The translations under genes were made by a program, and so were the position numbers. A stretch of 45,686 nt of DNA, from positions 1 through 45,686 of IMG/VR virus record IMGVR_UViG_3300010885_071107; one strand, written 5' to 3'. The stretch comes from a virus. Positions within the stretch are counted from its first letter, which is position 1. The number at the start of each line of letters is the position of its first letter. Under the pieces are notes generated by a model. It did no database searches and was not told the origin of the DNA. It worked only from the letters and a program-made list of their open reading frames with translations. This document shows, piece after piece, positions 1 to 45,686 of this stretch.

Positions 1-33
1 AACCCTTAGGGTTAATGTCAACCCTTAGGGTTA
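1..33. repeat. Two copies of a short palindrome after the tail tube gene
   Basis: The 14-base unit AACCCTTAGGGTTA occurs at 1-14 and 20-33. Each contains the palindrome AACCC-TTA-GGGTT, so each could form a 5-bp hairpin with a 3-nt loop. The second copy contains the tail tube stop codon (31-33). Placed just after a late gene, the pair could be a transcription end or RNA-stabilising element. There is no clear T-tract, and the window edge hides whether more copies follow. Confidence 0.6.
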
Positions 34-573
34 CTTTTTACGCCAGTAGTGATATGCTACTGTAGCGCCGAATTCAACGGTTTCTCCATTACCCTGCATA
101 TTATAAGAAAGGGCACCAACAGTGCGGACGCTAACACCAACCAATTGATATTGCGCAACGCGGTTTAATTGAGCGTCTAATTGAACTAAATCAATTGTAG
201 ATGTTTGCCGCGGTGTAAAATAATTACCTGTACTCTGGGAATCATCAAAAGTATCTAATGACCATTGTTCAAACTTTTGGCGAATTTGAGATTTAGCATC
301 ACAAAAGAATTTTAAATCATAACCTTCGCTACCGGGATATTCAGCCGTGCCTGGGATATTAAAGTTGAGGCCCATATAAGGCACTGCAACATTTTTAATA
401 TTTCTGCCTGGTAGTGTAGCAGCTTTAATATAAACTAAATCATCCTCGTTAAATGTAACAGAAGATGTACCTCCAGTGTTGATTGACAGTAATCTAAAGT
501 TGACATCACGTGAGAAGTCACGAGCTACTGCTACTCTGTAAAAGTCCTGAATTGTTTGTTTTACGTCGGCCAT
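31..573 (-). CDS. 19: Tail tube protein, T4 gp19-like
   Basis: This 180-residue protein is predicted to form the inner tube of the contractile tail, through which DNA passes. The N-terminal part (DFYRVAVARDFSRDVNFRLLS) leads into a compact beta-rich domain ending in a hydrophobic/aromatic tail (FGATVAYHYWRKK), as in gp19 proteins, and the length is close to the family size. It directly follows the sheath gene on the same strand, matching the T4 order 17-18-19. A late box AATAAATA at 580-587 lies 6 nt before the ATG, so it should be made late. Assignment rests on family resemblance and synteny. Confidence 0.85.
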   Translation of the reverse strand: MADVKQTIQDFYRVAVARDFSRDVNFRLLSINTGGTSSVTFNEDDLVYIKAATLPGRNIKNVAVPYMGLNFNIPGTAEYPGSEGYDLKFFCDAKSQIRQKFEQWSLDTFDDSQSTGNYFTPRQTSTIDLVQLDAQLNRVAQYQLVGVSVRTVGALSYNMQGNGETVEFGATVAYHYWRKK

Positions 574-579
574 ATAAAT

Positions 580-587
580 TATTTATT
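580..587 (-). promoter_or_regulatory. Late promoter box of the tail tube gene
   Basis: AATAAATA on the minus strand, 6 nt before the tube ATG at 573. It matches the T4 late core TAAATA. Predicted transcription starts at or next to the ATG. Confidence 0.65.
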
Positions 588-588
588 A

Positions 589-3132
589 TTAGCTTACTAT
601 TTCCTGGAAGTTTACACCAGTACGTGTGGCATAGAAATTCGCTAGGATGAATTCGGCGGTTCTTACGGGTTTAATATAAATGTCAACAATTAAAGTGTTA
701 TCATCTATAACGGTTGGCGTATTGTTACGTTCATCACAGATAATCAAGTAATCATAAATACCTTGTGTATTTTTAGCATTCTCAAAAATAGGAGTTAATG
801 CATTAATAACTTGGGTGCGTGTGAATAACGTATTAGGCTCAAACACATAGTATTTGAGTGTATCTCTTGTAGCTATTTCCATAGCTAAGAACAAGCGACG
901 AACATTAATACGATCAAAAGCACTAGGAGCTTTCAATAAGGTCTTCTGCCCATATACCACAAACCCATCAGATGGGAAGAAAGCTACAGGATTGAAACTA
1001 GACTTATATAATTGATCACGTTGTTTTTGGCGTGGATAATACGCTATGTCGGATACTTGTGAAACAATACCCCGTCTAAAACCAGCAGGTGCATACCATG
1101 GCTGATAGTTAGTATCGGTATTAGCCATTATAGATGCTGCAAATCCTGAGAACGGAACCCAGATAGGTGAACCTGTTGTTATATCTGTTACGCGAACGCA
1201 TGTCGGATAAGTGACTAAGTAACTACTATTGTATGGGGCAAATTGATTTTTTAACGGCCACAATACATTTGTAGTGAAGTTAGTTAAATCCGGATCATTA
1301 ATGGTTTTGACTGAATTTGACTGAACCAATACTGGTGTTAATGGATCTAGGATACCAATCAAGTCCTTACGAGCTGGATTTTCAACAAATGATTGGATTG
1401 TGTTAGCAACACCCTGATAACTTGTTACTAGAGCATCGGTTGATGGAGAGCCGTTGAATGATGATAAACCTTGAGTGTTTACATATGCATAGTCATTAAA
1501 TGTGGAGGTACCAGCACTAGAACAGGCATATACTGTACCTAAGCCACCTTCACAGGCTATATTAATTGAATATACATCTGAATTCAGCAGATTATTTAAA
1601 ATAGTCTGCAATTTAGAAGGCACATTACCGATGGTTTTATCAGCTGCATTAGCAGAGAAATAACTACCTAAGGGAAATATTGCATCTGTATCTCCGTTAT
1701 TATTTGATGCCCAATCTAAAACATTTGCATTATTAAATCCAAGATATGTTAGACTATTGCCGGCCGAATTTGGATTCGTATAGGTGAATAATGTATTGTT
1801 TTTAGATGTCGGGTTACTAGCGCGAATTTTAATGATTGGTGTACCATCTAATTGCAAGTAACTAAGACCCCCGTTTGTACGTGACAGATATGGGTTAACC
1901 TTTACCACTATAGTGGGGCTATTGCTATTGATCTGATTTTCTATGAAGAAACTCTGCGCAGGACCACCATTGGTAGAATTAATAAGCCGTTTACTATCTA
2001 AAGATCCAATATAACCTTCCTCGAGTGCAAATCCAAGTTGTATGCTAGTAGAAGAAAACACAGACTGTTTCAATTTGAATAACCCAATGATAAGCGTATC
2101 ATCATAAGACCGATCAACATATGTATCATAGCCAACAATGCTAGTTTCTAATACTTGGGATATGCTATTATCTACTCCATTATCCGTAGAATCTGCAGAT
2201 AATGTAAATCCATATCTTTGAGATGGAATTATTTGATAAGATGAATTAGTAACAAAGGTCGCACTTGTGTTGAGTGATTTAATCTTGGTAATTGTATCAA
2301 AATTAGTGACCGGGTTTAAATTAGTATTATCTACAACACCAACATAATAACCTTCATATAGATTATTAATATTACTTGAGGCTTGATTGGCTATAATTAA
2401 AGCCGCATTTCCCAAACTAGATATGCTAGAATTTAATGTGCCTGAGCATATATTGCTATACGTGAATAAGCTTCCGTTTTGGAAATCATTAAACTGACTC
2501 TTTGTTAACGTATAGTGTACTGGAGCACCTAAAATATAGGTACCACTAGTAGCTTGAGTGAAATTCTGTGTTCCAACACTCGTTAAAGACACAGTAGATG
2601 TTGAAAAATTAGCACTTACACCATTCCAAAGAGTAGAGGGTGAACTGCTAGATATAGAGTTCTGTACGGTATTTCCAGCTGGGATGCCGGAAGGGAACGC
2701 TGCAGATAGAGTTGGTACAGCTGAAACATATGTGTAAGCTGTAGTTGTATTGCACTTATAAAAAATCGGATCAGTTATATAATTTGTTACGCTGGTATCA
2801 ACGAATACAGCTGGATAAGCCAATAATCCTATACTTGAATTATCAATAGCTCCAGCACTACCATATGGTAGGCGGGATACTAATATATTAGCCGGGCTTT
2901 GGAGAGATGCCTTTACAGTATTGTAAAAGTATCTTTCTGCACCATTTGTTGGTTGGCCGTATATTTGTTCAAATTCTGATAGACTTGCAACCGTGATTGC
3001 ATCATTTATAGGACCACGTGGGGCAAACCCCGGAACAAAGATGGTAGTTCCTGTCGTTTGCACTGGACGCAAAGAAAGATCTATTTCAGAAATCTGTACA
3101 CCTGGCGAATCTATTTTTCTATTTGTTGCCAT
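589..3132 (-). CDS. 18: Contractile tail sheath protein, T4 gp18-like
   Basis: This 847-residue protein is the predicted tail sheath, which polymerises around the tube and contracts at infection. The N-terminus (SPGVQISEIDLS, then FVPGFAPRGP) and the C-terminal domain (RRLFLAMEIATRDTLKYYVF, then TRTGVNFQEIVS) are typical sheath elements that link subunits together. It is longer than the roughly 660 residues of T4 gp18. The extra length is a Ser/Thr/Asn-rich middle section (about residues 100-480), probably a surface-exposed insertion. The gene lies between the tube-like gene 3199-3807 and the tail tube gene. A late box CATAAATA lies 12 nt before the ATG. Confidence 0.93.
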   Translation of the reverse strand: MATNRKIDSPGVQISEIDLSLRPVQTTGTTIFVPGFAPRGPINDAITVASLSEFEQIYGQPTNGAERYFYNTVKASLQSPANILVSRLPYGSAGAIDNSSIGLLAYPAVFVDTSVTNYITDPIFYKCNTTTAYTYVSAVPTLSAAFPSGIPAGNTVQNSISSSSPSTLWNGVSANFSTSTVSLTSVGTQNFTQATSGTYILGAPVHYTLTKSQFNDFQNGSLFTYSNICSGTLNSSISSLGNAALIIANQASSNINNLYEGYYVGVVDNTNLNPVTNFDTITKIKSLNTSATFVTNSSYQIIPSQRYGFTLSADSTDNGVDNSISQVLETSIVGYDTYVDRSYDDTLIIGLFKLKQSVFSSTSIQLGFALEEGYIGSLDSKRLINSTNGGPAQSFFIENQINSNSPTIVVKVNPYLSRTNGGLSYLQLDGTPIIKIRASNPTSKNNTLFTYTNPNSAGNSLTYLGFNNANVLDWASNNNGDTDAIFPLGSYFSANAADKTIGNVPSKLQTILNNLLNSDVYSINIACEGGLGTVYACSSAGTSTFNDYAYVNTQGLSSFNGSPSTDALVTSYQGVANTIQSFVENPARKDLIGILDPLTPVLVQSNSVKTINDPDLTNFTTNVLWPLKNQFAPYNSSYLVTYPTCVRVTDITTGSPIWVPFSGFAASIMANTDTNYQPWYAPAGFRRGIVSQVSDIAYYPRQKQRDQLYKSSFNPVAFFPSDGFVVYGQKTLLKAPSAFDRINVRRLFLAMEIATRDTLKYYVFEPNTLFTRTQVINALTPIFENAKNTQGIYDYLIICDERNNTPTVIDDNTLIVDIYIKPVRTAEFILANFYATRTGVNFQEIVS

Positions 3133-3144
3133 AAATCGTGAAAA

Positions 3145-3152
3145 TATTTATG
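3145..3152 (-). promoter_or_regulatory. Late promoter box of the sheath gene
   Basis: CATAAATA on the minus strand, 12 nt before the sheath ATG at 3132. It is one of the few late boxes here with room for a short leader. Confidence 0.65.
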
Positions 3153-3162
3153 TCTTACAAAG

Positions 3163-3182
3163 TACATTTTTCAAAAAATGTA
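3163..3182 (-). terminator. AT-rich hairpin after the tube-like gene
   Basis: A perfect 9-bp inverted repeat (TACATTTTT / AAAAATGTA, loop CA) lies just past the stop of the 3199-3807 gene and just before the sheath late promoter. It may end transcription from the terminase side, but the stem is AT-only at its core and the following T-run is short, so the call is tentative. Confidence 0.4.
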
Positions 3183-3198
3183 TCTATATATTCTTTTT

Positions 3199-3807
3199 TT
3201 ACAGATTATCAACGTTTTCTACTAGCGTTGCAATGAACTGACTATATGCAAAGTCTAACGTGCATTCTACTTCGGTTCCTTGTCTATAATTGAAGGTTAT
3301 ACCTGACAATTTAGTAGGAAAGGCTTGGGTATATTTAAATTCTATTACTCTCTTTTCATATTCATCCAATGCAAATATAGATATGTCGGTAAAATAATAT
3401 TGCATTGCGGCCTCAGTACCTGGTTTATTTTTTTCTAAATTAAAAACATTATCAGCATCTAGGGTGCTATACTTGTCATTGTTTAGAGAATTCAGCCATT
3501 TATATATTACCCAGTAATTATTAAATCGATTATCTATCGTGAAATTTACGGTCTGAGAACCATAAGGTTCCCGAGCCATACTAGAAGTGTTCATGGTTTG
3601 TCCAGCATATTTCACGGCAATCGCAGGTACTGAAACATCAGGAGCCATTGCACCATAAACAGACATATTCAACGTTGCTGGTATAATTGTCTCATTAGTG
3701 TGAGAGCTGCCTTGAATAGATCTGAGACCCTTAGGAACTGGAATAACCATAAGAAATTTATCATTTCTCTGCTTATTAAATGGCGATTGTGAATACGCTG
3801 TTGTCAT
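3199..3807 (-). CDS. Second tail tube-like protein (gp19 superfamily)
   Basis: This 202-residue protein lies between terminase and sheath, where T4 has no gene. It shows the general pattern of gp19-type tube folds: an early strand (DKFLMVIPVPKG), a central YGSQTVNFTIDNRF segment, WLNSLN, and a late DISIFALDEYEKRVIEFKY with a QAFPTKLSGI motif. In related phages such proteins are tube paralogues, for example tube initiators or baseplate/tail terminator components; the exact role here is unknown. It overlaps the terminase stop by 4 bases. A possible late box TTTAAATA (3815-3822) lies 7 nt before the ATG. Confidence 0.7.
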   Translation of the reverse strand: MTTAYSQSPFNKQRNDKFLMVIPVPKGLRSIQGSSHTNETIIPATLNMSVYGAMAPDVSVPAIAVKYAGQTMNTSSMAREPYGSQTVNFTIDNRFNNYWVIYKWLNSLNNDKYSTLDADNVFNLEKNKPGTEAAMQYYFTDISIFALDEYEKRVIEFKYTQAFPTKLSGITFNYRQGTEVECTLDFAYSQFIATLVENVDNL

Positions 3808-5528
3808 ATATTACTATTTAAAGCCTTCCAACCACCCTTCTGTAAGAATTCTAGATCATCATCATAATAGGTATCCTGATTAGCATCGGGTCTAATAAAG
3901 GTTGGCATAATATCTCCAGTGCTAGGATCTTTTAAATTAAGTAACAATTTAGTAGGGTCTACAAAAAATTTACCTAACCCATAATCTAATGCCTTAAGTT
4001 TTAAAGGTCTACGACTATCGTCATATTCCACATCATAATACTTTTCTGCTATTTCATTTTCTAGTATCATTAAGGCCCAAACCAACGACATAACACGATC
4101 ATCTAAATTATGCCCACCAGCTCGAGCAGCCCAGGTACCATTAGGATATCTTACAAATCCTTTAAGCTCTTGCAGTGTCTTTAAATCTCTAATACGCACA
4201 GCATTTAAATCATTAATATAATATCTCATATTAATAACACCCTTATATTTTGTATTTGTATGAGCTAATACACCTGCTCTATTATAACTAGAACCGGCGA
4301 CTGTTGGTCCATAGCTTATGATATTAGGATAATTTAAATCATTTTTAAGTAGATCTACAACCTGCCCACCGCAGTTATTGCGTTCTATTAATACAGGAGG
4401 ATTTCCCCAATGTTGAAAAATTTCATGACACTTGGGTACAAATTGCAATGGACTAATGACGCTATTATTATATACAGCTACTTGTTGTATCTGTGTTAAA
4501 TCAGTTATATCCAGTACTTGTATGCAACTGGCATTCTCTCCTACGCCCTCACTAACATCTACACCTATTGCATATAAATTACCCTTTTTATAAGAATCCC
4601 ATAAAAGATATTTGCCGTCTTCAAATATATATTGTGGTTCTGAAACATCTGCTTTTAGTTTTTCAAATAAAGCATCATTAACAGCACTCTCCCCAGATTG
4701 ATGAAATACATTACCAAACTCTTGATCAAAAATTTCTTTACTACCGATAGTACGCATTGTTTTCTTTTTCCAATTTTCATCTCGACCAGGAACTTCCCAC
4801 CAATCTACTCTTTCAGCAATCCAATCATTTTCTTTTTTTATAGCTCCATCATAAAGTTCATGGAAAAGATTATCTGTACCATTTGGTGTAGATGCTACAA
4901 ATATTTTTGATTTCTTAGAAGCTGAAATAATAGGATAGACTGATTTCCAGAATTCTCTTGCTAGATTATTATCAATAAATGCTAACTCATCTAGAATTAA
5001 ACAATTACAGGAATCACCACGACCTGCATCACTAGATGTTGTAGAAATGCCAATACTAGAACCATTTCCCATCTCAACACCAGTTTCACCATATTTTATT
5101 GTGCCGGGTTTTAGATAATTTGGTAACTGTTCATAGGCTAATCGAATACGTTTAAATATATTAATAGCGGTTTTTTCTTTATTAGCTACTATTAATATGC
5201 GCTGATCTTCAAAAAAACAAGCCATCCATAATGCAAAGATAGTCATTAAAGTAGTTTTACCGCTTTGGCGACTAGACAATACTATAATGAATCGATTATC
5301 TCTTAATGCCCTTAAAATTCTTTTTTGATAATCATGCAGTTCAATTTTTTGGCGACCTTTATCTAGATTAATGATAAAGAAAAAATTCTCAGCAAAGTAT
5401 AAAATATTTTTGCGGCATTTTTCAAGATCCGCCACCCACTCTGGGTGTTGTTCGTAATCAAAAGAAGCCTGAGGCGTAGGTAAATTAGTATTTCCTAAAT
5501 AAAAATGTCTTTCTTTTGCTTGTGCCAT
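3804..5528 (-). CDS. 17: Terminase large subunit, T4 gp17-like
   Basis: This 574-residue protein is the DNA-packaging motor that pumps DNA into the prohead and cuts it. The ATPase domain has a Walker A-type motif SSRQSGKT at residues 85-92, a Walker B with catalytic Glu (CLILDE, 176-181) and a coupling motif ASTPNG. The C-terminal RNase H-like nuclease domain shows the first acidic strand (YAIGVDVSEG) and a late acidic cluster near NLDDRVMSLVWA. Length is close to T4 gp17 (about 610). It starts at ATG 5528, six nt from a palindromic late box shared with the divergent gene at 5543. No small terminase could be recognised in the window. Confidence 0.95.
   Translation of the reverse strand: MAQAKERHFYLGNTNLPTPQASFDYEQHPEWVADLEKCRKNILYFAENFFFIINLDKGRQKIELHDYQKRILRALRDNRFIIVLSSRQSGKTTLMTIFALWMACFFEDQRILIVANKEKTAINIFKRIRLAYEQLPNYLKPGTIKYGETGVEMGNGSSIGISTTSSDAGRGDSCNCLILDELAFIDNNLAREFWKSVYPIISASKKSKIFVASTPNGTDNLFHELYDGAIKKENDWIAERVDWWEVPGRDENWKKKTMRTIGSKEIFDQEFGNVFHQSGESAVNDALFEKLKADVSEPQYIFEDGKYLLWDSYKKGNLYAIGVDVSEGVGENASCIQVLDITDLTQIQQVAVYNNSVISPLQFVPKCHEIFQHWGNPPVLIERNNCGGQVVDLLKNDLNYPNIISYGPTVAGSSYNRAGVLAHTNTKYKGVINMRYYINDLNAVRIRDLKTLQELKGFVRYPNGTWAARAGGHNLDDRVMSLVWALMILENEIAEKYYDVEYDDSRRPLKLKALDYGLGKFFVDPTKLLLNLKDPSTGDIMPTFIRPDANQDTYYDDDLEFLQKGGWKALNSNI
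3815..3822 (-). promoter_or_regulatory. Possible late promoter box inside the terminase 3' end
   Basis: TTTAAATA on the minus strand, 7 nt before the ATG at 3807. It fits the late geometry but departs from the T4 box at the first positions. Confidence 0.4.
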
Positions 5529-5542
5529 GGTAAATATTTAAG
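5529..5542. promoter_or_regulatory. Palindromic late box serving both strands
   Basis: The sequence GGTAAATATTTAAG contains the self-complementary core TAAATATTTA. Read on plus it gives GGTAAATA six nt before ATG 5543. Read on minus it gives CTTAAATA six nt before ATG 5528. The whole divergent intergenic region is this one element. Confidence 0.6.
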
Positions 5543-6442
5543 ATGAAAGAAGCAAATAGCTATTTAACAGAAATTGGTGCTTTATATGGTGCCATGCTAG
5601 ATCAGGTGGTTGTCGAAAAGACCACTAAACTTAAACCATTCGAACGGGCCAGTGATAAAAAGCCGGGAGAAAAGAAACCTTCTAAGAACCCCTTCTTTTT
5701 CAAAAAGTCAGGACCGGGCATGAAACAGGTACCCATTGAAGCAAAAATAAATCCAAAATTTTCTCAAGCTATGGAAAAAACGGAAAGCAAAACAATAAAT
5801 AATTCCATGAGCAAGCGATTTGATGACTTATTCAACAACGTGATTCAGCATAAACTCCAATTGGAAGCTGATGATATAGAAACCATAGAAGACATTTCAG
5901 CCGCGCCTGAGGGTGCTGGTGATGAGGGTGTCAATGATACCAACGGCGCGGATGAAGATCTCACCGTTGAAGAGCTTTTAGCCAAGGCTTGCGAGCTCAT
6001 TCAATTAGCACAAGACAAGATGTCAAGTGGTGCTGAGGAGATGGGTGAATCTGAACACGGTGAAGATAGAGAACAAATGGGCGGCGAGGATAATGAACAA
6101 GCCGTAGGCGAAGGCCAAGCTATTTGGTCTGTTGATAACACCGTTGATGGTTCTGGTAAACTACTTGCCCCTACTAAGGGCACTGATCTAGAAGGCGCTG
6201 CGAAGAAATTAACAGGCACCAAAGGTACTAACAACCAAACAGGTGACGTAACCAAGAAATTAGCCGGCAAGGGCAAAGTGGGTCAATGGGGTGTGAATAA
6301 TCCAGTTGACGGCTCCGGTAAAGTAATTGATACCTCACACAGCACTGACTTAGCTGGTGGCGCCAAAGCGTATATCAATAACAAGGGTCAAGCAAACGTT
6401 GTGAGCAGACTTAAAGCCGGCCAGCAGATCGGTGAGCTATAA
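5543..6442 (+). CDS. Acidic repeat protein with head-targeting-like leader
   Basis: This 299-residue protein belongs to no family I recognise. It begins MKEANSYLTE, with an L-T-E site at residues 8-10 resembling a prohead-protease cleavage point. A Lys-rich segment (25-60) follows, then a very acidic region (about 105-190) and two related repeats of about 50 residues (about 195-248 and 249-299), each with V-D/N-N-x-V-D-G-S-G-K and T-D-L-x-G-A-K. It is transcribed divergently from terminase through a shared late box and ends in a strong terminator. A scaffold or internal-head role is an inference from the leader, charge and location. Confidence 0.75.
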   Translation: MKEANSYLTEIGALYGAMLDQVVVEKTTKLKPFERASDKKPGEKKPSKNPFFFKKSGPGMKQVPIEAKINPKFSQAMEKTESKTINNSMSKRFDDLFNNVIQHKLQLEADDIETIEDISAAPEGAGDEGVNDTNGADEDLTVEELLAKACELIQLAQDKMSSGAEEMGESEHGEDREQMGGEDNEQAVGEGQAIWSVDNTVDGSGKLLAPTKGTDLEGAAKKLTGTKGTNNQTGDVTKKLAGKGKVGQWGVNNPVDGSGKVIDTSHSTDLAGGAKAYINNKGQANVVSRLKAGQQIGEL

Positions 6443-6463
6443 TAAATTAAATCAAATCATATT

Positions 6464-6495
6464 AAAGCCTCGGCAAAAAAGCCGAGGCTTTTTTT
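6464..6495 (+). terminator. Strong intrinsic terminator
   Basis: An 11-bp perfect stem (AAAGCCTCGGC / GCCGAGGCTTT) with an A6 loop runs into a run of seven T. It ends the 5543-6442 transcript; the next late box starts one base after the T-run. Confidence 0.93.
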
Positions 6496-6503
6496 ATTAA
6501 ATA
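6496..6503 (+). promoter_or_regulatory. Late promoter box before a GTG start
   Basis: ATTAAATA, 5 nt before GTG 6509. The same octamer with the same spacing precedes the GTG-started gene at 44050. Confidence 0.55.
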
Positions 6504-6508
6504 ATTAA

Positions 6509-6820
6509 GTGATTAACTTTAAGTCATTTTTTAAGCAAAATAAAGATACACGGCGTCATATGAGGGATCGTTCTCATAGCCCAGGTAAGTTTGCTAGATT
6601 TATACCAAAAAGTCACCAAGTTGATCCCAATGAAAATCAAAAGTATGTAAGGGTTAAGAATAATCGCGGCCATCGGGAAGTGTTATCTTCGAGGGATCTC
6701 CATCAATTAATGCAAAAGTACCATTTTAAACCTGATTTAAAATCTCCCATCACAATAGATAGTAAAAATGGTATTGTAGTTTCATATGAAGATGGTCGTT
6801 TTATATTAAAGGCGAAATAA
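6509..6820 (+). CDS. Small basic late protein, function unknown
   Basis: This 103-residue basic protein starts at GTG, chosen because the late box lies 5 nt upstream. Its start MINFKSFFKQN resembles those of other late proteins here (MKNFKKFFKLN, MTSFKKFYSRI). The body is Arg/Lys/His-rich early and then a small beta-like domain (SPITIDSKNGIVVSYEDGRF). It has no acidic cleavage residue in the leader. It is followed one base later by the next gene, so the two are probably co-transcribed. I do not recognise a family. Confidence 0.7.
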   Translation: MINFKSFFKQNKDTRRHMRDRSHSPGKFARFIPKSHQVDPNENQKYVRVKNNRGHREVLSSRDLHQLMQKYHFKPDLKSPITIDSKNGIVVSYEDGRFILKAK

Positions 6821-6821
6821 T

Positions 6822-7547
6822 ATGTCTATAGATTATTATACAGGTAGCACAGACTTAAACATATATCCCTTTACACCATCGGATAATAGCTGTGTGCGCT
6901 TCACCAATAAGGACAATACTAGTAATGAGAGAAGTCTATATAGTAATTATTGGAGGGAACAATTAAATTTATTTGGGTCTAAGGTCAATTATTATGTAAA
7001 CAACTTTACACTTTTGTCTGCTGATAATTTATATGGTGAACAGCCAACCCAAAAATATTCTCCACCTCAGGCGATAATATTAGGCATTAATCTTAATGAG
7101 AATGCTTTAATGTTAAGCAAGTATGGTCTAATGAGTGATGATGAAATTACTGCTTTTTTGCACATAAGCTCATTTCAAGCTACATTCGGATACTCCTCAG
7201 AACCTAAATCTGGTGATGTATTTAGTATGGTAGAATATGGCTCTGACCGTCCTGGTGGTCGCTCGGGTAATTATTATGAAATAACCCAGCGGTTAGACCA
7301 AGACATAGCTCAGATAAATGCTTTAGCTGGTCATTATGTTTGGTTATTAAAAGCTAAGAGATTTGAATATTCATTTGAACCTGGATTAAGTGGAGAAACG
7401 GTAAATCAACAAGTTTATGATGACACCCTTGCAGCTGGTGTTTCAGGAGCTATTAAGAATTATTCTTACGATGTAGATGTAGCCGGTAAACAGATATTTG
7501 ATTACTCAGCTACATCTAATTACGATGGTGTATATGGTGGTTATTGA
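6822..7547 (+). CDS. Predicted virion protein of unknown role
   Basis: This 241-residue protein directly follows the 6509 gene (ATG one base after its stop) and is probably translated from the same late mRNA. It is Tyr/Asn/Ser-rich (for example RLYSNYWREQLNLFGSKVNY by pattern) and globular, with no signal peptide or membrane segment. The region HISSFQATFGYSSEPKSGD followed by GSDRPGGRSGNYYEITQRLD looks like a phage structural protein, such as a neck or baseplate component, but no family could be assigned. Its stop overlaps the end of the convergent gene 7541-7798. Confidence 0.7.
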   Translation: MSIDYYTGSTDLNIYPFTPSDNSCVRFTNKDNTSNERSLYSNYWREQLNLFGSKVNYYVNNFTLLSADNLYGEQPTQKYSPPQAIILGINLNENALMLSKYGLMSDDEITAFLHISSFQATFGYSSEPKSGDVFSMVEYGSDRPGGRSGNYYEITQRLDQDIAQINALAGHYVWLLKAKRFEYSFEPGLSGETVNQQVYDDTLAAGVSGAIKNYSYDVDVAGKQIFDYSATSNYDGVYGGY

Positions 7548-7798
7548 CCTTTTAAATTGCAAGATACGTCATGTCTCATAGAGACAAATCTTTCCTTGAC
7601 ATATTTCTGAAGAGCCAATGGCTTTATCCAACTATCTGTGTTATCTAAATTAACCTTAATTTCTAAGGCTTTTTGTTCAATATATTCCATAGCTTCTATC
7701 AGACAAAGCCATTTTGTATATTCATCTAACCCCAAGGTGATAGATGATTTATTCTTTGTTGTTAATACTACTATTTCGTTTGATGATGTCGCTAACAT
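7541..7798 (-). CDS. Small unknown protein in an early cluster
   Basis: This is an 85-residue reading frame starting MLATSSNEIVVLTTKN. A start 14 codons further up (7840) would add a hydrophobic stretch but lies deeper in the upstream gene, so the internal ATG is preferred. The protein is mostly helical, with no recognised domain. It overlaps the 3' end of the 7749-8120 gene by 50 bases in another frame and meets the plus gene 6822-7547 tail to tail. It is likely the third gene of the operon driven from 8551-8578. Confidence 0.55.
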   Translation of the reverse strand: MLATSSNEIVVLTTKNKSSITLGLDEYTKWLCLIEAMEYIEQKALEIKVNLDNTDSWIKPLALQKYVKERFVSMRHDVSCNLKGQ

Positions 7799-8120
7799 AG
7801 GCAATATTATAAAATAAAAAATTATTCTTATCAAGAACATTCTTATTAAAAGATAGACTTTTTATAGCATTTTCTATTACCTCTCCTGCTAACTTCCATT
7901 TTATTCTTTCTAATGGTTGATCATTCTCCGGTAGAGAATTAATAACCGTATTGTAGTAACTAAAAAAAGATTTATTTAATTGCAGAAGATAATCTATGTC
8001 ATTAGAAGCATTTAGTTTTGGTGCCCTTAAACCTGAGTTATATGCTTCAAAAAGATCCTTACTAGAACCTTTTAATATAGTGTAATCTATAGTTTCAACT
8101 GCTTGAGTTATATTATTCAT
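7749..8120 (-). CDS. Small unknown helical protein
   Basis: This 123-residue protein, mostly alpha-helical by sequence pattern (LLQLNKSFFSYYNTVINSLP, WKLAGEVIENAIKSL), has no recognised family. It overlaps the end of the upstream membrane-protein gene by 8 bases, which suggests translational coupling, and its own 3' end overlaps the next gene. The three genes 8544 to 7541 appear to be one early operon. Confidence 0.65.
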   Translation of the reverse strand: MNNITQAVETIDYTILKGSSKDLFEAYNSGLRAPKLNASNDIDYLLQLNKSFFSYYNTVINSLPENDQPLERIKWKLAGEVIENAIKSLSFNKNVLDKNNFLFYNIAYVSDIIKRNSSINNKE

Positions 8121-8544
8121 CGCCTGAGGTGGGAATTACAATTTTAGGATCAAAATTTGCTTTTATACTATCTACTGGTTTAGTAGAAACTGCAGATTCT
8201 AAATTTACAACAACCGATATATCTTTATTACACTTATTACAGCTATATTTATTTTCACCATTTAAATCAATGTTAATATTTTGTATATGTTTAAAATAAC
8301 ACGGGCAAGCTATAGGCTTAATATTGCGATTTAATTCTTCTGCAAGGGATGTTTCTAGTTGTGTCAATTGCATGCCATATTTAGCATTTAAAATTTGATT
8401 TATAAAATATTGCAAAAGGCTTTGAATAGCAGCTGCAGCAATAAACCATTTTAAAAAACTAATGAATGTTTTATCATAAAAACACAAAGCTATGGCTGCA
8501 CTGATTAATAACCATAAAGATGCAGAAATAAAAAGACGTCTCAT
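8113..8544 (-). CDS. Membrane protein with two N-terminal helices and a zinc ribbon
   Basis: This 143-residue protein has two hydrophobic segments (about residues 4-22, LFISASLWLLISAAIALCF, and 29-48, FLKWFIAAAAIQSLLQYFI), then a soluble domain with two Cys pairs (CPC at about 79-81 and CNKC at about 101-104) likely to bind zinc. It is probably an inner-membrane protein. Family and function are unknown; host takeover or superinfection exclusion are only guesses. It is driven by an early promoter (TTGATT, 16 bp, TAAAAT) whose -10 is 6 nt before the ATG. Confidence 0.7.
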   Translation of the reverse strand: MRRLFISASLWLLISAAIALCFYDKTFISFLKWFIAAAAIQSLLQYFINQILNAKYGMQLTQLETSLAEELNRNIKPIACPCYFKHIQNINIDLNGENKYSCNKCNKDISVVVNLESAVSTKPVDSIKANFDPKIVIPTSGDE

Positions 8545-8550
8545 TTAATT

Positions 8551-8578
8551 ATTTTATATTAAGAAGTATCAGAATCAA
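8551..8578 (-). promoter_or_regulatory. Early promoter of the membrane-protein operon
   Basis: Minus strand: TTGATT (8573-8578), 16-bp spacer, TAAAAT (8551-8556), then 6 nt to ATG 8544. The predicted start of transcription is at the ATG. Confidence 0.65.
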
Positions 8579-8949
8579 GATAGCTTCTCAAAATACCCCA
8601 CCATACGTCGTGTCATCCGATCATTATGACGCGCTAGGGCTATTAATTGTTTTAATATTAGTTTTTTTTGAGGATCCTGAGACATATTAGAGGCTAGAGC
8701 ATCCTTCAATTTAGATTCAATATTTGATAGGTTTACTAATATAGATCCTACTAATTCGGGTGTTTTTGCTAAAGATGGGTGTATTGGTATATCTTTAGTT
8801 GTAGCTCCATCGAATGATTTGGGTTTTTTACTATCCAAAACATCGGATACAGTCATTTTTGTGGCTCCAAGCTGCCTAGAGGCTATACCTTGAACCCACC
8901 GATTATAGGCCATTGTCGTGTCTTCAAATAAGGCAGTTGTCTTTTTCAC
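8575..8949 (-). CDS. Late protein with possible head-targeting leader
   Basis: This 124-residue protein starts at GTG 8949, fixed by a perfect late box six nt upstream. The leader MKKTTALFEDTT contains L-F-E, resembling a prohead-protease site. The remainder is basic, with a helical C-terminal half (residues about 70-124; LKQLIALARHNDRMTRRMVG). It is one of only two minus-strand genes with such a leader. Function is unknown; a packaged head protein is an inference. Confidence 0.7.
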   Translation of the reverse strand: MKKTTALFEDTTMAYNRWVQGIASRQLGATKMTVSDVLDSKKPKSFDGATTKDIPIHPSLAKTPELVGSILVNLSNIESKLKDALASNMSQDPQKKLILKQLIALARHNDRMTRRMVGYFEKLS

Positions 8950-8955
8950 TTAAAA

Positions 8956-8963
8956 TATTTATA
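8956..8963 (-). promoter_or_regulatory. Perfect T4-type late box
   Basis: TATAAATA on the minus strand, exactly the T4 late consensus, 6 nt before GTG 8949. Confidence 0.8.
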
Positions 8964-8981
8964 ACAAGTGAATAGGAAAGA

Positions 8982-8989
8982 CATAAATA
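8982..8989 (+). promoter_or_regulatory. Late box, divergent partner of 8956-8963
   Basis: CATAAATA, 6 nt before ATG 8996. With 8956-8963 it forms a back-to-back late promoter pair with 18 bp between the boxes. Confidence 0.75.
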
Positions 8990-8995
8990 TTTTCA

Positions 8996-9424
8996 ATGAA
9001 ATATCATGATCGCTTTATTACTATTTTAGAGCAAGATGCGCCCGTTGCTCCGGAAGCCACCCCCAATACTGCTCCAGCTGTCCCTAGCGGTGATGCCGAG
9101 AAGGCTGCAATGGCTGCTACTCTAGACAAGGGTACTAATGCAGCGGATTATGATGTTCCTGTACCGAAATCTTTACAGACAGACGAGTCTAAGATGCAGC
9201 AAATTAATGATTTAAAAGAGTGGATTTCAACTATTGATAATTTTATTGATTATCTCAATGCACCTAAACCTACATCTATTCAATCTAAGTTACATTCTGC
9301 TGGATGTGACACAATGTTTGATGATATTGCTCGCAGTGAAAAGAAGAAGATAGCTCGTTTAGCGGCTGAATTAAGCTCTTTATCAGAATCCTTAAAAGGA
9401 TATCTCATATCATCTAATTCCTAA
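8996..9424 (+). CDS. Late protein with leader plus Ala/Pro linker
   Basis: This 142-residue protein begins MKYHDRFITILEQDAP; I-L-E at residues 10-12 resembles the T4 capsid-targeting leader and its cut site. An Ala/Pro-rich linker follows (about residues 14-35), then a helical domain (about 65-140). A late box is 6 nt from the ATG. The design of leader, linker and small domain recurs in other late proteins of this window, suggesting a packaged internal protein. The 3' end overlaps the convergent primase gene by 11 bases. Confidence 0.75.
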   Translation: MKYHDRFITILEQDAPVAPEATPNTAPAVPSGDAEKAAMAATLDKGTNAADYDVPVPKSLQTDESKMQQINDLKEWISTIDNFIDYLNAPKPTSIQSKLHSAGCDTMFDDIARSEKKKIARLAAELSSLSESLKGYLISSNS

Positions 9425-10448
9425 TTTCAGATAATTTCATTTTAGCTGATAATCCCTTGAATGTATTTTTTATAATAAATTCAGGGGATATTTGTTTAAT
9501 GTTTAGAGCTATAGCAAGGTCATTAAAGTCCTTATATTTTTGACCTAATGATTTAGGCCAAATAAAAACAGATTCACCCTGATCTACTAAGATACCAGAT
9601 TTATCCCTACCGGCTTTATCTATCCATTGAGAGTCTAATACCCAAATCTTCTTATGAAAGGGATATTTTAAAAGTTGTCTATGTTGTGTTGGTGTAAAAT
9701 GTGTATGACTGCTTTCTTGAATACCTGCTACAGCTACACCATTTTTACAAAAGAAAGCATTAATAGGACCCTCTAGAATAAAGACATAATCACACTCTGA
9801 ATCTATTAGATTGTAATTAAACAATGATTTTTCGCCTCCTATCTTACTAATATATTTGGCTTTAAACTGCAAGTCTTCATTGTATATTGCTCTAGTTTGA
9901 TAAAATAGTATATCATTCTTATCATCATAAAACGGTATAATAAGCCTATTCCTGTGTACTTTATCTGTTAGGCTTACATAGAGTGTAGTAGGCTTATAGC
10001 TAGCGGTGTCTAGCTTTCGTTGAGTAATGAAATCTCGAACATCTGATACTACTTTATGTGATGCGTAAAACGATAATTGCTGCTCATTAAAAAGATTAAT
10101 AGAATCATGAGGCAAATCCTCAGCTATAAATTTCTTAATAGGTTCTGTCTTTTCTTGAAGAATAGAATTTGGAATAAAATCAAAGGTCCTAGCTTCCTGC
10201 ATGATTTCACCATTAGTAAGACCGGATACCTCTTTTATCCAAAAGAAAGGCTTTCCATACCAACCACAATTATGACAACATATTACTCCATCATCTATTA
10301 GATAATAACTACGCTTCTTTTTTAACCAGGAATTACCTTCTTTACAAAGATAACAGGATCCTTGATAAGCGTTTTGATATTTGAGAAATTTTACCCCGCC
10401 ACAATAGGCTTGAAATTTCTGTATTATGTATTCTTCGGGTAAAAGCAC
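9414..10448 (-). CDS. 61: DNA primase, T4 gp61-like
   Basis: This 344-residue protein is the predicted primase that makes RNA primers for lagging-strand synthesis together with the DnaB-type helicase. The N-terminal zinc-binding module shows CYLC (about 32-35) and CCHNC (about 56-60). A TOPRIM-like core follows, with an acidic segment YVFILEGPINAFFC and a later VLDSQWIDKAGRDKSG. Length is nearly identical to T4 gp61. The start is GTG 10448, since an in-frame stop lies five codons upstream. An early-type promoter overlaps the stop of the preceding gene. Confidence 0.88.
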   Translation of the reverse strand: MLLPEEYIIQKFQAYCGGVKFLKYQNAYQGSCYLCKEGNSWLKKKRSYYLIDDGVICCHNCGWYGKPFFWIKEVSGLTNGEIMQEARTFDFIPNSILQEKTEPIKKFIAEDLPHDSINLFNEQQLSFYASHKVVSDVRDFITQRKLDTASYKPTTLYVSLTDKVHRNRLIIPFYDDKNDILFYQTRAIYNEDLQFKAKYISKIGGEKSLFNYNLIDSECDYVFILEGPINAFFCKNGVAVAGIQESSHTHFTPTQHRQLLKYPFHKKIWVLDSQWIDKAGRDKSGILVDQGESVFIWPKSLGQKYKDFNDLAIALNIKQISPEFIIKNTFKGLSAKMKLSEIRN

Positions 10449-10456
10449 ATACTCAT

Positions 10457-10483
10457 TTTATAGAATATGTGGCTATAAATCAA
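10457..10483 (-). promoter_or_regulatory. Early promoter of the primase gene
   Basis: Minus strand: TTGATT (10478-10483), 15-bp spacer, TATAAA (10457-10462), 8 nt to GTG 10448. The -35 element overlaps the end of the upstream small gene. Confidence 0.5.
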
Positions 10484-10671
10484 GGAGTTTTTTTGTTTGA
10501 AGCTATGGGGGTTGCACTGACAAGGCCTTTTTGTATAAAAGTGCCGGAGGATGGATCAATCCAGTGAGCCTCGACAATTTCCTGACCATTGCGAGTATAT
10601 GTTTTAAGTATAGGCTTGCACGGTTGACCACTAATTGGTGATGTAATTATTCTGGGCGTTACTGTATCCAT
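10480..10671 (-). CDS. Small protein of unknown function
   Basis: A 63-residue protein starting at ATG 10671 (MDTVTPRIITSPISGQP). A longer reading frame exists but would overlap the upstream gene, so the internal ATG, 4 bases after the upstream stop, is chosen. Sequence such as CKPILKTYTRNGQEIVEAHW suggests a small beta-rich protein. Similar short proteins are common between T4-like replication genes. No function can be given. Confidence 0.6.
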   Translation of the reverse strand: MDTVTPRIITSPISGQPCKPILKTYTRNGQEIVEAHWIDPSSGTFIQKGLVSATPIASNKKTP

Positions 10672-10675
10672 ACAA

Positions 10676-10957
10676 TTATTTACCGGCCTTGTTCTTTTTA
10701 TATTGAGCCAAACACACCTTATATATTGATCGAGGTATAGTGTCAACAATATCTACTATCTTATTTTGTAGGCCTAATTTAAATTTATCTATAGGTATAT
10801 CTCTATTAATCATGTTAGGTAGGCTTAAGAATTTATGATTATCTTCGTTATCTTCCATATACACCAACAATTCTCCAACAAAAACACCAGTCGTGACAGC
10901 ATAAACCGTCTGTTTTTTGGGGTGATTTCTTTTTAAAAAATTAAATCCTAAAGTCAT
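10676..10957 (-). CDS. Small unknown protein after the epimerase gene
   Basis: This 93-residue basic protein has an N-terminal half that looks like a small beta sheet (TVYAVTTGVFVGELLVYME) and a helical C-terminus. Its ATG is one base from the epimerase stop, so it belongs to the same operon. No family is recognised. Confidence 0.65.
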   Translation of the reverse strand: MTLGFNFLKRNHPKKQTVYAVTTGVFVGELLVYMEDNEDNHKFLSLPNMINRDIPIDKFKLGLQNKIVDIVDTIPRSIYKVCLAQYKKNKAGK

Positions 10958-10958
10958 A

Positions 10959-11849
10959 TTACATAGCCTGTATGCAGTTATCTAATGATACGATAATAGA
11001 GGGTAAAGGCAGGCCTAATTTTTGTATTTTTGATGTATCTAATACACAATTAGATCGTTTGGCCCTTAAATTTAAATCTTTCTCTTCGCAAAAACTCCAT
11101 TCTCTGCGATGGTTTTCGTATCTGTTAAATAATCCTGTTATTACCTTTAAGGACGCGGCTCCTTCATTGACTACATTGTATATATCATGAATGCGATCCA
11201 GGTCTTTATTGATAAACGATATAATAAAATTACACAAATCACTTACACATGTCATGCTATTTTCTTGTGCAATGAGTGTACTATATTTTTTAATTTTAGA
11301 CAAGAAATTGCGATTATTATTTTCAGAGCCAAATATCATACGCACCCTTAGAATACTGCCGAATTGTATTTGTTGTAATTGCATTTCAGCTAAATGTTTA
11401 GTTTTAGAATAAAAACTACTATCTCTTTGATAAATGCCGAAATTTGGAATGTCTGTTTCTTTATAAATATTATCATATCCATTGTATATGCAACCACTGG
11501 ATATGTGTAATAGATTTGCCTTGCTTTTTGAGTGGTACTTGCAAGCCAGAGCTAAGTCTAAGGGTAATTGAACATTTAACTTATATGCCATTTGTTGATT
11601 TAAGGATAATTCACAAGCATCAACATTAGGATGCCCAGTAAATCCAGCGCAATTAATTAATGTTACTTCTTTATTTTGATACTTTTCTAATAAGGATATT
11701 ATATTTCTTGGAATAGTATAATCCAATTCTTCTTTAGAGAAGATTTCAAAACTTATCTGAGATTTATTTGAATCGTTGTATACTTTAAAGGCTCTAACAA
11801 GATTAGAGCCTACATATCCTTTACCTAAGACTATATAATGTTTATTCAT
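10959..11849 (-). CDS. NAD-dependent sugar epimerase/dehydratase-like protein
   Basis: This 296-residue short-chain dehydrogenase-type protein has an N-terminal nucleotide-binding glycine motif (GKGYVGSN, residues 8-15), a conserved-looking INCAGFTGHPNVDACE, SSGCIYNG and the catalytic pair YSKTK. It most resembles the dTDP-4-dehydrorhamnose reductase/UDP-sugar epimerase branch. It could supply or remodel a nucleotide sugar for the glycosyltransferases in this genome. Its position amid replication genes is unusual. A perfect 12-bp inverted repeat spans its start codon. Confidence 0.8.
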   Translation of the reverse strand: MNKHYIVLGKGYVGSNLVRAFKVYNDSNKSQISFEIFSKEELDYTIPRNIISLLEKYQNKEVTLINCAGFTGHPNVDACELSLNQQMAYKLNVQLPLDLALACKYHSKSKANLLHISSGCIYNGYDNIYKETDIPNFGIYQRDSSFYSKTKHLAEMQLQQIQFGSILRVRMIFGSENNNRNFLSKIKKYSTLIAQENSMTCVSDLCNFIISFINKDLDRIHDIYNVVNEGAASLKVITGLFNRYENHRREWSFCEEKDLNLRAKRSNCVLDTSKIQKLGLPLPSIIVSLDNCIQAM

Positions 11850-11878
11850 TCTATTGAATATATTACATTCAATAGAAT
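11848..11878. repeat. Perfect 12-bp inverted repeat at the epimerase start
   Basis: ATTCTATTGAAT (11848-11859) and its exact complement ATTCAATAGAAT (11867-11878) flank a 7-nt loop. One arm touches the epimerase start codon (11847-11849). On the minus strand a possible promoter (TTGAAT, 16 bp, TAATAT) overlaps it, so it could be an operator or an mRNA hairpin covering the start. Confidence 0.75.
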
Positions 11879-11883
11879 ATAAT

Positions 11884-12171
11884 TCAACCTTCTGGCGGCT
11901 GATTTTGATTTTGAAGATGTATCAAATATTCATGTACTAGTACAGATAGACTATTATATTCTTGCGGATTATGATAGTTAGAAACATGTACAGCATTGCC
12001 ATCGAAATCATATCCAACAACCACATAACAATTAAAGAATTCCGTCATTAAATTGCCTAATAATACAAAATCTTTTTGTTTTTGTCTACCTTCCTTAGCA
12101 AGACTCGCAGAGCGGGCTTTCTCCGCTGAGGGTTTCCTCTTTTTGGTCGGTTTTTTGCTGTGTGATTTCAT
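11884..12171 (-). CDS. Small unknown protein with a basic N-terminus
   Basis: This 95-residue frame starts with a Lys/Arg/Ser-rich stretch (KKPTKKRKPSAEKARSAS) and continues into a small domain (VVVGYDFDGNAVHVSNYHNP). The first ATG gives a 77-base overlap with the upstream gene in another frame; an internal ATG at 12048 would give a 54-residue protein with no overlap. Both starts remain possible. No family is recognised. Confidence 0.5.
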   Translation of the reverse strand: MKSHSKKPTKKRKPSAEKARSASLAKEGRQKQKDFVLLGNLMTEFFNCYVVVGYDFDGNAVHVSNYHNPQEYNSLSVLVHEYLIHLQNQNQPPEG

Positions 12172-12535
12172 TATTAATATTTAATACACCTGCACCCTTA
12201 ATAAAAAATCTTTTGCCGGGATAATAACCACTATTAGTAACATTATGTTCAAGTAAATATTGCACAAGAACTTCTATACTATCGGTTTTAAGAAAAACAT
12301 TTCGCGGAAAAAACCGACCACCATCATTAAGTTCAAACATCACCTCGTCAATTTTTTCTTTATTTAAAAAACACGTAAGAAACACAGAAGCTTCACCAGG
12401 ATTAATTAATACGGTCCATAGTCTAGGATCCTGTTTAGCAAAAAAAGCAAAACACTTAATTACTATAAATCCATTATCACGCAAACGTTTAATGACATAG
12501 CCTGCTGTTTTTACTTTATTTTTTGTGAGCTTCAT
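12095..12535 (-). CDS. Unknown protein downstream of the clamp gene
   Basis: This 146-residue protein directly follows the sliding clamp gene (one-base gap) and is probably co-expressed. It contains a small alpha/beta pattern (GFIVIKCFAFFAKQDPRLWT, then EVMFELNDGGRFF). The last 25 residues are polar and overlap the next gene. Function is unknown; T4 has several small regulators beside gene 45, but no similarity to them could be seen. Confidence 0.65.
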   Translation of the reverse strand: MKLTKNKVKTAGYVIKRLRDNGFIVIKCFAFFAKQDPRLWTVLINPGEASVFLTCFLNKEKIDEVMFELNDGGRFFPRNVFLKTDSIEVLVQYLLEHNVTNSGYYPGKRFFIKGAGVLNINNEITQQKTDQKEETLSGESPLCESC

Positions 12536-12536
12536 A

Positions 12537-13262
12537 TTAATTGGTTAATGCGGATATGATATAATTTATATTGATACTTGGAGAATTCACCTCAAAGTTA
12601 AACACACCAAGTGATGAGGCATATTTTCCTTGAAATTGGGAAATTTTAGAGGTGTTTAATAACCTCATTATTTCAAAATTAAGAGGTACAGCATTCATAG
12701 AAACACCAGTATAATCTTCGGAGACTAATGTAGCGTAGTTATCTACATTATGCCTATTCTTATCTGTTAACTCAGCATATACCTTATTCCCTGTAGATGA
12801 AATGTATACTTTATTAATATCTGCATTAAGCGTACTACCTTTTAATAGATTAGCTAATTTAGTATTAGATATGGAAAATTTGCAATTAAAATCAATTTTT
12901 TGCAGTTTTGTCATATTTAAAGATGGCATAGATAATACACCATCTTCATATAGGTGATATTTAAATCTAGTTACATCTGAAGAATATGAAATACTATTTC
13001 TATCAATTTCTAATTCTATAGGACCATCTATAAGGGATAAAAGACGATGTAATTTTTTAAGATCTGGAATATTTAAAATAATCTCTTCTTCAGGTGTTGG
13101 GGTAACATACTCTGAATAAATGATAATAGTATTATCGCTTGTAGATGCTAGGCTGGAAATTTTGCCACTTTTAAATTTAAGAATTCCTCCATCAGAAATA
13201 CGGCTTAATGGAGATAGAAAATCATTTAAAAAGGCATTTGAATCAACAATATTTAATTTCAT
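12537..13262 (-). CDS. 45: Sliding clamp (DNA polymerase processivity factor), T4 gp45-like
   Basis: This 241-residue protein is predicted to form the trimeric ring that tethers polymerase and, in T4, activates late transcription with gp55 and gp33. It shows the two-fold internal pattern of clamp domains: ILKFKSGKISSLASTSDNTI early, and a second domain starting near FKYHLYEDGVLSMPSLN and ending FNFEVNSPSININYIISAL. Length is close to T4 gp45 (228). It lies downstream of the ssDNA-binding protein gene. No clamp-loader genes (44, 62) are present in the window. Confidence 0.85.
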   Translation of the reverse strand: MKLNIVDSNAFLNDFLSPLSRISDGGILKFKSGKISSLASTSDNTIIIYSEYVTPTPEEEIILNIPDLKKLHRLLSLIDGPIELEIDRNSISYSSDVTRFKYHLYEDGVLSMPSLNMTKLQKIDFNCKFSISNTKLANLLKGSTLNADINKVYISSTGNKVYAELTDKNRHNVDNYATLVSEDYTGVSMNAVPLNFEIMRLLNTSKISQFQGKYASSLGVFNFEVNSPSININYIISALTN

Positions 13263-13293
13263 TTAAATAATGATAATGCTTTTTCAAACAAAC

Positions 13294-13767
13294 TCACGTT
13301 TTTTTTAAAGGTTTAGTAATTTCTTCAGCAGGTTGTTTGGCAGCTGCTAGTTCAGAAAGAACCTTTTTGAGTAATTTTTCAACCCGATCTAATCGATCCA
13401 CCATATCTTTGGCAATATCGTATGTAAAATTTAATTCTAATTGATTTGAATTATCTTTAGGTTGGACTACAGTTTGAATAATAGGCTGTATAGTCGGTTG
13501 TATAGTCTGTTGTGTATCTGTTGTGTGGAATTGTACAGGTAGAGAAGGTAGTGGTGCCGAAGTAGGCACCACTACCGGTTGAGGATTGTTGTATACTGGT
13601 ATATCATTTATGATTTTTTCAGGATTTAGGGTTAGTCCTTGCAATGTTGGGTTACGTGAAACAATATTTTTATCAATTTGTTTCAAATCACCCATTTGCT
13701 GCCCCATAAATTGGAGAGCTAACATGCGTGCATCCTGACCACTTACATCAACAATTCCATCGCTCAT
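13294..13767 (-). CDS. Unknown protein with Gln/Pro repeats and a coiled coil
   Basis: This 157-residue protein lies between the ssDNA-binding protein and the clamp. Its middle (about residues 65-105) is low complexity, with repeated I-Q-P/T-V-Q-P units; a heptad-like helix follows (about 115-145, DMVDRLDRVEKLLKKVLSEL). It starts three bases after the upstream stop, so it is operonic. No family is recognised; a small replication accessory protein is possible. Confidence 0.65.
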   Translation of the reverse strand: MSDGIVDVSGQDARMLALQFMGQQMGDLKQIDKNIVSRNPTLQGLTLNPEKIINDIPVYNNPQPVVVPTSAPLPSLPVQFHTTDTQQTIQPTIQPIIQTVVQPKDNSNQLELNFTYDIAKDMVDRLDRVEKLLKKVLSELAAAKQPAEEITKPLKKT

Positions 13768-13770
13768 ATA

Positions 13771-14622
13771 TTAGGATTTTTCGTCAAGGTCCTTTAGGAG
13801 ATTTTCAATTTCTTCAGCACTATCTCCAGCTGTATTAGATGCTACAGACTGTGCAATAACAACAGGCTCAGGTACTGATTCTTTGTTTATCGGTTTACTA
13901 GTTGTGTCTTTGCAGAAATAATGCTGGTCAAAGACCTCCTTCAATTCATCATAAGACTTAACAACAATGAATGATTTAAGATCATGAATACCATTATATA
14001 CTTTTTCATGATCAGTATCAGACAATCCCTCAATTTCTTTAGGAAATTGAAACTTAGAAGTAACATAAGAAGGATAATCACCCTGCTTTTCTACCTTAAT
14101 CTTAAAAGTACAACCATCCTTACCCAGATCAAAGATGCGAGGACCAAAATCAGCAGCTTCATCACCTTCCATAGCTGACATAATGATTTTGTTAATCTGA
14201 CGACCATAACGAATAACCTTAATTTTTCCGTTATTATCTGGATTAACTGGATCAGAGATTACATAAGCATTAACTAGCCAATTCTCATTACGACGAACCG
14301 CTTCCATGCGCTTCTTTTCTTCTGGTGTGCCGTGCTTATAAACCCGATAGCGCTCTTCTGCGATTGGATCTCGACCACCTTCCCAAGATGTTGGACTAGT
14401 AGCAAGAATATTTTGCCCTGTTGCATAACTCTGCCAACCAAAAGTATAATAATGGAGGAAAGTGTCTTTAGGAGACTTAACGTTTGGCAAGAGGCGAACT
14501 GTGTATGTATTACCAACTTCCAATTTGAGTAATTCTTTATAACGAGAAGTCCCAGAGGTTTCATTCTTTGCCAAAGCACTCTTAATGCTTTGAAACATGC
14601 TATTTGTGTATGGTGTTGTCAT
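13771..14622 (-). CDS. 32: Single-stranded DNA-binding protein, T4 gp32-like
   Basis: This 283-residue protein covers ssDNA at forks and in recombination. It has an N-terminal region rich in Lys/Ser (SIKSALAKNETSGTSRYKE), an OB-type core and a gp32-like acidic C-terminal tail (AEEIENLLKDLDEKS), which in T4 recruits partner proteins. The Cys/His zinc site of T4 gp32 is not visible. Length is near T4 gp32 (301). The upstream gene looks like gp59, matching the T4 59-32 order. The 47 nt before the ATG contain no G on the mRNA strand. Confidence 0.88.
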   Translation of the reverse strand: MTTPYTNSMFQSIKSALAKNETSGTSRYKELLKLEVGNTYTVRLLPNVKSPKDTFLHYYTFGWQSYATGQNILATSPTSWEGGRDPIAEERYRVYKHGTPEEKKRMEAVRRNENWLVNAYVISDPVNPDNNGKIKVIRYGRQINKIIMSAMEGDEAADFGPRIFDLGKDGCTFKIKVEKQGDYPSYVTSKFQFPKEIEGLSDTDHEKVYNGIHDLKSFIVVKSYDELKEVFDQHYFCKDTTSKPINKESVPEPVVIAQSVASNTAGDSAEEIENLLKDLDEKS

Positions 14623-14669
14623 ATGTTATTGTGTATTTTAGTATTATTAGTTGTTTGTTATATTATTAA
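14623..14669 (-). promoter_or_regulatory. G-less leader of the ssDNA-binding protein mRNA
   Basis: On the mRNA strand the 47 nt before the start codon lack G completely, so they should be unstructured. T4 gp32 represses its own translation by binding an unstructured leader; this may be a comparable operator. No Shine-Dalgarno sequence is present. Confidence 0.45.
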
Positions 14670-14671
14670 CA

Positions 14672-14685
14672 AATAGATATCTATT
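14672..14685. repeat. 14-bp perfect palindrome before gene 32
   Basis: AATAGATATCTATT is fully self-complementary and lies in the only intergenic gap of the replication operon (14623-14707). It could be a protein-binding site or the foot of an mRNA hairpin. Confidence 0.5.
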
Positions 14686-14707
14686 CATTAATAACAAAAA
14701 TAATTTA

Positions 14708-15370
14708 CTATGGTTGTGGGCTAAAAGCACGGGAAAATGTGTTAATTTTTTCTATGGATTTGATAGCCAATACCTTGGCTTTAGTAGATTTGAGGTAATT
14801 TAAGCGATATGAATCCAACTTATTTAAAAAATCATCACCCAACATGAATTTCACTAATTCCCAATCAAAAGCTCTTAAATGTTTATCAAAATCGGTGAAG
14901 CCAAAAAGAAAGTAGATACTTACATTACACTGTAATATATGCTGTATAAATGAAGGTGTAGATGCGGGTGTATGTGACAAATATTCCATAATTGATATTT
15001 TATTATCAATACAAAACTGTCTTACAAACTTAGCAGATCCGATAACAAATTCTAATTGTTCTGTGGAATCCGGATCAGCATCTTTTATTTGTTTAAGATA
15101 TAGGGAATATGCTTTATGTGCTTTAGATGTTAAGTAAAAATCCAAATAAAAAGTTTCTTGTTTACCATAAATTGCATATGGAGCTTTAAAGAATAATTCT
15201 ACATTTACAGCTTTATGGGCTTCAAAAAAATTAGATAACTTAATAACCTCTACGTATTTGTTATTATTTTCAAAATCTGAAAAGTCTTGGCGATATTTAT
15301 ATGGTTGATTTTTTACAGCTCGAGACGTGCGAAGATATGTATTATATATTAACTTCTGAAAGCCAGTCAT
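14708..15370 (-). CDS. 59: Candidate helicase loader, T4 gp59-like
   Basis: This 220-residue, mostly helical basic protein has the size of T4 gp59 (217) and sits directly before the ssDNA-binding protein gene, as 59 does in T4. The patterns NVELFFKAPYAIYG, YSLYLKQIKDAD, FIQHILQCNVSIYFLFGF and the C-terminal KLDSYRLNYLKSTKAKV resemble, by eye, the layout of gp59. If right, it loads the helicase at recombination forks coated with gp32. The match was not tested by profile search. Confidence 0.6.
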   Translation of the reverse strand: MTGFQKLIYNTYLRTSRAVKNQPYKYRQDFSDFENNNKYVEVIKLSNFFEAHKAVNVELFFKAPYAIYGKQETFYLDFYLTSKAHKAYSLYLKQIKDADPDSTEQLEFVIGSAKFVRQFCIDNKISIMEYLSHTPASTPSFIQHILQCNVSIYFLFGFTDFDKHLRAFDWELVKFMLGDDFLNKLDSYRLNYLKSTKAKVLAIKSIEKINTFSRAFSPQP

Positions 15371-15382
15371 ACTACTATTCTA

Positions 15383-15661
15383 TTACTTTATTTTATTTTG
15401 GCCCGCTTTATTTAAGTATTTTTTGATATATTTGCTTTTATGAAGAGATGGGTCAAATTGTAAAAATATACTTACTGCTTCAAAATCCGTTTCTATTTCC
15501 ATTTGTTTTTTAAAGATACCTCTCAAATGTTTATTTTGTAGGATTTTTAAAAAAATATTAGCTAGATTGGTTTTTTTGCCTGAAGTCAGAGACACAAAAG
15601 TACAGAAAGCTAGAAATGTTTCTGACATCTCCTGATTTTCTGTATCGTTATCTAGTCTCAT
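15383..15661 (-). CDS. Small unknown protein in the replication operon
   Basis: This 92-residue basic, helical protein (SGKKTNLANIFLKILQNKHL) overlaps the stop of the DHH phosphoesterase gene by 4 bases (ATGA), a sign of coupled translation, and precedes the gp59-like gene. T4 has gene 33 at this place, but no similarity to gp33 could be seen. Function is unknown. Confidence 0.65.
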   Translation of the reverse strand: MRLDNDTENQEMSETFLAFCTFVSLTSGKKTNLANIFLKILQNKHLRGIFKKQMEIETDFEAVSIFLQFDPSLHKSKYIKKYLNKAGQNKIK

Positions 15662-16557
15662 ACTGGTTTAAATATTTTAGAAAATGTCATCATTTGGGAA
15701 GTTAATTTACCACCAGCAGCATTAGTATTACCTGCGCCTTCAGCCAATTTCTTAGCTAAGATACTAACATCATAATCCACGCCTTTAGTCTTTCGAAATG
15801 AAACTGTATTTGTTTTTAAATTCATTACAATAGAAATGTCTCTATTGTATTTTTTTAAAATATGGCTTGATACTTCGTTTAATGCATATTCTGCAAAGGT
15901 TGAAATAATATTATATTTTTTAGAACCCAGAGGAACAACTGCCTGATACACATTTAAATCATTTAATATTTGGTTTACCTTTAGAGTATGAAATCTTATA
16001 ATATTATTCTGATGATCATTAAATCCCTTGAACCCGTCTTTAAATTTTTCCCAAAATGATTGAATGCGATCTCCTTGCAAAGAATAAAAGATAGTATTCA
16101 ACTGTAAAGACGTAGGATGTTTTAATGTATATGAATCATAATCATCTATTAATGCTATTAAAAGTTTTTGATAATTGGTTAATGTAACCAATGATTCAGG
16201 TTTGAGGGTCTTGTATACTAAAGAGGTACAACTTGGTGATGATTCCCTTATAAGTCTTTTTACACCGAGAAAAGATGTAGGTATTTTAATATCTTCTGCA
16301 TGGTGATCAATATAAAATATCTTAGCATGGTCTAACAGGGCTGGATCTTGTTCAAAAACATTAAGATCACAAATATACACTACATCTGATTTAGTAAAAT
16401 CTTCAGATTTAACAAAGTTAGTAAAAGATTCCTTAAAAGATCTTTCATTAACGGCTTTATAATTTATCGTGTATGCAGGAAATAACCATTTAAATATCAA
16501 TACACATCCTGCACCATCTAAATCAGCATCGGTAAAAATTGTAATGCGTTTTGGCAT
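15658..16557 (-). CDS. DHH-family phosphoesterase
   Basis: This 299-residue protein has the DHH signature: FTDADLDGAG (residues 8-17) and FYIDHHAED near residue 85, with intermediate acidic DDYDSY. The C-terminal DHHA1-like part ends in GAGNTNAAGGKLT, where the usual G-G-G-H is altered. Such enzymes are RecJ-type exonucleases or nanoRNA/cyclic dinucleotide hydrolases; the short length fits the second group. It lies between the helicase and the gp59-like gene. A late-type box CATAAATA lies 10 nt before the ATG. Confidence 0.8.
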   Translation of the reverse strand: MPKRITIFTDADLDGAGCVLIFKWLFPAYTINYKAVNERSFKESFTNFVKSEDFTKSDVVYICDLNVFEQDPALLDHAKIFYIDHHAEDIKIPTSFLGVKRLIRESSPSCTSLVYKTLKPESLVTLTNYQKLLIALIDDYDSYTLKHPTSLQLNTIFYSLQGDRIQSFWEKFKDGFKGFNDHQNNIIRFHTLKVNQILNDLNVYQAVVPLGSKKYNIISTFAEYALNEVSSHILKKYNRDISIVMNLKTNTVSFRKTKGVDYDVSILAKKLAEGAGNTNAAGGKLTSQMMTFSKIFKPV

Positions 16558-16567
16558 GTATTAATAA

Positions 16568-16575
16568 TATTTATG
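16568..16575 (-). promoter_or_regulatory. Late-type box before the DHH gene
   Basis: CATAAATA on the minus strand, 10 nt before ATG 16557. It could add late expression of the replication genes downstream. Confidence 0.45.
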
Positions 16576-16583
16576 TAATATGT

Positions 16584-17912
16584 TTATTTGTCACCGGTTA
16601 AGTGTTTTAGTAGATTTGCTGACGAAGAACTAGACTCGGTAGCATTTAAAGTAGAATCTTCCGTGATAGATAATGTGTTATAATCAATAGACAGGTTACA
16701 ATTACCATAATTAGTGCCAAACCGATTTTTCATCATACCCATTTTAATAATTCCATGTTCTCTATCAGTGTCATCTTGCCAAATACTCATCATAACATCT
16801 GCAGTGGCAGGTAAAGCTATACTTTCTGAAACCGTATTCAAGCCTGGTTCTTTAATATCGTAACCGGTGCGATTTAATTGGGTTGCTGTAATGATAGGAC
16901 ATTCAAATATGTATGATAAAGCCCTTAATTGTTCTGCTGCATATTTAATTCTCTCATAAGAATTATTACCTGTTGGAGAGTGTAACAGGTTAATATAATC
17001 CACAACCAAAGCATCTATCTTGATACCTTTGGATTGGATCTTCTTAATAAAAGCCTTTAAATGATTAACGGTGATAGTACTTGGAGGAAATTCCTTAATT
17101 AAAATTTTTGATTTAGGATTATTATTAGCATATGCATCTATTTGAGATTTAAGATTAGATGTTTCCTGCTTTAAAGCGCTAAAGGGTATTTTTGTAATAT
17201 TAGTACATAAACGTTTAGCATATATCAATTCAGGCATTTCTAAAGTAACCAATAAAACAGTCTTGTTTTGGCTTGCTATAGCTGTTGCTACGTTACCCAA
17301 AAAAATACTTTTGCCTACGTTAGTCTCTCCAGCAAAAACATACATAGCCCTGCCTTTTTGTAAAAATCCCCCACCTAATTTATTATCTAACCACTTCCAA
17401 CCCGAACTCATACATGGTGTAGCTATGTTAAGATCTTCTATAACCTTATTAATATGAGGAAACAGATCTAATCCAATATCATAGTTTAAACAAATATTAC
17501 AGGACTTTTCAAATTTGGATAAAATAGAAAAGGTATCTGCTTTATGCTTCCCAATTTCTTCAACCACTTCCATTAATGTATTGTATACACCTCTTTCCTT
17601 TAAAAAGGTTTCGGTATTTTCATAAAGCTCATCTTTATTAAAGACCTTGTCAATACCCTTAAAGGATTCAATTACATTTTTAAAAGACTTTTTTAATGAA
17701 TCGTCTGTAAGATATGGTCTTAATTCTGTAATAGTAGGGACAGTCCCTCTCTTCTCGTAAAAGAGGGCAATACATTTGAATACCTCTTTGATATCCTTAT
17801 TTTTAAAAAACACAGGTTTAGCATAATCTATTACAGAGGCTAAATATGTTTCATCAGTCAGGCTTTTATAGGCAAAGAGGGTCTCAAAATAATCTAAATC
17901 TATTTGATTCAT
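16584..17912 (-). CDS. 41: Replicative DNA helicase, DnaB/T4 gp41-like
   Basis: This 442-residue protein is the predicted hexameric fork helicase, partner of the primase. The N-terminal helical domain (1-150) is followed by a RecA-type ATPase with Walker A GETNVGKS (195-202), a LLVTLEMPE segment, Walker B-like DALVVDYINLLHSP and a later TATQLNRTG (sensor region). It is close to T4 gp41 in length (475). It has its own strong early promoter (TTGATT, 17 bp, TATAAT) whose -10 ends 7 nt before the ATG. Confidence 0.95.
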   Translation of the reverse strand: MNQIDLDYFETLFAYKSLTDETYLASVIDYAKPVFFKNKDIKEVFKCIALFYEKRGTVPTITELRPYLTDDSLKKSFKNVIESFKGIDKVFNKDELYENTETFLKERGVYNTLMEVVEEIGKHKADTFSILSKFEKSCNICLNYDIGLDLFPHINKVIEDLNIATPCMSSGWKWLDNKLGGGFLQKGRAMYVFAGETNVGKSIFLGNVATAIASQNKTVLLVTLEMPELIYAKRLCTNITKIPFSALKQETSNLKSQIDAYANNNPKSKILIKEFPPSTITVNHLKAFIKKIQSKGIKIDALVVDYINLLHSPTGNNSYERIKYAAEQLRALSYIFECPIITATQLNRTGYDIKEPGLNTVSESIALPATADVMMSIWQDDTDREHGIIKMGMMKNRFGTNYGNCNLSIDYNTLSITEDSTLNATESSSSSANLLKHLTGDK

Positions 17913-17919
17913 TCAGGAT

Positions 17920-17948
17920 ATTATAAAAGAATAATGAATTTAAATCAA
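17920..17948 (-). promoter_or_regulatory. Early promoter of the helicase gene
   Basis: Minus strand: TTGATT (17943-17948), 17-bp spacer, TATAAT (17920-17925), 7 nt to ATG 17912. The -35 element overlaps the end of the upstream glycosyltransferase gene. Confidence 0.75.
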
Positions 17949-18610
17949 GAACAGTATTCCTTTAAAAACTGATTTTGGTTTTTTACAAATACGGCATTAT
18001 TAATATCCAATAAACCCGGAGACTGATGTATAATATGAATTGGCAGGACACCGCATTTAAGTTGTTTCTTATTAGCGTCTAGACTAGATGCCAAATCATA
18101 TAGATGGAAATCATAGTTTTCATTAAATTTCCAACCTTGTTTTAAGGCTTTGGGTCTATTAACTGCTAAAAATACACCATCTAACAAAACCACACGAGCT
18201 GGCATAACACCAAAGGATGTTATATGGATAGCTTCTTTATTTGAAGCAAAGTGACCTGCAGCACCTCGCAAATTGCCTTGACCACACATAATATGCCAAA
18301 GTGTAGGGGCTTTGAGAGTTGGATTAATACCACCTGCAACACCAATAATATCAAATTGAGAAAATCCATCTTCTAATTTATCAGTAAAAAAAGCATCATC
18401 TAAGTAAACATCATCATGGATGAATACTATGGCATCATATTCTGTAAACTTTTCCAAAGCCTTGTTATAAATTTTACTTAGACCTTCTGAATTTTCAGTA
18501 AAAAAGAAAAAATCAAAAGATGCTTTAGACTTTAGTGGCAATAGGCTTTGATATAAAAGGGTTTTTTGGATGTCCCTTTCTTTTGTAGCGGATATAACTA
18601 TGGTTTTCAT
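17945..18610 (-). CDS. Glycosyltransferase, GT-A fold (small family 2-like)
   Basis: This 221-residue protein resembles the short 'glycosyltransferase-like' family (Pfam Glyco_tranf_2_5). It has an N-terminal strand (TIVISATKERD), the acidic metal site FIHDDVYLDD near residue 86, GVAGGINP, a LLDGVFLAVNR acceptor-side motif and a late YDFHLYDLASSLDA. It overlaps the end of the amidotransferase gene by 4 bases (ATGA) and is co-expressed with it. The acceptor (DNA base, capsid protein or host glycan) cannot be told from sequence. Confidence 0.8.
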   Translation of the reverse strand: MKTIVISATKERDIQKTLLYQSLLPLKSKASFDFFFFTENSEGLSKIYNKALEKFTEYDAIVFIHDDVYLDDAFFTDKLEDGFSQFDIIGVAGGINPTLKAPTLWHIMCGQGNLRGAAGHFASNKEAIHITSFGVMPARVVLLDGVFLAVNRPKALKQGWKFNENYDFHLYDLASSLDANKKQLKCGVLPIHIIHQSPGLLDINNAVFVKNQNQFLKEYCS

Positions 18611-19260
18611 ATAATAAAAAATGGAGAATTATTAATAAATTCATTAATGGGTTTGAATTTATTATCTGTATATTCTAATAGCGAACCATCTGGAACTGAT
18701 ATACTATTTTTAAATGGTGTGGAACTATAATTACCGTTATCATCAATATGAAGGGTACTACCACACCTTGCAATATATAATTTATTCCAGCGTGTATTAT
18801 ATATTGTTGTTGAATGAGTGCCTTTAATTTTTGATAAAACATTAACAATGTTAGCACTTAGTATTACACTTTCACTGCCTTTACATAAAAGAGCCGGTAT
18901 AATGGAGCTATCTACAATGTTTATAGATTCTGGTGATACTTCTGCAGATAATTCTTTAAAGTTAGTTATAACACCGTTATGACTCACTACCCAATCTCCA
19001 CATATAAATGGGTGGGAAGTTTGTTCGTCATAGGATTGGGCAGCGCTAGTTGGTGCCTGTGTGTGTCCTGTAAAGTATATAAATTCTGATTTATTTTCTA
19101 CTAGCGAATCTAATCCACAGAATATTTTTGATCCTTTAATGATAGATGCATCATTCTTTTTCAAGAAAACCATGCCATGTGCTGCACTTCCCCGACTAGT
19201 ATTTTGGTTATAAAGCTCTTTAAAGAAGACAGGGTCTTTAGAACCAAAGATAGCACACAT
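18607..19260 (-). CDS. Class II glutamine amidotransferase (candidate Gat partner of QueC)
   Basis: This 217-residue protein is a free-standing glutaminase domain like that of GlmS or asparagine synthase. It has the N-terminal nucleophile Cys2 (MCAIFG), GHTQAPTSA, HPFICGDWVVSHNGVITN and a later acidic VDSSIIPALL. It would release ammonia from glutamine and needs a synthase partner. QueC is encoded one gene away with the same promoter type, and in phage 9g and some archaea a Gat domain is fused to QueC. The alternative is that it serves sugar metabolism with the glycosyltransferase that overlaps its 3' end. Confidence 0.82.
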   Translation of the reverse strand: MCAIFGSKDPVFFKELYNQNTSRGSAAHGMVFLKKNDASIIKGSKIFCGLDSLVENKSEFIYFTGHTQAPTSAAQSYDEQTSHPFICGDWVVSHNGVITNFKELSAEVSPESINIVDSSIIPALLCKGSESVILSANIVNVLSKIKGTHSTTIYNTRWNKLYIARCGSTLHIDDNGNYSSTPFKNSISVPDGSLLEYTDNKFKPINEFINNSPFFII

Positions 19261-19266
19261 GATTTA

Positions 19267-19294
19267 ATTATATGTTATACTATAAATATTTCAA
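19267..19294 (-). promoter_or_regulatory. Early promoter of the amidotransferase gene
   Basis: Minus strand: TTGAAA (19289-19294), 16-bp spacer, TATAAT (19267-19272), 6 nt to ATG 19260. Its spacer contains the plus-strand late box 19281-19288. Confidence 0.75.
19281..19288 (+). promoter_or_regulatory. Perfect T4-type late box inside a divergent early promoter
   Basis: TATAAATA, 13 nt before ATG 19302. It lies wholly within the spacer of the minus-strand early promoter of the amidotransferase gene. Confidence 0.75.
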
Positions 19295-19301
19295 GCATAA
19301 T

Positions 19302-20168
19302 ATGTATAATGATAAAGATTTAATTTTTGAAAAGTACACTAATAAGGTATTAGTGTTGGAATTCCCTGTTTATGCGTCTTCCACATATACAGATCCCAAT
19401 AAAGCACTTCATACCCCATCAGATCCAGATGCTGGTGGTGCTGGTTATGCTATTGGCACCTATGCTACTAAAGCCAATCTAGATCCTTATGACGTGGCTT
19501 TAACCATTGCAGATCTTGTCAAAACACGCCTATTTAAACCGGGTAATAATACATATAAAGGGATTTCATATGATTTGGAATATACCGGGAGTAGAGATCA
19601 ATTAGAAAAAGAAATACAAGGCATTATAACAGATGAATTTGCTGCTAAAGGACATAAAACCCACTTTAGACAGGCTAAAAATGCAGCTCGAGAAATTGCT
19701 GGTAAGGTTTTAAATGTATCTCGCGAAGTAGGAAGTGCAGGGCCCTCTATTCCATCTGCCCCTAAATCTGTTACACCATCAACTACCCCCAAAATCATAG
19801 CTGTCGCATCAAAAGATGTGGATGATGTATTTGAACGCATTTTTAAAGCAAAAATAAGTCACCCCCCTTCTTTAGATTTGAATTCTACCTATAAAGCAGG
19901 TGGTGTAGATCCGTCAGATGAATTGGCTGCTAAATTTAATACTGAAAGGGCTAAGCGAGCTGCAAATGTTTATTATATTTTTGCCGCTGGCAGTAACCCT
20001 GAAGAATGGCCAAATACAGATCTTACAGTTACCTCTAAACATGAGTTTACGGGTGCTGAATTAATGACACTAATTAGCCGTAGATTAGGGTATCCATTTA
20101 CGATAGCCAAAGAAGCTATTAATGATCTAATAAGAAATGGGTTTATTCATAAGGTTATAAGTCCTTAA
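19302..20168 (+). CDS. Late protein of unknown function with leader-like N-terminus
   Basis: This 288-residue protein starts at ATG 19302; an upstream ATG at 19272 would place the late promoter inside the gene. The start MYNDKDLIFEKYTNK contains I-F-E, a possible prohead-protease site. The body has a Gly/Ala-rich part (DAGGAGYAIGTYATKA), a Ser/Pro linker (about 142-160) and a C-terminal helical region with a winged-helix look (LMTLISRRLGYPFTIAKEAI). The last 14 bases overlap the convergent queC gene. Function is unknown; virion or packaged protein is inferred from the late promoter and leader. Confidence 0.7.
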   Translation: MYNDKDLIFEKYTNKVLVLEFPVYASSTYTDPNKALHTPSDPDAGGAGYAIGTYATKANLDPYDVALTIADLVKTRLFKPGNNTYKGISYDLEYTGSRDQLEKEIQGIITDEFAAKGHKTHFRQAKNAAREIAGKVLNVSREVGSAGPSIPSAPKSVTPSTTPKIIAVASKDVDDVFERIFKAKISHPPSLDLNSTYKAGGVDPSDELAAKFNTERAKRAANVYYIFAAGSNPEEWPNTDLTVTSKHEFTGAELMTLISRRLGYPFTIAKEAINDLIRNGFIHKVISP

Positions 20169-20853
20169 GACCAACCGGCCAAGGTATTTGTATAGAGTAA
20201 TCTAATGGATCTTTATACCCAGCATCTATAAATCCTTTCAAACGCAAAGAACAAGCTGTACAAACTGCACACGCCTTATCTTTACCTTCATAACAAGTCC
20301 ATGTATCTTTAAAGCTAACATTTAAAGATATACCCAATTCAATAATTTCCTTTTTACTTAATTCTATTAGGGGTGCTTCAATCTGAATTTTATTACGACG
20401 ATTCAAGAATAACAAATCATTAATCTTTCCTAAAAATTCCTGACTTCCATCCCAATATCCAGCCACGCTATCAACTTGCGCTGCACCATGATACACCGTA
20501 GAAGCTCCAATTGTTTCCGCATATGCTACTGCAATACTCAACATCATCATATTTCGATTAGGCACATAATTAGGTGTTTGTGGATCTCCCATTACATCTT
20601 TGGCTTTAGCTACTGCTATATTGTTATTGGTGAGAGCTGAGGCGGATGCTATATGCCTAAAGAAAGATATATCTAATACTTGATGAGGTATTTTCAAAAG
20701 ACTTGTTGTCTTAATAGCATAATCTAATTCTTTAGAATGCCGTTGATTATAATTAAATGATAGGGCATAGACCTCATCAAATTTATTTTTTGCTTTATAA
20801 AGAAGCACTGTACTATCCATGCCACCAGAAATTGGAACCACAACTTTATTCAT
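20155..20853 (-). CDS. queC: 7-cyano-7-deazaguanine synthase QueC
   Basis: This 232-residue ATP-dependent enzyme converts 7-carboxy-7-deazaguanine to preQ0. It shows the PP-loop SGGMDS (9-14), the YVPNRNMMMLSIA segment and the C-terminal zinc site C-x7-C-x2-C-x2-C (in TCYEGKDKACAVCTAC), with family-typical length. FolE and QueE are also encoded in the window; QueD is not. In phages these enzymes usually feed 7-deazaguanine into DNA to resist restriction. The early promoter has the same geometry as those of folE, queE and the amidotransferase gene. Confidence 0.95.
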   Translation of the reverse strand: MNKVVVPISGGMDSTVLLYKAKNKFDEVYALSFNYNQRHSKELDYAIKTTSLLKIPHQVLDISFFRHIASASALTNNNIAVAKAKDVMGDPQTPNYVPNRNMMMLSIAVAYAETIGASTVYHGAAQVDSVAGYWDGSQEFLGKINDLLFLNRRNKIQIEAPLIELSKKEIIELGISLNVSFKDTWTCYEGKDKACAVCTACSLRLKGFIDAGYKDPLDYSIQIPWPVGLKDL

Positions 20854-20859
20854 ATGTTT

Positions 20860-20887
20860 ATTATATATAATTTGATATTTTAATCAA
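20860..20887 (-). promoter_or_regulatory. Early promoter of queC
   Basis: Minus strand: TTGATT (20882-20887), 16-bp spacer, TATAAT (20860-20865), 6 nt (AAACAT) to ATG 20853. folE has the near-identical TATAAT-AAACCT-ATG. Confidence 0.8.
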
Positions 20888-20919
20888 CAAAAATAGCCCC
20901 AATTTAAATTGGGGCTATT
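20888..20919 (-). terminator. Intrinsic terminator after the uvsX operon
   Basis: A 14-bp perfect palindrome stem (AATAGCCCCAATTT and its complement, 20892-20919) is followed on the minus strand by TTTTTG. It ends the 22632-20935 operon and lies immediately before the queC promoter. Confidence 0.9.
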
Positions 20920-20934
20920 GTGGCTATTCGTATA

Positions 20935-21123
20935 CTACGGTGCTGGATTATTCTTTATTCGATCAACCAGTTGTTTAAAGACGCCATAAACAGCATCCCT
21001 AACTTGACCTTCATTTTTATTGGCATTATAGACATTTTGAACATCAGATAAGGCCATTGTAGCTGTGACATCTTTGCCATTAGCATCAGATACCGTTATT
21101 GTTAGTGTATTTGGTTTACTCAT
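20935..21123 (-). CDS. Small unknown protein downstream of uvsX
   Basis: This 62-residue acidic/polar protein (TLTITVSDANGKDVTATM, then a helix GQVRDAVYGVFKQLVDRI) overlaps the uvsX stop by 8 bases and is the last gene before the terminator. Possibly a small recombination accessory protein; no family is recognised. Confidence 0.65.
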   Translation of the reverse strand: MSKPNTLTITVSDANGKDVTATMALSDVQNVYNANKNEGQVRDAVYGVFKQLVDRIKNNPAP

Positions 21124-22258
21124 TTTCTTGTAGTTCCTCTATTTTTATTTTTTTGTTTACTAAGTCAGACCTCAATAGGCTTTCGTCAGGAATTTCTTCA
21201 TCAGCAGTTTTTCCATAAGCCCAGCCTTCTTTGATCTTTGTTTCTAAAATAGGAAGAATTTTCTCCCATATAGATTCATCTTTACGCCATTTAGAATAAT
21301 AACCTAATTTGGTACCATCATATAATGTATATGTTGGTCCTGATGCTGTTACTACACCAAATCCAGCTGCTAAATCTAGCAATCCATAGTACTTATCTAA
21401 GCCTGACTTAAAACTCAAGTACATTTCTGTTTCTAGATATTGCTGAATGAATCTATTTTTTACCGTTAGAGCTCTAAGAATAACTCCAGGGAAATTCTTT
21501 TGACCTGTAACCAATGATGCATCCATTGTTTTACCTTCATCACCTTGTTCAGGCTTGCGAGCTAATTGAACAGTAACACTAGGAAGATATACAACACTTT
21601 TTCCGCCTGGCTGATTTTTAATAATAGACTTATACATTGCAGCTGGATCATCATACATATGATTTGTAATGATGAATGTTGTTTTTGTATAAGCTGCTAA
21701 TTGATTACATGTGCTAAGTAAGGTTTTAATGGCTCGAGCTCGAGTACCCATATCCATGGCAGTGTTATCTTTTTCCATGCGATTAAGACTCAACTCATTC
21801 ATCAGGTTACCTAAACTATCAATAGCAACAATGAATTTGTTTTCAATACCTAGTTCTTTAGCTTTGGTTAAGAACTTGTATATAGAATTGCGAGTCTGTT
21901 CTATACTAAAACATGGAACATACTTTACTTTTGAAACATCTAACCCTAGATTTTCAGCGGTTTGTTTATCAATAGCATTTTCTGTATCAAAAATTACAGG
22001 TATCAACCCCTGCTTTTGAGCGTTAGCCAATATCTTACAAACTATAAAAGTTTTGCCGGACATCGACTCACCACTAATCATGGTGAGTCGATTGCGAGGG
22101 ATACCACCGTATAATGAACCACTAATCACTGCATTTAGAGGCATAGAGCTTGTATCTATCCACTCATTTACAGAAGATATAGAACTTTCATTAAGAAAGG
22201 TAGCGTAGGGATTGATTTTATCAATCTCTTCTAAAATATCAATTAACTTTTTATCCAT
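21116..22258 (-). CDS. uvsX: RecA-like recombinase UvsX
   Basis: This 380-residue protein forms filaments on ssDNA and drives strand exchange and recombination-dependent replication. It shows Walker A GESMSGKT (63-70), an acidic-aromatic strand PVIFDTENAID, Walker B FIVAIDSLGNL, and a TFIITNHMYDD segment near the DNA-binding loops. Length matches T4 UvsX (391). Its partners UvsY and gp32 are in this window. It is the second gene of an operon starting at 22632. Confidence 0.93.
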   Translation of the reverse strand: MDKKLIDILEEIDKINPYATFLNESSISSVNEWIDTSSMPLNAVISGSLYGGIPRNRLTMISGESMSGKTFIVCKILANAQKQGLIPVIFDTENAIDKQTAENLGLDVSKVKYVPCFSIEQTRNSIYKFLTKAKELGIENKFIVAIDSLGNLMNELSLNRMEKDNTAMDMGTRARAIKTLLSTCNQLAAYTKTTFIITNHMYDDPAAMYKSIIKNQPGGKSVVYLPSVTVQLARKPEQGDEGKTMDASLVTGQKNFPGVILRALTVKNRFIQQYLETEMYLSFKSGLDKYYGLLDLAAGFGVVTASGPTYTLYDGTKLGYYSKWRKDESIWEKILPILETKIKEGWAYGKTADEEIPDESLLRSDLVNKKIKIEELQENE

Positions 22259-22278
22259 AAGATATTTCTAAAGTTAAT

Positions 22279-22632
22279 TTATTCGTCAAATAATTTAACA
22301 ATCTTGGGCTCTGCATTAGCTGAAGGTGTTGCAGTTGGTGCAAACACAGCTTGGTACTGCTGAAGTAGGCGAGTATCATTTTCTACATCGATACCAATAG
22401 CAATCTGAGCCTTGTTGAAAGCCCATTTGGTTCCTTCAAGTTTATTCTTAGCTCCGACAAATTCCTTAAAAAATAAGGGAATTGTCTGAACGTTTAATTG
22501 ACCCTGTTGTGTGGGTTGAACATGCACAATTGCGGGATTATGTACCACAATTTGAGTTTCAGTTTGGGAGTCTAACGTACCAATCATGGTACGGCCGATA
22601 TGATCAATGAATGTAATAATGGTGTTTTCCAT
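22279..22632 (-). CDS. Small beta-rich (possibly Sm-like) protein heading the uvsX operon
   Basis: This 117-residue protein has an N-terminal beta pattern resembling the Sm/LSm fold (TIITFIDHIGRTMIGTLDSQ, then TQIVVHNPAIVHVQ), an aromatic turn IPLFFKEFVG and a disordered Ala/Pro tail ending IVKLFDE. Similar proteins are widespread in T4-like phages but are uncharacterised. An RNA-binding role would be consistent with the fold but is unproven. A strong early promoter (TTGACT, 16 bp, TAATAT) ends 6 nt before the ATG. Confidence 0.7.
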   Translation of the reverse strand: MENTIITFIDHIGRTMIGTLDSQTETQIVVHNPAIVHVQPTQQGQLNVQTIPLFFKEFVGAKNKLEGTKWAFNKAQIAIGIDVENDTRLLQQYQAVFAPTATPSANAEPKIVKLFDE

Positions 22633-22638
22633 ATACTT

Positions 22639-22666
22639 ATATTATAATACCAGACAACAAAGTCAA
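22639..22666 (-). promoter_or_regulatory. Early promoter of the uvsX operon
   Basis: Minus strand: TTGACT (22661-22666), 16-bp spacer, TAATAT (22639-22644), 6 nt to ATG 22632. It has the best -35 match of the set. Confidence 0.7.
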
Positions 22667-22687
22667 CGGTCTATATTAAGTATTAAT

Positions 22688-23074
22688 ATGCCAAACAAGG
22701 ATATCGGGTTTATTTTTGAAGCCTATGCAAATTCTCAAAATGCAGCTACCCCATCTGCCACATCTGCCATACCAGCCTCACCCATGACTCCATCAATTAC
22801 TAATACTACAGTAAAGGCTCCATCTGGATCTCAAGAAGAGAATGAAACCAAACCAACCTCATCTTCTCAAGACAATGGTTGTGTTTCACGGTTGAAGTCT
22901 ATGGGAATGGATGTTAAAGAATGGAATGTTCCGGGAATGGGTAAACAATTACAAATTACTATGGTTAATGATAAAGGACCCTCTAAAGGAGGTACACTTT
23001 ATGTTCCTCACAATATGCCTGTTGATTCTATCATAAAGGCTATTGAACAAAAACGAAGATATTTTCAACAATAA
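22688..23074 (+). CDS. Small late-type protein with head-targeting-like leader
   Basis: This 128-residue protein begins MPNKDIGFIFEAYANS at ATG 22688; an upstream start at 22607 would run through the divergent promoter. I-F-E followed by Ala at residues 9-12 matches the T4 prohead-protease rule closely. An Ala/Pro/Ser/Thr linker follows (about 15-60), then a small domain (about 62-128) with VSRLKSMGMDVKEWNVPGMG. No clear late box is seen, so its promoter is uncertain. A packaged internal protein is inferred. Confidence 0.7.
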   Translation: MPNKDIGFIFEAYANSQNAATPSATSAIPASPMTPSITNTTVKAPSGSQEENETKPTSSSQDNGCVSRLKSMGMDVKEWNVPGMGKQLQITMVNDKGPSKGGTLYVPHNMPVDSIIKAIEQKRRYFQQ

Positions 23075-23090
23075 AAGATACACCTAAACG

Positions 23091-23098
23091 GATAAATA
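23091..23098 (+). promoter_or_regulatory. Late box before the 23108 gene
   Basis: GATAAATA, 9 nt before ATG 23108. Confidence 0.6.
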
Positions 23099-23107
23099 TT
23101 TTATATT

Positions 23108-23596
23108 ATGAGACCATCCAGCAAGACAGACGCTAAAATGTTAACAGAAGCTTACACACAGGTACGGCCTGTTACCGAAGCCAATTTATTTGCTAATCTC
23201 AAAGCTAACACGGCTGGTTTGGTTGGTAAATTAACAGGCACAGGAGACATTGCTAAATTACGATCCATTCAAAAAAGCATTAATGCGAAGTTCGATACGG
23301 CTTTAAATGATATCACGAGTTTATTAAAATCAAATCAGATCCCAGTTCAACCCACTGACATTGCAGCATTAAAGACAGCTTTAAATCAGCTTATTGAAAC
23401 AAACCTCATTCAAAAAATTGCCCCGACGTTGTCAGCTCAGCAGCAGCAACAGGCTTTAGCCGCTAAACCGGCTGCTCCGGCTGCTCCGCCTACAACGAAC
23501 CTATTTGCTTCTCCTGCTCCAGCAGGTACTCCTCCGGCGACAGGAACTGGTGGAGCCCCCGCTGGTGGTAGCAGTCCGGCACCTACTACACCCTAA
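23108..23596 (+). CDS. Late protein with leader and Ala/Pro-rich tail
   Basis: This 162-residue protein begins MRPSSKTDAKMLTEAYTQ; L-T-E before Ala (residues 12-15), and a second T-E-A near residue 28, resemble prohead-protease sites. The middle is helical (about 45-115). The last 45 residues are almost only Ala, Pro, Gly, Thr and Ser, and the DNA there is visibly richer in GC than its neighbours. Function is unknown; internal head protein is inferred. The stop overlaps the convergent polymerase gene by 4 bases. Confidence 0.75.
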   Translation: MRPSSKTDAKMLTEAYTQVRPVTEANLFANLKANTAGLVGKLTGTGDIAKLRSIQKSINAKFDTALNDITSLLKSNQIPVQPTDIAALKTALNQLIETNLIQKIAPTLSAQQQQQALAAKPAAPAAPPTTNLFASPAPAGTPPATGTGGAPAGGSSPAPTTP

Positions 23597-26175
23597 GAAA
23601 ATAGATCAAAAAGATCTGTTTGGGCTAACATTGAAGGGTCTTTAAGCTTCCAATTTACAGAAGTATAAAATCTTTCCATGGATTTATACAAGATCTTCTC
23701 AAACATCATTTCATAATTAGGAATAAATTCCTTCTTTAATTCATCAGGAAATGATGATTTATAAGCCATGACAGGCAATCCGTATCTATTTGGTTGTTGT
23801 ACATAAAAATATCTTATCTTATCACCGGAACCAATAGTTTGATATTTTCCTGTTATTTTAAATCTCTTCAAAAAGGTATTATGGAAATAAGCAGCCTTAA
23901 CATGGATAGGCATTCCTTTTGCTACATTAAATTCTGTACACTTAGTAGCATACTTATCATAATCTTTAATACCCATTACAAAGGCAAAATCTTCTATAGG
24001 CATCTTTTTAAAGGTGGTATATGCCTCATTAAATAAAGCATCAGTCTTTGCCTTATCACGAGACATAATCATAGTCTCAATTATTTTTTTAGCATAAGGC
24101 TTAATAGGTCTGGGCATAGTAGTTTTAACAACCTCCACCCCAGTATATTTGAACTTATTGGTAGGAATACCTTCTTCATCTCTTACATGAAGAACATATC
24201 TCTTCTTCATTAAGAACATACCAGCATCTGCTATTACTTCTCGTTTAAAGTTTAAACGGCAATCCTTAGACTTGAGTTCACTAGCCCCCCATACCCTAAT
24301 GCCTTCATTAAGATAGGTTTCCACATCTGCAACCACGTCAAGATATCCTTGAGTAATTTGATTTTTAGAATCAAACATCTTTAGTCCTTTATATTTGACT
24401 ACTTTCTTAATTGATACATAAGATGAATCTGTATCATTATAGATAATCGGACTGCGTTCAACAATTTCAGCCTCTGTAATATCTGAATTTTTTTTAATAT
24501 ATTCTAATAGTAATTCATTGGAATATTTGATAACTGCTTGACCCGTCAATGTGATAGATCGAGCAATATCATCATCTCCTAAAGGTGAATGTTTATTGCC
24601 AAAATATCCATAAATTGAATTAATTAAAATTTTAATTGTGTGCTGCTTAATGTTAAGATAATCTAATTCTTGATGAATGGATTTGTAATTAGCGTCTGTT
24701 TTATCCATACTAGCTAATTTCTTCTTATACTTCTTAAGCTTGTTTTTAATCTCAACACGACGTTGATAAAAACCATCAACAATACTAGGTACCATGCCTT
24801 TTTGCTTTTGTGTAAACAACACGGAAGCCTTTGAGACTGAAATACATTCCTTTTCTATAAAATTATCAAAATTTTTGTGTGTCAATGTAAACTCCTGACC
24901 ATTAACATGCTTTATAACTATATGATCATTAGTTGTTTCTACAATTTTACCAATCTTTGTCTCTGGTGAAAGATTCAATGTAATCATCACATTAGGATAT
25001 AGGCTATTTGCATCAAAAGATACAATATGCTCTTGAAACCCTCTTTGAGGTTCCGCTACATATGCTCCTTCATTCTTTTTATCACTAGTATTTTCTCTGT
25101 TAAATGTAGGAATTTTAAGGTTCACAGAACGAGCATGAATTGCACATAACCCATTAACCACAGAAAGTGTGCCTAATGCATTTTCAAAGGTAGTACAACC
25201 AGCATAAGCTATCATACGCAGTAGCTCTATATAACGCAATGACTTCTCTAATTTAACCAAAAGGTTGACGTCTTGTACGTTATATTCTACAAACAAATCC
25301 CAATTAGACTCTGACAGAGACGCAATATTTTGATCTCCAAAGTCTACCTTATTTTCTCCAATTTCCACTTCTGCTATGGAATTTAATTTATAATTCTCTC
25401 GAGGTGTAAAACAAAATTTGCGATAAATTTCTAAATAGTCAATGCTTGCAAGACCTTCAATATACCAACGCATTTGTTCTTTACCGAATTTATTACGCAC
25501 TAAGCGTGAAGTGATCCTGCCTGTAGGTGACAATCTTTTAACCTCATCCTCACCCAAGATATTAGTAATCCGATTAATAATATACGGTATATCGAAAAAT
25601 TCGGAATTCCACCCAGACAAGATATCGGGATAATCAGCTTCTAGGAAAGTAAGAAACTTTTTAAACATCTCCCTTTCTGTTTCGCAATACACATATGTGC
25701 ACTTATCTATAGGTGTTTTGAGTGGTTTAGTACCCCACGTATAGAATTTTTCATCTAAAGAATTATAAATTGTAATTACATTAACAGGATCTGAAGCTTT
25801 TTCTGTAACGGGGAAAGCGTCTGGACTATAGGTTTCTATATCAAAATAATAAACCTTTAAAGGGTGCTTGGTAAACTCTGCTGTTTCATTTTGACCATGA
25901 AAAAGATCTACTAGAAATTGCTGAGCTGGTGGAAGATTCTCAAATATACGTGTACCTAAATTCTCATTTACATATTTATAACGATCGAATTGATTCCTAA
26001 ATGAGCGCTTTCTAAGAGAAGTATTAAATATACTAGTGGCTTCGGGACTATTATTAGTCTCTAAGTAGAGATAAGGTTCATACGTGGTATCATAGGAAAT
26101 ACGCTTTCCATTTTCATCCCATGTATACAACCTCATCAACTGCTGGTTAGGCAAATACGCAACATTTCTATACAT
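23593..26175 (-). CDS. 43: DNA polymerase, family B, T4 gp43-like
   Basis: This 860-residue replicative polymerase has a proofreading exonuclease with Exo I FDIETYS (111-117), Exo II SGWNSEFFDIPYI (187-199) and Exo III YNVQDVNLL (298-306). The polymerase part has motif A DANSLYPNV (388-396), motif B KILINSIYGYFG (515-526) and motif C YNDTDSS (579-585). The C-terminus (DPSMLAQTDLFDLFS) carries a likely clamp-binding peptide. Length fits T4 gp43 (898). It is the last gene of the large minus-strand recombination/replication group; no separate strong promoter was found. Confidence 0.97.
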   Translation of the reverse strand: MYRNVAYLPNQQLMRLYTWDENGKRISYDTTYEPYLYLETNNSPEATSIFNTSLRKRSFRNQFDRYKYVNENLGTRIFENLPPAQQFLVDLFHGQNETAEFTKHPLKVYYFDIETYSPDAFPVTEKASDPVNVITIYNSLDEKFYTWGTKPLKTPIDKCTYVYCETEREMFKKFLTFLEADYPDILSGWNSEFFDIPYIINRITNILGEDEVKRLSPTGRITSRLVRNKFGKEQMRWYIEGLASIDYLEIYRKFCFTPRENYKLNSIAEVEIGENKVDFGDQNIASLSESNWDLFVEYNVQDVNLLVKLEKSLRYIELLRMIAYAGCTTFENALGTLSVVNGLCAIHARSVNLKIPTFNRENTSDKKNEGAYVAEPQRGFQEHIVSFDANSLYPNVMITLNLSPETKIGKIVETTNDHIVIKHVNGQEFTLTHKNFDNFIEKECISVSKASVLFTQKQKGMVPSIVDGFYQRRVEIKNKLKKYKKKLASMDKTDANYKSIHQELDYLNIKQHTIKILINSIYGYFGNKHSPLGDDDIARSITLTGQAVIKYSNELLLEYIKKNSDITEAEIVERSPIIYNDTDSSYVSIKKVVKYKGLKMFDSKNQITQGYLDVVADVETYLNEGIRVWGASELKSKDCRLNFKREVIADAGMFLMKKRYVLHVRDEEGIPTNKFKYTGVEVVKTTMPRPIKPYAKKIIETMIMSRDKAKTDALFNEAYTTFKKMPIEDFAFVMGIKDYDKYATKCTEFNVAKGMPIHVKAAYFHNTFLKRFKITGKYQTIGSGDKIRYFYVQQPNRYGLPVMAYKSSFPDELKKEFIPNYEMMFEKILYKSMERFYTSVNWKLKDPSMLAQTDLFDLFS

Positions 26176-26210
26176 GTTTTAATAATATAGTCTTTTATAA
26201 AAAAAGCACA

Positions 26211-27458
26211 TTATAAATTAATAGCATTTAATAGGACCCGCTTAGGATCTTTAAATGGTAGGGTGTATAATTCTTTGTATTTATCTATATTTTGATCTAA
26301 TTCCAAAAAGCGGGTCTCAGCTACCTTACGAGCTGCAAAACTAGCCTGCCAATACTTAGCAGAATTTTTTGTATATTGTGTAATACGATCAATCATCTCA
26401 TCACCTGTAGTAAAACGAATTGGAGCATTACTATAGGTATCAATATCTTGACAAGCAATTGGTAATCCATAACAACTAGCTTCGATATATTTTAAATCAC
26501 TCTTTGCTTTATTGAATGTATTGTTTTGCAATGGAGCTATCAACATGTTTACATTGAGATTATAAATCATTTCAGGATACTCATACAGACGCTTCCATTG
26601 ATGAAACTCTACTTTACCTTCTCTTACCAAATCTTGTAAGGGTAACGGAAAGGCTCCTATAAACACCCATTGAAACTTATCAGTTGTGGCTCGTATAACA
26701 TCTCGAACATGAGCAAAGTCATCATTTTGTCCGGTGCGATTATCAACATCAAAATGAGCCCCACTACCAGGATAAAGAATGCGTGGCTTAGCCTTTTTAC
26801 CTGTACAATTTGTTTCAAAATTAGTCTCCAAGCGGCGCTGATTTAAATAATTGCCCATCCAAAATTTCGGCGGGTAATTGGGTATCACCGTGATATTCCC
26901 ATTACCTGTCTTAGACATGTAATACTGTTTCATAAAATCACAAGTTACTGTGACTTCATCGCACATGGCCATAATTTCTTGTGATATTTGACGTATCTTA
27001 GGGTCTACAAATGCCGGCTTGAACTTATTATACTCTGGGATATCCTCACTAAAAATAATATCATCAATTTCATATACAATACGAAAATTGAACTTATTAG
27101 CCATATCTCTCAAAAATTTAACAAACATTAGCTGATGCTCTGTAGCTTGTCTTTGAATGCGTACACATTTTACATTATGGAAATAGTTTTGATCAAAAGT
27201 CATTACTGTAGAACCATGCACTATCATTTTTTGATGAGCATTTAGCACATGTTCTGGCCAAATCATACGCCAAAACCCGCAACCACTATAATCTGCGTAA
27301 TAATTTAACCCCCGATCCATACTAGCCTCAGGTGGAGTCATAGGCAGTGGGGCTGCGGGTGCCTGTATATTCATTGATCCACTATCCATTGTAGGATGTA
27401 ATGTAGGAAAAGCATTAGCAAATGGTGAATTTCTAAAAGGCGATGGAAATGGTAACAT
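26211..27458 (-). CDS. Glycosyltransferase, GT-B fold
   Basis: This 415-residue protein has a Pro-rich N-terminal extension (about 1-45), then a GT-B-like layout: FNFRIVYEIDDIIFSEDIP, DEVTVTCDFMKQYY, TVIPNYPP, PRILYPGSGAHFD at the start of the second Rossmann domain, FQWVFIGAFP, and the sugar-nucleotide site IAPLQNNTFNKAKSDLKYIE. It probably transfers a sugar from an activated donor. The target is unknown; its place between gene 46 and the polymerase gene raises DNA modification as an option, but capsid or host glycans are equally possible. Confidence 0.82.
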   Translation of the reverse strand: MLPFPSPFRNSPFANAFPTLHPTMDSGSMNIQAPAAPLPMTPPEASMDRGLNYYADYSGCGFWRMIWPEHVLNAHQKMIVHGSTVMTFDQNYFHNVKCVRIQRQATEHQLMFVKFLRDMANKFNFRIVYEIDDIIFSEDIPEYNKFKPAFVDPKIRQISQEIMAMCDEVTVTCDFMKQYYMSKTGNGNITVIPNYPPKFWMGNYLNQRRLETNFETNCTGKKAKPRILYPGSGAHFDVDNRTGQNDDFAHVRDVIRATTDKFQWVFIGAFPLPLQDLVREGKVEFHQWKRLYEYPEMIYNLNVNMLIAPLQNNTFNKAKSDLKYIEASCYGLPIACQDIDTYSNAPIRFTTGDEMIDRITQYTKNSAKYWQASFAARKVAETRFLELDQNIDKYKELYTLPFKDPKRVLLNAINL

Positions 27459-27472
27459 AATATTTTATATAA

Positions 27473-29380
27473 TTAAACTGGAGATTGCTGAAAATCAAGG
27501 CGTGTAGTAATGCCATTATTCTTTTGTAAGTATATAACATCTCCTGTGGCAAGTTTTGTACTTTCCTTGCGATGACTAATGATATAAATGCTTTCATTGT
27601 ACTTCTCTACCCTCTCTTTGAGAATATCTACCACAAGTTCTACACCTTTTGCATCCAGGCTGGAGTCTAGAAGCTCATCATACAAGCTAATATTGAATGA
27701 TACATCCCCTTGAAGACGGCGAATATCCATAAATGTGAATAGACAAGCTAAATCCAACTTCTTGCGTTCTGCGCCACTAAAATTATAGTATGAATAATTC
27801 TTACTCTTATCATTTATAATAGTTTCTTCAAAGTATTCATTAAAAGTACATATACAATTGGCATCCATTTTTTTAAGATAGTACCCCAAACGATTATTAA
27901 ACAAGTCTAATATCTGCTTAACCAAGAATGATTTGACGCCTTCTTCAGAAAATACAAATTTAACCTTATCCAATATTTCTAGTTTAGATTTAATATCTAC
28001 TATGGTCTTTTCAATTTCTTTATTAGCTTCTAATTGTTTAGATATAACCTCATTAAATGATGAATTATTATCTTCAACTTGACGAATAGAATCATTATGT
28101 CCTTTTAATTCAGCTTCAATTAAATCAATTTTTTGCTGTAATTGACCACTTTCAGATTCAATTTGGGTAATTTTGTTTATTTTAGATTGCAGGTCTAATT
28201 CAATTCCGTTTAATTTTTGTAAACGCTTATTGATATCAGCTTCAGAAGCTTCCTCTATAGTTATTAGATCTTGTAAATTTTTACGGTCTTGCCCCAAAGC
28301 TAATTGATTTTGTTTATCCTCACTTAACTTATTTTGTATTTTTTGTTTTTCTTCTTCAATATGTTGAACATCATTAGGCCCAATTTCCCTTAGACATGCT
28401 GGGCATGTTGGTTGTGATGTATTTATTTTGTCAAGACTTGTGCGAGCACTGATAATAGATCCATTTAAACCAGCCTCCTTAACCCTAATTTCAATTATAT
28501 TATCTGACAATTCTTTCTTTTTATTTATAATCTTCGCAACAGCAGCCTGCAACACTAGCCTGGCAGGCTCTACCCCAAGCAACTTTTCATTTAAGGTTTG
28601 TTTTTCTGTGGCTAACGTAATTAGATCCAACTTCTCTTGCTTATCTTTTAACCCAGCCCGACGAGCATCAGCCTCTTTTATTTGAGATAATAGCTTGTTG
28701 ATCTTTATTTGTTTTTCTTGATTAGCCCTAATCTCTTGGTCTTTTAAACTTTTTATGGTATTGTCTGCTTGGTTTTTCTTTGCAACCTCAACCTCTAATT
28801 GGTTTTTGTTATCTGCATAGTCTACCTTAACATTAGATAGCATTTTACTAAAAACCTCTAGATTAAAAATACTTTCTATGAATTTGCGCTTATCCTGTTT
28901 CTTCCTACACATGAAGGGTAGTGCATTATTAAGTGTCATTATGACACAATTCTCAAAGACCTCGGGATTGCAATTTAACATTTGACCTATTGCCTCATTA
29001 GTTGAGGCAATACTATCTAAGGTCTTATCCATTCCATTTATATAAAGAACAGCTCGAGATGGATCTAAGGTACGAACTATATGTATATTTGTAATATCCG
29101 AAGGAGATACTATATCCAAAAACAATTGTATTTCGCAATTGCCTTTATAACTATCATTAGAAACATTTTCTTTTTTAATATCTCTAAGGGTATTACCAAA
29201 TACTGCATAAAATATGGCATCAGCAATGGTTGACTTACCAACCCCATTACGACTATCGTCTTTATCTTTATTAGAACCCGTAATAATATTAAGACCACTT
29301 TTAAAATCTACAACCACTGGAGTATCTCCAATAGACAAAAAATTCTTAATTGATATTTTTTTAAATACAATATTTTTCAT
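27473..29380 (-). CDS. 46: Recombination endonuclease subunit, T4 gp46/Rad50/SbcC-like
   Basis: This 635-residue SMC-type ATPase pairs with gp47 to resect DNA ends. It shows the N-terminal FKKISIKNFLSIG and Walker A GVGKST (46-51), long coiled-coil arms (about 180-480), a central zinc-hook CPAC, the ABC signature FSGAERKKLDLA near residue 530, and the Walker B region SLYDELLDSS. It is longer than T4 gp46 (560), mostly in the coiled coil. Its start is 4 bases inside the gp47 stop. Confidence 0.93.
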   Translation of the reverse strand: MKNIVFKKISIKNFLSIGDTPVVVDFKSGLNIITGSNKDKDDSRNGVGKSTIADAIFYAVFGNTLRDIKKENVSNDSYKGNCEIQLFLDIVSPSDITNIHIVRTLDPSRAVLYINGMDKTLDSIASTNEAIGQMLNCNPEVFENCVIMTLNNALPFMCRKKQDKRKFIESIFNLEVFSKMLSNVKVDYADNKNQLEVEVAKKNQADNTIKSLKDQEIRANQEKQIKINKLLSQIKEADARRAGLKDKQEKLDLITLATEKQTLNEKLLGVEPARLVLQAAVAKIINKKKELSDNIIEIRVKEAGLNGSIISARTSLDKINTSQPTCPACLREIGPNDVQHIEEEKQKIQNKLSEDKQNQLALGQDRKNLQDLITIEEASEADINKRLQKLNGIELDLQSKINKITQIESESGQLQQKIDLIEAELKGHNDSIRQVEDNNSSFNEVISKQLEANKEIEKTIVDIKSKLEILDKVKFVFSEEGVKSFLVKQILDLFNNRLGYYLKKMDANCICTFNEYFEETIINDKSKNYSYYNFSGAERKKLDLACLFTFMDIRRLQGDVSFNISLYDELLDSSLDAKGVELVVDILKERVEKYNESIYIISHRKESTKLATGDVIYLQKNNGITTRLDFQQSPV

Positions 29381-30408
29381 TTAATATTATTATAATAACC
29401 TAAACACTCTGATATTAACTCTTTTTTTTCTTTTATTTCTAAATTATTAACAAATTGTGTAATAGAATTTTCAATATTAACACCTGACATATCAGCACTT
29501 ATGTCTTTCAACATGTCTATATCATTTATGTTTAATAAAAACTCTACAGTACACAAAGCGGGCTTATAGAGTATGATATTTTTTTGGATTTTATCAATAG
29601 CATCCGCACTTATTTTAATATCTACAATCAATTTAACTATATTATTGGCAATGCTTTGTTTATATTTTTTAACATCTGTGTTAGCTACTTCTGAAGCGAA
29701 GATTTTACAATGCTTAGGGCTGATATCATTGGTAATAAATTCTTCGGTGTCATTATTTAAGTCTAAAATATAAAACCCTTTTTGATTGTTTATATCTCCA
29801 AAATTCATTTCAAAAGGATTGCCAACATAGTTGATGTAGCTATTTTGGTATTCCCTTTTATCTCTTAAGTGAAAGTGGCCAGAGTAAGCCCTTGGTGATA
29901 AATTTAAAACCGATGTAGGTTCTATGCCTTTATCACATACCTTAGTACCGTGAAGGCGAAATGTATTAATTTCTAGATGACCAAATACATAATCTGATTT
30001 GGGTACTTTATTAACATCTCCACCCCAAGGTACAAAGGTAGCCAGTTTTGTGCCTAACATTAACTGAGATGTCTTATTTAATAATTGAATATTAGACCAG
30101 CCCTGAACAATATTAAGAGAATTAATTTCTGCATGATCCCTATAAAAACTATCATGATTACCAGGTATCATGATAATATTATACTCTTTTAATTTACTTA
30201 ATACCTGATACCCAACATGTAATGTATTAACAGCAACCTCATCTCTATGATCAAAAAAATCTCCCATAAAGATGATATCTTTTATGTTTTTCTTTTCCAA
30301 TTCTGATACAAACCAATCTGTCCATTTTAAAGCAACACCATGCCAAAATAAAGAATTTTGGTGTATTCCTAAGTGTAAATCTGTAAACAGAGCTATTTTT
30401 TTATTCAT
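29377..30408 (-). CDS. 47: Recombination nuclease subunit, T4 gp47/Mre11/SbcD-like
   Basis: This 343-residue metallophosphoesterase is the nuclease partner of gp46. Metal-binding motifs are clear: LFTDLHLG (near residue 10), GDFFDHRDEV, PGNHDSF and GHFHL. The start is ATG 30408, which overlaps the gp55 stop by 8 bases; an upstream in-frame ATG at 30453 would lie far inside gp55. Length matches T4 gp47 (339). In T4 the 47-46 pair likewise is adjacent and in the same order. Confidence 0.93.
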   Translation of the reverse strand: MNKKIALFTDLHLGIHQNSLFWHGVALKWTDWFVSELEKKNIKDIIFMGDFFDHRDEVAVNTLHVGYQVLSKLKEYNIIMIPGNHDSFYRDHAEINSLNIVQGWSNIQLLNKTSQLMLGTKLATFVPWGGDVNKVPKSDYVFGHLEINTFRLHGTKVCDKGIEPTSVLNLSPRAYSGHFHLRDKREYQNSYINYVGNPFEMNFGDINNQKGFYILDLNNDTEEFITNDISPKHCKIFASEVANTDVKKYKQSIANNIVKLIVDIKISADAIDKIQKNIILYKPALCTVEFLLNINDIDMLKDISADMSGVNIENSITQFVNNLEIKEKKELISECLGYYNNIK

Positions 30409-30970
30409 AGTCACTGACGTCATCATCTTTAATAGGGTCAATATAGATACCACCGTTAGGAATCTTTTCGTTCTGAATTAATTCACAATAAGCCCTTTCT
30501 CGGTATTCAGTTATGGTTTCATGATATTTCTTTTCCTTTTTAATTCTATTAATAAAGGCATGAAAGGCAATAGTTGTAAAATAAGAAAACGGTGAAAAGC
30601 CTGAATCCAATCTGAATTTTTTCTTCTTCAAGGCCGAGAACATCTTTAAAATAGCATCACTCACCATGTCTTCTTTATAGGAGTAATTAATAAAATTAGG
30701 AGCATAACTTAAACCATTAGCTATTTTATTGATAGATGTGCCTAACTTATCAGACACCTCTTCAGTATTATAAAAAATGCGTATCTCTTCTTCAAATTCT
30801 TTGCCATTTACATAATGCTCCTTAGCCTTCCCACGTGGCGGCTTCGGTGCTTTTGGATCCTTTATAAGCTTTTCAATTTTAATTATTAAAGATGGATCAA
30901 TTTCATCATCTGGAAGGTCCTTCAAAACCGGCTTCTTTAATTTTGTGATTGGTTTGGGGGATGTTTTCAT
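30401..30970 (-). CDS. 55: Late-transcription sigma factor, T4 gp55-like
   Basis: This 189-residue protein is the small sigma factor that directs host RNA polymerase to late promoters. T4 gp55 is 185 residues. The core region GFSPFSYFTTIAFHAFINRI followed by KKEKK is the characteristic gp55 segment equivalent to sigma region 2. The Lys/Pro-rich N-terminus overlaps the end of uvsW by 65 bases in another frame. Its presence fits the many TAAATA boxes before virion genes. T4 also needs gp33 and gp45; gp45 is here, gp33 was not found. Confidence 0.92.
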   Translation of the reverse strand: MKTSPKPITKLKKPVLKDLPDDEIDPSLIIKIEKLIKDPKAPKPPRGKAKEHYVNGKEFEEEIRIFYNTEEVSDKLGTSINKIANGLSYAPNFINYSYKEDMVSDAILKMFSALKKKKFRLDSGFSPFSYFTTIAFHAFINRIKKEKKYHETITEYRERAYCELIQNEKIPNGGIYIDPIKDDDVSDYE

Positions 30971-32384
30971 TTTTGTAAATTTCTTGTCGTTTTAATGCAT
31001 GCAGTTGACCATATTTCAACTGATCTGCAAGGTCAATTAATGTTAGCTTAGTCTTAGTAGAATGCAACCGGAGACCGCGACCTATTGTCTGAATAGTTTT
31101 TATTTTGGCTTTACCCCCACCTGCTAATAAGATGTAGTGGAGATTTTTAATATTAATACCTGTTGAAAATATCTTAGATATAGCCACTACAACCAGGTTA
31201 CTATCTCTTTCCATTAATGCCTTTATTTTTTCTCGCTCTTCTATTTCCACAGAACCCCTTATAAAGAACACCTGCTTATTTATACACTTGGTTTTACAGA
31301 CTCGTTCAAGGGCTTCACCGTGTTCAATAAAATCTACCAATACTAAGCAGTTATTAGAAACACCAGATGCTAATTTAGCTATAAGTTGGTTTCTAAAATT
31401 GGAATTAATAATAAAATCCATCTCAGCCCTATAATGACTAGATATACTATCTTCCTCGTAAGATATATGAGGGTTTATATATTCTAGGTCTATAACCTGA
31501 GCGGTTACTGGGCTTATATATTTTTCTAACCGTAACTGGTGACTATCTTTTTCATATAAGACAGGTCCTATTTTACCTATAATATTCCATTGATCTAACA
31601 TGTTATCCGGAAGAGTACCAGTAAACCCAAACCTATTAGGCGTTTGGATCTTTTTAATAATATCATTAAAATTATTAGTCTTACGTAATTTGTGACACTC
31701 ATCAATGATTAATAGATCTATAAATTCTATCCAATTTAAATCACTATTTTCACTTTGTAATATACCTAAGTTAGATATAATAACATCTGATGACAAATCT
31801 AAGGCATCATCACCGGTCCATTTAGAAAACGTAAAAGGTACCTTATATGCCGTGAAATCATTAAATGTTTGCTGAACCAACCCTCTGTCTGGAACTATTA
31901 ATAGACATTTAAATTTAGAATAAAATGTATTCACCCGCCCAATTAAACTAGCCATAGTAAGTGTTTTGCCTCCCGCAGTTGCCAACACTATAGTACCCCT
32001 TCCATGTTCTAAACAGGTGGTTACAATATCCTTTTGATAATCTCTTAATTCTAATTGCAGGGGACATCCAATATTGGTGTAATTGGGATGCTGCATCCAA
32101 CTTAATGGTGATGGTTTTACGGCGTGTTGAAATATTAAATCATCAACATTAATAACTCCAGCGTAGTTTTTAGATGCTATATACTTTTTAATTTCTTGAA
32201 ACAGCCCTGGGTCAAATCGACCAGTTGGAGTTATAACATACTGCCTATCAGGAATAAACCTATTAAACCTTTTAGTAAACTTAGCCGCTTCATTTTTTAC
32301 AGAAAAGTGTTCTCTAATATCTTCAAAAAGATCTCCTTGTACAATAGCATATTTCTTATTCTTTTCTAAAGTAAATGTAATCAT
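30906..32384 (-). CDS. uvsW: DNA/RNA helicase UvsW
   Basis: This 492-residue superfamily 2 helicase unwinds R-loops and branched DNA; in T4 it ends origin-dependent and promotes recombination-dependent replication. It shows an N-terminal substrate-recognition domain (1-100), LRDYQKDIV, Walker A ATAGGKT (135-141), Walker B DECH in IIDECHK, FTGTLP (motif III), and motif VI QTIGRGLRLH. Length matches T4 UvsW. It follows uvsY directly (one-base overlap), as in T4, but precedes gp55 with an unusually long overlap. Confidence 0.93.
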   Translation of the reverse strand: MITFTLEKNKKYAIVQGDLFEDIREHFSVKNEAAKFTKRFNRFIPDRQYVITPTGRFDPGLFQEIKKYIASKNYAGVINVDDLIFQHAVKPSPLSWMQHPNYTNIGCPLQLELRDYQKDIVTTCLEHGRGTIVLATAGGKTLTMASLIGRVNTFYSKFKCLLIVPDRGLVQQTFNDFTAYKVPFTFSKWTGDDALDLSSDVIISNLGILQSENSDLNWIEFIDLLIIDECHKLRKTNNFNDIIKKIQTPNRFGFTGTLPDNMLDQWNIIGKIGPVLYEKDSHQLRLEKYISPVTAQVIDLEYINPHISYEEDSISSHYRAEMDFIINSNFRNQLIAKLASGVSNNCLVLVDFIEHGEALERVCKTKCINKQVFFIRGSVEIEEREKIKALMERDSNLVVVAISKIFSTGINIKNLHYILLAGGGKAKIKTIQTIGRGLRLHSTKTKLTLIDLADQLKYGQLHALKRQEIYKNENIPQTNHKIKEAGFEGPSR

Positions 32385-32779
32385 TACAATTGCTCTAATT
32401 TTTGAAGTTCTATCATATTTTTAATATCATAGGTCATAGAACTAAAGGTCTTTTCACTTTTCTCGAGAAGTTCTATAATTAATTTTATTTCATTAACCTT
32501 TTCATCAATTTCCTTTAAAGTGGTTGTAGATTCTGCCGTTTTTTCAGCAGTATACTCAGTAATTTTAACGGGGGATTGTTCTATAACCTTTAATACTAAT
32601 TCCTTCTTTTTTAAATCTCTTGCCTTATGAAGAGACATTAGTTCCATCTTATGTCTTACAAAACGACCAACCCACTTATGTTTAATAGCTGGTAACCGAA
32701 GCTGAACCTCTTTAATATTAAAAGCATCTACTCTTAGGTCTTGCTCCATTTCTGTTATATATTTTTCTAGCAGTTGCAT
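32384..32779 (-). CDS. uvsY: Recombination mediator UvsY
   Basis: This 131-residue, Lys-rich helical protein has the size of T4 UvsY (137) and sits directly before uvsW. In T4 it loads UvsX onto gp32-coated ssDNA. Sequence features are a basic middle (FVRHKMELMSLHKARDLKKKE) and a C-terminal heptad-like helix likely used for oligomerisation. The call depends on size, composition and synteny. It has an early promoter whose -35 overlaps the ATG of the divergent gene at 32815. Confidence 0.82.
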   Translation of the reverse strand: MQLLEKYITEMEQDLRVDAFNIKEVQLRLPAIKHKWVGRFVRHKMELMSLHKARDLKKKELVLKVIEQSPVKITEYTAEKTAESTTTLKEIDEKVNEIKLIIELLEKSEKTFSSMTYDIKNMIELQKLEQL

Positions 32780-32787
32780 TAAGTATT

Positions 32788-32815
32788 AGTATAACCTTTA
32801 AATGTTAATAATCAA
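32788..32815 (-). promoter_or_regulatory. Early promoter of the uvsY-uvsW-55-47-46 operon
   Basis: Minus strand: TTGATT (32810-32815), 16-bp spacer, TATACT (32788-32793), 8 nt to ATG 32779. It is the only clear promoter for the long operon down to 27473 and possibly the polymerase gene. Confidence 0.65.
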
Positions 32816-33027
32816 TGGCCACCTTTAACGAAACATACAAAAGAATAATAGAAGATGTGACAGCTACTTCCGCCTTTGGAGCCGTTGGTGCTGGTGTCAC
32901 AGGTGGCCAATTTCCAGCTAATAATGATAAAGGATATGCACCAGGAGATGCTAGGATACCTTGTTATATCGGTTCTAAAAAAGTTAAAGGTAAACGCCGG
33001 CGCAAAATTTTAATGCAGCGTCGTTAA
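32815..33027 (+). CDS. Small basic protein with head-targeting-like leader
   Basis: This 70-residue protein begins MATFNETYKRIIEDVTATS; I-I-E at residues 11-13 fits the prohead-protease pattern. A Gly/Ala-rich middle and a strongly basic C-terminus (KKVKGKRRRKILMQRR) could bind DNA inside the head. The ATG lies within the -35 of the divergent uvsY promoter and no clear late box is visible. Its stop overlaps the stop of the convergent 36-residue gene. Function is inferred from leader and charge only. Confidence 0.65.
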   Translation: MATFNETYKRIIEDVTATSAFGAVGAGVTGGQFPANNDKGYAPGDARIPCYIGSKKVKGKRRRKILMQRR

Positions 33028-33134
33028 TTGTCTCCCAGGTAAGAATAATAATTTTCTCCTTGTGTCAGTGTCATAGCAACTCCCGTATCTTGTACTACAA
33101 AGGGAAAAATGGTATTGCCAGACAGGGGTGTCAT
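33024..33134 (-). CDS. 36-residue small protein coupled to the upstream gene
   Basis: A short frame starts at an ATG that shares its A with the stop of the 33134-33547 gene (TAATG), a usual sign of coupled translation. It encodes MTPLSGNTIFPFVVQDTG, then a short polar tail ending YSYLGDN, and its stop overlaps the convergent stop at 33027. It exactly fills what would otherwise be a 106-base gap. It is too short for family assignment; conservation in relatives would decide. Confidence 0.5.
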   Translation of the reverse strand: MTPLSGNTIFPFVVQDTGVAMTLTQGENYYSYLGDN

Positions 33135-33547
33135 TATTCGGGTTCAGTACCATCCCATTCATCCTTATAAATGGATTCTTTGGCTAAGAACTCCACGAGT
33201 TTAATTTTATCGGCTAACCGAATCAAATGTGTAAAATTGGCGTGGTTAACTACATTCTGGCACACCTCGGGATCCCGGACGAATTCCAGCAACATAGTAC
33301 AAACATTATCCACTTCTTTAATTGCGGCACCTGCATCGACTAACTTATCAGTACGAAGTTGCATTTCTCCCTCTCTATGTTCTTTGGCTCTGATTCCTGC
33401 CATATTAGCTCTTGCAACCCGGTCAAATGATTCACTTAATAGCCCCTTCTGTGCGCACCAATCTTCAAAAGAGATGGAGCCACTGGTTTTGTAATTGTTA
33501 TAACCTTCACTTAAAAGGTATTTTCTATATGCTTGATTTCGTGTCAT
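33134..33547 (-). CDS. Late protein of unknown function
   Basis: This 137-residue protein starts at ATG 33547 (MTRNQAYRKYLLSEG), 5 nt after a perfect late box. A longer upstream frame would include that promoter and is rejected. It is helical and charged, with a DWCAQKGLLSESFDRVARAN segment and acidic C-terminus (YKDEWDGTEPE). Size and helical nature would fit a small structural or packaging protein, but there is no recognised family. Confidence 0.7.
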   Translation of the reverse strand: MTRNQAYRKYLLSEGYNNYKTSGSISFEDWCAQKGLLSESFDRVARANMAGIRAKEHREGEMQLRTDKLVDAGAAIKEVDNVCTMLLEFVRDPEVCQNVVNHANFTHLIRLADKIKLVEFLAKESIYKDEWDGTEPE

Positions 33548-33552
33548 ATAAT

Positions 33553-33560
33553 TATTTATA
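33553..33560 (-). promoter_or_regulatory. Perfect T4-type late box
   Basis: TATAAATA on the minus strand, 5 nt before ATG 33547. Confidence 0.8.
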
Positions 33561-33601
33561 TTGCAGATTGGCTTTTTTAAAATTTTAATTAAGTAATTTT
33601 C

Positions 33602-34150
33602 ATGTCTAGTGCTAATAAAAATAAAGGTAAACGAGGAGAGCGAGAGGTAGCTGATCATTTATCTAATGTATTTGGTCTAAATTTTGAACGTGTACCTAAT
33701 AGTGGAGCATTTACTGGTGGTAAAAACTTCTTTCGTAAAGCAAAACTCACCGAAACTCAAAATCTTCTAGCTGAGGGAGACCTTATTGTACCTGATGAAT
33801 TGAAACACCTATGCTTTGAAATTAAAACCTACAAGGACTTTTCATTTGCTGGGGTGTATACTAAAAATAAACAACTAGATGACTGGATTAAACAAGCTTC
33901 AGCTACGGAGAAGGTTTGGTTTTTAATTTTTAAAATTAATCATGCTGGTGCTTTTGTAGTGTTTAGTAAAACATTACAAAGTATTTTAAAAATACCCCCT
34001 TGCTTTTCAATTTATAATGATTATAATATAATTGTAAATATGCAGAACTTCTTCGAGAATAATAAAGACAATCTTCTATATTTAAAATCTTTGTTGAATT
34101 CTAAAGATATTTCAGTATCATTGGAGAATGTTAAAGATACATCAACCTGA
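33602..34150 (+). CDS. PD-(D/E)XK nuclease, Holliday-junction-resolvase-like
   Basis: This 182-residue protein has the features of small resolvase/restriction-type nucleases: KNKGKRGEREVADHLS (with the conserved first Glu), NSGAFTGGKN, GDLIV and the catalytic FEIKTYKDF (E-x-K). It may cut recombination branches or degrade host DNA. No good promoter was found; a weak early-like spacing (TTGGCT, 16 bp, TAAGTA, 6 nt) lies upstream. The next gene overlaps its 3' end by 23 bases. Confidence 0.75.
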   Translation: MSSANKNKGKRGEREVADHLSNVFGLNFERVPNSGAFTGGKNFFRKAKLTETQNLLAEGDLIVPDELKHLCFEIKTYKDFSFAGVYTKNKQLDDWIKQASATEKVWFLIFKINHAGAFVVFSKTLQSILKIPPCFSIYNDYNIIVNMQNFFENNKDNLLYLKSLLNSKDISVSLENVKDTST

Positions 34151-34706
34151 TACTTTTCTAGATGTAGAAGATACGGAGCATCATATATATATTGTTAATT
34201 TTGCCAAGCTATTTGAAATTAATATACAATTTCCATTACTAGTAGATATTAAAAAATATAATTGTGATAAGAAAATAACTAAAGATACAAAAGCTTTATT
34301 CCATCATCATATTATACATGAACTGTGCAGGTATATCTTAAAGATATCTCAGAACAAGGGACATAAAATTGTAATTTATTATAATTCATTAGATCTTAAG
34401 AATTTAGAAATATTCAATATATTCCCTGAAGAAGATATCAAACCTTTGTTATCTAAAATTGTAAATTCTATAGGAAAATATCTGCCTATTCGCATATTTG
34501 AAACCCAACATTCTTTTTATTACTTTATAGGTTCTGGTAATGGTAAGCGTTTGGAAATTATAATACCATTGAGAGGTATAGCAGATAGGTGTTACTCTGA
34601 TTACACATTCAATAAAGCCTTAAAATTCTCTGAAAAACACAATCTTACATTTTTAAATAACACCTATTTTAGACAATTAAAGACCAAACAGTTGATGTTT
34701 AGCTAG
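34128..34706 (+). CDS. Unknown protein coupled to the nuclease gene
   Basis: This 192-residue protein overlaps the nuclease gene by 23 bases. It has an alpha/beta look (HKIVIYYNSLDLKNLEIFNI, RLEIIIPLRGIADRC) and a His-rich ALFHHHIIHELC segment. It is unusually rich in Ile, Lys and Asn. No domain is recognised; the overlap suggests it works with the nuclease. Confidence 0.65.
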   Translation: MLKIHQPDTFLDVEDTEHHIYIVNFAKLFEINIQFPLLVDIKKYNCDKKITKDTKALFHHHIIHELCRYILKISQNKGHKIVIYYNSLDLKNLEIFNIFPEEDIKPLLSKIVNSIGKYLPIRIFETQHSFYYFIGSGNGKRLEIIIPLRGIADRCYSDYTFNKALKFSEKHNLTFLNNTYFRQLKTKQLMFS

Positions 34707-34712
34707 TAAATA
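34705..34712 (+). promoter_or_regulatory. Late box before a GTG start
   Basis: AGTAAATA, 5 nt before GTG 34718. It overlaps the stop codon of the preceding gene. Confidence 0.55.
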
Positions 34713-34717
34713 ATTAC

Positions 34718-35161
34718 GTGAGCAAATTTAATGACATTTTAAGACAACACGGAATTATCACAGAACAACCTGAAGCAACTGACGTGCCTGCGGGTACACC
34801 TGGAGCTCCAGAGTCAACTGCAGTCGACCAGTCGGCAATTTCCGCCACACCAGAAGAACCCGCTTTAGATAACCAGAAGATACCAGACTCTGAGGTTAAA
34901 AAGTTATCACCATCATCTTTTGTGTGGTTAGTAACTGTCCTTAAAAATGCCTTTTTAGCTCACCCTGAATTAGAAGATCAAAAGACCGTATCAGAATTAA
35001 AAGACCCTGATGGTGAAGCTATAGAGGAAATTAATCCAGAAAATGCTCAACAGGTGCTAGATGCTATGTGGCCTGTAATCAGCAAGTATATGCCTGGTGA
35101 ATTAAAAACATCTCAACAGGTTGACAGGGGTGTTACCAAATTATTACAGAAGGTTTCTTAA
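34718..35161 (+). CDS. Acidic late protein with leader and Pro/Ala linker
   Basis: This 147-residue protein starts at GTG (MSKFNDILRQHGIITEQPEA); I-T-E at residues 14-16 is a possible prohead-protease site. A Pro/Ala/Thr/Glu linker follows (about 17-60), then a helical acidic domain (about 63-147; SSFVWLVTVLKNAFLAHPEL). A late box is 5 nt upstream. Its TAA shares a base with the next ATG, so translation is likely coupled. Internal head protein is inferred. Confidence 0.72.
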   Translation: MSKFNDILRQHGIITEQPEATDVPAGTPGAPESTAVDQSAISATPEEPALDNQKIPDSEVKKLSPSSFVWLVTVLKNAFLAHPELEDQKTVSELKDPDGEAIEEINPENAQQVLDAMWPVISKYMPGELKTSQQVDRGVTKLLQKVS

Positions 35162-35370
35162 TGACTAGTTTTAAAAAATTCTATAGCAGAATTAATAAAA
35201 AGAAAAAGAAGAAGAAGACTAAAAGATCTTCAGGAGCAACCTATCCGTCCAGTGCTAGCAGCCAAAACTTCAATAATGCTGTTAATTATGTCAATACCCC
35301 GCCTTACGGGTCCCCTCCATCAGTAGGTGGGTTTACGGATAGTAATTTTCCTGGATACCCATCAACTTAA
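35161..35370 (+). CDS. Small protein with a poly-lysine stretch
   Basis: This 69-residue protein starts MTSFKKFYSRINKKKKKKK and so shares the aromatic/Lys N-terminal style of the late genes at 6509 and 37156. The rest is Ser/Tyr/Pro/Gly-rich and likely disordered. It is translationally coupled to the preceding acidic protein; the two have opposite charge. The stop overlaps the convergent Cys-rich gene by 4 bases. Function is unknown. Confidence 0.65.
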   Translation: MTSFKKFYSRINKKKKKKKTKRSSGATYPSSASSQNFNNAVNYVNTPPYGSPPSVGGFTDSNFPGYPST

Positions 35371-36041
35371 CAACTAACGGTAAAGTAGGACTTGCTGTAG
35401 TCTACTTGCATATTAGGTAATAAATAAACATCTAATTCATCTATATAGATGCCATTAATGTATTTTGAAGACGAGGCTTTATTATATTCATTTTTCACCT
35501 TACTAGCTTCTACTACGATATTGAAAGCCTCTTCTTTGTCTCGAGCTTCATCCGTCCAAATAATACCTGTAACACTAATGTGTATTTCACCTAAGCCAGA
35601 TACGGTAATATCCTTTAACCCCCAGGTGCGAAATTCTAGATCAATGCTATAGTTAACAGTCGCATCATGAACTTCATAATCATTAAACCGTTTAAAATTA
35701 TCACCGGAATCATGAAGAGATACCTTTACTTTATTAGAAAAGTTATGATCTGTCACAGAAGATTCAGCATCTTCCTGAGAAACACCCTCATGACACCCGC
35801 CACATTTTTTACAACAACCACGTGCATCAGCGTAATGTTCTTCGTCTTCAGAGCAGGAACCGCAAGAACCACAGCAAGGCGCGGGTTGGTAGTCTGAGGG
35901 TTTATGTATTCCTCTTACAATAACTGGTAACGGAGAACCTAGACCACCCGAGTCAGTATCTACATTTGTGCCGAGATTCATCTCATTAAGCAATTGGTTA
36001 GCATATACGTTCTTTAAATCAATCTTATCTTTGAGACTCAT
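35367..36041 (-). CDS. Late protein with duplicated Cys cluster
   Basis: This 224-residue protein has two copies of the metal-binding-type motif C-C-x2-C-x2-C (CCGSCGSC at about 57-64 and CCKKCGGC at about 77-84), separated by 12 residues. The N-terminus is leader-like (VYANQLLNEMNLG; L-N-E near residue 20). The C-terminal part (about 100-224) is beta-rich, with TWGLKDITVSGLGEIHISVT. A late box lies 5 nt before the ATG. It could be a metal-stabilised virion protein; no family is recognised. Confidence 0.72.
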   Translation of the reverse strand: MSLKDKIDLKNVYANQLLNEMNLGTNVDTDSGGLGSPLPVIVRGIHKPSDYQPAPCCGSCGSCSEDEEHYADARGCCKKCGGCHEGVSQEDAESSVTDHNFSNKVKVSLHDSGDNFKRFNDYEVHDATVNYSIDLEFRTWGLKDITVSGLGEIHISVTGIIWTDEARDKEEAFNIVVEASKVKNEYNKASSSKYINGIYIDELDVYLLPNMQVDYSKSYFTVSC

Positions 36042-36046
36042 GTATA

Positions 36047-36054
36047 TATTTACA
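36047..36054 (-). promoter_or_regulatory. Late box of the Cys-rich gene
   Basis: TGTAAATA on the minus strand, 5 nt before ATG 36041. Confidence 0.6.
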
Positions 36055-36064
36055 CTTTTTTATA

Positions 36065-36096
36065 TTAAAAAAGCCCTCTATTTGCATAGAGGGCTT
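36065..36096 (-). terminator. Intrinsic terminator after the Hsp20 gene
   Basis: A 10-bp perfect stem (AAGCCCTCTA / TAGAGGGCTT, loop of 6, 36071-36096) is followed on the minus strand by TTTTTT. It separates Hsp20 from the late Cys-rich gene. Confidence 0.9.
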
Positions 36097-36111
36097 ATAT
36101 TTTAATTGGTT

Positions 36112-36597
36112 TTAATTAATTTTAATTGAAACCGATGTAGGTGTTGGTTTTTCATCTTCCTGTTTGGGCAGGGTTATAATTAACAACCCATTTTCAAACT
36201 TGGCAGATATCTTTGATTTGATAATTTTTTCAGATAAATCAAAAGACCTCTTAAAACTGCTTCGTTTAATTTCTCTTTTAATATACTGACCCGTTTGGGT
36301 TGTGTGTTTAGTAGATTTGCCACTGATAGTAAGAACGTTATCAGAGATATCAATATTAACGTCATCCTTAGACAGACCATTAACATCTGCTTCTATGATG
36401 ATGTGATTGTCATAATTAACAATATCAACCTTTGGATACGCTTCATTACCCAGCCAATTTACTCCAACCTCCTTATAAAGCTGTGGAAATGTTTTACTTA
36501 AAAGGTCATCAAAAACCTTATCAAAAGGTGTAACTTCTTCGTTTCGGAACGGCGAAAAGAACGCGTTCCCCGTTAGTGGGCCATGTATTAGTTTCAT
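36112..36597 (-). CDS. hsp20: Small heat shock protein, Hsp20/alpha-crystallin family
   Basis: This 161-residue chaperone has an N-terminal arm (about 1-48), then the alpha-crystallin domain (YPKVDIVNYDNHIIIEADVN; DVNIDISDNVLTISG; KRSSFKRSFDLSEKI; ENGLLIITLPK) and a short C-terminal tail with a V-S-I-K-I end. It would hold unfolded proteins during infection. Such genes are common in marine T4-like phages. It is a single-gene unit with its own terminator; no canonical promoter of either class could be placed with confidence. Confidence 0.93.
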   Translation of the reverse strand: MKLIHGPLTGNAFFSPFRNEEVTPFDKVFDDLLSKTFPQLYKEVGVNWLGNEAYPKVDIVNYDNHIIIEADVNGLSKDDVNIDISDNVLTISGKSTKHTTQTGQYIKREIKRSSFKRSFDLSEKIIKSKISAKFENGLLIITLPKQEDEKPTPTSVSIKIN

Positions 36598-36636
36598 AAT
36601 TTATAACTTTCGTCTATAATAGAGCTTCATGCCCTA

Positions 36637-36657
36637 GCGGTCTCGGTTGAGCCCCGC
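36637..36657. other. GC-rich hairpin in the Hsp20/36703 intergenic region
   Basis: The 105-base divergent gap 36598-36702 holds an unusually GC-rich block. Within it, GCGG pairs with CCGC and CTC with GAG around a GGTT tetraloop, with a small internal loop. It could be the 5' end of an Hsp20 mRNA leader, an operator or a small RNA. It is not a tRNA. Confidence 0.4.
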
Positions 36658-36689
36658 AAAATTATTTATTCAGTAAGATGTTTTTTCCA

Positions 36690-36697
36690 CATAAATA
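36690..36697 (+). promoter_or_regulatory. Late box of the 36703 gene
   Basis: CATAAATA, 5 nt before ATG 36703. Confidence 0.75.
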
Positions 36698-36702
36698 ATC
36701 TT

Positions 36703-37143
36703 ATGAATAGCTTGTTTAAAAATGAATTTTTTAATGTTTTGCCTAAAGATACAGATATTGCTGTAAATTTACATCCATTGCTAGAAAATTATCAAACTAC
36801 CTTCATTACTGATGAAGGTAAACCTATACATGTTGAATTTTTCCAGCAAGATGAGGATTTATTTGAAGAGGCTGAATATCATGGTCGTAAGGTTGCGTTA
36901 GGTAAAATAATCCGGGGTGATATTAAAAAATTTAAGGTGTATGTAAAAGATCCCAAAACAGGCAATGTTAAAAAAGTAAATTTCGGGCATGGTGGAAAAA
37001 CCGCTAAGCGCTTAGGATATAAGCAAGGTATGCACATTAAAAAGAACAATCCAGCTCGCCGTCGTAGTTTTAGAGCTCGCCATCATTGTGAGTCTCCTGG
37101 GCCTCGCACCAAAGCTCGGTATTGGGCTTGTCGTACCTGGTAG
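36703..37143 (+). CDS. Basic late protein with conserved-looking C-terminal motif
   Basis: This 146-residue protein has an N-terminal half ending in acidic residues (EFFQQDEDLFEEAEYHG), then a basic C-terminal domain: KKFKVYVKDPKTGNVKKVNF, and an Arg/His/Cys-rich end (RRRSFRARHHCESPGPRTKA, ending YWACRTW). I recall closely similar C-termini in many tailed-phage proteins of unknown role, some linked to head maturation, but no name can be given. The two cysteines and histidines could bind zinc. It is transcribed from a late promoter and followed 12 bases later by the next gene. Confidence 0.75.
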   Translation: MNSLFKNEFFNVLPKDTDIAVNLHPLLENYQTTFITDEGKPIHVEFFQQDEDLFEEAEYHGRKVALGKIIRGDIKKFKVYVKDPKTGNVKKVNFGHGGKTAKRLGYKQGMHIKKNNPARRRSFRARHHCESPGPRTKARYWACRTW

Positions 37144-37155
37144 TCTATTTTAAAT

Positions 37156-37995
37156 ATGAAAAATTTTAAAAAATTCTTCAAGCTTAATATAGAAGATACA
37201 GAACCAGAAGATGAAACTCCCACTTGGCCAGATACCAGTGACGTAGATAAAGACTTTAAAAGAGGATCTAGTAATTTTCCTCACGGAGCTGCTTACCCAA
37301 ATCGCAAACTGTCTTATGATAAGGTTGTAGAATTAAATAGCATTTATGGTGTATCTGAAACTAACGTAGAAGAATTTTCAAAAAAACATTTAAAGGCTGT
37401 GTACTACTATGCTAAAAAACATATGCCGTGGTTAGAGTTATATGATACTGAAACAGGATATTATGGTCCTGATAAATTAGATGACTATATTAAGGAAGAA
37501 AGCTCTTCAGCTTTAACTGCATTAATTGATGTTATAAATCGGCGTACAAAAACCTTTAAGTATTGGGCTCTAGTAACTGATACCGAAATGGAAAATCTTA
37601 AATCTGAAAGCTGGAGGGTAGAAGCAAGACAAAAATCATTAGATATATTAAAAAAATATCCTGATGCTATAGCGCAGATTGAAAAGTTTAATCAATATGA
37701 ACATTTTTTAAATGATGAAGATCCTTATAATCCTGAATATGAGCTGAACTATCCCCTGTATGTGTCTCTATATGATATATCTCGTAAGTTGGGAGGCTCT
37801 GAGGAAGGGGGTTGGTGGTATGATTCTTATGATAATATAAATAGTTATAAGGTTAATAATTTTCAAGAAGCTGAAAAGGCTGCTAAACATTTATATAATT
37901 CTATAGGAAGAGCTGATTTAGACGGTCAACCCACCATATGCCTTGAAAAGACCCCCGGTTCTCGTGTAAGTACAAAAATACCAACATATGAGTAA
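37156..37995 (+). CDS. Unknown late protein
   Basis: This 279-residue protein begins MKNFKKFFKLNIEDTEPEDE, a Lys/Phe-rich start then an acidic stretch. The body is helical and rich in Tyr and Asp (LKAVYYYAKKHMPWLELYD; GGSEEGGWWYDSYDNINSY). No family is recognised. It overlaps the next gene by 8 bases, so both are likely made from the late mRNA starting near 36703. A packaged or structural role is possible because of its neighbours. Confidence 0.7.
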   Translation: MKNFKKFFKLNIEDTEPEDETPTWPDTSDVDKDFKRGSSNFPHGAAYPNRKLSYDKVVELNSIYGVSETNVEEFSKKHLKAVYYYAKKHMPWLELYDTETGYYGPDKLDDYIKEESSSALTALIDVINRRTKTFKYWALVTDTEMENLKSESWRVEARQKSLDILKKYPDAIAQIEKFNQYEHFLNDEDPYNPEYELNYPLYVSLYDISRKLGGSEEGGWWYDSYDNINSYKVNNFQEAEKAAKHLYNSIGRADLDGQPTICLEKTPGSRVSTKIPTYE

Positions 37996-39070
37996 GCATT
38001 TTAAAAATTTCTTAAAGAAAAAAATGATTTTTGAGTCCTGGAACGGCATGTGGATTGAATATTGGCTTACACCAAATGGTAAAATAGAAAGAGCTGCAGA
38101 GGGACATTATACTTGGGCTGAGCAACGTGGCATATTAGACATACCAAATGAAATGTGGAATGACAGGGAGTATGTTTATCTGTGCATGGCTAAAAAAGGA
38201 TATGTTAGGGTTGTCAAAACAACAGTTGAAATATTCTTTCAAAAATACATTAAAGCATTAGATCGGAAATTTGTGGTTCATCTAAATCGATTACAACGTA
38301 GTGCTTTAATAAGTTTTGGCATGGAGACTCACAAAGCTGTTATAGGCACGGGAGAACCAGATGATCGAGATGAAGATGTATATCTACCTGGAGATTTCTT
38401 AACGGAGAATACAGTTGTTGGAGTCAGTGAACCGGTTGAGATAAACGGTATAGGTGCTGTAATTGCAAAGGTGGATAGTGGTAATGATGGATATAATGTT
38501 ATACATGGCATTAATATTCAGCGTCTTAAAAATGATAAGGGTGAAATTATAATTAAATTTCAAACTATAAACGGGCAGACTGTTAGCTTTAGACAAATTG
38601 GATGGGTAGAGGTTGTTGCTGGTGGTAGAGGTCACAATCGCCCAGTTATAGGGTTGGGGTTAAAAATAAAAAATAAATTTTTTGAAAACGAACCCTTTAG
38701 CGTGGCTGATAGGTCTCAAAATGATGAAAAAATTCTATTAGGTGTACCATTTATTAAAAAATTAGATGCAATTATAGATGTCAATAAAGCTGAAGTAGTA
38801 AGCGAGATCCATAGTGAGTCTCAGGAAAGAATTATAAACGCCCACAATGATCGTATTGACAAAGAAATAGAATCATTAAGGAAGGATATAGTTAATACGG
38901 AGGCAGAGCGAGACTATGCTATGGAGTATAAAGGTGAGGGATGGAAGGTGTATAATGATAGGATAGATAATTTACAAAAAGAAATATCAAAACTAGAAGG
39001 TCAAAAATTAGTACATGCTGCTATCAGTAAATCCCGTTTTGGTGAAATTCGTAGAAACCTAGAATCTTAA
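37988..39070 (+). CDS. Retropepsin-like aspartic protease (RimB type) with leader and coiled coil
   Basis: This 360-residue protein has a leader-like start (MSKHFKNFLKKKMIFESWNG; I-F-E before Ser at 14-17), an unknown domain (20-140), then a domain resembling the RimB/PF05618 retropepsin-like family: GAVIAKVDSGNDGYNVIHG with Asp163-Ser-Gly in place of the usual D-T-G, GGRGHNRPVIGLGL, FSVADRS (237-243) and ILLGVPF (249-255). A charged coiled coil follows (about 275-345). An L-T-E site at 138-140 lies just before the protease domain. It would act as a homodimeric protease if active; cleaving head proteins is a guess. Confidence 0.72.
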   Translation: MSKHFKNFLKKKMIFESWNGMWIEYWLTPNGKIERAAEGHYTWAEQRGILDIPNEMWNDREYVYLCMAKKGYVRVVKTTVEIFFQKYIKALDRKFVVHLNRLQRSALISFGMETHKAVIGTGEPDDRDEDVYLPGDFLTENTVVGVSEPVEINGIGAVIAKVDSGNDGYNVIHGINIQRLKNDKGEIIIKFQTINGQTVSFRQIGWVEVVAGGRGHNRPVIGLGLKIKNKFFENEPFSVADRSQNDEKILLGVPFIKKLDAIIDVNKAEVVSEIHSESQERIINAHNDRIDKEIESLRKDIVNTEAERDYAMEYKGEGWKVYNDRIDNLQKEISKLEGQKLVHAAISKSRFGEIRRNLES

Positions 39071-39071
39071 T

Positions 39072-39401
39072 ATGTTTAATGTCATTAAATCAGCTATAAA
39101 AGATCTTAGTCAAGGCAAGCCTTTAAAATTAAGATCATCCCATTGGGAAGCAACCAGATCTTTGTTTTTAAAAACAAATCCTAGCTGTGCGGCCTGTGGT
39201 GGAATTTCAAAACTTCAGGTTCATCATAAACAGCCATTTCACTTATTCCCGGCTCTGGAATTAGACCCTAGTAATTTAATTACTCTTTGTGAAGAACAAA
39301 CTAAATGCCACCTAGATATAGGCCACCTAGGTAATTGGAAGTCTTTTAATCCGTTGGTAGTAGAACAGGCTTCAAATGCCCTTTTAAAAACAAAAAAATA
39401 G
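39072..39401 (+). CDS. HNH endonuclease
   Basis: This 109-residue protein has the HNH layout: SCAACGGISKLQVHHKQPFH (first Cys pair and the catalytic His pair), DPSNLITLCEEQTKCH with the second Cys pair, ending before a helical tail. It is a free-standing single-domain nuclease. It could be a homing endonuclease or, as in several phages, a nuclease that works with terminase. The neighbouring folE gene has a duplicated 3' end, which favours a mobile-element history. It starts one base after the previous stop. Confidence 0.85.
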   Translation: MFNVIKSAIKDLSQGKPLKLRSSHWEATRSLFLKTNPSCAACGGISKLQVHHKQPFHLFPALELDPSNLITLCEEQTKCHLDIGHLGNWKSFNPLVVEQASNALLKTKK

Positions 39402-39426
39402 TACAAATATTAATATTTGTACTATT
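39392..39426 (-). terminator. Terminator after folE: 15-bp perfect palindrome
   Basis: AATAGTACAAATATT and its complement (39397-39426) form a perfect stem; on the minus strand a run of T follows (complement of 39392-39398). It ends the folE transcript and contains the stop codon of the HNH gene on plus. Confidence 0.8.
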
Positions 39427-39430
39427 ATCT

Positions 39431-39480
39431 GATATATCGGCTATTAGTTACGACATTATCCAATATATCGGCTGTTAGCC
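39431..39480 (-). repeat. Duplicated 3' end of folE
   Basis: On the minus strand the last codons of folE, CTAACAGCCGATATATTGG then ATAAT, recur just after the stop as CTAATAGCCGATATATCAG then ATAAT, 31 bases further on. 21 of 24 positions agree. Translated, the second copy would read NSRYIR-stop against NSRYIG-stop in the gene. Confidence 0.75.
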
Positions 39481-40196
39481 ATATCTCTCACAAAACTATA
39501 AAACTCCTCTCTAACAGGTGCTTTCTCTAGGAATGCTCCACTCAGGTCACTAGTCTTCATGCAAGCTCCATCATGATTAACGCCTCTCAAGCAAGCACAG
39601 GTATGGGTAGCACTAATCATTACAGCAACACCAATATTTCCCTCACAGGTATTGTTGATAGCCTTATGTATTTGGGATGTAAGACCTTCCTGAATTTGAG
39701 GTCGACGAGCATAGAACTCTACAATGCGATTTAATTTGCTCAATCCAATAACTTTGCCGTCCGGACTTGGAATATAAGCTACATGCGCTTTACCAACAAA
39801 TGGTAAATGATGGTGAGAACAAAGACTCTTAACTGGAATACCGCCTTGAAATACCATTCCAGTATACTTGTCTACATTTTCAAATGCCGTGATTCGTGGC
39901 GGTTCTGAATAGCACCCAGAAGCTATTTCATTTACGAAAGCTTTAGCTACTCGCATGGGTGTGTTGGCACTATTAGGATCAATGCGCCAATCAAAACATA
40001 AAGCATCCAGATAAGCCTCATAAGCCTTTGCTGCCCGAACAATAATTGCCTTTCTTTCGTCTTCGGTTCTAGGCAAATTGCCGTTAGCGTGAGGTAATTT
40101 TGTTAAATTATTAAACATAATTCTATTAGCTTCACTGAAAATCTCTTCAGCTACTGGCTCATCTATGTTATTGGATAGAGGTTTATTATCAGTCAT
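39456..40196 (-). CDS. folE: GTP cyclohydrolase I FolE
   Basis: This 246-residue enzyme turns GTP into dihydroneopterin triphosphate, the first step toward both folate and 7-deazaguanine. It shows the zinc and catalytic residues in [40 protein letters not shown], and HTCACLRGV with the Cys of the zinc site. The N-terminal about 45 residues are an acidic extension. With QueE and QueC in this window it makes a preQ0 route likely. Its early promoter matches that of queC almost base for base. Confidence 0.95.
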
Positions 40197-40202
40197 AGGT
40201 TT

Positions 40203-40230
40203 ATTATAAGGTGTTTAAGAAACTTTTCAA
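40203..40230 (-). promoter_or_regulatory. Early promoter of folE
   Basis: Minus strand: TTGAAA (40225-40230), 16-bp spacer, TATAAT (40203-40208), 6 nt (AAACCT) to ATG 40196. Its -35 directly abuts the plus-strand late box at 40231. Confidence 0.8.
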
Positions 40231-40238
40231 CATAAATA
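40231..40238 (+). promoter_or_regulatory. Late box abutting the folE promoter
   Basis: CATAAATA, 11 nt before ATG 40250. Confidence 0.65.
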
Positions 40239-40249
40239 ATATTACTAAT

Positions 40250-40651
40250 ATGCGTTTTAATCACGTATTTTTTGAAAATGTAGGCAAACACCTTAAAAGA
40301 GTAAGGATTAAGGTAGACCCCCGCCATGCTTCCTTTGAGCAATTCCGATACGTGGATAGCTATGAGGGGTATATTCTAGAAGAAAATAATCAATTTGTAA
40401 AGTTAATGGTTATTAAAACTGGGTCACCTATTGTAGATATACCCTGTGATGCTTTGACCTCACCGTCACCTTTAGATCATTTTAAATATTTTATATTTAA
40501 ACATTTACAAATATTAGATTCTGAATCTTATTTTACTAATATTAAAAATGCTGCCCGCTATGAAGATGTAGAGGCATTATTAAAACAACGGGGTAGCTCG
40601 GATGCTGAAATCATAAATTTATATAGAGAATTTGTAAAATCCCATGAATAA
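40250..40651 (+). CDS. Small unknown late protein
   Basis: This 133-residue protein is placed at ATG 40250 because the late box lies 11 nt upstream. A GTG at 40211 would give 13 more residues ([13 protein letters not shown]) but would overlap both promoters. The sequence has a small beta domain (YEGYILEENNQFVKLMVIKT) and a helical C-terminus. It overlaps the next gene by 8 bases. No family is recognised. Confidence 0.65.
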   Translation: MRFNHVFFENVGKHLKRVRIKVDPRHASFEQFRYVDSYEGYILEENNQFVKLMVIKTGSPIVDIPCDALTSPSPLDHFKYFIFKHLQILDSESYFTNIKNAARYEDVEALLKQRGSSDAEIINLYREFVKSHE

Positions 40652-41501
40652 AATAGTAAATTTTAAAGATTTGGTAATTGCTGTAGAAGCCACTACTCCA
40701 CCAGCAGCCCCGCTCCCACCACCTGTTAATTCTGTACAACCACCAAAACTAAGCACAGTAAAGGCTGCAGCTAATGTAATTGGAAGAGGTGTTAAAGGTT
40801 TAGGTAAAGAAATTTTACTCAACCCAAAAGGATTAGGTGCTAGGTTAGCTGGTTCTGATGGGTATGATGTGTTAAAGGGAGCTTATGAAGGCGGTAAAGC
40901 CTTTAAAAAGGCTATAAGTGCTGAAAAGGAGGCCCAATTAAAAAAATATTATTTAACATTGAGCATGCCTAATGGATGGCCGCGTAAGGGATCTAATTTT
41001 TCTATTATTACTATGTATAATGGAGAATATAAGGGTGTGGTTGTAAATGTATCTAAATTAGATGAAAAAAATGCAGCATATACTATTATAGCTGAGCCCC
41101 TAGACACGACAAAGCCTCGCCTAGCTTTTGTGGCAACGATTGATGAAGGTTCATTACCATTTTACGCCATTAAACAAATAATGGTAAGTAATATTACACC
41201 CGAAGGCAAATATATTAAGAATGAAAAAGAATCTGGACATCAGCCCAAATTAGAATTTGATGCTGAGAGTAGTCAATATATTTTAGATTACAAAAATCGA
41301 CCTGCAAAGGAATATATTGAAATTGATCCATCTATACCAGAGGTTCACTGGTATAAGCGTGGTGAAATTATTACAGGGAGAGGTATTATTTCTGATGAAA
41401 TAGTTTCTGGTTCTGTTATAAACTATATCAAAAAAGGTTCTAAGGCATTTAATAAAGTAGCTGCAATAGAATCTGTATACGTAATAAAGGTAAGGCGTTA
41501 A
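40644..41501 (+). CDS. Unknown late protein with leader-like start and Pro-rich linker
   Basis: This 285-residue protein begins MNKIVNFKDLVIAVEATTPP; the V-E before Ala is a weaker match to the prohead-protease rule (A-V-E, not L/I-x-E). A Pro/Ala linker follows (about 17-35), then a basic Gly/Ala region (45-95) and a beta-rich domain (about 100-285). The repeated VVVNVSKLDEKNAAYTIIAE style suggests an OB- or SH3-like fold. Its ATG overlaps the preceding stop region by 8 bases. Function is unknown. Confidence 0.7.
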   Translation: MNKIVNFKDLVIAVEATTPPAAPLPPPVNSVQPPKLSTVKAAANVIGRGVKGLGKEILLNPKGLGARLAGSDGYDVLKGAYEGGKAFKKAISAEKEAQLKKYYLTLSMPNGWPRKGSNFSIITMYNGEYKGVVVNVSKLDEKNAAYTIIAEPLDTTKPRLAFVATIDEGSLPFYAIKQIMVSNITPEGKYIKNEKESGHQPKLEFDAESSQYILDYKNRPAKEYIEIDPSIPEVHWYKRGEIITGRGIISDEIVSGSVINYIKKGSKAFNKVAAIESVYVIKVRR

Positions 41502-41504
41502 ATA
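41497..41504 (+). promoter_or_regulatory. Late box of the DUF6496-like gene
   Basis: GTTAAATA, 7 nt before ATG 41512, overlapping the stop codon of the previous gene. Confidence 0.5.
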
Positions 41505-41511
41505 TAATCAT

Positions 41512-41745
41512 ATGCCACTTAAATCTGGAAAACAAAATATAGGTACCAATATAGCAGAGCTAATGAAAACCTATAAAAAGAAAGGTAAAATTGGTTCGTC
41601 TAAGCCTCAAAATAAATCCAAAGCCTCAAAACAAGCTATAGCAATTGCTTTAAGCAAAGCTCGCAAAAAGAAGGTTACGGAGAGTTTTGAACAAGCAATT
41701 AATCGCGTTTTAGCAGAGGCTTTTCAATTTAAGCAAGTCAAATAG
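41512..41745 (+). CDS. Small basic protein, DUF6496-like
   Basis: This 77-residue protein has MPLKSGKQNIGTNIAELMKT, a Lys/Ser-rich middle and SKQAIAIALSKARKKK, the pattern of a short family (DUF6496) seen in phages and bacteria without a known role. The C-terminus (RVLAEAFQFKQVK) holds an L-A-E before Ala that would also fit a prohead-protease site, here at the end of the protein rather than the start. A late box is 7 nt upstream. Confidence 0.75.
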   Translation: MPLKSGKQNIGTNIAELMKTYKKKGKIGSSKPQNKSKASKQAIAIALSKARKKKVTESFEQAINRVLAEAFQFKQVK

Positions 41746-41748
41746 CAG

Positions 41749-41776
41749 TTGATTTTGGCTCAATCTTTCATAAAAT
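41749..41776 (+). promoter_or_regulatory. Early promoter of the zinc-ribbon gene
   Basis: TTGATT (41749-41754), 16-bp spacer, TAAAAT (41771-41776), 8 nt to ATG 41785. It shares TTGATTTT and CTTTCATA with the queE promoter. Confidence 0.55.
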
Positions 41777-41784
41777 AATATATT

Positions 41785-42174
41785 ATGAAGATATTAAACA
41801 CTGGTAACAAAAAAGCGGCTCTGTGGTGGGTTGATAAGACTATAGCCTGTAAGGTCTGTGATCGGTCCGTTCAACTTGAGGAATCAGATGCTACCTCAGC
41901 ATCTGTTAGAATACCCAACGTTCATCAATTAGTATATACTTGTGAGACGTGCTCAAATGAAGTCGTTATAGATAATGATGCAACTTTAATTACTGAAGAA
42001 GCACCCACAAGCCCCATAACAACACCATCAGCTTCGACTCACAATCCTCGCGCTGCTCATGTAGGTTCAGTTGCTGATGAATCACCAAAAACAAGTCATG
42101 CTGCATCCGTAGGTAATACGGTTACTGTCAATAGTTGGTCTAATCCATTTAAAGGCACTAGCTGGGGAGTGTAA
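41785..42174 (+). CDS. Small zinc-ribbon protein with disordered tail
   Basis: This 129-residue protein has two Cys pairs, CKVC (about 18-21) and CETC (about 53-56), forming a likely zinc ribbon. The second half (about 70-129) is Ser/Thr/Ala/His-rich and likely disordered. It may bind nucleic acid or RNA polymerase, but nothing specific can be said. It shares its stop/start with the next gene (TAATG) and appears to be early, unlike the late genes just upstream. Confidence 0.7.
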   Translation: MKILNTGNKKAALWWVDKTIACKVCDRSVQLEESDATSASVRIPNVHQLVYTCETCSNEVVIDNDATLITEEAPTSPITTPSASTHNPRAAHVGSVADESPKTSHAASVGNTVTVNSWSNPFKGTSWGV

Positions 42175-42440
42175 TGAATGATATTCAATTATTTGCTTGG
42201 ACCAAGGCACTAGAACTAGAGCAAATAAATAACAGTAAAATAAACGCATCCATAGTTAGGACTAAAGATCCGACTATAGATGCGTTAGAGCAATCGGTTT
42301 TATCTAAATTGGCCCAATTTTCTGTAGAAAATAAACCAACCCCAACATTTAAGAATCATCTACCCAGTAATAATATTACATTATCACCGGAAGAAGCCAT
42401 GAAAGAGTTAGCAGAAATGGAATCTAAGGGATTAATTTGA
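42174..42440 (+). CDS. Small unknown early protein
   Basis: This 88-residue helical protein (QLFAWTKALELEQINNSKIN; LSPEEAMKELAEMESKG) is translationally coupled to the zinc-ribbon gene through a TAATG junction. It is charged, with no membrane segment. No family is recognised. Confidence 0.65.
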   Translation: MNDIQLFAWTKALELEQINNSKINASIVRTKDPTIDALEQSVLSKLAQFSVENKPTPTFKNHLPSNNITLSPEEAMKELAEMESKGLI

Positions 42441-42468
42441 TTGATTTTCAAACTTTCATATCTATAAT
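42441..42468 (+). promoter_or_regulatory. Early promoter of queE
   Basis: TTGATT (42441-42446), 16-bp spacer, TATAAT (42463-42468), 6 nt (ACTTCT) to ATG 42475. Confidence 0.8.
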
Positions 42469-42474
42469 ACTTCT

Positions 42475-43215
42475 ATGAGTGAATTATTTTTATCAGATGA
42501 TTATGTTTTCTATACCATAGAAGGGGAAGGTAGATATGCTGGTGCACCCTCTGTTTTTATGAGGCTTTCCATGTGCAACCTCACCTGTCAAGGATTTAAA
42601 AGTGCAGCATCTCCTTTTGGTTGTGATAGTTTTGTAAGTTGGTCTATTAAAAACAAATTGGAATTTGAAAGAATTTTTCAACTCCTAGAAGAAAAGGGGT
42701 ATATTGATAAGCTGTTTAAAGGAGCTATCTTAAAGATTACAGGAGGAGAACCGCTTATCCAACAAAAGAAGTTGCTGGAATTCATGCAAACCTTTGTAAA
42801 GAAGTATGAATTCAGGCCTATAATTGATTTTGAAACAAACGGTACTCTTATGCCAGACAAAGACTGGTCAGAGCTTTATGGAGCAACATTTACAGTATCT
42901 CCTAAATTATCTAATAATGGAGATCCAGAAGAAAAGAGATATATTCCTGAGGTTTTGCGCCGGCATGTTGAATTGGGTTCTTGTTTTAAATTTGTTGTTA
43001 AGACACCAGAAGATGTAGATGAAATTAATACAAAGTATATTAAAGAACCTAGCATACAAGTACCAAGGATTAATACATGGCTTATGCCATGCTGTGGATC
43101 CCGTCAAGAACAAAATGATGTGGCAGTTGTAGTAGCAGAACTTTGCAAGGAGCATGGGTTTATGTTTAGTGCCCGCCTGCAACTACTTATTTGGGATAAG
43201 GCTCTTCGCGTTTGA
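42475..43215 (+). CDS. queE: 7-carboxy-7-deazaguanine synthase QueE (radical SAM)
   Basis: This 246-residue radical SAM enzyme makes 7-carboxy-7-deazaguanine, the QueC substrate. It has FYTIEGEGRYAGAPSVFMRL typical of QueE, the glycine motif ITGGEPLIQ and a late FVVKTPEDV. The cluster cysteines follow C-x3-C-x11-C (MCNLTCQGF, then FGCDS) in place of the standard C-x3-C-x2-C; phage QueE enzymes often vary here. The promoter matches those of folE, queC and the amidotransferase gene. The P-loop kinase gene follows 29 bases later. Confidence 0.93.
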   Translation: MSELFLSDDYVFYTIEGEGRYAGAPSVFMRLSMCNLTCQGFKSAASPFGCDSFVSWSIKNKLEFERIFQLLEEKGYIDKLFKGAILKITGGEPLIQQKKLLEFMQTFVKKYEFRPIIDFETNGTLMPDKDWSELYGATFTVSPKLSNNGDPEEKRYIPEVLRRHVELGSCFKFVVKTPEDVDEINTKYIKEPSIQVPRINTWLMPCCGSRQEQNDVAVVVAELCKEHGFMFSARLQLLIWDKALRV

Positions 43216-43239
43216 AATTTTAAATATATAACCTAATTA
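43212..43239 (+). promoter_or_regulatory. Weak early-type promoter of the kinase gene
   Basis: TTGAAA (43212-43217, overlapping the queE stop), 16-bp spacer, TAATTA (43234-43239), 5 nt to ATG 43245. The geometry fits but the -10 is poor. Confidence 0.35.
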
Positions 43240-43244
43240 ATACA

Positions 43245-44045
43245 ATGAGAATCGCTGTTATTGGATCTGCCAATCAAGGCAAAAGCACGTTTATAGATGA
43301 TATGATTAAAGAGTGGCCTATGTATAGGCGCTCTAATGAATCTTATCGCAAAGCTATAAAAGAACACAACCTTAGTGTTAATAAAACTAGTAATAAACAC
43401 AGTCAGGGAATTATTTTAGATTGTCTAATAGATGATATTAAACAAACAAACAAAGAAGATCATGTGTTATTTGATCGATGCCCATTAGATAATCTAGTGT
43501 ATTCTTTATGGGCTCATGATAAAAAAAATTCAGATATAGACAAGGATTTTATATTAGAATCTATTGAAAAGGTAAAAGAAAGCTTAAGAGCTTTAGATAT
43601 TATATTCTTTACACCCATTACTCATGTAGCACCAGTACCTTTACAACCACGAGATGCTCGTGATTTAGACCCTGAATTTATTTCTGAGATTGATAATATT
43701 TTTAAAGGTATAACATATCAGCAACAAAAAGGCGCTAGTCCGTTCTTTGTTAAAGATGATGCACCACCCATTATAGAGATATTCGGAAATCGCATAGAAC
43801 GCATACAAATGGCTAAATTATATGTTAATACTAGTGGAGATATTGTAGATACATCAACTAGTGTTTTATCTCCAGAAAATATAGACATGATGGAATCTTT
43901 ACTAAGAGAACAAGGCTTAGCATTGGAAAGTGAAAATAAGCTAAAATCTGATAAAAATAAGATTATTGGTGCTAAGTTGGGTGATAAATTGACACCCAAA
44001 GATCTTTTTAGACCCACAGAGAAGGGGTATAGACAGATTAAATAA
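43245..44045 (+). CDS. P-loop kinase/ATPase, AAA_28/NadR-like
   Basis: This 266-residue protein has Walker A GSANQGKST (7-15), the substrate-side motif VLFDRCPLDNLVYSLW near residue 75, and DIIFFTPITHV. The pattern resembles the NadR kinase/AAA_28 group that phosphorylates nucleosides or nicotinamide riboside. The C-terminal 70 residues are Lys/Glu-rich and helical. It follows queE and might supply or phosphorylate a modified nucleotide, but that link is inferred only from position. Confidence 0.75.
   Translation: MRIAVIGSANQGKSTFIDDMIKEWPMYRRSNESYRKAIKEHNLSVNKTSNKHSQGIILDCLIDDIKQTNKEDHVLFDRCPLDNLVYSLWAHDKKNSDIDKDFILESIEKVKESLRALDIIFFTPITHVAPVPLQPRDARDLDPEFISEIDNIFKGITYQQQKGASPFFVKDDAPPIIEIFGNRIERIQMAKLYVNTSGDIVDTSTSVLSPENIDMMESLLREQGLALESENKLKSDKNKIIGAKLGDKLTPKDLFRPTEKGYRQIK
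44037..44044 (+). promoter_or_regulatory. Late box before a GTG start
   Basis: ATTAAATA, 5 nt before GTG 44050, the same element as at 6496-6503. It overlaps the stop codon of the kinase gene. Confidence 0.55.
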
Positions 44046-44049
44046 TAGT

Positions 44050-44268
44050 GTGAAGTTTGATGATTGTGTAAAATTATTAACAGAAGATGTTAATGGATTC
44101 AAAAGTATAAAATATATTAAGCGTGAATTCTATCCACGCAATTTTGAATTAAGCAAAGACTTTATCAATGCTTTCAAAAAAGAACACGCCCGTTTAATTT
44201 CTAAGGGGTTAGACCCTAAGCCTTCTTTTAAAAAACTTTGTAAAGCTTTATTATTTTATACTGTATAG
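44050..44268 (+). CDS. Small basic protein with head-targeting-like leader
   Basis: This 72-residue protein starts at GTG 44050 (MKFDDCVKLLTEDVNGFKS); L-T-E at residues 10-12 matches the prohead-protease pattern. The remainder is basic (SIKYIKREFYPRNFELSK; KPSFKKLCKALLFYTV). The start is set by the late box and by the stop of the kinase gene 5 nt earlier. It meets the convergent appendage gene two bases later. Packaged internal protein is inferred. Confidence 0.68.
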   Translation: MKFDDCVKLLTEDVNGFKSIKYIKREFYPRNFELSKDFINAFKKEHARLISKGLDPKPSFKKLCKALLFYTV

Positions 44269-44270
44269 TG

Positions 44271-44975
44271 TTAACTTACAGTATAATGTTTGCTTACCTT
44301 TATAGAGAAGTCATTAACCGGTAGATTTGTTGTAGCTATTTGCCCAATATTTAACACAGCACCTAAACCGCCTGTATTATCATAAAAGCCAGTTACAAAT
44401 GGTCTACCAGATAAAGTAACACTGCCAGTGTAGACAGCATTGCAATCTGCTGATACGAAATCACTATAAGCTAATTCTGTAGGTAATGCTGGAAATGTTA
44501 TTCCAACCGTAGAGGTGCCGGCAACTATTGTATTAGCATTAGATGCCACATAATATTCATAAACGGCTTGTGCTAGACCTGCTGAATATGATGTAGCAGC
44601 TGGTATAATATTAGTCAATAAATCCGTATACTCTGGACTGCCAAACACATAATAAGCTGACGTGGCAACACCATTAGTGAACGTAAAGCTATTGGCATAA
44701 GTCTCCGTATAAGTCTGACCCACCAAACCATTAGTGACTATATACTCAGCAGATAGACTATCAGCATGGCAGTTACTTACTTCAATAGCAGCAGCTGATA
44801 ATGTTCCGATTATAGACCCACTACCTGTCGTGTCTAATTTTAGAACATAAACATTGGCCCAATCTATAATTTGGGTGCCTAGATCGTTCTGCACTACAAG
44901 AAAATTGCCATCTACAATATCCTGAGTTTGTGGGAGATTGGTAATATTAATTATGTTTACGTTATTCGTTGCCAT
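44271..44975 (-). CDS. Predicted tail or neck appendage structural protein
   Basis: This 234-residue protein begins with a motif common to T4-like tail/neck appendage proteins (INITNLPQTQDIVDGNFLVV followed by LGTQIIDWANVYV), then becomes Ser/Thr/Ala/Tyr-rich and beta-like (TSYSAGLAQAVYEYYVASNA). The C-terminus is a compact domain (FVTGFYDNTGGLGAVLNIG). A role in a fibre, whisker or baseplate appendage is likely from the N-terminal motif. A late box CGTAAATA lies 6 nt before the ATG. Confidence 0.72.
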   Translation of the reverse strand: MATNNVNIINITNLPQTQDIVDGNFLVVQNDLGTQIIDWANVYVLKLDTTGSGSIIGTLSAAAIEVSNCHADSLSAEYIVTNGLVGQTYTETYANSFTFTNGVATSAYYVFGSPEYTDLLTNIIPAATSYSAGLAQAVYEYYVASNANTIVAGTSTVGITFPALPTELAYSDFVSADCNAVYTGSVTLSGRPFVTGFYDNTGGLGAVLNIGQIATTNLPVNDFSIKVSKHYTVS

Positions 44976-44981
44976 TTCTAT

Positions 44982-44989
44982 TATTTACG
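44982..44989 (-). promoter_or_regulatory. Late box of the appendage gene
   Basis: CGTAAATA on the minus strand, 6 nt before ATG 44975. Confidence 0.55.
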
Positions 44990-45003
44990 TTAATATAATT
45001 GAT

Positions 45004-45686
45004 ATGCCCGCAAAAATTGGCTTAGGTATTATTACTTGTAACCGGTTAGATTTTTTTGAAAAGTGTTTCAAATCTTTACCTCACGGCAAAATTGATAATA
45101 TTGTGGTAATTAACGACGGTGATCCTCTTCCAACTCTAGCAAAATTAGGCATTAAAATGTCTAATGTAACCCTTATAGAACATCCTGCCAATAAAGGAGT
45201 GGGTATTAGTAAGAATGATGCTTTGGAGGCTCTACTAAAATTAGGATGTGAACATATCTTTCTTATGGAAGATGATATGATTATTAAAGATCCTAATGTT
45301 TTTGATATTTATATATCAGCAGCCAAGCAATCCGGTATTCTACATTTTAATTATGGACCAGGTAGTCCATTTAATCGCAAGCAAGACCCCAGTATACGTA
45401 TAGATCTAGATACCCGTCACCTCCTAAAACAAGATACCGCACCAAATCCGCGTTTAATTATAGAATATAAAGAGGGTATACGTGTAGCCCTTTACGAACA
45501 TACGGTAGCTATGTTTACATATTTTCATAGGTCAGTTTTAGAGAATGTAGGCTTACATGATGAACAGTTCTATAATGCTTGGGAGCACGTAGATTTAACA
45601 TATCGCATAGCTAAGGCAGGATATCACCCTCCATTTTGGTGGTTTGCAGACGTAGCTAATAGCCATGATCTATTAACTGAAGCACC
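45004..45686 (+). CDS. Glycosyltransferase family 2-like protein (3' end outside window)
   Basis: This frame is open from ATG 45004 to the end of the window (227 codons seen). It has a GT-A fold pattern: KIGLGIITCNRLDFFEKCFK, VVINDGDPLP, NKGVGISKNDALEALL, the metal site IFLMEDDMIIKDP, and the late acidic AWEHVDLTYRIAKAG. It would transfer a sugar from a nucleotide donor to an unknown acceptor. It is divergent from the appendage gene; a TATAAT four nt before the ATG hints at an early promoter, but no good -35 was found. Confidence 0.85.
   Translation, partial: MPAKIGLGIITCNRLDFFEKCFKSLPHGKIDNIVVINDGDPLPTLAKLGIKMSNVTLIEHPANKGVGISKNDALEALLKLGCEHIFLMEDDMIIKDPNVFDIYISAAKQSGILHFNYGPGSPFNRKQDPSIRIDLDTRHLLKQDTAPNPRLIIEYKEGIRVALYEHTVAMFTYFHRSVLENVGLHDEQFYNAWEHVDLTYRIAKAGYHPPFWWFADVANSHDLLTEA

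What the first reader, a model, noticed from the sequence alone, without database searches (positions are those of the whole stretch)
37988..39070. Retropepsin-like aspartic protease in a late phage gene
Residues about 145-260 follow the RimB/PF05618 pattern: AKVDSG (D-S-G for D-T-G), GGRGHNRPVI, ADRS and LLGVPF. The protein also has a leader ending I-F-E before Ser, an L-T-E site just before the protease domain and a C-terminal coiled coil. T4 uses a serine-type prohead protease; an aspartic protease with a targeting leader would be new. It could mature head proteins, cut itself free or act on the host after injection.
Basis: partly seen in the sequence, partly recalled or inferred. Interest (0 to 1): 0.85.

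Follow-up and report, generated by a model that had tools for sequence, protein, structure and literature searches.

The report
Phage head-packaged polyglutamate-type aspartic protease
A virus of bacteria appears to pack into its head an HIV-protease-like enzyme, related to a bacterial enzyme that trims glutamate tails from a ribosomal protein, so that it could be injected into the next host cell; such injected aspartic proteases have not been described for phages in the literature I could search.

Summary
ORF 37988-39070 (+, 360 aa) has a retropepsin-like domain (about residues 141-268) of the RimB/RloA kind. A family profile built without it finds it at E=1e-30; an AlphaFold2 model (pLDDT 87) matches RloA crystal structures (Foldseek E about 1e-8) and HIV-1 protease (E about 5e-4). 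Asp163 is invariant in 27 relatives. The residues aligned to those that hold polyglutamate in RloA (K161, R218, R242) are invariant or nearly so, so I predict a polyglutamate endopeptidase. Hundreds of phage relatives exist: stand-alone 130-aa orthologues in the same gene order, and fusions to a RimK-like glutamate ligase. In 44 of 51 distinct fusion N-termini the leader carries the T4 internal-protein pattern [FY]xx[FY][IL]xE (0.09% of internal windows); the window protein has an IPI-like leader ending I-F-E|S. Relatives also encode the serine prohead protease gp21, so this enzyme is not the prohead protease. Best reading: a late internal head protein, trimmed by gp21, ejected with the DNA, acting on polyglutamylated proteins in the host. 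Fold, active site and homology are shown by computation; packaging is well supported for the family and inferred here; substrate and timing are inferred.

The parts
36692..36697 (+). TAAATA late-promoter-like box, 5 nt before the first gene of the operon
   Evidence: 17 of 63 ORF starts carry it within 20 nt, 0.8 expected, 1 in each offset control
36703..37143 (+). first gene of the operon, 146 aa, phrog_7595 (unknown function)
37156..37995 (+). second gene, 279 aa, IP-like leader MKNFKKFF; overlaps the protease start by 8 nt
37988..39070 (+). retropepsin-like protein, 360 aa
37988..38035 (+). leader, residues 1-16, MSKHFKNFLKKKMIFE|S: capsid-targeting-like sequence with I-X-E gp21-type site
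   Evidence: T4 rules from PMC9026906
38036..38398 (+). N-terminal domain without known relatives (residues 17-137), low-confidence model
38399..38407 (+). L-T-E|N, residues 138-140: second gp21-type site, at the place where stand-alone orthologues have their leader end FLE|N
38408..38791 (+). retropepsin-like (RimB/RloA-like) domain, residues 141-268
38474..38476 (+). Asp163, predicted catalytic residue (KVDSGN)
   Evidence: invariant in 27 relatives
38468..38470 (+). Lys161, aligned to RloA K46
38639..38641 (+). Arg218, aligned to RloA R114
38711..38713 (+). Arg242, aligned to RloA R137
38807..39064 (+). two long helices (coiled-coil-like), residues 274-359, no known relatives
39072..39401 (+). 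HNH endonuclease gene directly downstream, same operon
   Evidence: PF01844 above cut-off
40211..40651 (+). conserved neighbour: next to the protease gene in relatives G006-G008

Best explanation
The gene encodes an internal head protein of a T4-like phage. It is made late, drawn into the prohead core by a short capsid-targeting leader, and trimmed there by the phage's serine prohead protease gp21 after I-F-E16 and probably again after L-T-E140, which would free the protease domain with an N-terminus like that of the 130-aa orthologues. After injection the domain pairs into a retropepsin dimer with two Asp163 residues and cuts polyglutamate stretches, most likely glutamate tails added to host proteins by RimK-type ligases (ribosomal protein S6 is the known case). 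Shown by computation: fold, active-site and substrate-residue conservation, orthology, late operon. Well supported for the family but inferred here: packaging. Inferred: gp21 cleavage, dimer, polyglutamate specificity, injection, host substrate.
For: Homology: jackknife profile E=1e-30; family profile against PDB finds RloA 9g58 E=1e-10, 9g59 3e-9, 2pma 8e-9; model pLDDT 87.1, pTM 0.79; Foldseek 2pma 5e-9, RloA 1.4e-8, HIV-1 protease 4.6e-4, all prob 1.00. Active site: D163, G165, N166, R218, L250 invariant in 28 sequences, K161 and R242 nearly so. RloA residues K46, R114, R137 bind polyglutamate and R114A, R137A lose activity (PMC12239564); RimB is a retropepsin that removes glutamates from RpsF, D31 essential (PMC11957791). 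Packaging: 44 of 51 distinct fusion N-termini match T4 IPIII's pattern against 0.085% internally; T4 leaders read; stand-alone orthologues start MKSFKEYFLE|N; 6 of 24 + strand window ORFs have a comparable leader, internal rate 3.6%, P=2e-4, and 0 of 39 on the - strand. Synteny with G006-G008. gp21 is present beside the enzyme in G003, G007, G010. A RimK-type protein of Yersinia phage YerA41 was found in purified particles (PMC7354516 Table 3; annotation). No ORF examined in the window or the relatives' regions has a run of 5 or more Glu, so a phage-encoded polyE substrate is not in sight.
Against: The window protein's own leader misses the strict IPIII pattern (K where E is expected) and resembles IPI only. 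The leader regular expression for window ORFs was written after seeing the sequences. No mass spectrometry exists for this phage; YerA41 is a distant phage with another leader, and its particle list of 63 proteins includes replication enzymes. PF05618 stays below cut-off for this protein. Host is unknown, so whether it has RimK is unknown. Dimer formation was not modelled. N in place of A after DSG is unusual for RimB/RloA.
Confidence: 0.6

Rival explanations
1. The enzyme acts inside the prohead: it is targeted to the core and degrades glutamate-rich scaffold or leader fragments, assisting gp21, and is not meant for the host.
For: Core targeting leader; retropepsins mature virions in retroviruses; T4 core proteins are removed by proteolysis.
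Against: gp21 is present in relatives; no run of 5 or more Glu in ORFs of the head clusters examined; RloA needs about 8 consecutive Glu; many family members carry a glutamate ligase, which has no obvious use in a scaffold step.
Confidence: 0.15
2. The enzyme is made late and works in the infected cell on ribosomes or other targets without being packaged; the leader is only an N-terminal helix.
For: Cyanophages carry RimK-like genes annotated as S6 modifying enzymes; RimK-RimB pairs act in the cytoplasm; the strict leader pattern is absent in the window protein.
Against: Conserved T4-type leaders in the family and in neighbours; YerA41 particle data; stand-alone orthologues have leaders only, directly before the domain.
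Confidence: 0.18
3. A degenerate retropepsin domain used for binding polyglutamate or RimK rather than for cutting, for instance as RimB stimulates RimK.
For: RimB also stimulates RimK synthesis; the window protein sits on a long branch; DSGN differs from DTGA.
Against: D163, G165 and the three polyE-binding residues are kept across relatives that are only about 25% identical; no RimK in G003, which has 208 kb.
Confidence: 0.07

Closest known systems
RimB (retropepsin-like protease of the RimABK system, Pseudomonas; PMC11957791)
   Same: Domain fold by homology, catalytic D-[TS]-G, conserved K and R residues of the substrate channel; association with RimK-type ligases in the phage family, as fusion or neighbour.
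   Different: DSGN instead of DTGA; phage-encoded, with leader, extra N-terminal domain and C-terminal helices; no RimK in the window or its near relatives; activity untested.
RloA (secreted retropepsins, PDB 9g58, 9g59; Legionella Lpg0085, 2pma; PMC12239564)
   Same: Best structural matches; the polyE-binding residues K46, R114, R137 align to K161, R218, R242.
   Different: RloA goes to the periplasm by a signal peptide and has a disulfide; this protein has a capsid-targeting-like leader and no cysteines in the domain.
RimBK hybrid of Desulfotalea psychrophila (PMC11957791)
   Same: One polypeptide with both RimB and RimK domains, as in the phage fusions.
   Different: There RimB is N-terminal; in the phage fusions (e.g. 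Mosig QOI68969.1) the ligase comes first and the retropepsin last. The window protein has no ligase.
T4 internal proteins IPI, IPII/IPIII and Alt
   Same: Short N-terminal leader with aromatic-x-x-aromatic and a gp21-type (L/I)-X-E site; several per genome, some injected to act on the host.
   Different: No sequence relation seen after the leader; none is a protease.
T4 gp21 prohead protease (PF03420)
   Same: Phage protease connected with the prohead.
   Different: Serine type, unrelated fold; present as a separate gene in relatives of this phage.

Membership tests
RimB/RloA-type retropepsin (PF05618) | profile match over the domain above the curated cut-off | tested here: not met
   Window domain 19.7 bits against 27; its relatives Mosig 28.0 and YerA41 29.0 pass; a family profile links it at E=1e-30
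RimB/RloA-type retropepsin (PF05618) | retropepsin fold | tested here: met
   pLDDT 87 model, Foldseek to 2pma, 9g58, 9g59 and HIV-1 protease, prob 1.00
RimB/RloA-type retropepsin (PF05618) | catalytic Asp in D-[TS]-G | tested here: met
   D163 invariant, S or T at 164, G165 invariant
RimB/RloA-type retropepsin (PF05618) | Lys and Arg residues that hold polyglutamate | tested here: met
   K161, R218, R242 align to K46, R114, R137
RimB/RloA-type retropepsin (PF05618) | homodimer with the active site at the interface | not testable with these tools
   only single chains can be folded here
RimB/RloA-type retropepsin (PF05618) | polyglutamate cleavage dependent on the Asp | not testable with these tools
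   needs an assay
RimB proper (RimABK system) | rimK ligase gene in the genome | tested here: inconclusive
   PF08443 absent from the window and from nine of the ten related contigs searched, present in G010 only; the contigs are fragments
T4-type internal head protein | N-terminal leader of 10-19 residues with aromatic-x-x-aromatic and (L/I)-X-E cleavage site | tested here: met
   F5-K-N-F8 and I14-F-E16; the strict IPIII 7-mer is met by 44 of 51 fusion relatives but not by this protein
T4-type internal head protein | presence of the processed protein in virions | not testable with these tools
   only indirect: YerA41 relative in particles
T4-type prohead protease (PF03420) | serine protease domain of gp21 | tested here: not met
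   no match in the window; a separate gp21 gene in G003, G007, G010

The most novel reading that the evidence does not exclude
T4-like phages of many hosts carry in their heads a polyglutamate-editing kit, retropepsin alone or fused to a RimK-type ligase, and inject it at the start of infection to rewrite glutamate tails on host proteins such as ribosomal protein S6; in this phage the protease is held in a precursor and released inside the prohead by gp21 cutting at L-T-E140.
Probability: 0.35. Interest if true: 0.85.

Novelty: new variant of a known kind. Interest (0 to 1): 0.68.

Why it matters
Bacterial RimB/RloA retropepsins were characterised as aspartic proteases in papers of 2025. A large phage branch, with capsid-targeting leaders and often fused to a glutamate ligase, would make ribosome or protein polyglutamylation a direct target of phage takeover from the first minute of infection. 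It gives a testable host-side question (which host protein loses or gains glutamates on infection) and a defined enzyme with a predicted substrate and catalytic residue. It also corrects database names such as 'zinc protease' and 'glutathione synthetase' for these phage proteins.

Tried and rejected
Close relatives of the whole protein by sequence pattern in IMG/VR: none. Relatives of the N-terminal domain in phages, PHROGs, Pfam and nine related contigs: none convincing. T4's exact TATAAATA is not enriched over the whole window; the shorter TAAATA placed just before ORF starts is. Zinc protease: the Pfam name is historical, and the conserved columns (D, G, N, R, L, then E, K) do not look like a zinc site. 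Prohead protease role: rejected on gp21. Phage-encoded polyE substrate: none with 5 or more Glu in the regions examined. Contigs with the nearest terminase (G001, G002) do not cover this region. A full-length model gave a confident protease domain but a poor N-terminal part. Bacterial genomes: only two matches by pattern scan; L171 looks like a jumbo phage contig with the gene order of G003, and L172 like a pelagiphage.

Full report
The window is a 45,686-base virus record from IMG/VR of a T4-like myovirus: tail tube, sheath and terminase at the left end, UvsX-, UvsW- and gp46/47-like genes in the middle (translations; terminase relatives; gene order against related contigs). The ORF in question, 37988-39070 (+), is 360 aa and intact. 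It is the third gene of an operon 36703-39401. The operon head has a TAAATA box 5 nt before its start codon. That box lies within 20 nt of 17 of 63 ORF starts, including tube, sheath and terminase, where 0.8 are expected and each of six offset controls gave 1. So the gene is most likely late.

The protease domain is real. Pfam gives PF05618 as best family but below cut-off. NCBIfam's RloA3 model gives E=2.3e-4, also below cut-off. The only annotated phage hit was the C-terminal part of a Pelagibacter phage Mosig protein called 'glutathione synthetase', which proved to be a RimK-like ATP-grasp ligase followed by a PF05618 domain above cut-off; Yersinia phage YerA41 has the same layout. A profile of the family, built without the window protein, finds it with 103 bits, E=1e-30; built from the ligase fusions only it still gives E=8e-21, with shuffles at 13 bits or less. 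The family profile finds the crystal structures of RloA and Lpg0085 in the PDB at 1e-10 to 8e-9. The AlphaFold2 model of residues 135-281 has pLDDT 87.1 and pTM 0.79 and matches 2pma, 9g58 and 9g59 at about 1e-8 and HIV-1 protease at 5e-4, all with probability 1.00.

The active site is kept. In 28 diverse sequences only D163, G165, N166, R218 and L250 are invariant; E148 and K161 are invariant when YerA41 is left out, and H173, G212 and R242 are nearly invariant. In RloA, K46, R114 and R137 hold the polyglutamate substrate, are conserved between RloA and RimB, and R114A and R137A lose activity (PMC12239564). The profile alignment to 9g58 sets K161, R218 and R242 at these places. This is the main reason to predict polyglutamate as the substrate. 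RimB itself removes glutamates from ribosomal protein S6 (RpsF) with a catalytic Asp (PMC11957791).

Relatives and gene order. The nearest, 36-41% identical, are stand-alone proteins of about 130-165 aa and form one clade with the window protein (support 98/94). In G006, G007 and G008 this gene lies among orthologues of the window's own neighbours: gp46/47- and UvsW-like genes on one side, the orthologues of 40211, 42174, 43245 and 44271 on the other. It is thus an orthologue in a conserved cluster, with an added N-terminal domain and C-terminal helices in the window phage. A jumbo-phage-like contig in a goat-colon bin has the domain with a long C-terminal extension, so added parts vary. In G010 ligase and protease are neighbouring separate genes.

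Packaging. T4 internal proteins are targeted by leaders of 10-19 residues in which residues 4 and 7 matter, and gp21 cuts after (L/I)-X-E (PMC9026906). The T4 leaders read here are MKTYQEFIAE|A and MKTFKEF...ITE|A. The pattern of the first, [FY]xx[FY][IL]xE, occurs in the first 24 residues of 44 of 51 distinct N-termini of the ligase-retropepsin fusions, against 0.085% of internal windows; these sequences are related, so this shows conservation rather than 44 independent events. Stand-alone orthologues start MKSFKEYFLE|NTF. The window leader, F5-K-N-F8 ... I14-F-E16|S, is closer to IPI. Among the window's + strand ORFs 6 of 24 have both elements, against 3.6% internally (P=2e-4), and none of 39 on the other strand; that pattern was chosen after seeing the leaders. 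The L-T-E140|N-T site stands next to where the short orthologues have FLE|N-T, so a second gp21 cut would yield a protease like theirs. A RimK-type protein of YerA41 was detected in purified particles (PMC7354516; YerA41_066 annotated as structural protein).

What it does not do. Relatives with the orthologue carry a separate gp21 gene (G003 of 208 kb, G007; also G010), so the enzyme does not replace the prohead protease. No ORF in the window or in the regions of relatives read here has five or more consecutive Glu, so a phage-encoded polyglutamate substrate is not in sight; a post-translationally modified host protein is likelier. Near relatives lack a RimK domain, including the 208-kb contig, so a host ligase, or another ATP-grasp enzyme, would have to make the tails.

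Literature. In the papers held, retropepsin and bacteriophage meet only in passing, and no paper found combines RimK with phage heads. Database names 'ATP-dependant zinc protease' and 'putative protease' exist for related phage proteins. Subscription papers and preprints were not searchable.

Judgement. Retropepsin-like domain: near certain. Catalytic protease: likely. Internal head protein: likely for the family, probable here. Polyglutamate specificity: probable. Host target: open.

Noticed in passing
window, 17 ORF starts such as 31..573 -, 589..3132 -, 5543..6442 +, 36703..37143 +: TAAATA box only 5-12 nt before the start codon, mostly 5-7: late mRNAs of this phage would be nearly leaderless.
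   Followed up: partly
window 39456-40196 (-), 20155-20853 (-), 42475-43215 (+): GTP cyclohydrolase I (PF01227), and by reading a QueC-like and a QueE-like gene: a 7-deazaguanine pathway, perhaps for DNA modification; only FolE was tested.
   Followed up: no
Mosig L001 7029-8414 and many IMG/VR loci (L003-L082): Widespread marine phage proteins annotated 'glutathione synthetase' are RimK-type ligases with a C-terminal retropepsin and a T4-type capsid-targeting leader.
   Followed up: partly
window 5543, 8996, 22607, 23108, 32815, 34718, 40211, 40644, 44050 (+): Further short + strand ORFs with leaders ending in a hydrophobic-X-E site: probably more internal head proteins of unknown function.
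   Followed up: partly
window 36703-37143 (+), residues 56-146: Conserved domain phrog_7595 found in pelagiphages, Roseobacter and Flavobacterium phages, in one case named HVA1 family; function unknown.
   Followed up: no
L171 4956-6734 (goat colon MAG contig): 592-aa version of the protease with a long C-terminal extension, in a contig binned as Lachnospiraceae that has the gene order of the 208-kb phage contig G003.
   Followed up: partly
window 36112-36597 (-): By reading, a small heat-shock (Hsp20-like) protein gene next to the operon; not tested against profiles.
   Followed up: no
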